Shown in pieces: positions 1-30,853 of a DNA stretch of 30,853 nucleotides. The position numbers and the translations under genes were made by a program. Source of the stretch: a virus; the IMG/VR virus record IMGVR_UViG_3300042391_000534, positions 1 to 30,853 of that record; one strand, 5' to 3'. Numbering within the stretch: position 1 is the stretch's first letter; every line of letters starts with the position of its first letter. Below the pieces are notes generated by a model. That model was given only the letters and a program-made list of their open reading frames with translations. It made no database searches and had not been told where the DNA came from.

Positions 1-146
1 GTCAATGAACGTAACATAACCATTCTTCGACATAAAAAACTGCCCCTGCTCAGACGCAGTAACCAAGTTCAAATAATCCAACGCCGACTGAGTACCGTCA
101 CGCACATCCGCGCCCACCGTATTCGTTCCAGCATCCAAACTACGCG
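1..146. repeat. Terminal direct repeat closing the circle (left copy)
   Basis: These 146 bases recur at 30708-30853. The first 126 bases are identical; there are two differences, at 127 (t against c) and 130 (a against c). Both copies lie in the same reading frame of one minor tail gene, and both differences are third-position changes in adjacent Ala-Gly codons, so the protein is unchanged. The simplest reading is a circular or circularly permuted genome whose contig overlaps itself, with the differences reflecting strain variation in the sampled population. A true terminal repeat of the virion DNA is possible but less likely inside a gene. Confidence 0.9.
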
Positions 147-669
147 ACGCGTCAGGCCACGCCACCGTCACCATATCCAACACCGCGCCAATACGCGCAC
201 CAATAGCCTGAGTCGTCGAAGTACCAGCAGTCACAAACTGGGTAGCAAACAACGTAAACGCATCCGAAGCCACGATAGAAGCTTTCGACGCACCCGACAC
301 GTCATAGGAGTAATTCCAGTCCTCAATGATCCCTGTGAACTGAACAACACCACCAGTCGTCACCCGGATAGACCGGCGTGGAATAATGTTGCCAACAAAC
401 GGGCTAGACGAATACAACGGGTCAAACGCGCGCGTCTCATTGTTCAAAGTCACCGACAATTTACCGGCACTAAACCTGTCAAGGTCACGGTTACGGCCAC
501 GAGTAATCGACAACCCTGAAACGTAAGAACTAATGTCAGTCCATTGCGGTCCGGTCAGCCGGTAAATTGCCGAACCCACCTTACCTTTGACCGGATCACC
601 CACACGAAAATAGGGCAGGTCAGGTGTGGTAAGTGTGAAATAAACTTCAACCGTAGTCTGTACAGTCAC
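1..669 (-). CDS. Minor tail protein, N-terminal part (continues at 30707)
   Basis: This is the first 223 codons of a gene that runs off the left edge and continues without a break at 30707 down to 30153, giving a 407-residue protein when the circle is closed. It starts with GTG, whose G overlaps the TAG stop of the tape measure gene, so translation is probably coupled. The N-terminal part contains a beta-rich stretch (residues about 40-110) with GLSITRGRNRDLDRFSAG, a pattern common in baseplate or distal-tail minor tail proteins of actinophages. Its place directly after the tape measure gene agrees with a tail-tip role. The exact tail component is not resolved. Confidence 0.8.
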   Translation of the reverse strand, partial: MTVQTTVEVYFTLTTPDLPYFRVGDPVKGKVGSAIYRLTGPQWTDISSYVSGLSITRGRNRDLDRFSAGKLSVTLNNETRAFDPLYSSSPFVGNIIPRRSIRVTTGGVVQFTGIIEDWNYSYDVSGASKASIVASDAFTLFATQFVTAGTSTTQAIGARIGAVLDMVTVAWPDASRSLDAGTNTVGADVRDGTQSALDYLNLVTASEQGQFFMSKNGYVTFID

Positions 670-2153
670 TAGGCACTCACAAACACAGAACCAGAAGTGC
701 GCTCATACTTTTTGATAGCAGACACAATCAGCTCACCAACACGGGCATCAGCGTTCATCGCAGACACGCTTATGTTGTAAGTGCTCCCGCCACCCTGACC
801 CATCTTGCCGAGCCTGTCCAGGGGAATAATTGCCTCCGGCCCAGCCTCACCAATAATGGCCTGCGTCGCGCGGGTCACAATTCCGCCCTCGGCCATGCGG
901 GGCATTCCAGCGCTAACTCCACCACTGAACTGACCGATGCCAGCGCCAGTCACATATTTAGGCGTGTTTGAAATAAACCGAATCAAATCCGCAATGCTAT
1001 TCAACAAACTTAGGAACGGGTTAAGAGCACCAATAACACTGTCAATAACTCCCTGAACAACCGCGCCGAACGCACCCCAGTTTTCGCCATTGCGTTTCAG
1101 GAACTCATCAACGCCGACACCCACATCGGTTACAAACTTCAACACAGCTGCAACATCGGCCAACGACTGAAAAGCGTTATCTGCGTCATCGGCAAAGCCA
1201 GCCATACTGCCAGAAGCCAACTTAGTCAGGTTAGTGAAAACCGGCAACAAGTCATTCAAAATAGGCAGCGCATCAGTGCCCAACTTGGTCATGATCGTTA
1301 GCACTTCAGGCAGAACAGCAAGCATCTCCGCAAAGCCCGCCGAAGCGTCATCAATAAACGTAGCAAACTCAGGTGACGCAACAAACGAATCAACCGCCGC
1401 CTGAATAACCGGAATAGCCTCCTCAATCGCGGGAAGGAAAGCGCTACCAATCGTCTCCTGAAAATCCTCAAGAATGGCTTGCAGTCTCAGGAACGGATTA
1501 GCCGCCGCCTCCGCCGCGCCCTCAAAGGTCGTCCCCAACTCGCCAAGAAGATAATCCTGCGCCGCGATCTCACCGTTGGTTTCAAGAATCTGATTGTAAG
1601 CGGCCTTCTGCGACTCAGTGAAAACAATCCCAGCGCGCAACAACTTACTTAGCGCCGTAGACTCGTCGCCCGCCACCTTGATAAACGCGGCCCCAATAGA
1701 CTCCACGCCCTTACCAGTACCCGCCGCAACATCCAGCGCAACCTTCGCCATATTCTTCAGGCCATCAACACCCTTAGCGGCCAAATCAGGCACAGCAATG
1801 AAACCGCGAATAATCGAGTTCAAAACCTCATCGTCAACACCAGTCAACTTAGACAGTTGAGTTGTGTACGCCGTAAGTTGTTTTACAGCGCCCTTAACCT
1901 CATCAGCCGTCTTACCAAACGCCCCGGAATTCTTAGCAATTTGCTCAAGCGATCTACTAACCGACTCACTCTCAGCCGCCGCCTTAATAGACGAAATACC
2001 AAACGCCACAGCACCAGCAGCAGCAGCCGCAAAAGCCGCGCCCGCAGCAATACCAAAACCACCCGCAAGACTTCCCAGCTTGTCGAGTCCAGAAGTTGCC
2101 TGGCTAATTCCCTTAGCATCAAACTTGGAAAGAATATTAAGACTAATAGGCAT
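669..2153 (-). CDS. Tape measure protein
   Basis: This 494-residue protein should set tail length and line the tail tube before DNA ejection. The N-terminal region has a Gly/Ala-rich hydrophobic stretch (about residues 30-56), the middle is long and helical with further hydrophobic segments (about 270-400), and the C-terminal part carries AEGGIVTRATQAIIGEAGPE, a motif recurrent near the C-terminus of phage tape measures. At roughly 1.5 angstrom per residue it would predict a short tail of about 70-75 nm. Its ATG overlaps the TAA of the upstream gene (TAATG). It sits between the chaperone/completion genes and the minor tail genes, as in most siphoviruses. Confidence 0.92.
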   Translation of the reverse strand: MPISLNILSKFDAKGISQATSGLDKLGSLAGGFGIAAGAAFAAAAAGAVAFGISSIKAAAESESVSRSLEQIAKNSGAFGKTADEVKGAVKQLTAYTTQLSKLTGVDDEVLNSIIRGFIAVPDLAAKGVDGLKNMAKVALDVAAGTGKGVESIGAAFIKVAGDESTALSKLLRAGIVFTESQKAAYNQILETNGEIAAQDYLLGELGTTFEGAAEAAANPFLRLQAILEDFQETIGSAFLPAIEEAIPVIQAAVDSFVASPEFATFIDDASAGFAEMLAVLPEVLTIMTKLGTDALPILNDLLPVFTNLTKLASGSMAGFADDADNAFQSLADVAAVLKFVTDVGVGVDEFLKRNGENWGAFGAVVQGVIDSVIGALNPFLSLLNSIADLIRFISNTPKYVTGAGIGQFSGGVSAGMPRMAEGGIVTRATQAIIGEAGPEAIIPLDRLGKMGQGGGSTYNISVSAMNADARVGELIVSAIKKYERTSGSVFVSA

Positions 2154-2683
2154 TAGCGATCCATCTCATTTGTAACAATGCGCTCGAACTTGTCAACAAT
2201 CATCGTGGCCGCCCGATTCAACAAATCACGTTGCGCCCAAAAATACTTCCACGCGATACGGTTGCCGCCCTTACCCTTCAACGGGCCGAACTTTTGCACC
2301 ATCATGGCAATGAAATGTGCACCCTGAGAAGAGTTACCAGTGGCCCCGCGACTGCCCGCAGACTCCGCCGCAATGTAACCGGGCGCACCCTTAGGTGAGT
2401 CAACCTTGATGGATAACAATGGCGTGACGTTGCGCTCACGCGAGCCAGCCATAGAAATAGACACGCGCGCCTTAGCCCCCTGCCAAATGAGCGAGCGAGG
2501 CGTATAACCGCCCATACCCGACAGTGGCGGAGTCACCTGAATACGCGACTGGATAGTGCTCGCCATATCCCTAGCCGTCCCGCGCAATTCTTTCCGAAAC
2601 TGAGTGACAAGTTTGGGATCTATCTCTTTGAGTTGGGCAAGCATCTCACGCATACCATCAGCGCGAACATCATACTTAATCAT
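2153..2683 (-). CDS. Putative tail completion/neck protein (HK97 gp10-like)
   Basis: A 176-residue basic protein with an amphipathic N-terminal helix (about residues 10-45) followed by a Gly/Ser-rich beta part. Length and layout resemble tail completion or neck proteins of the HK97 gp10 type, but no decisive motif is visible, and its position between the tail chaperones and the tape measure is unusual for gp10. An ATG at 2683 is preferred over the TTG three bases upstream because AGGGAG lies six bases before it. That ribosome binding site is part of a hairpin (see 2692-2725), so its translation may depend on the preceding gene. Confidence 0.55.
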   Translation of the reverse strand: MIKYDVRADGMREMLAQLKEIDPKLVTQFRKELRGTARDMASTIQSRIQVTPPLSGMGGYTPRSLIWQGAKARVSISMAGSRERNVTPLLSIKVDSPKGAPGYIAAESAGSRGATGNSSQGAHFIAMMVQKFGPLKGKGGNRIAWKYFWAQRDLLNRAATMIVDKFERIVTNEMDR

Positions 2684-2691
2684 CAAAGACT

Positions 2692-2725
2692 CCCTAAGCC
2701 TAAGTTTACCGCCTACCGCTTAGGG
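2692..2725 (-). promoter_or_regulatory. Hairpin covering the ribosome binding site of the 2153-2683 gene
   Basis: In the minus-strand RNA, CCCTAAGC (2725-2718) can pair perfectly with GCTTAGGG (2699-2692) across an 18-base loop. The 3' arm contains the AGGG of the AGGGAG ribosome binding site that serves ATG 2683. The 5' arm encodes the last residues of the frameshifted tail chaperone, whose stop codon (2715-2713) lies just inside the loop. A ribosome ending there would cover the 5' arm and could free the binding site. The pairing is seen in the sequence; the regulatory effect is inferred. Confidence 0.45.
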
Positions 2726-3113
2726 TTATGCTTAGCAATCAAATAGCGTTCCATCGTCCACAATTGTCTGGGCGATAGCTTCAGGAGTTCGCGCGGGCTG
2801 ATCCCGGTTTCGCACGCAATCACGGCTAGGTTCCAATGGACTGAGCTTGCCCCTAGCCCTTTTATTTTTTTTGGTCGGGAACCTCAACGGCACTAATCGT
2901 GTCAGCGTAAGCATCAAACTCGAGTGCCGTGGCCTTAGTGCGCGTCTCAGCCTTCCAGGCGATAAAAACCAGCCAGGACAAGCGGACACCCTTAGCAAAG
3001 TCTGCAACTGACTTGTCGAACTTGTCCTCGAACGCCATCAGGTCAGACACAATGGCCGTCACCTCACGGCTCCTGCCGTCGGTAAACGTAATCAGTAGGT
3101 TGATGGGGTTCAT
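2713..3113 (-). CDS. Tail assembly chaperone, -1 frameshift product (gpGT-like)
   Basis: This 133-residue product is made from the 2862-3113 frame by a -1 slip at 2871-2865; base 2865 is read twice. The extra 50 residues (beginning IKGLGASSVHWNLAV, with ACETGISPRELLKLSPRQLW further on) form a short helical domain typical of the T part of phage tail chaperones. They end at TAG 2715-2713, 29 bases before the next gene. In siphoviruses the G and GT proteins coat the tape measure and recruit tail tube subunits. The T frame has no start of its own and lies entirely within the region shadowed by other frames, so it is easily missed. The family assignment rests on position, size and the frameshift signal. 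Confidence 0.85.
2824..2871 (-). promoter_or_regulatory. Programmed -1 frameshift signal: A_AAA_AAA plus stem
   Basis: Eight A residues on the minus strand (2872-2865) contain the canonical heptamer A_AAA_AAA in the correct phase, immediately before the zero-frame TAA (2864-2862). After a six-base spacer, GGCTAGG (2858-2852) pairs perfectly with CCTAGCC (2830-2824), giving a seven-base-pair stem at the usual distance for stimulating slippage. All three elements (heptamer, spacer, stem) are visible. Use of the site is inferred from the conserved tail chaperone arrangement. Confidence 0.85.
2862..3113 (-). CDS. Tail assembly chaperone, zero-frame product (gpG-like)
   Basis: An 83-residue protein starting MNPINLLITFTDGR and ending at TAA 2864-2862 just after the slippery run. 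The upstream in-frame ATG at 3161 would overlap the tail tube gene and is rejected; ATG 3113 lies two bases after the TAA of that gene. Content is a short beta N-terminus followed by helices (about residues 22-60), fitting gpG-type chaperones that bind the tape measure during tail assembly. It lies between tail tube and tape measure, the standard place. Confidence 0.85.
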   Translation of the reverse strand: MNPINLLITFTDGRSREVTAIVSDLMAFEDKFDKSVADFAKGVRLSWLVFIAWKAETRTKATALEFDAYADTISAVEVPDQKK

Positions 3114-3115
3114 GG

Positions 3116-3538
3116 TTAGCTCGTGGCCCGCGTAATTCCAGCAGTACCAGCAACAGGCCACGTCACATCGCGCGTAGCCAAGTCGCCGACTGATCCCGAG
3201 ATGGGGTTCGTTTGCGAAACCAAAAATACGCCCGAATAGCTCGGATTTGTTGCGGAGACAGTGCCCGACGTGGGACGAACAACAACCGTAGCGTTACTGC
3301 CAAACAGGTTATAAATCGTCGAGTCAACCGCTTCAGACCCAGACGAACCGAAATCGTTGTGGAAAGAAAGCGTGATACTTGCATCCTTCAGGCCACCGAC
3401 ACGAGTACGGAACGAAGAACCAAACGCAGTCGTCTCCACCTCATCGGCTGAAAGGTCAAGAGTAACCGAAGCGAGGTGATCGCTGAAGTCTGTCCCGTTG
3501 ATGGTCGTGGTAACTGAAGTCAAGACGAACTTGGCCAT
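3116..3538 (-). CDS. Major tail protein (tail tube)
   Basis: A 140-residue beta-rich protein that should polymerise into the tail tube. It starts MAKFVLTSVTTTINGTDFSD and contains LSADEVETTAFGSSFRTRVGG followed by ASITLSFHNDF, a pattern shared by small actinophage tail tube proteins (a loop after a first beta hairpin, then alternating strands). A GGAG ribosome binding site lies eight bases before the ATG, giving the gene its own good initiation site as expected for an abundant structural protein. It is followed within two bases by the tail chaperone gene. Confidence 0.9.
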   Translation of the reverse strand: MAKFVLTSVTTTINGTDFSDHLASVTLDLSADEVETTAFGSSFRTRVGGLKDASITLSFHNDFGSSGSEAVDSTIYNLFGSNATVVVRPTSGTVSATNPSYSGVFLVSQTNPISGSVGDLATRDVTWPVAGTAGITRATS

Positions 3539-3552
3539 TTTTATTTCTCCAT

Positions 3553-3954
3553 TTATTCTGCGAACACTTGGACTAAGAAGTCGGCAGCAAGGTAAACCTG
3601 CTCACCACTATTATACGCCCCGAGAGTTGTCATTTCACTGAGACGACAGTCAAAAGCCGCGCCGCCCAATGTGCGATCCGACTGCACCGCCGTCTTTATC
3701 GAACGCTCCCCGTTACCCGCATACGCGTCCAGTTTGCGCTGTGCGTCCCGTTCAGCCACACGACCAACAATAAGTGTCACCGTAAAGTTGTAGAGCGTCA
3801 TGCCCCGGTTGAAATCCAAATCGTATGAGACGTTGTTGAGCGCGATAATTGCTATCGGCGGGCTCGGGTTGTCGGGGATCGTCTCGGCGGCGCGCAAGCC
3901 CGAAATGGTCAAGATATTATTTGCCAGGCCCTCACGAATAGCCGCGATACTCAA
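3553..3954 (-). CDS. Putative tail terminator / tail-to-head joining protein
   Basis: A 133-residue protein with an N-terminal helix (MSIAAIREGLANNILTI), then alternating beta strands including MTLYNFTVTLIVG, and a C-terminal strand, the general form of tail terminator (lambda gpU-like) proteins that cap the tail tube and join it to the head. It starts with TTG whose bases overlap the TGA stop of the upstream connector gene (TTGA), an arrangement also used at 10854. Position between connector and tail tube supports the role. Sequence alone does not separate it from other small joining proteins. Confidence 0.65.
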   Translation of the reverse strand: MSIAAIREGLANNILTISGLRAAETIPDNPSPPIAIIALNNVSYDLDFNRGMTLYNFTVTLIVGRVAERDAQRKLDAYAGNGERSIKTAVQSDRTLGGAAFDCRLSEMTTLGAYNSGEQVYLAADFLVQVFAE

Positions 3955-4559
3955 CCGGCACTCACCTTACGGAACGGGGCCACGAGAGCCTCCACGTCCG
4001 GATCAAACCTACCCACGCGCATAGAACCCATATCGTTGCTGATCATGCCCAAAGGCGCATCGAGACGCTTGAACAAACGCATCGCAAGAATGACCGTCGC
4101 CTGGCGAATAGCCGCAGGAGTGGCAGACCAGCCAAACACTCCCACAACCTGAATCAGCGCTTCGCCCTCGTAAAACGTGCCAACCGAGAACGTTGGCATC
4201 AAGTAATCTCCCGTCGCCCGAATCCGGGTGAATGGGCTTCCAACAAGCCCACCGGCGACATTGTTCAACGGCTCAAGCTGATAGTCGCTTGTCTGCCAGG
4301 TGATGTCATACGTTACACCGTCACTGGAACTCTTGAGAGTCGTCACAGAAATGATGTCGTCAGTGGTCACTGTGTAAATGTTTGTCGGCGCGTAAACTCG
4401 TGTGCCGGTTGTGCTGTAAAACACGCGCTCGCAGTAGCCGTCAATCTCGCGGCTTGCACTCTCGATGGCCAACTCGAGCAGTGAGTCGTCAATGGAATCC
4501 TGAACGCGTAACGCCGCCTTCAAATCGGCAAGCGAACAATATCCGTTGGTAATGGCCAT
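3951..4559 (-). CDS. Head-tail connector / head completion adaptor (gp6-like)
   Basis: A 202-residue protein beginning with YCSLADLKAALRVQDSIDD, then LLELAIESASREIDGYCER, the typical helical opening of HK97 gp6-like connectors that bind under the portal ring. The middle (about 55-150) is beta-rich and the C-terminal part returns to a helix (AIRQATVILAMRLFKRLD). It is longer than minimal gp6 proteins (about 110 residues), as is common in actinophages. ATG 4559 lies four bases after the methyltransferase stop. It is the first virion-assembly gene after the glycosyltransferase module. Confidence 0.8.
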   Translation of the reverse strand: MAITNGYCSLADLKAALRVQDSIDDSLLELAIESASREIDGYCERVFYSTTGTRVYAPTNIYTVTTDDIISVTTLKSSSDGVTYDITWQTSDYQLEPLNNVAGGLVGSPFTRIRATGDYLMPTFSVGTFYEGEALIQVVGVFGWSATPAAIRQATVILAMRLFKRLDAPLGMISNDMGSMRVGRFDPDVEALVAPFRKVSAG

Positions 4560-4563
4560 GCTT

Positions 4564-5166
4564 CTAGTTTACCGCGTCCCGACCCTCAAACCGTTTGGGA
4601 AGGCTCAGACGATCCATTGCGTTGATAAAGCTTTTCATTTCCTTCGTGGCAAACTTCACACCATAAAAATAGAGATCGCATGACTGGTCATTGTACTCAA
4701 AGCCGTATTCGGCAAACATTGTGGGCAAATCAAAACAGTCCCGAAAATCTTGCTCAGTCAAATTCATGTAGTAATCATGCGTGGCAGGCGAATCGCCAGG
4801 ATGTGCGCCGTGTGTTCCATGCTCAGCGCGACCCGTCGAAGCACAAGTAAAAAACACATACCGGCCAGACATTCGCGCCATGTTTGCAAACGTCGCCACC
4901 CATTCACTGTTGTGCTCGAAACACTCCGCCGACACCACAACGTCAAACCAGTTATCAACATAGTCAAGTGACTGCCCGGCACACACGCGATCTACGCCCG
5001 GGCCGTCCACCAGGTCAACGCCGATGTATTCTTTTGCGTCGAAGAAATCGCGCACAGTCCCGTTGATATTTAGTGATCCCACCTCGAGCACGCTCACCCC
5101 CGCAAACGCATCCGGAAAACTATCCCGCATCTTCTCAAAAAACACTCGCTGTTCAGGATGTGCCAT
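4564..5166 (-). CDS. Class I SAM-dependent methyltransferase
   Basis: A 200-residue protein with a Rossmann-type methyltransferase core: VLEVGS (residues 26-31) is the SAM-binding glycine motif, YIGVDL (47-52) the acidic residue that holds the ribose, and FDVVVSAECFEH (76-87) the post-beta4 region, as in Methyltransf_11-like families. ATG 5166 is preferred over the one at 5178 because its A is shared with the TAA of the upstream gene (TAATG). It is last in a three-gene set with two glycosyltransferases, so a sugar or glycan methylated after transfer is the likeliest substrate. The substrate cannot be told from sequence. Confidence 0.82.
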   Translation of the reverse strand: MAHPEQRVFFEKMRDSFPDAFAGVSVLEVGSLNINGTVRDFFDAKEYIGVDLVDGPGVDRVCAGQSLDYVDNWFDVVVSAECFEHNSEWVATFANMARMSGRYVFFTCASTGRAEHGTHGAHPGDSPATHDYYMNLTEQDFRDCFDLPTMFAEYGFEYNDQSCDLYFYGVKFATKEMKSFINAMDRLSLPKRFEGRDAVN

Positions 5167-5825
5167 TAGTTGCCCCAATCGTTAGCGCGCCGAATCTTCA
5201 AAGACCATTCCCCCGCAGTCACATCCCCACGGTCAACCTTCCTCACAAAATACACTTCATTCGCGTTATACGTTCGCGTGTTTTGTGCAGCCCACTCAGT
5301 CGAGTGAACCGTGGCCTGTTTCACATGAGTGTGAGGCGCAGTGACTTGCCTAATCGGCACATCGGCAACTTCACAGCGTCGCTGGTAGTCGTCGTCCTCA
5401 AAATTGGCTGGGTAAATGTTTTCGTCGAACAAGCCCACCGCGTCGAGCACGTTCTCACCCAGTCCGAAAAACTGCCAGTGCGGCCACTCATCGGTCAACG
5501 TCAAAGCATCCGGTGAACACTCGGCAGCGAACCCTTCCAACGCACCAGGCTGAAACACCACGTCGTCGCTCACAATCATCCACCACGGCGCAAACGGCGC
5601 AGACTTAATACCAAGATTCCACGAACCAGCACAGCCAAGATTTGCCGGCATATTCAACACCCGATAATCCGCTACACAATCCGGGATGGAATCAGTGCCC
5701 TCAAAGTTAGCGTTCGGGTGATTATTCACAATCAACAGCAAGCCCACCGGGTAGTCAATGCTTGCCAACATTTTGACCGCCAAATCATGCCGGGTCAAGG
5801 TCGGCAGGATCATTACGGGAATCAT
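5166..5825 (-). CDS. GT2-like (GT-A fold) glycosyltransferase
   Basis: A 219-residue protein with the pattern of small family 2 glycosyltransferases: an N-terminal strand and helix (MIPVMILPTLTRHDLAVKM), NLGCAGSWNLGI (62-73), the metal/nucleotide-binding SDD (86-88), and FEDDDYQRR (142-150) with the acidic catalytic-base region. It should transfer a sugar from a nucleotide donor. ATG 5825 overlaps the stop of the upstream glycosyltransferase (ATGA), so an in-frame start at 5861 is rejected. Being encoded between capsid and connector genes suggests decoration of virion proteins; modification of host surface glycans is the alternative. Confidence 0.85.
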   Translation of the reverse strand: MIPVMILPTLTRHDLAVKMLASIDYPVGLLLIVNNHPNANFEGTDSIPDCVADYRVLNMPANLGCAGSWNLGIKSAPFAPWWMIVSDDVVFQPGALEGFAAECSPDALTLTDEWPHWQFFGLGENVLDAVGLFDENIYPANFEDDDYQRRCEVADVPIRQVTAPHTHVKQATVHSTEWAAQNTRTYNANEVYFVRKVDRGDVTAGEWSLKIRRANDWGN

Positions 5826-7021
5826 TTGAAAAACTCTCGGAGGAATGGCAACCAACCCCACTTCCAGACGCGCTCAGCGTCGAACTGAGACGCGAACTCA
5901 CGAGCAACCTTAGACGGCCCACGAGGTGCCTTGTAAGCCTCCACAAGGGCGCTGTGAATCGAATCCACGAGCGGCATTTGCCACCACGCTTTTTGAGGTT
6001 CGTCCCAAAACGGGACACCCTGCAACAACCAACCATCCTCGGCCACCAGGTCGGCACTCGCCGCCCATCCCGAACAAATAACCCTCGTGCCACACGCCTG
6101 AGCCTCGACAGCGGGAACGCCGAAGCCTTCACCATAAGAAGGGTTAGCCAACACATCAAACGCGCTGTAAAGGGCAGCCATGTCCTCCTGCGAGTACCCT
6201 TTGCGCAAACGGTCACGCTCCGGAAAAATGATTGACTCAGTAGGCACACCACACGCTTGCAACAAAACCGGCAAATCAAACCCGCCCATAATCCCCGACG
6301 GCTCAGTGTGAATGTAGAGCTTTGATTTTGGGTAAGACTTCAGGAAGATAGACCAAGCCAGCACGAGTTCGGAGTAAGCCTTGCGATGAATCAAACCGTT
6401 AGCCTTATTTGCAGACACAACGCCCACTAGAAACTCGTCGGGCTTCACGCCAAGATACTCGCGCGCCTTCACCCCGTCGCTCATCGTCTCCCGCGGCTTG
6501 TACGTCTTGGTGCAAATGGCATGGGGGATATAAGTGCTGGCGATTCCCGCCGCCTCCAACTGGCGTTGCCCATGAGGCGACATAGTAACCGGCGTGACAT
6601 TTACGCGAAGCAACCACTTGGCTACCGCAGGTGGCAATGACATATGGTCAAGCGGCACCCAAGAGATTATGCGGGTATTGAAATCTGACCTCTGCGCTAG
6701 ATCATTGAAAACCCACACGTCATACAATGTCAGCACCGCGTCACTCAAGCCCGGGTTCTGTGCCTTCCAGTCGTCGTGGTAAGGCTGTATAACGTCGTCG
6801 CTGTACTGTTTGAACCCGCGAGGATAATGCGGAATCTTCTTACCCGCAAACTCAAGCTCACCAGGTACACCCTCAAGCCCGTAATTACTGAGTGCCGCCA
6901 CCTTCAATCCGTGGCGCACCATTCGCTCAACCAACATTGCACCCTGTTGCCCGTAACCTGTCGGTTGTCCGGGCGAATTAGAGACAAAAGAAATTAGGCC
7001 GTCTATTTGTTCGTAGGTCAT
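5822..7021 (-). CDS. GT4-like (GT-B fold) glycosyltransferase
   Basis: A 399-residue protein with a two-domain GT-B layout: an N-terminal acceptor domain and a C-terminal donor domain carrying YGEGFGVPAVEAQACGTRVI, which contains the E-x7-E signature (E298, E306) of retaining GT4 enzymes. It should transfer a nucleotide-activated sugar to an unknown acceptor. No ribosome binding site precedes ATG 7021; instead a TAAACT hexamer ends six bases before the ATG, compatible with a leaderless transcript. It is the first gene after the hairpin terminator behind the capsid gene and is coupled to the next glycosyltransferase by ATGA. Confidence 0.88.
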   Translation of the reverse strand: MTYEQIDGLISFVSNSPGQPTGYGQQGAMLVERMVRHGLKVAALSNYGLEGVPGELEFAGKKIPHYPRGFKQYSDDVIQPYHDDWKAQNPGLSDAVLTLYDVWVFNDLAQRSDFNTRIISWVPLDHMSLPPAVAKWLLRVNVTPVTMSPHGQRQLEAAGIASTYIPHAICTKTYKPRETMSDGVKAREYLGVKPDEFLVGVVSANKANGLIHRKAYSELVLAWSIFLKSYPKSKLYIHTEPSGIMGGFDLPVLLQACGVPTESIIFPERDRLRKGYSQEDMAALYSAFDVLANPSYGEGFGVPAVEAQACGTRVICSGWAASADLVAEDGWLLQGVPFWDEPQKAWWQMPLVDSIHSALVEAYKAPRGPSKVAREFASQFDAERVWKWGWLPFLREFFK

Positions 7022-7027
7022 GGCAAA

Positions 7028-7033
7028 AGTTTA
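7028..7033 (-). promoter_or_regulatory. Candidate leaderless -10 element for the glycosyltransferase/tail operon
   Basis: On the minus strand TAAACT is followed by six bases and then ATG 7021, so transcription would start at or next to the A of the start codon. Actinobacterial leaderless promoters have the form TANNNT with such spacing, and -35 elements are often poor; none is clear here. The gene lacks a ribosome binding site, and a terminator lies between it and the capsid gene, so a local promoter makes sense. TAAACT is also the -10 of the plus-strand promoter at 25850. This rests on short motifs only. Confidence 0.4.
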
Positions 7034-7051
7034 GCCCGAAAAATGTCTAAA

Positions 7052-7112
7052 AAAGTTTGCAAAATAAGTTGACACGCGCCCTGAAATTGCTACAATTATA
7101 TATATAGGGCAA
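7052..7112 (+). promoter_or_regulatory. Plus-strand promoter A (twin of the one at 25811)
   Basis: TTGACA (7069-7074), a 16-base spacer and TACAAT (7091-7096) preceded by TG one base upstream (extended -10) make a strong vegetative-type promoter. It is followed by tatatatatagggcaa, identical to the sequence after the promoter at 25828-25855. The upstream A-rich stretch (aaaagtttgcaaa, 7052-7064) is also nearly identical in the two copies, with one mismatch. It points against the surrounding minus-strand operons and drives only the small gene at 7143. Confidence 0.8.
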
Positions 7113-7142
7113 GGCAGAAGCCCTCCAACGAAAGGGAACAAA

Positions 7143-7301
7143 ATGGAAATCTGGTTCACAACCGCTAACAATGGCAAAGCCTCCGCTTGGTACTTCAGCA
7201 TGAACGCTCGTCGCTCGTTTCGCCTACCAATGCAATACGCTGAGTTTTTGATTGCAACCGGCGAGGCCGTACAGATCGCAAAGCCTTTCCACCGCAACTA
7301 A
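7143..7301 (+). CDS. Small plus-strand gene of unknown function (52 aa)
   Basis: A 52-residue basic protein beginning MEIWFTTANNGKASAWYF and ending PFHRN, with no signal peptide, membrane segment or recognised motif. It is supported as a gene by its setting: a strong promoter about 50 bases upstream, AAAGGG six bases before the ATG, and a hairpin terminator starting 13 bases after the TAA. It is the only gene of its transcript and lies opposite to the flanking capsid and glycosyltransferase genes. The layout resembles single-gene accessory units (morons) or early host-takeover genes. I do not recognise the family. Confidence 0.75.
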   Translation: MEIWFTTANNGKASAWYFSMNARRSFRLPMQYAEFLIATGEAVQIAKPFHRN

Positions 7302-7313
7302 AACGCAGACAAA

Positions 7314-7350
7314 GAAATCCCCCGGCGAACCTACAACGCCGGGGGATTTC
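7314..7350. terminator. Bidirectional hairpin terminator after capsid gene and plus-strand gene
   Basis: A perfect 14-base-pair stem, gaaatcccccggcg (7314-7327) with cgccgggggatttc (7337-7350), and a nine-base loop. Because the outer stem is AAAT/ATTT on both sides, RNA from either strand ends in a short U run. It should stop plus-strand transcript A before it reaches the capsid gene and stop or weaken minus-strand readthrough from the capsid gene, whose TAA/TGA region ends at 7367. Terminating between capsid and downstream tail genes would let capsid protein be made in excess. Confidence 0.85.
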
Positions 7351-7366
7351 CGTATACAACCGATGG

Positions 7367-8527
7367 TTAGGCAGTGCCACCACGGAAGTAGTTGACCGAA
7401 TCAGCACCAAGGCCCGAGTCGCCTCTCCACGTTACGCGGAATACTGTGGAGTCCGTGTTGAAGGCGTAGTCAGTCGAGGTTGCAACCTGAATACCGCCAG
7501 CCTGGCGAACAATGAAGTCGTCAAGCTTTCCGTAAACAATGCTCTTCGATGCGGCAGTTGCAGCAACGGCGGGCATGGATGCGTTCTCGTGGATCACGTT
7601 GCCCATCAGGTAATCGCGGCCATCAACCGAAATTGAAGGTGCGAAGATGAAGTTACCTGCGGTGTCCTTGATCTTACGGATAGCGGCGAGCGCGCTCGTG
7701 GAGGCCATGAAGCCATACGATGCGCGGTTATCTCCCGCGACACTGTAGGTCAGGTCAACCAAGTTCTCGTATGTCGGCGCACCGCTTGTAGCGGTTCCCG
7801 TTACACCCGAACCAGCAGCCGTGACCAATCCGGTGGGCTCCACTGTGCCCGTGCCTACGGTCAATTTTGCACCCGCATCGAATGCAATTTCGCGGCTGCT
7901 GATGCGTGCCACGAGATCGAGAAGATTGACGCCCGAGTCGGCGATGATCTCGTTACTCAAGCTGACCAACGCGCCGAATTTGTAAGCACCGAGGTTCAGC
8001 TGGCTGAGAGTCGGGTTGGACTCAGAGATAGCAGAACCAGCAGCAACCTGCGCGTAAGTTCCCGCGGCCGTAACCTTAGGAATCTGAAGCGTGTTGCCGC
8101 CAGTGGTCGTGATGATTGTGGACGTGCTGAACAGCGGGTTGCTGTTCTGCAGGAACTCGAACACCTGTGCGTAGAAGTCGTAAGGAACGACACCCGAACC
8201 GCTCGTGGGGGTAAGAGCAGCACGGAACTCGTGGCCACGCATTTCGCCCATAGCAATGCTACGAAGAATCGCAGAATCGTCACGAGCCTCAGTGGCGGGA
8301 ACGAAACCGCGTGCGGCTTCAGCAACCTCAGCCTGACGCTCCTCAGAGCGACGTGCTACGGAAATGCCGGTGTCAATGTCGGCAATACGAGCCTCGAGAC
8401 GCTCAACGTGTCCCAGGTCGTCAACGGTGAGGCCACGGGCCTCGGTTTCAGCCCGATCAAGGATGTCACGCACCTGAAAAATCAGGTTAGCGCGTTCCTC
8501 AGTCTGGCCCTTGATAAAATCACTCAT
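7367..8527 (-). CDS. Major capsid protein, HK97 fold
   Basis: A 386-residue HK97-type capsid protein. Residues about 1-75 are charged and helical (coiled coil with EERANLIFQVRDILDRAE and VERLEARIADID), the delta or scaffolding domain normally removed by the prohead protease. The mature part starts near LTPTSGSGVVPYDFY, followed by TSTIITTTGGNTLQIPKVT (N-arm and E-loop region) and later P-loop and A-domain strands. A GGAG site lies eight bases before the ATG. It is followed by a bidirectional terminator and preceded by a 123-base gap after the protease gene, so it probably has its own expression control. Confidence 0.93.
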   Translation of the reverse strand: MSDFIKGQTEERANLIFQVRDILDRAETEARGLTVDDLGHVERLEARIADIDTGISVARRSEERQAEVAEAARGFVPATEARDDSAILRSIAMGEMRGHEFRAALTPTSGSGVVPYDFYAQVFEFLQNSNPLFSTSTIITTTGGNTLQIPKVTAAGTYAQVAAGSAISESNPTLSQLNLGAYKFGALVSLSNEIIADSGVNLLDLVARISSREIAFDAGAKLTVGTGTVEPTGLVTAAGSGVTGTATSGAPTYENLVDLTYSVAGDNRASYGFMASTSALAAIRKIKDTAGNFIFAPSISVDGRDYLMGNVIHENASMPAVAATAASKSIVYGKLDDFIVRQAGGIQVATSTDYAFNTDSTVFRVTWRGDSGLGADSVNYFRGGTA

Positions 8528-8650
8528 TGTGAATACTCCAAAGGTAGAAAGGATTATGAACGGTAACCGCTGACGGAAAACCTAGCATCGCCGCTAACGG
8601 TCAAACGCATACCTTAAGAATACCAAAGTCTCTACTCAGTAGAGCAAGGA
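8528..8650 (-). promoter_or_regulatory. Gap between protease and capsid genes with dyad elements
   Basis: This is one of few true gaps in the late block. It holds a 15-base dyad, ctctactcagtagag (8630-8644), seven bases after the protease stop; two near-identical ten-base dyads, ccgctgacgg (8567-8576) and ccgctaacgg (8591-8600); and an overlapping cggtaaccg (8561-8569). On the minus strand CATAAT precedes the capsid ribosome binding site by about 17 bases but has no convincing -35 partner. Control of capsid expression, by a promoter or binding protein, is likely here but no element is conclusive. Confidence 0.35.
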
Positions 8651-10318
8651 TTACAGGGTTTCCAGCAACTCCATGAGCGCAAGCTTCTTACGGTGCAACG
8701 CCAACTGATCGAGGCCGTTCTGCTCAGTCATCGCCTCATCCATCGGCGCATCCTCAACCGGTGCTTCTTCTTCGGGAACCAAAGCGTCCAAAACCAACTC
8801 CATAACTTCCTTCTCGGCGTAAGTGATTGGCTCACCAGCGGCAACCTTGCCGAGCACCATGCTGAGCGCGTCATAATCCACGCCGACAGCCATAACAACA
8901 TCTTCTAATGAGCGCACTTGTGCCGTCCCGTTCGTTGAGGGGTAAGCCGGAAAGGCAACCCCGGTTGATACTTCCAAAAGTCTGACACTCTTTAGCGTGC
9001 GTTCTGTGCCGTCTGAGCTCCAAGAATCACCGTTAGCGGGAACAGTAAACCCAAACGAGAAGCCGGTCACATCGCCGCGCTGGATAAGTACCTTAGCGTC
9101 ACGACCTGCCTGAGTGTCCGGCAGGTCAGCCTCAACACGCAAACCCAATTCGTCTTCTGACAACCGGAGTGTGCCCGACCTGGTTGAGCCGAGTACGTCA
9201 CTGCTGGAGTGATTCCACAACAGCTTGATGTCGTTCTTAGCGCGCAATGACCGCTTGAACGCACCAGGCGCAATGCGCTCGATAAACGGCAACGGCTCGG
9301 ACGGTTCGTTGAACCGGGCAGCGTAACCGGTGAGGGTCATACCTTCAGCCGTTTCGCGCACCTCAAAATCGTTTACAAAAACGCGGGTTTCAATTTTTGA
9401 CACGGTACGTCCCTTAGATCGGTTAGTGTTCTCCGCCTCAATTCTACCAATTATATCCTCAGCATAAGAAAGCACCCGGCGCGCGCCAGCCTTGCCGCCA
9501 TCGGAACCCCACAACGCATGAGCAACAACACCCGCGCTCGGGTAATTGTCCGAGTCTGGCTTAGCGTCCGGCGAATCCAAATCAACCAGGTGGCGTGCAA
9601 TCCACGCGGCAATCCGCACCCACTTATCCTCCGAAACCTGACCGGCAACCATGTCCCGCGCCTCACGAACCGTCTGCCCCGTCAAACCATCCCCAGCAAG
9701 GCCCTCAGTGAACCACTCAAGCCCTTTACGGGCAGCGTCAACCATGTAAGCCGGTGGTGTCAAATCAACAGCCCTAGCCTCCGCACGCGAAGCCGGAACT
9801 TCATTAGGGTGCAGTGCCGTTATTCCGGCGGCCCGATAGGCCGCGCGTGCGCCCTCATCGTTATCCACAGCAATCATCACGTTGTAGGTTTCCATCAACC
9901 TCACGGCAGTCTCAGCCTTGAACTCGTTACTCGTCAACGACTCATCCGGGCGCATAATCAAATCATCGAACCGTACGCCCGCGTCGGTCAGCTCATTAGA
10001 CGTGCGCTCACGATCCTCTTCAAGCCTCCCCGTCACTACAAAAATGGACGTGTCGGGAAAACTGTCAAGGTACGCCAGCAGGTTCTCGTTCGTCTCACCG
10101 TCAATGAACAACGTGCCGTCAATATCAGTCACAACAACCTGAGGCCCCGACTCATTACGCTCACCCAAAAACTCCACCTCCTCAGCCAACGAAATCGCAA
10201 CCGCCTGGTCAATCGCAGACTGCTTCGTCGTGTGGCAACCAAACACCTCATCGGAGTCAACAGCCATGACCGCCCAACCCGAACAGTCAGCGTTCTCTTC
10301 AGTAATGTAATAAGGCAT
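8651..10318 (-). CDS. HAD-like phosphatase fused to U35/S78 prohead protease
   Basis: A 555-residue three-part protein. Residues 1-48 are a small domain (ENADCSGWAVMAV, GCHTTKQSAIDQA) found at ends of phage structural proteins. Residues 58-175 form a HAD-type hydrolase with all motifs: D65-I-D67-G-T, T96 in VVTGR, K134 and D152-N-D154. Residues 188-275 (AARKGLEWF to YPSAGVVAHALWG) are a linker domain of unknown role. Residues 306-515 are the prohead protease, with H370 in WNH, S421 in GFSFGF and E449 in LLEVSTGV, followed by an acidic tail. The protease cleaves capsid delta domains and itself. Start ATG 10318 overlaps the upstream stop (TAATG). An internal GTG at 9403 with a good ribosome site could give the protease alone. 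Confidence 0.88.
   Translation of the reverse strand: MPYYITEENADCSGWAVMAVDSDEVFGCHTTKQSAIDQAVAISLAEEVEFLGERNESGPQVVVTDIDGTLFIDGETNENLLAYLDSFPDTSIFVVTGRLEEDRERTSNELTDAGVRFDDLIMRPDESLTSNEFKAETAVRLMETYNVMIAVDNDEGARAAYRAAGITALHPNEVPASRAEARAVDLTPPAYMVDAARKGLEWFTEGLAGDGLTGQTVREARDMVAGQVSEDKWVRIAAWIARHLVDLDSPDAKPDSDNYPSAGVVAHALWGSDGGKAGARRVLSYAEDIIGRIEAENTNRSKGRTVSKIETRVFVNDFEVRETAEGMTLTGYAARFNEPSEPLPFIERIAPGAFKRSLRAKNDIKLLWNHSSSDVLGSTRSGTLRLSEDELGLRVEADLPDTQAGRDAKVLIQRGDVTGFSFGFTVPANGDSWSSDGTERTLKSVRLLEVSTGVAFPAYPSTNGTAQVRSLEDVVMAVGVDYDALSMVLGKVAAGEPITYAEKEVMELVLDALVPEEEAPVEDAPMDEAMTEQNGLDQLALHRKKLALMELLETL
9401..9415 (-). promoter_or_regulatory. Internal translation start for the protease domain
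   Basis: Inside the fusion gene, AAGGGA (9415-9410), six bases and then GTG (9403-9401) form an initiation site in frame with the protease domain. The same AAGGGA precedes the terminase small subunit start. Initiation here would give a 250-residue protein (306-555), close to the size of stand-alone HK97-type proteases (about 225). It falls exactly at the domain border, just before SKIETRVFV. Use of the site is inferred. Confidence 0.5.
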
Positions 10319-10854
10319 TATGCGCTCGTAATGTAAACGCCGGAAACGTGAAAATTGTCGGCAACCGCCAACGTAATCGGATCCCCCTGCTCGAAGGGAA
10401 TATTGAAAGTGCGGTTGCCCTGATTATCCATAGACTCCAAACGCAACTGAGACTGCCCCGCAAAGACGTGACCAAAAATAGGGTAAGTTCTGCTTGCGCT
10501 TATGTCGTGCAAGCAACCCGCCGTGAACTCGTAAGCAAACGCAGCCGGGTAAGGCAAGTTCACATAGTATTGCCCCGAGCCAAAACTTGTGATGTTGTCG
10601 AAGTCAACTTGAATTTCGAAATGAACCAGCGAACCCATTTTGACAAAACTGCCCGTGAACAATGGAGCACCGTTGAAAGTTGGTTGCGTTCCAAGCGTGC
10701 CACCTTCAACCGTAAAAGCAGCAGGTGCGGGCCAGACAAATTCAGGTGCAACACTCACCGTCGCTGTCGCCGCGCCCGAAGTCGTCACAGTCGCAGAAGC
10801 GGGTGGGATAACGTCAACAACCGCTGTTGATGTCGTCACCGTCACAGTGGTCAA
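10318..10854 (-). CDS. Beta-rich structural protein, jelly-roll-like (head or fibre)
   Basis: A 178-residue protein. The first 35 residues are almost only Thr, Val, Ala and Ser. From about residue 60 it has a pattern (MGSLVHFEIQVDF, FGSGQYYVNLPYPA, YPIFGHVFAG, DNFHVSGVYITSA) typical of small jelly-roll domains at the ends of phage fibre or decoration proteins. It begins with TTG overlapping the TGA of the upstream gene (TTGA). Encoded between portal and protease genes, it is more likely a head fibre or decoration protein than a tail fibre, but this is not settled. Confidence 0.6.
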   Translation of the reverse strand: MTTVTVTTSTAVVDVIPPASATVTTSGAATATVSVAPEFVWPAPAAFTVEGGTLGTQPTFNGAPLFTGSFVKMGSLVHFEIQVDFDNITSFGSGQYYVNLPYPAAFAYEFTAGCLHDISASRTYPIFGHVFAGQSQLRLESMDNQGNRTFNIPFEQGDPITLAVADNFHVSGVYITSA

Positions 10855-11204
10855 CGTGTGACCTCTGGCGACACGAGGAAGTTGCCCTCAACCAAGCGCG
10901 TCACAGTCGAACCGCTCACAAGCTCCAGATCGTAAACGTACTGCCCGCTAGGTGTCGCGTCAATCGCCGCCGTTTGCGTAGCCGTCAAAGCCACAACAAT
11001 CGTCCCCGCCGTACCGCCCAACGTGATACCAGTGCCCGAAGTCAGGTTCACAATGGCCGACCCGCCATCAAACCCATCACGCACCTGCATACGCGCCGAA
11101 TAGCCCGACAGGTTCACAGGTGTCCCGCCGGTCTGCCACGTCAACGTGTAATCAAACGACGCGCCCTGATAACACGACATATCCAAACGTCCCGGTGACT
11201 GCAT
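10851..11204 (-). CDS. Small beta-sandwich structural protein
   Basis: A 117-residue protein with alternating strands (ASFDYTLTWQTGGTPVNLSG, SARMQVRD, GTIVVALTA, GQYVYDLELVS, RLVEGNFLVSPEVTR). This matches a common phage domain seen next to fibre or head genes (BppU-N-like in general form). Its ATG shares its A with the TAA of the portal gene (TAATG), and its stop overlaps the next gene's TTG. It probably acts with the neighbouring 178-residue protein in a surface structure. No enzyme motif is present. Confidence 0.6.
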   Translation of the reverse strand: MQSPGRLDMSCYQGASFDYTLTWQTGGTPVNLSGYSARMQVRDGFDGGSAIVNLTSGTGITLGGTAGTIVVALTATQTAAIDATPSGQYVYDLELVSGSTVTRLVEGNFLVSPEVTR

Positions 11205-12568
11205 TACTTCACCTCATCTGCGTAGACCGCGTTCGGGTCTGTAGGGTCAATCTGGCTGACAGGTTGCAACTGACTCGACGCGAGGCCGGTGTGCGCAATC
11301 GGGTCAAGGCCGACAGCCGCCAACGACTCAGCCGGATCATAACCACTAAGCACCAGCACGTTAGCCATACGCACCCGCTTCTCCTCGGCAGTCAATTCGG
11401 AATCCGAGAGCGTCACGTTTGCGAGTGGCACGCGCACCTCGTCGGCATACGGCGATTCGACGGGAAGCATATCCTCGAGGCGACGCACGTCGTTTATGCT
11501 CAAGTAGCCCGCTTGGAGTCCCGACGAATACGCGGCAGTTCGAGCCTGAATGTTCGCACGCAGAAGCGCATCCATATTGAACTTGATGTAAGCGTTTTCA
11601 CCACCAGGCGAACGCTTCATAAGCGGTGAGATTGCTTGCTCAATTTTTGCCACCATCGGCTGAATCGTCGAAGTCAAGAAAGCCCGGTTGTTTTCCTCAA
11701 CGCTCGCGTAGGCCATCGTCCCCGGTAAGCCCAAGAGATGAGGTGGAATGTTTAGCGCACGCGCCACATCCTCAACGGCAAAACGGCGGGTGTCAATCAG
11801 GCTCGATTGTTCCGGCGAAACCATAGTGGGCTTGAATTGTGCGCCGCCCGACAGCACGCCGGTACGGTTAGACCGCGACCAGCCAGAGTGCCGTGAGTCA
11901 AACCCTGACCGCAAGTTGTCAGCTTGTTCCTGCGTAAGGTTGCCGGGAAACTCAATCACACCAGCAAGGTTAGTACCCGAACCGAAGAAGGTCGCCGCGA
12001 ACTTCTCGAGCGCAAGAGCAAGACCAAAGTTTTCTTTCAACGCAGTCACACGCGAAACACCACGCACCTGACCAGGGCGCAACAAATCCGGAATGTAAAG
12101 AATCTCATCGCCGGTCAACGGTTGTTCTTCGCCCACAACATTGAACTGAAGTCGGCCAATACCGTTACGCACAATCTGCACACTGGTGGGATTCAACACG
12201 ACCAGGTTCACAACCTCGCCCCGACGGTTTGAATACACGCGAATAAACGCGTTCCCGTCAAGCAAAAGGCTCGTCACAACCGACGAGTAAAACGCTTGCC
12301 GTGGCAAGTCAACATCAGGCTGATCTACCCAAGACGGCTTCGGACGAAACGGGAACCGAGCACCGTCACGATTCACGAAACAATCAACCGGCAACGTCGA
12401 AACCAAATCGCTGATAAGACTAACGCCGCTGAAAATCGCGTTGACCTGAAACACCGTGTCATTGTTTACAACAGTGCCAGCAAGGTTGTTCAACTCAACC
12501 ATGTCGCCCGAAGCCCACATAGTTTGATACGAGATATTGCGCTGCTCGAACAGACGATTGAACAACAT
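11204..12568 (-). CDS. Portal protein, HK97 family
   Basis: A 454-residue portal protein that should form the twelve-subunit ring for DNA passage and nucleate head assembly. It shows the family opening (VFQVNAIFSGVSLISDLVS, residues about 40-58), the strand-rich crown region with SVVTSLLLDGNAFIRVYSN, the clip/stem region with FFGSGTNLAGVIEFPG, and FAVEDVARALNIPPHLLG, a hallmark of HK97-like portals. The C-terminal part is helical with an acidic end. ATG 12568 overlaps the TAA of a small membrane protein gene. Order TerS-TerL-portal is conserved. Confidence 0.93.
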   Translation of the reverse strand: MLFNRLFEQRNISYQTMWASGDMVELNNLAGTVVNNDTVFQVNAIFSGVSLISDLVSTLPVDCFVNRDGARFPFRPKPSWVDQPDVDLPRQAFYSSVVTSLLLDGNAFIRVYSNRRGEVVNLVVLNPTSVQIVRNGIGRLQFNVVGEEQPLTGDEILYIPDLLRPGQVRGVSRVTALKENFGLALALEKFAATFFGSGTNLAGVIEFPGNLTQEQADNLRSGFDSRHSGWSRSNRTGVLSGGAQFKPTMVSPEQSSLIDTRRFAVEDVARALNIPPHLLGLPGTMAYASVEENNRAFLTSTIQPMVAKIEQAISPLMKRSPGGENAYIKFNMDALLRANIQARTAAYSSGLQAGYLSINDVRRLEDMLPVESPYADEVRVPLANVTLSDSELTAEEKRVRMANVLVLSGYDPAESLAAVGLDPIAHTGLASSQLQPVSQIDPTDPNAVYADEVK

Positions 12569-12711
12569 TATTTACTCATTCCAAAAGCGAACCCGACAAG
12601 CACCAAACAAGCACCGCCAACAACCAACCCGGCAGGGAGAAAGATAAGCGACACCCCAGCCGTAATAACAGCAAGCCCGGCAATCTGCGCGGCCATCGAA
12701 AAAATTTTCAT
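12568..12711 (-). CDS. Tiny two-helix membrane protein between terminase and portal
   Basis: A 47-residue protein (MKIFSMAAQIAGLAVI..., ending FGMSK) that is hydrophobic from about residue 8 to 44 with a Pro-Ala-Gly turn near 26-28, so it should span the membrane twice. It starts four bases after the terminase stop and its TAA overlaps the portal ATG. Both junctions fit the tight coupling used throughout this genome. Small membrane proteins at this place occur in other actinophages; their function is not known. It is too short to be found by usual length cut-offs. Confidence 0.75.
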   Translation of the reverse strand: MKIFSMAAQIAGLAVITAGVSLIFLPAGLVVGGACLVLVGFAFGMSK

Positions 12712-12715
12712 AAAC

Positions 12716-14236
12716 CTATCCGTAGAATTGTGGAACCGGTGACTCTAGTTTACCGGATGCGCGGTCATAAGCCATGAGCAGGGCAACGGCTAAGTCAATC
12801 TTGAGCTTGTCCAGTCTAGGGTTTTTAGTTAGTCGTGTGCCTCCCCTGCCGTCTTTCAAAATGCAGTTATCCATGTGCCGCTGAATCGCGCCATCGCCAT
12901 CATGGCGAATCTTTCCCGCCATGATCCCTTCATAAAGTTTCGCCGTTGCAGGAACAAGTTTGTCTAGAGTTTGTGAGTATTCAACCATTGGCAATCCCAT
13001 CTGAACCCATTGGAAAAGTTCATCCTGCCAAAACGAAACGTCAGCGGCAATCTCGATACAACCTGGATTCTCACGAACAAAATCAGCCACAGTATTCACC
13101 ACGAGCTGCTTATCGACGACCCACGAATCATCGTCAATGGCAAAATCCTTTTCCCAAGAGGCCACTCGAAAAACTCGAAACACATCATCTTCATTTCGTG
13201 GTTTTATAACACAAACGATTGCAGTGCAGTCGTTGCGCCAGCTGCCGTCAAAACCTAGGACGTACTCGTCTCCCGGCTCGAGACGCACGTTATCCTCCGC
13301 TAGGTTCTCCCACGCACCAGGCGGAAGCCACGCCTGCTTATTCGACACCCACTGATTCAAGCGTTTTCCGCGAAAGTCATATTCGGGGGTAGTCAATACC
13401 GCCGAAGCAAAATCCTTCTGTGCAACTAAATCATCGAAGCCGGGATTAGCAATTTCCCAAGCTTTCGGATCATCATGCTTCAAAGTTTCCGGGGCCTCCC
13501 ACCACGCCATGAAAAACGAGGGGTCAACCAGTTCGCCGCTAACCACCTTCTTGCCATACTGATAAAGCTGGTAGGCGACAGACTCCCCGCCGGTAACATC
13601 GTTCTTTACGCCAGCGGTAGTGACAGCAACCAATTGAGCCAACCCGCCACGGTTACCCATAGCGAGCGAAAAAACATCATAGAGTGAACGATCACGGTGC
13701 GCGTGCAACTCGTCAAGAATCACCCGGCTCGGGTTATAGCCTTCTTTTGAATACGCCTCGGCAGACACAACTCGCATAACAGACTGAGACGCGGGGACAA
13801 AAATTGAGTCCCGATAGATTTGCACCACGCGCGACAGCTCAGACTGCTCAACCATGCGCCGAGCTTCGCCATAAATAATCCTTGCCTGCTCTTTTTCACT
13901 GGCGGCAATTATTACTTCTGCCCCCTGCACGCCCTCGGCAATGAGCGAATACAAAGCGATGGCCGCACTACTCAGCGCGCTCTTGCCATTCTTTCGCGGC
14001 ATCCCGACAAGTGCGCTTCTGGCGACGTAGCCACCAGCGTCGTCACGCGCGTACAACTGGCGCAACAACTCTTTCTGCCAATCACGCAAACGCAACGACT
14101 GACCAGCACGACCAGCGATGCCATCTTTACCAATCGAACCAAACGCCTCCGCAAAAGCAATCGCAACATCGCCATCACCTCGAGCCACAGACTCAGGCGC
14201 AACCGGGGTAAGAAAGGCCGGAGGCCAACTACTCAC
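12716..14236 (-). CDS. Terminase large subunit
   Basis: A 506-residue packaging motor of the Terminase_1 type. Walker A is GMPRKNGKS (78-86), Walker B is VILDELHAH (172-180; D175, E176), and the RNase H-like nuclease has acidic residues D330 in GFDGSWRND, D399 in IAADVSFW, and D481/D491 near the C-terminus. It uses ATP to translocate DNA into the prohead and cuts the concatemer. The GTG start overlaps the small-subunit stop by eight bases. An HNH protein lies just upstream of the small subunit, as in HK97-like cos phages. Confidence 0.95.
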   Translation of the reverse strand: MSSWPPAFLTPVAPESVARGDGDVAIAFAEAFGSIGKDGIAGRAGQSLRLRDWQKELLRQLYARDDAGGYVARSALVGMPRKNGKSALSSAAIALYSLIAEGVQGAEVIIAASEKEQARIIYGEARRMVEQSELSRVVQIYRDSIFVPASQSVMRVVSAEAYSKEGYNPSRVILDELHAHRDRSLYDVFSLAMGNRGGLAQLVAVTTAGVKNDVTGGESVAYQLYQYGKKVVSGELVDPSFFMAWWEAPETLKHDDPKAWEIANPGFDDLVAQKDFASAVLTTPEYDFRGKRLNQWVSNKQAWLPPGAWENLAEDNVRLEPGDEYVLGFDGSWRNDCTAIVCVIKPRNEDDVFRVFRVASWEKDFAIDDDSWVVDKQLVVNTVADFVRENPGCIEIAADVSFWQDELFQWVQMGLPMVEYSQTLDKLVPATAKLYEGIMAGKIRHDGDGAIQRHMDNCILKDGRGGTRLTKNPRLDKLKIDLAVALLMAYDRASGKLESPVPQFYG

Positions 14237-14669
14237 TCGGCGGCCTCTTCATCGCCATAATCTCCTCGAGCTTCGACTTCGCTCGAGCAGACACCAGGCC
14301 AAGACGCGTGCGATCCGCCGGCGTGAAACCCAACAACGACAGACCAGACAGCACAGACTTCTCAGTCTCCAACAAACTCGTGTTCACACCACGATCAGCC
14401 GGGTCAGCAAGCCACAACTCACGCAACCCAGCCACACGATCCATCTGCCGACAAACCTGCTCAACCAGATGAACGTCGGTTTTACTCGACACCCAACCCT
14501 CGCCAGCCTCATAAACAGTCGCCCACAAACCCAAACCAGCCGCACCCAAACCAACCGGCACAACCGCGTTCCCAAACTCCACAGCCACAACCTCATTCTC
14601 AACAATCGGCCTATGACTCGGCCTACCCTGCAACACCTGCAACTCAACAGGCTTCGGTGGATTCGGCAT
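14229..14669 (-). CDS. Terminase small subunit
   Basis: A 146-residue protein directly upstream of and overlapping the large subunit gene. The C-terminal half (LTTPADRTRLGL-like segment FTPADRTRLGLVSARAKSKL) matches the P27-like small-terminase ending, and helices in residues 60-110 would form the oligomeric core. It should bind the packaging site. AAGGGA lies seven bases before ATG 14669, and the gene is the first of the late block after a 254-base gap with a terminator and a possible promoter. Confidence 0.82.
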   Translation of the reverse strand: MPNPPKPVELQVLQGRPSHRPIVENEVVAVEFGNAVVPVGLGAAGLGLWATVYEAGEGWVSSKTDVHLVEQVCRQMDRVAGLRELWLADPADRGVNTSLLETEKSVLSGLSLLGFTPADRTRLGLVSARAKSKLEEIMAMKRPPSE

Positions 14670-14863
14670 AACAACATCCCTTCAAAAAAATGCACAAACG
14701 CCCACACGCGCTTACGCACACGAACACAAAACGCCAAGCCATAACCAGTCAACCCGATAATGAAAACGCGTCTATGGCGATTCTACGGCGTTTCTGGCAT
14801 TGGTTTGAACTGCGGGTGTGTGCAAAAGAGAGGCTGCGGGGTGAGGATGGGCGCTATTGCAGG
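14670..14863 (-). promoter_or_regulatory. Gap before terminase genes: candidate late promoter, possible packaging site
   Basis: No convincing gene lies here on either strand. On the minus strand TTCAAA (14809-14804), 18 bases and TAGAAT (14785-14780) form a moderate promoter candidate that would start RNA about 100 bases before the terminase small subunit. TTGACT (near 14755) is also present without a good -10. Between an early terminator and the first late gene, this is where a late promoter is needed, and also the usual place for a cos site. No cos sequence can be named from sequence alone. Confidence 0.35.
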
Positions 14864-14902
14864 AAAAAACCTACCCCCCGTTGATGCCGGTGAGGGGGTA
14901 GG
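14864..14902 (-). terminator. Rho-independent terminator at the end of the early block
   Basis: A nine-base-pair GC-rich stem, cctaccccc (14870-14878) with gggggtagg (14894-14902), a 15-base loop, and on the minus strand a run of six T (14869-14864) right after the stem. It starts about 20 bases after the stop of the HNH gene and should separate early from late minus-strand transcripts. Confidence 0.85.
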
Positions 14903-14923
14903 CGTGTGTTTTGTGTTGAATGT

Positions 14924-15250
14924 TTATGTGTTTAGTGGTTTGTTGCCTCTTTGCTGGTTGCAGGTGCGGTGTGCTGGTGCGAGGGGTGACGCGTCCCCCA
15001 GGTCTGGGTATAGGTGGTCGGCTTCCCACGGATCGTCAACACGATAACCTTCATGGCAGATGTGACATTGTGTTGCGTTGTCTCGGACAATCTTGGCGAG
15101 CCTCCTGTACCTAGGGCCGTACAGCTCTTTCTTGCGTGCTACCCGTATGGGGTCAGTGTCTCTTTCTTTTTTTCGCGATTTGTCGCATGGTTCGCAATAG
15201 TTGTTGAGTGATAGCGTCCCGCACGCTAGGCAAGGCTTGTTGAACCTCAC
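14924..15250 (-). CDS. HNH endonuclease beside the terminase genes
   Basis: A 108-residue HNH protein. C7-x2-C10 with C19-x2-C22 form one zinc site and C62-x2-C65 with C97 another. The core is WEADHLYP (D78-H79), then SPLAPAHRTCNQQRGNK (H94, N98). HNH proteins next to terminase genes stimulate cos cleavage by the terminase in HK97-like phages. The GTG start overlaps the stop of the upstream glycosyltransferase (GTGA), and a terminator follows. Its codons end in A/C more than those of the terminase genes. Confidence 0.85.
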   Translation of the reverse strand: MRFNKPCLACGTLSLNNYCEPCDKSRKKERDTDPIRVARKKELYGPRYRRLAKIVRDNATQCHICHEGYRVDDPWEADHLYPDLGDASPLAPAHRTCNQQRGNKPLNT

Positions 15251-16311
15251 TGTAGGCCGTGGATCACGTCTGCGAACTGTGGGCGTATTGTCGCCCAGTT
15301 GTATTGTTGTGCCGCGCCGAGGGCGATGGTGTGTCGGTTGTGCCAGTCGCGGGTGATACTGCGTATGTCTTCTGGTGCGCTGTCTAAATCGGTGACGAGT
15401 ACAGCGTCGTAGCCTCGAGCACCAGCGGGCAGGGTGACTATTGGCAACCCGTAAGCGAGAGCCTTCGCAATCTTTAGGTGTGTGCCTGAGCCTTCAGTGA
15501 CCAGGTTGACAAAAATGTGTGACATGGCCAGCAACTTGTCTAACGCTTGCTCACTCTTATACCCGTGTAACGTCACGTTTGGTTCGTCGCTGGTTAGTGG
15601 CTCTGTGCATCGCCCGACAATGTGAATGTGATATTCCGGCAGTAGGTGAGCCATGTTGATGAGTCTTTGTGCCGCGCTTATGTTCGGGCCGTAGAGTGAT
15701 CCGGTGAAGATGAGGTTTAGGTTTTCGCCGGTTGCCACCTTCTCCGGTAGGTGTGTGCCGTTCGGTATGTGAGTCCCTGGTGGTAACTGCCAGTTCTCGC
15801 CCATCATCCGCCAATCGTCCTCACTGGCATAAGTGATGTGTTCTGCGCCGGCGACAGCCCACCTCTCGATGTCGGTGACTGCGTTGTAGTCCATGCTGTT
15901 GCGCCCGAAGAGTGTGGCCGAACTGTATGACTCAAAGTTGTGTGCGTCCAGAATGTATGGGCGGCCTTCAGTCAACTCCACCAGCCACGGATGCTCGAGC
16001 ACAATCAGGTCAGGATTGAAGTCGTCGATGGCTTTTCGTATTACGTTGAGATCACTTAGGCAGAGTGTGGGCATTGCGTCGTAAGACTTGAAGCCTTGAT
16101 TGAAAAGTTTGTTGGCACGATCTACGGCTTTCGACCCGGCGGGAATCGTCCGGTAAGGCATACCGTTTAGCGCGGTCTGAGACTCTTGGTTATCCCACGA
16201 CAAGGCAAAAGTGTTTAGCCCCTTAACACCAGTGAGCAGCTCGTAGCACCGTTGCTTACCGCCCGTGTCTGGCGTGCTGATATCCCACGGGACTAGGGCG
16301 AGTGTTTTCAT
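15247..16311 (-). CDS. GT4-like glycosyltransferase (third glycosyltransferase)
   Basis: A 354-residue GT-B type protein: N-terminal opening LVPWDISTPDTGGKQRCYELL, a donor-domain start IFTGSLYGPNISAAQ (201-215), and TEGSGTHLKIAKALAYGLPIV (272-292) in the place of the GT4 acidic signature, with a single Glu (E273) and Gly-Ser-Gly in place of the full E-x7-E. It should be a sugar transferase with an unknown acceptor. It is encoded 8 kb away from the other two, in the early block, and uses A/C-ending codons unlike the late glycosyltransferases, suggesting a separate origin. ATG 16311 overlaps the stop of a 37-codon gene (ATGA). Confidence 0.8.
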   Translation of the reverse strand: MKTLALVPWDISTPDTGGKQRCYELLTGVKGLNTFALSWDNQESQTALNGMPYRTIPAGSKAVDRANKLFNQGFKSYDAMPTLCLSDLNVIRKAIDDFNPDLIVLEHPWLVELTEGRPYILDAHNFESYSSATLFGRNSMDYNAVTDIERWAVAGAEHITYASEDDWRMMGENWQLPPGTHIPNGTHLPEKVATGENLNLIFTGSLYGPNISAAQRLINMAHLLPEYHIHIVGRCTEPLTSDEPNVTLHGYKSEQALDKLLAMSHIFVNLVTEGSGTHLKIAKALAYGLPIVTLPAGARGYDAVLVTDLDSAPEDIRSITRDWHNRHTIALGAAQQYNWATIRPQFADVIHGLQ

Positions 16312-16421
16312 TCTGGTTCTTCGTCGTCGTCCGGCTCAGCGGGCATCGCGTCATTACGTCGTTCTATAGCGTCACGGTACGAAACTTTAGGCCGTTCGCC
16401 AACATATCCAAACAGGTGCAT
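16308..16421 (-). CDS. Tiny acidic protein (37 aa), unknown
   Basis: A 37-residue protein starting MHLFGYVGERPKVSYRDA and ending in a run of Asp/Glu (residues 29-37). AAGGA lies eight bases before the ATG and the TGA overlaps the ATG of the glycosyltransferase (ATGA). An eight-codon frame (16422-16448) that starts on the stop of the phosphoesterase gene ends directly at this ATG and may carry ribosomes across the gap. Acidic tails of this type can bind other proteins, but nothing shows a role here. Confidence 0.6.
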   Translation of the reverse strand: MHLFGYVGERPKVSYRDAIERRNDAMPAEPDDDEEPE

Positions 16422-16447
16422 TTATTTATCCTTACTGTAGAAGGCCA

Positions 16448-17599
16448 TTAGAGTTTCCAGACTGTGCCGGTGTAATCAACGCCCTGCTCGAGAGCGAAAC
16501 AAACTAGACCAGGTTGTGAATCTTCACCGCTGGACGTTCTCCACCAGTTGCTGCCGTTGTCCATTGTTGCCGCGCCTATGAGGAAGCGTGAGCCGCCGTT
16601 GAGTGTTGATCCCAACTCGGTAACCCGTAGGTGGTGGAAGTGGCCATGCACGAGCACGCTGGCATCCGCTACGGGTTGCCGTCCGAACGCTTGCTTACGC
16701 CACCACATCGCGACAGAATCCGCATTACCTCCAGCCTGGTGACCGTGAACAACTCCCAGACGATGAAAGCCATCACCAAAAACATCAAGGCACAAACTCT
16801 CGTCATGAGCTTGAGGTTCCACAAAACGTATTGGTAGTTCCTGTTCGTTTGCGAGTCGCGCGAGTTGTCGTCCAATGAACACCCCCCAGTCATCCGTCTT
16901 TTTCCCGACCTGTTGGCCTTGAACTCTCCACTGGCAATGATTAGACCCAACCGAAAGGTAAGTCACGTCAGGCACGAGTGCCACGAGTTGCTTGAGTGTC
17001 TGCCACGCATAGGTTGTGGCCAAGTCAACTTGATCCATGATGCTCAGGTCATTGCTTTGCAATTGGTTTGCACTGGCCTTATTGTCGAAGCCCTCCACCG
17101 TGTCGCCACAATCCACGAACACAATCCGGTCAGGCTTCTCACGTTTTACCAACGCCACCAATTCGGACTGCATAAACTCGACGCGATCCACAAACTCGGT
17201 CAGCCCGCCACGATGGTCAACCTTTCCCACCTGCAAGTCACTCCACAACACTACGAGTGCCCGGTTTCCAGGTGACGTTATGGGTTTAGCCTTTACACGC
17301 CGCTTAGCCTCCGCTAGAAGCAGCGGAAGGTTCACTATGGCCGTCTTGCGCCTAAAGTGAAAGCGGTAACTCGTGAGCCATTCACCGTCGTAGCGTTGCC
17401 ACCGTGACGTTCTCAAGTCACCGATAACCTCAATGGTTGCCGGATCAAACCCCGCCTCAATCAGAAACTCATCAAAGTTTGCTGGCTCAGTTGTGTAGCC
17501 GGGTGTAATTGCTTCGCCGTCCGTACCGTCGAACTCGATACCAGGGCGCACGTCAGACTTTGTACGTACAGGCTTCGCCGGTTCTAGGTTCTCCAACAT
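16448..17599 (-). CDS. Calcineurin-like metallophosphoesterase
   Basis: A 383-residue protein with an N-terminal extension of about 110 residues and the metallophosphoesterase motifs in order: SDLQVGK (120-126), DCGD (163-166), GSNH (218-221), HGH (285-287) and VHGHFHH (317-323). The usual D-x-H at the first motif is D121-x-Q123, as in several phage members of the family. It should hydrolyse phosphodiester or phosphomonoester bonds with a two-metal centre; in the replication block a nucleic acid or nucleotide substrate is likely. The start overlaps the upstream stop (TAATG). Confidence 0.85.
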   Translation of the reverse strand: MLENLEPAKPVRTKSDVRPGIEFDGTDGEAITPGYTTEPANFDEFLIEAGFDPATIEVIGDLRTSRWQRYDGEWLTSYRFHFRRKTAIVNLPLLLAEAKRRVKAKPITSPGNRALVVLWSDLQVGKVDHRGGLTEFVDRVEFMQSELVALVKREKPDRIVFVDCGDTVEGFDNKASANQLQSNDLSIMDQVDLATTYAWQTLKQLVALVPDVTYLSVGSNHCQWRVQGQQVGKKTDDWGVFIGRQLARLANEQELPIRFVEPQAHDESLCLDVFGDGFHRLGVVHGHQAGGNADSVAMWWRKQAFGRQPVADASVLVHGHFHHLRVTELGSTLNGGSRFLIGAATMDNGSNWWRTSSGEDSQPGLVCFALEQGVDYTGTVWKL

Positions 17600-17829
17600 T
17601 ACTTAGACACACACAGACAATCGCCGCCCCTGTGGGCACGAATTGTGTTGCGTCCCACCTCAAGGCCATGTTTCCGCAACTCGCGGGCCAGAGTCTCCGC
17701 TGGCCAATCCTCGGTGTTTAGCAACGCGTCGTCGAGAATCTTCTGATCTGACTTGTCCAACCCCTCACGCAACCCACCCAGTTTGCACTGAATAGGTTTG
17801 CGTGGTGGTGGTGTCAACCCCTCAAGCAT
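17599..17829 (-). CDS. Small putative DNA-binding protein
   Basis: A 76-residue protein with two parts: a helical segment (LDKSDQKILDDALLNTED) and a likely helix-turn-helix (TLARELRKHGLEVGRNTIRAHRGG, residues about 46-69, quoted here in full because its two helices flank the turn), ending GDCLCVSK. Such Arg-rich C-terminal recognition helices recur in small actinophage proteins next to replication genes. It begins two bases after the SSB-like gene and overlaps the phosphoesterase ATG. A regulator or replication accessory is possible; no closer assignment can be made. Confidence 0.5.
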   Translation of the reverse strand: MLEGLTPPPRKPIQCKLGGLREGLDKSDQKILDDALLNTEDWPAETLARELRKHGLEVGRNTIRAHRGGDCLCVSK

Positions 17830-17831
17830 GG

Positions 17832-18185
17832 CTAGAAGGGCGCATCCGCTATGGTTTGCACGTTCCCGGCGGCTGGGTGTGTCCGAGTGCTGGCAGCCAA
17901 CACTTCGACGCTGTCAGCCTTGATGACGAGATTCTTGTACTCATTTCGCTCTTCAGTGACCTGCGTGCCTGTTACCTTCACACGATCACCAGACTTGAAC
18001 GCCTTGAAGTCAATTTCGACACCGTAAGCGGCCTTCACCGTGTACCGTGTGTGACCGATGACTTCCCAACTGTCACCGTTTTTCTTGCTGTGTGACTCGT
18101 TGATTTTCATGCCCCAGTCCGGGTTGGGTTCTTCCGTCTGGTACTTCCAATCGCTCACGAACGCGATTACCTCAATTTTAGCCAT
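17832..18185 (-). CDS. Single-stranded DNA-binding protein (SSB-like)
   Basis: A 117-residue protein with an OB-fold-like strand pattern (KIEVIAFVSDWKYQ, DSWEVIGHTRYTVKA, DFKAFKSGDRVKVTGTQ, KNLVIKADSVEVL) and the ending IADAPF. Bacterial SSBs end in an acidic-hydrophobic tip (such as DDIPF) that docks partner proteins, and DAPF fits that form. It lies next to helicase and phosphoesterase genes, and TAATG couples it to the gene upstream. The sequence is too diverged for certainty, but fold, tail and place agree. Confidence 0.7.
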   Translation of the reverse strand: MAKIEVIAFVSDWKYQTEEPNPDWGMKINESHSKKNGDSWEVIGHTRYTVKAAYGVEIDFKAFKSGDRVKVTGTQVTEERNEYKNLVIKADSVEVLAASTRTHPAAGNVQTIADAPF

Positions 18186-18424
18186 TACCTTTTACCTCTC
18201 ATTAGTTGCCACTTGGCTTGTTGTCTTGCCTGTTTGTATCTTAGTGACTGCCACCCTAACCGTAATAAGTCTATATGTTCACTTGAAGGTTCGCTAGAAA
18301 TGATTTCAGGCTTGTATGTGTAGGTGCGTTCTTTGTCGAGTGCCGCCATGTGTTGCGCGTGGGATCTAGTCACCCCGAAACGCTCAGACTCGAGCAACTC
18401 TAAATAACGGGAGTCCACGGCCAA
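18185..18424 (-). CDS. Hypothetical protein in the replication block (79 aa)
   Basis: A 79-residue basic, mostly helical protein without a recognised motif; the C-terminal third (LGWQSLRYKQARQQAKWQLM) is a strongly basic amphipathic helix. It starts with TTG 18424 inside the end of the helicase gene (25-base overlap); GTG 18418 is an alternative. Its stop overlaps the start of the SSB-like gene. The context and charge suggest nucleic acid or helicase association, which is inference only. Confidence 0.55.
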   Translation of the reverse strand: MAVDSRYLELLESERFGVTRSHAQHMAALDKERTYTYKPEIISSEPSSEHIDLLRLGWQSLRYKQARQQAKWQLMRGKR

Positions 18425-19560
18425 TCACCGCCCTTCAGCAACCCGCCAGGAAAGTCCCGCCGGTCACGATCACCACGCCACCTAGTCACCTCAAACACTT
18501 CAGTGCCCGGTTTAGGCAACCGTATGCCCAGACCAAACTCAGGCCAACCCATAAGTGCCGCCGACCCTCTCGGGCGCAAATCGCGTTCCCCGCCCTGATT
18601 CAAAGCGTGGCCAGCGTGAGCCTCAATCACCAGGGCGCACCCACGGTCACGAATCGTATCCAGAGCCGCCAGTAGTGGCGAAGCCTCATCATCGTTAGTG
18701 ATAGCGCGTGGCACTAGACGATATAACGGGCCGATAACAACAATATCCGCCATCGCATCATCAAGAAGCCGGTGTACCTGCCCTAAGTCACTATCGCGCG
18801 TCAAATCCATTCTCGGTGTGCAACTAATCCGCAAATCGCCCGGATCATGTGAGCCGTAAAGTTTCGCCTGTTTCGCAACACCGCGCGAAGCCCTACGCCA
18901 TTGACTCTCGGAGTTCTCCGCGTCAATCACCAACACATTCACCGGCGGGATAGGCGTGAAATTGAATGCGTGCAAACCGGCAGCCGAAAGAATCGCCAAC
19001 TGTCTCACCAGCGTTGACTTGCCCGAACCTTCCCCGCCCGTCACCAACAGCCGGTCACGTTTCTCCAACAGACCAGGCACAACCCAATCGTAAGAATCCT
19101 CGGTTGCCAGAATGTCGCCCAACGTCGTCACCGAGAACTTTTTGAGCTCGTGCGCGCCCTGCACATCCCGCAACTGGTTTATCCCGTTACTCAGGGTTAG
19201 TCCCGGATCAGCGTCAACCGTAGCCAACATACTCGCGGCCACCTGTCGCACGTTTCGGCGCATCGCATCCTCACGAACCGCCCGAGCATACTGACGCACT
19301 GACATGGCGTGCGGAACCGTAGAAACAAAAGTGTGCAAATCTGCCGGCGATACCGTTTTGATACCCCAGCCGGCAAGCGCAGCCCCAACCGTCAACACGT
19401 CAACAGGTTCGCGGCGCGATCTCATGCCTTGAATCCCATCCCACAACAAAGCCAGTTGCCCGTCACCAAAATCATGGCCAGACAACACACCGTCCAGAAG
19501 TGTGAGCACGTTGCTGTCGAGTAGCACCGAACCGATAACAGCCTTCTCAACGTCACTCAT
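18400..19560 (-). CDS. DnaB-like replicative helicase
   Basis: A 386-residue protein. Residues 1-110 resemble the DnaB N-terminal helical domain (EKAVIGSVLLDSNVLTLLDG, then VDVLTVGAAL). The ATPase domain has Walker A GGEGSGKST (175-183), VNVLVIDAE (207-215) and ADIVVIGPLYR as strand 3, in the style of AAA_25/RepA-type RecA folds. The total length is short for DnaB (about 450), and the C-terminal part lacks a full DnaB DnaG-interacting region. A strong GGAGGTG site precedes ATG 19560, suggesting high expression. Confidence 0.82.
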   Translation of the reverse strand: MSDVEKAVIGSVLLDSNVLTLLDGVLSGHDFGDGQLALLWDGIQGMRSRREPVDVLTVGAALAGWGIKTVSPADLHTFVSTVPHAMSVRQYARAVREDAMRRNVRQVAASMLATVDADPGLTLSNGINQLRDVQGAHELKKFSVTTLGDILATEDSYDWVVPGLLEKRDRLLVTGGEGSGKSTLVRQLAILSAAGLHAFNFTPIPPVNVLVIDAENSESQWRRASRGVAKQAKLYGSHDPGDLRISCTPRMDLTRDSDLGQVHRLLDDAMADIVVIGPLYRLVPRAITNDDEASPLLAALDTIRDRGCALVIEAHAGHALNQGGERDLRPRGSAALMGWPEFGLGIRLPKPGTEVFEVTRWRGDRDRRDFPGGLLKGGDWPWTPVI

Positions 19561-20569
19561 CGACGGTCACCTCCCCGAACATTCCGCAATCATCGCTAAT
19601 GCGCTTGCGCGACAGCTCAGCATATTCAGGGTTCAGCTCGCAACCTAAATAGTTGCGCCCGTTACGCAACGCAACAACCCCCGTTGTGCCCGAACCGCTG
19701 AACGGATCTAGCACCGTGTCGCCTTCTCTTGAACCGGCAAGAATACACGGCTCAATGAGTGCTGTGGGATACACGGCGAAGTGTGCCCCGTCGTAGCCTT
19801 TTGTGGGAACAGTCCACACGTCCCGTTTGTTGCGGCCATTGGGATTGACAAACCGAGCGCCCATCTTGTCAACATGAATTCCCTGCTTGTCGCCCAGTGC
19901 GTTATTTTTCGTGCTTGGCGCATCACTGTGAAACGCATACTTCGCACGCTCTAGCGACGACTCGGCAACTGGTTCCTTTATCGCCTCATGGTCATAAAAA
20001 TACTTCGCAGACTTAGCCAACAAAAAAATGTGCTCATGAGACTTCGTAGGCCGATCAGTAACACTCTCCGGCATCGGATTAGGTTTTGCCCAGATAATTT
20101 CAGACCTGAGAAACCAGCCGCGCGCTTGTAGGGCGAAAGCAACCCGCCACGGAATCCCCACCAAGTCTTTATGCTTCAAGCCAATCGCAGAAGCATTACG
20201 GGCCGGCGAATAACCATCTCCCCGACCACGGTTAGTTTTTGACCCGTCAGAAGCAACACCTGAAACGCCACCAGCAAGAGTCTCAGCTGGTTGGTAACTG
20301 CCACCACGTTGCGCCGCGTATGAATCGCCCAAGTTTAGCCACAACGTGCCATTGTCAGCCAACACACGCCAAACCTCATCAAAGACCAAACACAACGACT
20401 CAACAAACTCTTCTGGAGAACCCTCCAAACCAATCTGCCCATCGTTGCCATAATCGCGCAAACCCCAATAAGGCGGCGAAGTCACACAAGTCTGAACAGA
20501 ACCAGCCTCAACACCAGCCAACCGATCACGAACATCACCAACCAACACACGAGCAGTCACACCCATCAT
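19553..20569 (-). CDS. Orphan DNA methyltransferase (beta-class, TSPPY)
   Basis: A 338-residue DNA methyltransferase. The catalytic motif TSPPYWGLRDYG (30-41) comes first and the SAM-binding DPFSGSGTTG (288-297) last, the beta-class order, and TSPPY favours N4-cytosine over N6-adenine methylation. No restriction partner is encoded nearby, so protection against host restriction or control of DNA transactions are the likely roles. The start (ATG 20569 or the next codon) overlaps the stop of the initiator gene. Confidence 0.92.
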   Translation of the reverse strand: MMGVTARVLVGDVRDRLAGVEAGSVQTCVTSPPYWGLRDYGNDGQIGLEGSPEEFVESLCLVFDEVWRVLADNGTLWLNLGDSYAAQRGGSYQPAETLAGGVSGVASDGSKTNRGRGDGYSPARNASAIGLKHKDLVGIPWRVAFALQARGWFLRSEIIWAKPNPMPESVTDRPTKSHEHIFLLAKSAKYFYDHEAIKEPVAESSLERAKYAFHSDAPSTKNNALGDKQGIHVDKMGARFVNPNGRNKRDVWTVPTKGYDGAHFAVYPTALIEPCILAGSREGDTVLDPFSGSGTTGVVALRNGRNYLGCELNPEYAELSRKRISDDCGMFGEVTVDE

Positions 20570-21321
20570 CGGTCATCACCAGTCTCCACGTTCTCATAAC
20601 GCTCAGGCCCCCACTTCACCACTTGGTTCATCCAAGCATCCGGATCATGTCGAACCGGCTCAGGCTCATCATTCCAGCGTTCCCCATTCAGCCAAGAAGA
20701 AGCCAATGGGATAAACTGCTTGTCTTTCGGTAAGTCAGACCGTGACACATATTTGCGAACACTCTCAAGCAACTCAGACTCAGGAATCTTTTTAGCAGCC
20801 TTCGACCAGGCTGAAATGGCTTTGAGTTTGTGATCACGTCTCGGCCATAATTGCCAAAACTCATCAAATAACGGCGATGTAATCGCCAAAGGTTTTAACT
20901 GGGGTTCGGGTACGGGTTCGGGGGCATCCGTAAGCATAGGCTTAGCATCCGTAAGCATAGGTTTAGCATCCGGTTTGTTCCACCGGGCATTAGCCGCGTT
21001 GACTGAACGCTCATGTCTAGCAGCAGATTTAGCCTCAAGTTGCTCCCGCATGGGCTGATAATCAGACCAATCGTGAAACCAAATACCAACACGATCTTCG
21101 TCGTGATCCCACAGACCACACTCTACAAGCTCCTTAATAACCGTCGGGTCAAACTCCCACAAGTCCAAGACGGCATAGGGTACAAACCCGTCGGTCATTT
21201 TGTCGGCAGACCAAGTACCAGACAACAGCCAGACACCGGCAGCCTCGGCCTGTAGTGCGCGAGGAATCGAAAGGAACTTTAGCGACGTGTAAAACCCGTC
21301 GTCTACCTTGAACCAAGCCAT
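20566..21321 (-). CDS. Replication initiator-like protein (lambda O type layout)
   Basis: A 251-residue protein with an N-terminal winged-helix-like part (MAWFKVDDGFYTSLKFLSIP, AVLDLWEFDP, WDHDEDRVGIWFHDWSDYQP), a repeat-rich linker (KPMLTDAKPMLTDAPEPVPEP, about residues 117-137, mentioned only to mark the repeat) and a C-terminal domain with FDEFWQLWPRRDHKLKAISA and FIPLASSWLNGERW, a pattern of phage replisome organisers. ATG 21321 is chosen because GGGAG lies seven bases before it and it overlaps the TAA of a small gene. The linker DNA has tandem repeats (20924-20973) that could be an origin. Confidence 0.75.
   Translation of the reverse strand: MAWFKVDDGFYTSLKFLSIPRALQAEAAGVWLLSGTWSADKMTDGFVPYAVLDLWEFDPTVIKELVECGLWDHDEDRVGIWFHDWSDYQPMREQLEAKSAARHERSVNAANARWNKPDAKPMLTDAKPMLTDAPEPVPEPQLKPLAITSPLFDEFWQLWPRRDHKLKAISAWSKAAKKIPESELLESVRKYVSRSDLPKDKQFIPLASSWLNGERWNDEPEPVRHDPDAWMNQVVKWGPERYENVETGDDR
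20901..20973. repeat. Tandem repeats inside the initiator gene: candidate origin iterons
   Basis: Two adjacent 21-base units (20924-20944 and 20945-20965) differ at one base, and a third partial unit starts at 20966. Each holds the dyad taagc-atag-gctta (second copy gttta). Just before them, ttcggg repeats twice in a 12-base pattern (20901-20923). Lambdoid phages carry origin iterons with inner dyads in the middle of the O gene, between the two protein domains; the place here is the same. A low-complexity protein linker is the plain alternative. Confidence 0.5.
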
Positions 21322-21422
21322 TAGCGCGCTCCCAACAATGGGAGAAGATTGAGCACTAATGCGGCGAAAGAAAAGCACGCAAAAAGAAGGTCAATCGGGC
21401 GTATACGGGTATTATTATTCAT
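21321..21422 (-). CDS. Tiny single-pass membrane protein (33 aa)
   Basis: A 33-residue protein: polar basic start (MNNNTRIRPI) and one hydrophobic helix (residues 11-31), ending GAR. GGAG lies five bases before ATG 21422, and its TAA overlaps the ATG of the initiator gene. A hairpin lies 24 bases upstream. It is one of four very small membrane proteins scattered through the operons. Function unknown. Confidence 0.65.
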   Translation of the reverse strand: MNNNTRIRPIDLLFACFSFAALVLNLLPLLGAR

Positions 21423-21445
21423 AGCCACTCCTATTTAGTGGTTAG

Positions 21446-21484
21446 AAGCCCGGCTTGAGCGTATGTGAGTTCGCTCGCCGGGTT
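21446..21484. other. Strong bulged hairpin upstream of the initiator genes
   Basis: On the plus strand cccggc (21449-21454), a two-base bulge and gagcg (21457-21461) pair with cgctc (21472-21476) and gccggg (21477-21482) across a ten-base loop, eleven pairs in all. T-rich sequence follows on the plus strand (tttcgtttt) but not on the minus strand, so it is a poor terminator for the genes around it. An RNA processing or stability element of the minus-strand transcript, or a terminator against plus-strand RNA, are both possible. Confidence 0.5.
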
Positions 21485-21511
21485 TCGTTTTGTGTAATTG
21501 TCATCATCATT

Positions 21512-21751
21512 CTACACCGCGCCCCGAGCCTTTTTGATGAGGGTTTTGGCAACCTGCAACGTCGACGGATCACTCATAGCCAACACCAACGACTTTTCGC
21601 TAAAACTGCCGGTGTCATCCGCCAACAACATACCCACCACCAGCAACGTCAACGCCTCAGTGTTCATGCGCTCAGTGAGTCCGGCAGCCTGAAGGTATAA
21701 AACGCAAGTCTGCCGCCGGTACTCGCTAAAGTCAGGCTTCTGCAAGCTCAC
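21512..21751 (-). CDS. Hypothetical protein (79 aa)
   Basis: A 79-residue, mostly helical protein with no recognised motif: LTERMNTEALTLLVVGMLLADD gives a hydrophobic helix (about residues 32-45), too short and flanked by charge for a clear membrane segment. It starts with GTG 21751 overlapping the upstream gene by 20 bases, so the two are probably co-translated. It is the last gene before the gap with the hairpin at 21446. No function can be assigned. Confidence 0.55.
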   Translation of the reverse strand: MSLQKPDFSEYRRQTCVLYLQAAGLTERMNTEALTLLVVGMLLADDTGSFSEKSLVLAMSDPSTLQVAKTLIKKARGAV

Positions 21752-21986
21752 GAGCCATCACCAACAACTCACCCAAATGATACTGACTGACACCCAACGC
21801 CAGGCGCATCTCAGACTCACTGCACCCATACCGCTCAGCAAGTTTCAGATAATACAGTCGCATCTTGGACTCAATCACCCGCTGCTCAAACGACTCAGCA
21901 TCCCGCAACTTCTTAGCGCAAATGCTCAGAAACTCCAGCGCAATCATCCTCTTCTGTTCCATAGCCTCTTCCTTCCTTTCGGTCAT
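21732..21986 (-). CDS. Hypothetical protein with helix-turn-helix-like segment
   Basis: An 84-residue protein whose C-terminal half (YLKLAERYGCSESEMRLALG, then VSQYHLGELLV) has the spacing of a helix-turn-helix, following a helical N-terminus. ATG 21986 gives an ATGA overlap with the upstream HNH gene; the ATG at 21962 has a very good purine-rich ribosome site (AAGGAAGGAAGAGG) and may be the true or main start, giving 76 residues. Small regulator or DNA-binding accessory is possible but unproven. Confidence 0.55.
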   Translation of the reverse strand: MTERKEEAMEQKRMIALEFLSICAKKLRDAESFEQRVIESKMRLYYLKLAERYGCSESEMRLALGVSQYHLGELLVMARELAEA

Positions 21987-22426
21987 CTTACTTCGTGTGT
22001 GCTCTCCATGCCACGATAAATCTCACCCATTCGTTTTTCCGCGTCCCGCAACGTACACGGCACACGCACATCACCCTCCAGCCAATGCCAACCATCTTGA
22101 TACCAGACCGGCACACTACCAGGCGCATAGTTACGCATCACCCAACGCGGGATACTCCAACCCTGCCGGATACACGCCGCCCGAAACTCCATCGACCCCG
22201 CATCCATCTGATTATGAATAGCGCACATCACCACCAGGTGCTCAGGCGTGTCAAACTGTGCCGACCCGCCCATACCCCGCGTCACCCTATGCTGTATCGT
22301 CCACGCCCCACCACACGGCCACAACAACGCCCACGCCGAACCCGCAGCAACACAACCACCATCACGATCATAAACACGCTGGCGAACCTTCTCCACCTGC
22401 GCCTTCGACCTCTTGCCGACACTCAC
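21983..22426 (-). CDS. HNH-type nuclease-like protein
   Basis: A 147-residue protein with RVYDRDGGCV (residues 17-26), C38, IQHRVTRGMGG (44-54; H46 is the first HNH His) and LVVMCAIHNQMDAG (64-77) that ends the metal-binding helix. The layout fits HNH endonucleases with one Cys pair reduced to C25/C38. In the early block of phages such proteins take part in recombination or DNA processing. The GTG start overlaps the stop of the upstream gene. Confidence 0.7.
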   Translation of the reverse strand: MSVGKRSKAQVEKVRQRVYDRDGGCVAAGSAWALLWPCGGAWTIQHRVTRGMGGSAQFDTPEHLVVMCAIHNQMDAGSMEFRAACIRQGWSIPRWVMRNYAPGSVPVWYQDGWHWLEGDVRVPCTLRDAEKRMGEIYRGMESTHEVR

Positions 22427-22590
22427 GGCTTCAACTCATTACGCCTAGTCAACTCCGCCGTAATCGCATCCACCTGCAACCGCCATCCCTCACGCTCAGC
22501 CGGTGTCGAATACCGCGTGGACACAACACCCCGCAACAACGTTGTGCGCATCGCCGTCAACTCATGCAAACCCATACGCTCAAACATCAT
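22423..22590 (-). CDS. Hypothetical small protein (55 aa)
   Basis: A 55-residue basic helical protein (MMFERMGLHELTAMRTTLLR ... AITAELTRRNELKP). ATG 22590 is chosen because AGGAAGG lies five bases before it; the in-frame ATG at 22611 would sit deeper in the RusA gene. It overlaps RusA by 11 bases and the HNH-like gene by four. Two amphipathic helices separated by a turn are all that can be said. Confidence 0.55.
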   Translation of the reverse strand: MMFERMGLHELTAMRTTLLRGVVSTRYSTPAEREGWRLQVDAITAELTRRNELKP

Positions 22591-23008
22591 CAAAGCCTTC
22601 CTGACTCTCAAAAATGCGGATAACAGACCGGGCGCGATCCTTCGTCACATACACGCGCCGCGCCAACAACACCGACACCTGCACATCATCCGTCCAAGCC
22701 ACACCATTCAACGCGTCCAAAACAAGCTTCACCATGTTGTCAATATCTTTGCGCGCCCGCGTCCCCTGATAAAACGCTAATTCGACCCCTACGGGCACAG
22801 AAAACGCCTCGCAAGCCGTAGCCTCAAAGTACTCCCTCACGCGCCTCTCAGCGTCCACAGTGGCTTTAGGAGTGTATGCGTGGCCCTGACGTGTCACCCG
22901 AGCGCGAGCCTTTGACATGGGCTCACCGTCAACGGTAAACAGCACCGCCTTCGACGGCCCCTGCCTGACCATAGGCTCATAATTCCAGCCCGTAAACTCG
23001 TAGGTCAT
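22580..23008 (-). CDS. RusA-like Holliday junction resolvase
   Basis: A 142-residue RusA family protein: VDGEPMSKARARVTRQG (26-42), the signature KDIDNMVKLVLDALNGVAW (87-105) with D88, D90 and N91, and TDDVQV (106-111) with D107/D108. These acidic residues form the metal site that cuts four-way junctions. It should clear recombination or replication junctions before packaging, alongside the ERF-like/YqaJ pair. ATG 23008 overlaps the stop of a tiny membrane protein gene (ATGA); the longer frame upstream of it is taken by that gene. Confidence 0.92.
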   Translation of the reverse strand: MTYEFTGWNYEPMVRQGPSKAVLFTVDGEPMSKARARVTRQGHAYTPKATVDAERRVREYFEATACEAFSVPVGVELAFYQGTRARKDIDNMVKLVLDALNGVAWTDDVQVSVLLARRVYVTKDRARSVIRIFESQEGFDDV

Positions 23009-23115
23009 CCGGCAATCCACCAGGCGAGCATTACGCCGCCCCAAATCAGCAGCCCGATGAACGCGAGTTCCAATGCGAAGCCAATGAACTTGCCAGCCAG
23101 TTTCCAATTAGTCAT
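23005..23115 (-). CDS. Tiny membrane protein (36 aa) between whiB-like and rusA-like genes
   Basis: A 36-residue protein, MTNWKLAGKFIGFALELAFI and onward, with one long hydrophobic helix from residue 9 to 34. Its ATG overlaps the WhiB stop (ATGA) and its TGA overlaps the RusA ATG (ATGA), so it fills the space exactly; AAAGGAAA precedes the start. This exact four-base fit at both ends is strong evidence for a real gene. Function unknown. Confidence 0.75.
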   Translation of the reverse strand: MTNWKLAGKFIGFALELAFIGLLIWGGVMLAWWIAG

Positions 23116-23345
23116 GGTTTCCTTTTTCCCATCATTAGTCGGTGACGTTCAGTGGGGCTCTGCCCGCCCCAAATTCCATCTTTGTACCTGTTCACAAGAG
23201 CATACTCAAGGCACTCAACTTTGACGGGACATTTTTCGCAAATCTTTTTTGCCTGAGCCACGCGCCAAAGACTGTCGAGCTCGGGGAACCATAATTCGGG
23301 ATCCGTCGTCGCACACGCGGCCTCGTCCATCCAGTAAGTGCTCAT
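23112..23345 (-). CDS. WhiB-family iron-sulfur transcription regulator
   Basis: A 77-residue Wbl protein: C11 in DEAACA, C36-x2-C39 in ICEKCPVK and C45 bind a [4Fe-4S] cluster, and GIWGG (57-61) is the family turn that contacts the primary sigma factor region 4. The C-terminal part is short (PTERHRLMMGKRKP) with few basic residues, so DNA contact may be weak. Host and phage Wbl proteins act on SigA-dependent promoters; the mycobacteriophage TM4 homologue inhibits host WhiB2 and blocks septation. It could turn transcription from host to phage. It overlaps neighbours on both sides by four bases. Confidence 0.93.
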   Translation of the reverse strand: MSTYWMDEAACATTDPELWFPELDSLWRVAQAKKICEKCPVKVECLEYALVNRYKDGIWGGQSPTERHRLMMGKRKP

Positions 23346-23725
23346 TCCCTCGACTTCTCCCGTTGCCTACGACCACGTTCCCTATTTGCCAACCGACACT
23401 CATCACACCTGCACCCACGCTTGTTGTAAGTCACATAACGACCATGAGGAAACTCATGCGAAAACTCGCTACGCGTCTTAGCCCTGTGGCAAGACTTACA
23501 CAACACTTGGCACTTAGCCAATTCACTAACCCTCAGCGGATTATCCTCTGCCAAAGACCATAAGTGAGTTGGGTTTATGATTTTAGTTTTTCGGTCAACA
23601 TGATCAATCTCAAGACTTTCAAGCGATCCGCACGCAACGCAAAAACCGCCCTGAGACTCAATCCATGCCTCTCTTCTCTTTGCTTGCCATTGAGCCTGAT
23701 ACGCGTTTTTCGCTTCTTTATTCAT
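23342..23725 (-). CDS. HNH endonuclease with extra zinc site
   Basis: A 127-residue protein: C29-x2-C32, LEIDHVDR (38-45; D41-H42), AEDNPLRVSEL, then C76-x2-C79-H80, a full HNH core. A second Cys cluster follows (C105, C107, C110 in CRCDECR) and the end is very basic, typical of free-standing phage or homing-type HNH nucleases. Its role may be DNA processing or intron-like homing; no group I intron is seen nearby. It starts six bases after the upstream gene. Confidence 0.85.
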   Translation of the reverse strand: MNKEAKNAYQAQWQAKRREAWIESQGGFCVACGSLESLEIDHVDRKTKIINPTHLWSLAEDNPLRVSELAKCQVLCKSCHRAKTRSEFSHEFPHGRYVTYNKRGCRCDECRLANRERGRRQREKSRE

Positions 23726-23731
23726 GGACGC

Positions 23732-24055
23732 TTAGCCGCCCTCGGCCATCACGCTTTTGAGCAAGGCCATGTGCGCCATGAGGCTGTTATTTAACTGAGA
23801 TATTTTTAACTTCACACGGCCATGCGCAGCCCGAGCAATCGCAGCAGTATCCCGCAACTCTTTCGTGACCAGGCGCGCCTGTGCTTTCCGCTCCTCAATA
23901 TTGCCCTCCGCGTTCAGGAAGGCTTGATCATAAGCCGCCTCATAATCGCCTTCCGCGTTCTCCGCAGCCAATTCCGCCGTCTCGTGTGCTTCCGGCCCTC
24001 GAGCCTGTTCACGCGTAAGACCGAGGATAATCGTGCGAATCTCATCAGGCGTCAT
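23732..24055 (-). CDS. Helical hypothetical protein (107 aa)
   Basis: A 107-residue protein predicted almost wholly helical, with Ala/Glu-rich segments (ETAELAAENAEGDYEAAYDQ, TKELRDTAAIARAAHGRV) that could form a coiled coil. GAGGG lies eight bases before the ATG, and the start overlaps the upstream gene by 11 bases. Similar helical proteins are often found next to phage recombination genes, but no family is recognised. Confidence 0.6.
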   Translation of the reverse strand: MTPDEIRTIILGLTREQARGPEAHETAELAAENAEGDYEAAYDQAFLNAEGNIEERKAQARLVTKELRDTAAIARAAHGRVKLKISQLNNSLMAHMALLKSVMAEGG

Positions 24056-24275
24056 ACGTTTTGCCCTCAGTTACTGCATGAATTGCATGCCGAAATCCGG
24101 CATCCCATGCCTTATTTGATGGCGCAGATTCAGAATGATGAGAAAGATGCTCAAAAAAAACACTCTTTAGATCTGTCACAATCTTTGCGCGCTCAGCCTC
24201 TTGAGCCTCAGCAATCATCTGCTTCATAGTCCGATAGGTGATAGTCACCTCATCATCATTTGCCCAGTCACTCAC
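24045..24275 (-). CDS. Hypothetical protein (76 aa)
   Basis: A 76-residue protein, (M)SDWANDDEVTITYRTMKQMI then AEAQEAERAKIVTDL, mainly helical with a His-rich middle (FFEHLSHHSES). GTG 24275 is chosen because AAGGGGA lies six bases before it and it overlaps the TGA of the zinc ribbon gene (GTGA). No known domain is seen. Confidence 0.6.
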   Translation of the reverse strand: MSDWANDDEVTITYRTMKQMIAEAQEAERAKIVTDLKSVFFEHLSHHSESAPSNKAWDAGFRHAIHAVTEGKTYDA

Positions 24276-24406
24276 GAGTAATCCCCTTCCAACCATTCAT
24301 CCGAAAGCCACTGCCCCGTTTGGCAGCGAGCACAAAAATCCGTTTGCACCGTATACCGAGCACCACAACCCATGCACTCAGAATATAGAAACAACGGCCT
24401 AGCCAT
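24272..24406 (-). CDS. Tiny zinc-ribbon protein (44 aa)
   Basis: A 44-residue protein with C11-x2-C14 and C25-x2-C28 (SECMGCGARYTVQTDFCARC) and an acidic Trp-rich tail (WLSDEWLEGDYS). Two CxxC pairs ten residues apart are the spacing of a minimal zinc ribbon. It overlaps the ERF-like gene by eight bases and the next gene by four. Single zinc ribbons of this size in phages may bind nucleic acid or RNA polymerase; the target is unknown. Confidence 0.75.
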   Translation of the reverse strand: MARPLFLYSECMGCGARYTVQTDFCARCQTGQWLSDEWLEGDYS

Positions 24407-24920
24407 TAGCCAACACCGCCTTACGATTCTCCATCATCAATTTAGCCTCATCCAAAAAACCACCATTCGCAGCCTGTTTCCACAAATCGCGCAACTCATC
24501 TAAAGACTTACACCCGGTAATCATTTCGCTAAAACCATCCGGCATAGGAACAGCAACCGCGCCAGGGGCAACACCACGCGCCACCTTCTCCATCTCGGAA
24601 CGGCTCGGCCCTTTACTGCCGCCCAACGCCCAACGCAAGGCACGCCCCAACGCCGACGTGCAAGCGTTCTCAAGAGCCGACGTTTTGTTAGCCATGCCCA
24701 CACCGTCCACTTCAAACGCCCATTCGACGGCCTTCGGAAGGTCAAGTGCCTGATCCTCAGCGTTCAAGAATACTTGCGCCTCAACAACCCACATACCCTG
24801 CGCCCGGTCATTCGGTGACGTGTGATTGTGAATCACACAACGCAAATCCGGGTACTGCTCCAACGCGCGAGCGTGACGATCCTCCACCGTCTCATAATTG
24901 TTTAAATCAAAATTAGCCAT
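24399..24920 (-). CDS. ERF/Sak-like single-strand annealing protein
   Basis: A 173-residue protein with GMWVVEAQVFLNAEDQ and, at about residues 80-100, GMANKTSALENACTSALGRAL, the motif region of ERF-type phage recombination proteins (commonly NKTSALENAETSAIGRAL). It should bind single-stranded DNA and pair it with a complementary strand. It lies directly after the YqaJ exonuclease gene with an eight-base overlap, the classic exonuclease-annealing pair. ATG 24920 is supported by GAGAGGAAA; the longer frame starting at 25016 is inside YqaJ. Confidence 0.72.
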   Translation of the reverse strand: MANFDLNNYETVEDRHARALEQYPDLRCVIHNHTSPNDRAQGMWVVEAQVFLNAEDQALDLPKAVEWAFEVDGVGMANKTSALENACTSALGRALRWALGGSKGPSRSEMEKVARGVAPGAVAVPMPDGFSEMITGCKSLDELRDLWKQAANGGFLDEAKLMMENRKAVLANG

Positions 24921-25527
24921 TCTCAATTTCCTCTCTTTCTTCCCATGATTTATACACGTTAACTTGCTGGACTTTCTCGGCAATCGAAACCAACTCTTTG
25001 ATGAGCTTGTCGTCACGCTCCACTATCTGACACTCAACATCGAACCCCGGCGCAAACCCACCAGGCGCATCAAGACGCAACTCATACGCAAACACACACT
25101 GCTCAGCGTCCGTCACATACAACTGCCACTGAACCTGCCGCATATACAACGCGCTGATTTTGTCTAACGGCTTACCAGTGGTTTTATACTCGCCAATCAT
25201 CTTGTGATCTAGTGATAGCCCGTCCGGTGTGGCCATCTGCCAACGGTCAGCCGACAACTTGCCGCCCTTCGAGATGACCCAATCGTTAGGCATCACGCCA
25301 TATCGTTCCTTGACGATTTGACCGATGTAGCCTTCTCTCTGATTACCCCAGCTCATGTAGGCGTTGGGCGTTACTTCGCGCGGCTCGTCCAACTCCGCCA
25401 GCACTTCCTTCATCCCGGCAGGTGTAAATGCTCGGCTAACGGTGGTCGCCGTGACCCCAGAAGCGCGAGCCTCCAGCCACTGGGCGCGATCCGTAGACCG
25501 AACAACAAAACGGTCAACCTCAATCAC
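24913..25527 (-). CDS. YqaJ-like recombination exonuclease
   Basis: A 204-residue PD-(D/E)XK nuclease: RASGVTATTVSRA (21-33), MSWGNQREGYIG (58-69), MATPDGLSLDHKMIGEYKTTGK (D102, E113, K115 as the D...ExK triad) and MRQVQWQLYVTD (129-140; QxQ motif). It should resect double-stranded ends to feed the annealing protein. GTG 25527 overlaps the TGA of the upstream small gene (GTGA) and is preferred over an ATG at 25602 that lies within that gene. Confidence 0.9.
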   Translation of the reverse strand: MIEVDRFVVRSTDRAQWLEARASGVTATTVSRAFTPAGMKEVLAELDEPREVTPNAYMSWGNQREGYIGQIVKERYGVMPNDWVISKGGKLSADRWQMATPDGLSLDHKMIGEYKTTGKPLDKISALYMRQVQWQLYVTDAEQCVFAYELRLDAPGGFAPGFDVECQIVERDDKLIKELVSIAEKVQQVNVYKSWEEREEIENG

Positions 25528-25652
25528 AGCAGAAACCACGCCAACAACAACGCACCCACACACAACGCCATCAACACAGCGGAAACAACCGCCAACAGCC
25601 AATCACGCAAATGTTCTCTACTGCTAAAACTTGCCTTGAACCTCTGCCACAT
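25524..25652 (-). CDS. Tiny membrane protein, first gene of the early operon (42 aa)
   Basis: A 42-residue protein: a basic N-terminal 17 residues (MWQRFKASFSSREHLRD) and a hydrophobic C-terminus (WLLAVVSAVLMALCVGALLL to the end), so a tail-anchored membrane protein. AAGGGAG lies seven bases before ATG 25652, the promoter predicted at 25679-25707 is just upstream, and its TGA overlaps the YqaJ GTG. Being first in the early operon, it should be made early. Role unknown; membrane-acting exclusion proteins of other phages have this form. Confidence 0.72.
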   Translation of the reverse strand: MWQRFKASFSSREHLRDWLLAVVSAVLMALCVGALLLAWFLL

Positions 25653-25678
25653 AATCATTCTCCCTTCGTGACAACACG

Positions 25679-25707
25679 AGACTACACACCAGGCATGACA
25701 ACGTCAA
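25679..25707 (-). promoter_or_regulatory. Predicted leftward early promoter
   Basis: On the minus strand TTGACG (25707-25702), exactly 17 bases, then TAGTCT (25684-25679). It is placed just after a terminator and about 27 bases before the first early gene, giving a leader of about 20 bases. The -10 matches the consensus at only three positions, which is common for actinobacterial SigA promoters. Confidence 0.5.
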
Positions 25708-25708
25708 C

Positions 25709-25750
25709 AAAAAGAAGAGGCCCCGAGTCGAAGAGGCAGACGACTCGGGG
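25709..25750 (-). terminator. Hairpin terminator upstream of the early promoter
   Basis: A perfect ten-base-pair stem, ccccgagtcg (25721-25730) with cgactcgggg (25741-25750), and a ten-base loop. On the minus strand the stem is followed by cctcttcttttt, so it should stop minus-strand RNA coming from the lysis genes before the early promoter. Confidence 0.75.
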
Positions 25751-25810
25751 CAGCGCAGTGGGGGAAAGGAATACCCGGCGCACTCAAAGCATAGCAAAAA
25801 AAACTTTGAG

Positions 25811-25871
25811 AAAAGTTGGCAAATGAGTTGACACGGTGGTGCAAATCACTAAACTTATATATATAGGGCAA
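25811..25871 (+). promoter_or_regulatory. Plus-strand promoter B (twin of the one at 7052)
   Basis: TTGACA (25828-25833), 16 bases and TAAACT (25850-25855), then tatatatatagggcaa, identical to promoter A. The region before the -35 (aaaagttggcaaatgag, 25811-25827) matches that of promoter A with few changes. The two spacers differ, so identity is concentrated in the promoter elements and start region, as expected for a shared regulated promoter. Confidence 0.8.
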
Positions 25872-25892
25872 ACAAAAGAAAAGGAAACCAAA

Positions 25893-26114
25893 ATGACAAC
25901 TACAACCAAAACCCTCTACATCAGTTTCAACGAGGGCAACGTTACTTGCTACGATCACGCCGGTGTAACGCTCAAAGAATCCATCAAAGACCGTGGCCCG
26001 CTTAGCGAGTGGTTTAAGGGCATCGAAAGCGTTTACTTCGTGGCACAGGACATCGACTACAAGCACTTTGCGGAGAACGACATGCAACTCGTTTGCGAGT
26101 CTTGCAACAAATAA
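25893..26114 (+). CDS. Small plus-strand gene of unknown function (73 aa)
   Basis: A 73-residue acidic protein, MTTTTKTLYISFNEGNVTCY onward, ending MQLVCESCNK. It has C19 and a terminal C68-x2-C71 pair, so a metal site shared between chains is conceivable. ATG 25893 is used because AAAGGAAA precedes it and the longer frame would begin inside the promoter. It is transcribed alone between promoter B and a hairpin terminator. It shares no clear similarity with the 52-residue product of the other plus-strand unit. I do not recognise it. Confidence 0.75.
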   Translation: MTTTTKTLYISFNEGNVTCYDHAGVTLKESIKDRGPLSEWFKGIESVYFVAQDIDYKHFAENDMQLVCESCNK

Positions 26115-26128
26115 CCGCCAAAACTAAG

Positions 26129-26159
26129 AAATCCCCCCGAGTCAATATCGGGGGGATTT
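26129..26159. terminator. Bidirectional hairpin terminator between plus-strand gene and lysis genes
   Basis: A perfect 12-base-pair stem, aaatccccccga (26129-26140) with tcggggggattt (26148-26159), and a seven-base loop, followed by ttct on the plus strand and by tttcttag on the minus strand. It is the counterpart of the hairpin at 7314-7350 (same aaatcccc...ggggattt design) and should end both the plus-strand transcript and the late minus-strand transcript after the lysis genes. Confidence 0.85.
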
Positions 26160-26174
26160 TCTTATAAGCGCACT

Positions 26175-26255
26175 TTACTGACAGGAATCACAGTTGTTCT
26201 TGTCGGCAGGATCAACAGGGCACGCAACCCCGCCGACCATGTCAACCTCATTCAC
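26175..26255 (-). CDS. Tiny cysteine-containing peptide after the holin gene (26 aa)
   Basis: A 26-residue product, (M)NEVDMVGGVACPVDPADK then NNCDSCQ, with three Cys (C12, C22, C25; a CxxC pair at the end). GTG 26255 overlaps the holin TGA (GTGA), the junction type used across the genome, and the stop lies 15 bases before the terminator stem. The low-complexity-free, Cys/Asp-rich content is unlike a chance frame. It is the last gene of the late transcript. Role unknown. Confidence 0.5.
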   Translation of the reverse strand: MNEVDMVGGVACPVDPADKNNCDSCQ

Positions 26256-26464
26256 TCGGAAGCGTCAGGCACAAACTTGAATGCGAGAATTGCGCCGAAG
26301 ACAGCAACGACGGACGAAGCAATCTGGGCGATCGTCACGGCCACAGAAGCCTCTATAACGCCCTGAGATACCAACACTGGGATAACGACTCCGAGGAGCG
26401 CTGACGTCGCCGTCACGACCCCGTAGATGCTCTTTCTGGTGGTCGTGCTAAGTAATGCTTTCAT
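26252..26464 (-). CDS. Holin-like protein
   Basis: A 70-residue protein with a basic N-terminus (MKALLSTTTRKSIYG) and two hydrophobic helices (about 14-34 and 40-63) separated by SQGVIEAS, and a short charged end (VPDASE), the class II holin layout. It should permeabilise the membrane to release or activate the endolysin. AGGGAG lies eight bases before the ATG. It follows a coiled-coil membrane protein gene 12 bases upstream. Confidence 0.8.
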   Translation of the reverse strand: MKALLSTTTRKSIYGVVTATSALLGVVIPVLVSQGVIEASVAVTIAQIASSVVAVFGAILAFKFVPDASE

Positions 26465-26476
26465 TTCTTTTTCTCC

Positions 26477-26743
26477 CTAAGGTGTAGTGGTTTGATATAG
26501 CCGGTCAAAAATAGCGAGTCCGAAAGCCACCAGGCTGATAATGCCCACCAAAAAAACGACCCAATGAACTTTTGGTGCGCGCTGACTCTCCAACACCGCA
26601 ATCTTCTGCTCAAGCTCAGCGATCCGCTTATAGTGACCGTCGCTCTCGTCACGCAATCTTTCAAGTGCTTGCATCATGGCATCCTGTTTTGCTTCAAGCC
26701 TTGAACAGGCAACAAGAACATCGGTCAGAGTTGGCGCAGCCAC
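26477..26743 (-). CDS. Membrane protein with coiled coil in the lysis cassette
   Basis: An 88-residue protein: residues 1-55 form a charged helix with heptads (LEAKQDAMMQALERLRDESD, RIAELEQKIAVLESQ), residues 60-79 are one membrane helix (HWVVFLVGIISLVAFGLAIF), then a short tail. A cytoplasmic coiled coil with a C-terminal anchor between endolysin and holin genes suggests a second holin-type, antiholin or lysis-control protein; a tail protein is less likely. It begins with GTG four bases after the upstream stop. Confidence 0.65.
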   Translation of the reverse strand: MAAPTLTDVLVACSRLEAKQDAMMQALERLRDESDGHYKRIAELEQKIAVLESQRAPKVHWVVFLVGIISLVAFGLAIFDRLYQTTTP

Positions 26744-26747
26744 GACA

Positions 26748-26867
26748 TTACTCAGTTACAGAATCGGCAACAGCTTCTTCTGAAAAGTTAGGGTTGATAA
26801 AACGCGTCTCGCCGTCAATGTTCACAACAACAGACCCAATAACATCTTCAATTTCATCCATGATCAT
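26748..26867 (-). CDS. Tiny acidic protein after the endolysin gene (39 aa)
   Basis: A 39-residue protein, MIMDEIEDVIGSVVVNIDGE through SVTE, with 10 Asp/Glu. It begins two bases after the endolysin stop; the third codon (ATG 26861) has AGGGA five bases before it and may be the real start (37 residues). It ends four bases before the next GTG. A short beta hairpin (SVVVNIDGETRFINP) is the only visible structure. Unknown role. Confidence 0.6.
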   Translation of the reverse strand: MIMDEIEDVIGSVVVNIDGETRFINPNFSEEAVADSVTE

Positions 26868-26869
26868 CC

Positions 26870-27766
26870 CTAGAAACTTCCTGCGTTGAGTGCGGCCTGT
26901 AATGCTTTAGTGGTTTTCGGCCCCCAGTCACCATCCTGAGCAACGCCCAGACGAGCCTGAAGTGCACGAACAGTTTGCGGGCCAATAACACCATCAGCCC
27001 GTACACCAAGTTTACCCTGAAGAGCCTTTTTGCTTACCGGCCCAAACACACCATCAGCAGAAACGCCCAACACTTTTTGTAACGCCTTATACGTTTGCGG
27101 GCCAAGCACACCGTCAACAGTCAAAGCGCCGGGTGCGGGTGTCGGTTTCGGGCCAGCCTGAAGCACAGCCATAGTTTTCGGGCCAACAATTCCATCGGCC
27201 ACCAGCGCGTTTTTCTTCTGAAAGTCCACAATGGCTTTCATCGTCACCGGGCCAACAATACCGTCCACCGTGAGCTTATATCCAAACGTGTTCAGAAGTC
27301 CCTGAATTTGTGCGCCGTTAGCGTTGAAAGACGATCCGCCACCGCTGTAAGCAAGATGCCACGGCTCAGAACCAATCGTAAAGATAAGCCCCAACGATTC
27401 TGCGATAGCACGCACCGTACCGTTGTTGCGACCAGGCTCAATGTCGGCAGCCATACCCCAACCATGCACCGACGTGCCAGGCCAACCAGCAGCCGGCGTT
27501 TCACCACGCTGATAGCGTCCCCACTGAAACCACTGGGTCGAACGGCCCGAAGCGGTCTGCGACTCGTTCCGCACATTCATGTCGCCACGCACACCGAGAG
27601 GCCGGTAGCCTTCATTGATCTTGATGGTGACACCCTGCTCGGCGGCACGATTCAACAAATCCTGCATCACCGTAGCGGTACGAGGCTCAAAAGACTCACC
27701 CGCCACTTTACGCATCGCGCTTTCAGGTATATCACCGTTGGCGTAACCGCCCCAAGCATTAGACAT
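26870..27766 (-). CDS. Endolysin: M15 peptidase with peptidoglycan-binding repeats
   Basis: A 298-residue lysin. Residues 1-150 are an M15/VanY-type zinc peptidase: NEGYRP (51-56), SVHGWGMAADIE (99-110; H101 and D108 as ligands) and EPWHLAY (134-140; E134, H137), so it should cut peptide stems or cross-links of the cell wall. Residues 150-295 hold six DGxxGPxT units (DG at 168, 191, 218, 238, 258, 278), the peptidoglycan-binding_1 pattern; the last four are exactly 20 residues apart. There is no signal peptide, so export depends on the holin. It starts 11 bases after the upstream stop. Confidence 0.92.
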   Translation of the reverse strand: MSNAWGGYANGDIPESAMRKVAGESFEPRTATVMQDLLNRAAEQGVTIKINEGYRPLGVRGDMNVRNESQTASGRSTQWFQWGRYQRGETPAAGWPGTSVHGWGMAADIEPGRNNGTVRAIAESLGLIFTIGSEPWHLAYSGGGSSFNANGAQIQGLLNTFGYKLTVDGIVGPVTMKAIVDFQKKNALVADGIVGPKTMAVLQAGPKPTPAPGALTVDGVLGPQTYKALQKVLGVSADGVFGPVSKKALQGKLGVRADGVIGPQTVRALQARLGVAQDGDWGPKTTKALQAALNAGSF

Positions 27767-27777
27767 GGTTCTCCTAG

Positions 27778-28017
27778 TTATTTTGATTTAGCGGGGTAAG
27801 GGTTAGCGTCAACAACTTCTTGCCGGGCAGTCAACCATTCTTGCTTGGTGCCTTCGCCCGCCTGAAACTTAAAAAACAACGGGTCGGCTGTTTGCTGGTA
27901 GGCGTTCTGTCGTAAACGTCGGATTTCTTCCATGTTGCGGTCATGCTCGCCAGCAGCCCACTCTTCACGCTCAGCAATTTCCTCGGGACTTGTATCACGG
28001 AAAATAATTTCAGTCAT
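27778..28017 (-). CDS. Small charged protein between tail and lysis genes (79 aa)
   Basis: A 79-residue protein with a long charged helix (SPEEIAEREEWAAGEHDRNM, EEIRRLRQNAYQQ), then DPLFFKFQAGEGTKQEWLTA. Similar small proteins follow tail fibre genes in many actinophages and may be tail-fibre chaperones. ATG 28017 with AGGTG five bases before it is preferred over GTG 28020. Confidence 0.6.
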   Translation of the reverse strand: MTEIIFRDTSPEEIAEREEWAAGEHDRNMEEIRRLRQNAYQQTADPLFFKFQAGEGTKQEWLTARQEVVDANPYPAKSK

Positions 28018-28025
28018 CACATCAC

Positions 28026-28961
28026 CTATTTGTTGTAACCGTACACGGAAAGAGTCCCAGTAAAAGTGCCTGACGTTGGGAAAAGACTCATGCCATCAAA
28101 TTGTGTCGTAGCGGCTTGAACGCCAACAGTGTCCGTCATCACAGAAGTTGAATAAAAACCTTTTGACACAAATTTTGTGTAAGCCGCAACCTGCGGGTCA
28201 ATAACATCAAAACTATAAGCGTTAGTGTTATTCGTTGCAACCATGAAACCTATAAACCCTTGCGCGGCAGAACTTGACCCGGCTTGCCTTGCGGGCGCGG
28301 CATCGGTAGTTGCACAGGCAACCTGAGTATAAGAATAGTTCGCTGAAGTTTCTACACCTGCAACCGTGTAACGATACTGAATTTGCAACGTACCCGAAGT
28401 GAAACCTGAAAGAACAGCCCTATAGTTTGTGAACTGAGAAGAAAAAATATCATTCACTGTAATCTTTGTCGCTGTTGCAAAAGTCAACTGACCCAACGAC
28501 GTAAACGAAGCTGACGAACCAGCACCAGCAACAGTCACAGAGGTAGGACGAACCGGCACAAGCCCATCAACACGCGAAGTAGCATACCAACCAGCCGTAT
28601 CACGACCACCCGGCACAGCCGTCGAATACGCTGCATAATACGACTCAGCCACACCCGTATCAGTCCGAAACACAGTATTACCGGCAGTCGGCACAGGATA
28701 CAAAGCGTCACGCGCCGCAGTACCCGCAACAATCGGCAACGAATCAACATTCACAAACGTCGCCGTACCCGTCGCCATCTGCACCGAATTAGTGTCAGAC
28801 AAATAAGTCATCATGCCCTCGGTTGTGCTACCGGCAATGGCCGAACCGCGCGCAGCCGTCCCCGCATAAACCTGCACAGCCTGATCCATCAGATAGCCGT
28901 TAACCTGACTAGCCGTAAGAATCGTCCCAGCAACAAAAGTAGTCTTACCCAGACCCGCCAT
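28026..28961 (-). CDS. Minor tail / tail fibre protein (receptor-binding candidate)
   Basis: A 311-residue protein with an N-terminal module (MAGLGKTTF, LTASQVNGYLMDQAVQVYAG, EGMMTYLSDTN) shared with the 102-residue protein at 29835-30143 and probably used for attachment to the tail tip. From residue 140 on it is beta-rich (TLQIQYRYTVAGVETSANYS, GMSLFPTSGTFTGTLSVYGY) like fibre tip domains. GGAG lies six bases before the ATG. As the last and largest tail-tip gene before lysis genes it is the best candidate for host recognition. Confidence 0.75.
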   Translation of the reverse strand: MAGLGKTTFVAGTILTASQVNGYLMDQAVQVYAGTAARGSAIAGSTTEGMMTYLSDTNSVQMATGTATFVNVDSLPIVAGTAARDALYPVPTAGNTVFRTDTGVAESYYAAYSTAVPGGRDTAGWYATSRVDGLVPVRPTSVTVAGAGSSASFTSLGQLTFATATKITVNDIFSSQFTNYRAVLSGFTSGTLQIQYRYTVAGVETSANYSYTQVACATTDAAPARQAGSSSAAQGFIGFMVATNNTNAYSFDVIDPQVAAYTKFVSKGFYSTSVMTDTVGVQAATTQFDGMSLFPTSGTFTGTLSVYGYNK

Positions 28962-28995
28962 AATGTTCTCCTAAATCGTTTCTATTCTACCAAAA

Positions 28996-29835
28996 TCACG
29001 ACAGGTCAACCCATGCCGAACCATTCCAACGCTTCGCAACAGTCAAATCAGACCACGCCGATCCCGTCCACCTTTTAGCAGTAGCCGTCGGAGTCCACGC
29101 CGACCCAGTCCAACGTCGGCCACCCGACGACACAAAAATAGACGTGCTTGCAGAATACGCGCCAGTACCCCACGCATACGTCGCAGTCGAAACCGCGCGA
29201 GTCTGAAAATAATGTGTCAACCCGCCAGTCGCAGCAAACACCGGCACAGAAGTCGTCGAAGTGGGTGTGGACGTATTCAACGGAGAGACAGCCGTCCACG
29301 TCGCATCATCCGTCGACCAACGGTACTCATACTTAGTAATCGGCAAAGTACCCGCAGCGGGAACAGCTGAAACAATCGTTACGTCTTTACCTGAAGCAGT
29401 ACACGTCGGCGCGGCAGGAGCAACCGGGCCAGTAAACGGTGTAGCCGTAACAGTCTCACTTGCGGTCTGCATATCCGGCGGCATAAACGCCGTACCAGGA
29501 AACGGGTTTTGCATAAGCAAACGACCCGAAAACGACCATGAACCCACACCAGTTGTTGCATTATGTGCAATGTTCACCGAGCCACTAAAGAACGTGACCG
29601 TCGAACCACGATTCACAGTTCGTTGCCCAGCCGTACAGTTATACGTCACACCATTCAAAACAATGTAAGTGTTAGTGGTATCCGGCGAGAACCCGGAAAA
29701 ACCGGAAGGTGACGAATCAGCTCGCAACTCCATCGAATAAGCGACAGTCGAAAAGTTTGATGCGGGCGTGCTCGAAGTAACCGTTGCGTTGATGTAAAGA
29801 ATGTACCCGTTGCCGGTAGTAGTAACTTGCGCCAT
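28996..29835 (-). CDS. Minor tail protein with Fn3-like domain and C-terminal WxGSAW repeats
   Basis: A 279-residue tail protein. Residues 1-125 are beta-rich with FSGSVNIAHNATTGVGSWSF, residues about 135-230 resemble a fibronectin type III domain (PAAPTCTASGKDVTI, YEYRWSTDDATW, HYFQTRAVST), and the end holds three tandem RW(T/N)GSAW units about 15 residues apart. Fn3 domains in phage tails aid weak binding to cell-surface glycans. ATG 29835 overlaps the stop of the upstream gene (TAATG). Confidence 0.75.
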   Translation of the reverse strand: MAQVTTTGNGYILYINATVTSSTPASNFSTVAYSMELRADSSPSGFSGFSPDTTNTYIVLNGVTYNCTAGQRTVNRGSTVTFFSGSVNIAHNATTGVGSWSFSGRLLMQNPFPGTAFMPPDMQTASETVTATPFTGPVAPAAPTCTASGKDVTIVSAVPAAGTLPITKYEYRWSTDDATWTAVSPLNTSTPTSTTSVPVFAATGGLTHYFQTRAVSTATYAWGTGAYSASTSIFVSSGGRRWTGSAWTPTATAKRWTGSAWSDLTVAKRWNGSAWVDLS

Positions 29836-30143
29836 TACCAGAACCAGATGTCGCCGGAAGCATTAGCAGTCGGAGTACCAGACTGAATAAACACAGTCTG
29901 CCCCGCAACCTTCGACGTAGAACCATCAGCAGAAAACGCCACCCACGCCGAACCGTTATAGAAGGCCAACGTATTCGAGTCCGTCAAATACGTCACCATG
30001 CCCTCACTGGGAACAGTAATAGCCGACGTTCGGGCCGCCGCCGAAGCGAACACCTGAACCACCTGGTCGGCAAGATAACCATTCAGATCGGTTGCGCTCA
30101 AAACGTCATCAGTGACCCATTGCTTGTAACCCAGACCTGCCAT
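29835..30143 (-). CDS. Small minor tail protein sharing its N-terminus with the 28026 protein
   Basis: A 102-residue protein, MAGLGYKQWVTDDVLSATDL then NGYLADQVVQVFASAAARTS, nearly the same as the first 60 residues of the 311-residue tail protein, followed by YNGSAWVAF, which echoes the GSAW repeats of the protein encoded between them. AGGAG lies six bases before the ATG. It probably docks on the tail tip as a short fibre stub. Gene duplication of the anchor module is evident. Confidence 0.75.
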   Translation of the reverse strand: MAGLGYKQWVTDDVLSATDLNGYLADQVVQVFASAAARTSAITVPSEGMVTYLTDSNTLAFYNGSAWVAFSADGSTSKVAGQTVFIQSGTPTANASGDIWFW

Positions 30144-30152
30144 AAGAAACTC

Positions 30153-30853
30153 CTAAAATCCCAACACGTTTGAGTCAAGGATACCAAAACTGGCATCATC
30201 CAAAATTAAGAAAGCGTAAGACTCCAACGCCGACAAGTTCAACGTAATGTCATAACTATCAGGCCGCGCCTCATGCCCCACACCAATAATCTGCGCGTAA
30301 CGCACAATCGCCGAACCCACACCGTTAGGGGTAAACGTAACCTCGATAGGGTCGCCCAACTCCAAACCCAACACGGTAGCCAAATCCACACCCTCAAGGC
30401 CATCCAACGAAATCTGCAACGCCTCAAAACGATACTCAGGATCACCATACAAACTCACCCACCACTCAGCCAAACCTGAAGTCTGCGACACATCAGAAAT
30501 GAGCGTGTCAATGGTCTGCCCTGAAATGCCATACGTTGTCTGCGAAGAAAGATTGTTGGCAACAGAACTACCCACCAGGGGAGACGTCACAGTTACCTGG
30601 TTGTACAACAAATCTGTGCCGTACTGAATGTTCGTACCCGTATACGCGATACCAGTGCCATCATCCGTAAACGCCGGAGAACCCTCAATGGTGTAAATGT
30701 TCGCCCGGTCAATGAACGTAACATAACCATTCTTCGACATAAAAAACTGCCCCTGCTCAGACGCAGTAACCAAGTTCAAATAATCCAACGCCGACTGAGT
30801 ACCGTCACGCACATCCGCGCCCACCGTATTCGTCCCCGCATCCAAACTACGCG
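30153..30853 (-). CDS. Minor tail protein, C-terminal part (gene begins at 669)
   Basis: This is the C-terminal 185 codons, plus the duplicated overlap, of the 407-residue minor tail protein that begins at GTG 669; codons at 30708-30853 repeat those at 1-146. The part contains a strand-rich region (YVTFIDRANIYTIEGSP, NQVTVTSPLVGS) and a C-terminal baseplate-like end (DPIEVTFTPNGVGSAIVRYA, then YDITLNLSALESYAFLILDD). An apparent start near 30845 is only the window edge. It ends nine bases before the next tail gene. Confidence 0.82.
   Translation of the reverse strand, partial: RSLDAGTNTVGADVRDGTQSALDYLNLVTASEQGQFFMSKNGYVTFIDRANIYTIEGSPAFTDDGTGIAYTGTNIQYGTDLLYNQVTVTSPLVGSSVANNLSSQTTYGISGQTIDTLISDVSQTSGLAEWWVSLYGDPEYRFEALQISLDGLEGVDLATVLGLELGDPIEVTFTPNGVGSAIVRYAQIIGVGHEARPDSYDITLNLSALESYAFLILDDASFGILDSNVLGF
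30708..30853. repeat. Terminal direct repeat (right copy)
   Basis: Matches 1-146 except at 30834 (c for t) and 30837 (c for a). The codon pair reads GCG GGG here and GCT GGA in the left copy, Ala-Gly in both. Two silent third-position differences point to two related strains in the source population rather than to random error. Confidence 0.9.

Follow-up and report, generated by a model that had tools for sequence, protein, structure and literature searches.

The window, meaning here the whole stretch of 30,853 nucleotides that was analysed (IMG/VR record IMGVR_UViG_3300042391_000534), carries a small plus-strand transcription unit, unit B, at positions 25798–26159. It opens with an A-rich, UP-element-like stretch (25798–25827, +) and continues with a predicted promoter, TTGACA-N16-TAAACT (25828–25855, +), with its −35 element at 25828–25833 and its −10 element at 25850–25855. 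This is followed by a conserved start region, TATATATATAGGGCAA (25856–25871, +), recognised by motif scan and by comparison of units, a ribosome site, AAAGGA (25880–25885, +), and cargo gene B (25893–26114, +), an ORF for a 73-aa protein ending in VCESCNK. The unit closes with a terminator, AAATCCCCCC/GGGGGGATTT (26129–26159), identified from the sequence and by a terminator scan and predicted to be usable on both strands. A sequence-only reading of this locus had started the unit about 13 nt further downstream; the control region begins near 25798. On the opposite strand lies a putative early promoter of the minus-strand operon, TTGACG-N17-TAGTCT (25679–25707, −), which lacks the cassette motif. 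A terminator-like hairpin upstream of this operon (25720–25751, −) was found in the sequence and by scan and is kept in relatives.

A second unit, unit A (7039–7349), has the same design. Its promoter and start region (7069–7112, +) consist of TTGACA (7069–7074), a 16-nt spacer, TACAAT (7091–7096) and TATATATATAGGGCAA (7097–7112). The start region is followed by a leader hairpin of the form GGGC-loop-GCCC (7107–7123, +), by cargo gene A (7143–7301, +), which encodes 52 aa and has a homolog in one relative (L003), and by terminator A (7315–7349). The GGGC..GCCC leader, overlooked in the sequence-only reading, is absent from unit B of the window, where folding predicts no leader hairpin; unit B has lost it.

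As its first and last 146 bases are 99% identical, the window represents a closed phage genome of about 30.7 kb. That the end repeats (1–146 and 30708–30853) match at 99% and not 100% may reflect a mixture of strains in the assembly. The source is a phage of aquatic actinobacteria. All recognised genes are on the minus strand; units A and B are both antisense to the rest of the genome. Profile searches identified capsid, portal, large terminase, tape measure, DnaB-like helicase, WhiB and lysin genes, together with a RecE-like/YqaJ exonuclease, a replication initiator and, by a weak match, a holin. Among isolated phages the closest is phiPsal1, which infects Pontimonas salivibrio (Microbacteriaceae); its terminase is 46% identical and its glycosyltransferase 55%.

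Control regions of the two units

The control regions of A and B are clearly related. TTGACA-N15-18-TANANT sites occur twice in the window, where 0.11 would be expected, and these two are promoters A and B; no shuffled sequence had two. The sequence TATATATATAGGGCA is found only at the two units, even with three mismatches allowed. In local alignment, the control region of B (25798–25871) has its best match in unit A with a score of 35, against 15 for the best match elsewhere in the window and a maximum of 16 across 60 dinucleotide shuffles. The A-rich stretch is common to both units over 38 nt at 74% identity (repeat D12), and both terminators carry AAGAAATCCCCC...GGGGGATTT, with arms AAATCCCCC/GGGGGATTT in each. 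This base-by-base comparison bears out the sequence-only reading, according to which promoter B repeats the −35 element, the 16-nt spacing, the A-rich upstream stretch and the 16 bases after the −10 element of promoter A, with a terminator of the same build. The gene bodies were rightly called unrelated, since the 73-aa gene B, with CESC near its end, cannot be aligned with the 52-aa gene A. Common regulation of the two units would be consistent with this shared control. The suggested control by the phage WhiB protein is unsupported: no link between WhiB and the units was found.

Across 14 distinct units of the TTGACA type, the average is 1.98 bits for the 15 columns that follow the −10 element, 14 of these columns being invariant, against 0.97 bits for the 16-nt spacer; the start-region figure is inflated by units that were fetched with the motif itself. 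When occupied A slots of close relatives were instead located through glycosyltransferase homology, without use of the motif, all 16 of them carried ATATAGGG and the leader, units with different −35 and −10 elements among them. A TA run was considered as an operator and discarded, its symmetry being broken in units with TACACATATAGGGC or TAGATATATAGGGC; the constraint on the start region is better placed on ATATAGGGC.

The leader is usually GGGC-loop-GCCC followed by AAAGGA. Ten of the 11 leaders tested are predicted to form a 5' hairpin of modest energy, always at the same place, unit B of the window being the exception; the z-scores are singly weak (−0.2 to −1.9). Because the stem is nearly invariant, covariation cannot lend it support. 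One contig, L011, has the leader in front of an internal gene as well, one that lacks a promoter.

A search of 84,980 bacterial and archaeal genomes gave two matches to the start motif, one in a Clostridia and one in a Spirochaetes assembly. This is about the level of chance, and the motif is thus not a common host promoter feature. It is present in IMG/VR relatives of the window. Of the two outcomes that the sequence-only reading had named as fatal to its proposal, wide occurrence in unrelated host promoters and absence from all relatives, neither was observed. A nucleotide search of isolated phages with unit B gave no match. Matches to a relaxed promoter pattern in AT-rich unrelated phages were excluded, as they lacked the flanking genes and the leader, and matches to the leader pattern inside coding sequence (L089–L091, L093, L094) were taken as chance. 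A separate observation concerns an unrelated AT-rich phage contig, IMGVR_UViG_3300018080_000071 (L019, L023), in which three TTGACTTATATATG...TATATATAGGGCAGA promoters precede three different small genes, a comparable architecture elsewhere.

Slots and cargo in related phages

Relatives were gathered from IMG/VR by means of the motif, the slot-A glycosyltransferase, the lysin and the exonuclease that adjoins slot B. Slot A is part of the late block, with the capsid and glycosyltransferase genes as its neighbours, and slot B separates the lysis genes from the early recombination (exonuclease) operon. The proposal that the units sit at both operon borders therefore holds for B, at the late/early border, but not for A. 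Close relatives (glycosyltransferase 82–100% identical) have slot A with or without a cassette, whereas distant ones (54–57%) mostly have just a terminator there, as does phiPsal1, with a terminator-like sequence only. Slot A is empty in L042 and slot B in L082, L098 and L099, L042 and L082 being the same contig. Since relatives without a cassette retain a terminator there beside the capsid gene, terminator A is part of the phage backbone. Two distant relatives (L067, L079) have an occupied slot A without the motif; in L079 it holds two small plus-strand genes with their own TTGACA-type promoter.

Two side observations concern slot A. In L052, L053, L057 and L078, a different promoter-like site, TTGCCA-N17-TATCCT, immediately precedes the terminator, and there is no ORF; this site could be the source of a short RNA or the remnant of a lost cassette. 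L052 and L053 are identical in the glycosyltransferase gene and slot A, while parts of their capsid genes differ by up to 20% per 100 nt, reflecting either a mosaic border near the slot or an assembly chimera.

The cargo varies behind this control. The 15 distinct occupied A units hold nine gene sets, each made up of one to three small genes (46–92 aa), and slot B has five genes among six distinct sequences. Promoter, leader and terminator arm are retained while the gene between the same neighbours differs. Different second genes follow the MFFK gene at a shared TAATG junction, and the MNIS gene occurs first, second or third in the cassette. A 66-aa gene (MFTT/MFTS) is found in slot A of L009 and in slot B of L008 and L037. 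Its coding sequence is 94–97% identical between slots, about as similar as the two B copies are to each other (196 of 201 bases); the outer flanks of each copy match its own slot. By comparison, the glycosyltransferase genes of the A contigs are at most 91.6% identical when identical contig pairs are left out, which argues that the MFTT/MFTS gene moved between slots after the backbones had parted. This sharing involves one gene family on three contigs, and chimeric assembly is a risk with contigs from metagenomes. That the control is conserved while the cargo can be exchanged, as the sequence-only reading had it, is well supported. Its idea of a mobile unit is unsupported: it is the cargo that moves, between fixed slots in which no element ends, target duplication or mobility gene was seen.

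Little can be said of the cargo proteins from homology. Searches of Pfam, PHROGs, NCBIfam, PADLOC and PDB sequences gave no usable match and assigned no family or fold, and no cargo matches known anti-defence or takeover proteins. For protein B, isolated phages and the same databases likewise yielded nothing usable; a match to rpiB (E 0.05) fell far below the cut-off. One slot-B gene has a sub-threshold match to PtuB (E 0.021) that was taken as chance, and the remaining cargo has sub-threshold matches only. Outside the window, gene B is known from a single contig, where it is identical. When three further cargo genes were compared with isolated phages, cargo A alone had a distant relative, in Gordonia phage Puppers, where it sits in a run of small unknown genes. 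An AlphaFold model of cargo B alone was poor (pLDDT 51) and was set aside. A nine-member cargo family was modelled as four helices (pLDDT 69), for which Foldseek returned no significant match.

Origin, role and precedents of the units

The reading preferred here, and in our judgement a probable one, is that A and B are two fixed moron-type slots whose small early anti-host or anti-defence genes are exchanged when phages recombine within the flanks that they share. Both architecture and exchange are well supported. Each unit would consist of a near-consensus sigma-70-type promoter, the start region, usually a small 5' hairpin that may have a role of its own, a ribosome site, one to three genes and a terminator. 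We infer that the promoter is active and that host RNA polymerase would read it at once, without help from the phage, so that the small proteins would most likely be made early. The start is expected at TATAGGGC on the plus strand, and the terminators would insulate the unit from opposing late transcripts. The probable route of exchange is homologous recombination, perhaps with the help of the RecE-like exonuclease encoded beside slot B, at the two shared stretches that bracket the cargo: promoter and leader at one end, the AAGAAATCCCCC terminator arm at the other. That the cargo comprises host-takeover or anti-defence proteins under strong turnover is suggested by the turnover itself, the small size and the promoter type, by analogy with archaeal viruses. 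A more far-reaching proposition, which is possible but decidedly tentative, is that the slots form a dedicated cassette-exchange arrangement in which the promoter with its leader and the terminator arm serve as paired recombination borders. Single small genes would pass through them between slots and between phages without an integrase, each coming under the same strong early control on arrival, and the cargo would represent a large, unexplored pool of anti-defence genes in phages of aquatic actinobacteria that the borders make recognisable.

Other readings fit some of the same observations. The genes might be morons with other purposes, such as superinfection exclusion, capsid decoration or host physiology, expressed throughout infection or late. 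Slot A does adjoin the capsid gene, no cargo has been assigned to a family, and the slot-B position in phiPsal1 is taken by a small antisense gene for an HTH protein, annotated as cI/cro-like (L096 18564–18767, −). However, the promoters are near consensus with no phage factor in sight, the cargo is small and turns over fast, as suits early takeover or anti-defence genes, and phiPsal1 was called lytic by its describers, who found no signs of integration (PMC6106888); this reading is rather unlikely. Simple duplication, with one unit copied once and its gene bodies diverged or replaced long ago without continuing exchange, would explain why one genome has two copies under the same control. It is improbable in view of the cargo recently shared between slots, of the nine gene sets that close relatives have at A, of the changes in gene order and of the slots that stand empty.

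Two insertions of a transposable or homing element could leave similar ends around different genes at both places. Yet the same two sites are used in all relatives, the units contain no recombinase, terminator A belongs to the backbone, and neither the units nor the empty site showed defined ends, a clean target duplication or a mobility gene, which makes such an element very improbable. It is equally hard to credit that the units are RNA genes or that chance ORFs lie between promoter and terminator. The cargo is short and without families, and the ORF-less sites of the four contigs described above keep both promoter-like site and terminator; but the units have no match in Rfam, the ribosome sites are consistent across units, and each of the 12 cargo pairs compared has a dN far lower than its dS, which points to purifying selection and argues that the cargo consists of real genes. 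Transposition, duplication alone and chance ORFs were rejected on this evidence.

Precedents make the description of the locus as an undescribed system too strong. A moron is an ORF that has its own promoter and terminator and has been inserted where relatives have two contiguous genes (PMC3029335). Both units appear to have ORFs between a promoter and a terminator of their own, and the empty slots A and B and the distant relatives show the neighbours without the insertion. Like phage morons, these are single small genes with their own signals that are present or absent between fixed neighbours; what sets the present units apart is that the gene changes within a constant slot and behind constant control, that two slots share one design and that one gene occurs in both. 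Units A and B are filed as morons, as a variant with an exchanged gene. In archaeal viruses such as SIRV2, a shared early regulatory sequence marks anti-defence genes (PMC11065993). Similarly, two small unrelated single genes of the window appear to stand behind nearly the same strong promoter. The SIRV2-type genes have an archaeal promoter and lie mainly at the genome ends, with function shown for some, whereas units A and B have a bacterial-type promoter, occupy two distant slots and are known from sequence alone.

The start-associated sequences of Cluster K mycobacteriophages are 13-nt GGGATAGGAGCCC elements with a Shine-Dalgarno sequence, 3–7 nt from the start (PMC3203893). The leader, GGGCAGGCAGCCC, is likewise a GGG...CCC sequence before the starts of unrelated actinophage genes, but its sequence is another one and it appears to lie at the 5' end of the transcript, tied to the promoter and upstream of a separate AAAGGA, and so differs from the Cluster K arrangement. 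The accessory hotspots of P2 and P4 (PMC9122126) are also fixed loci with content that turns over between relatives; their content is anti-phage defence systems, in temperate phages and satellites, whereas each slot described here takes up to three genes, all very small, under conserved control.

If the preferred reading is true, the two borders provide a simple sequence key to small, fast-swapped accessory genes of uncultured phages of aquatic actinobacteria, and the genes so recognised, whose proteins match nothing, would probably serve anti-defence or takeover. The units would also allow phage mosaicism to be tested where the conserved borders are short and the promoter stays in place, with one gene present in two slots.

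Two minor features may be added. The lysin gene (26870–27766, −) encodes a run of related C-terminal repeats, seen as direct repeats in the DNA (repeat D2). A minus-strand ORF of 26 codons (26175–26255), with a GTG start, ends in CDSCQ and overlaps the end of the holin-like gene; in the relatives and phiPsal1, this position likewise has readable short ORFs with CxSCQ as their last residues.
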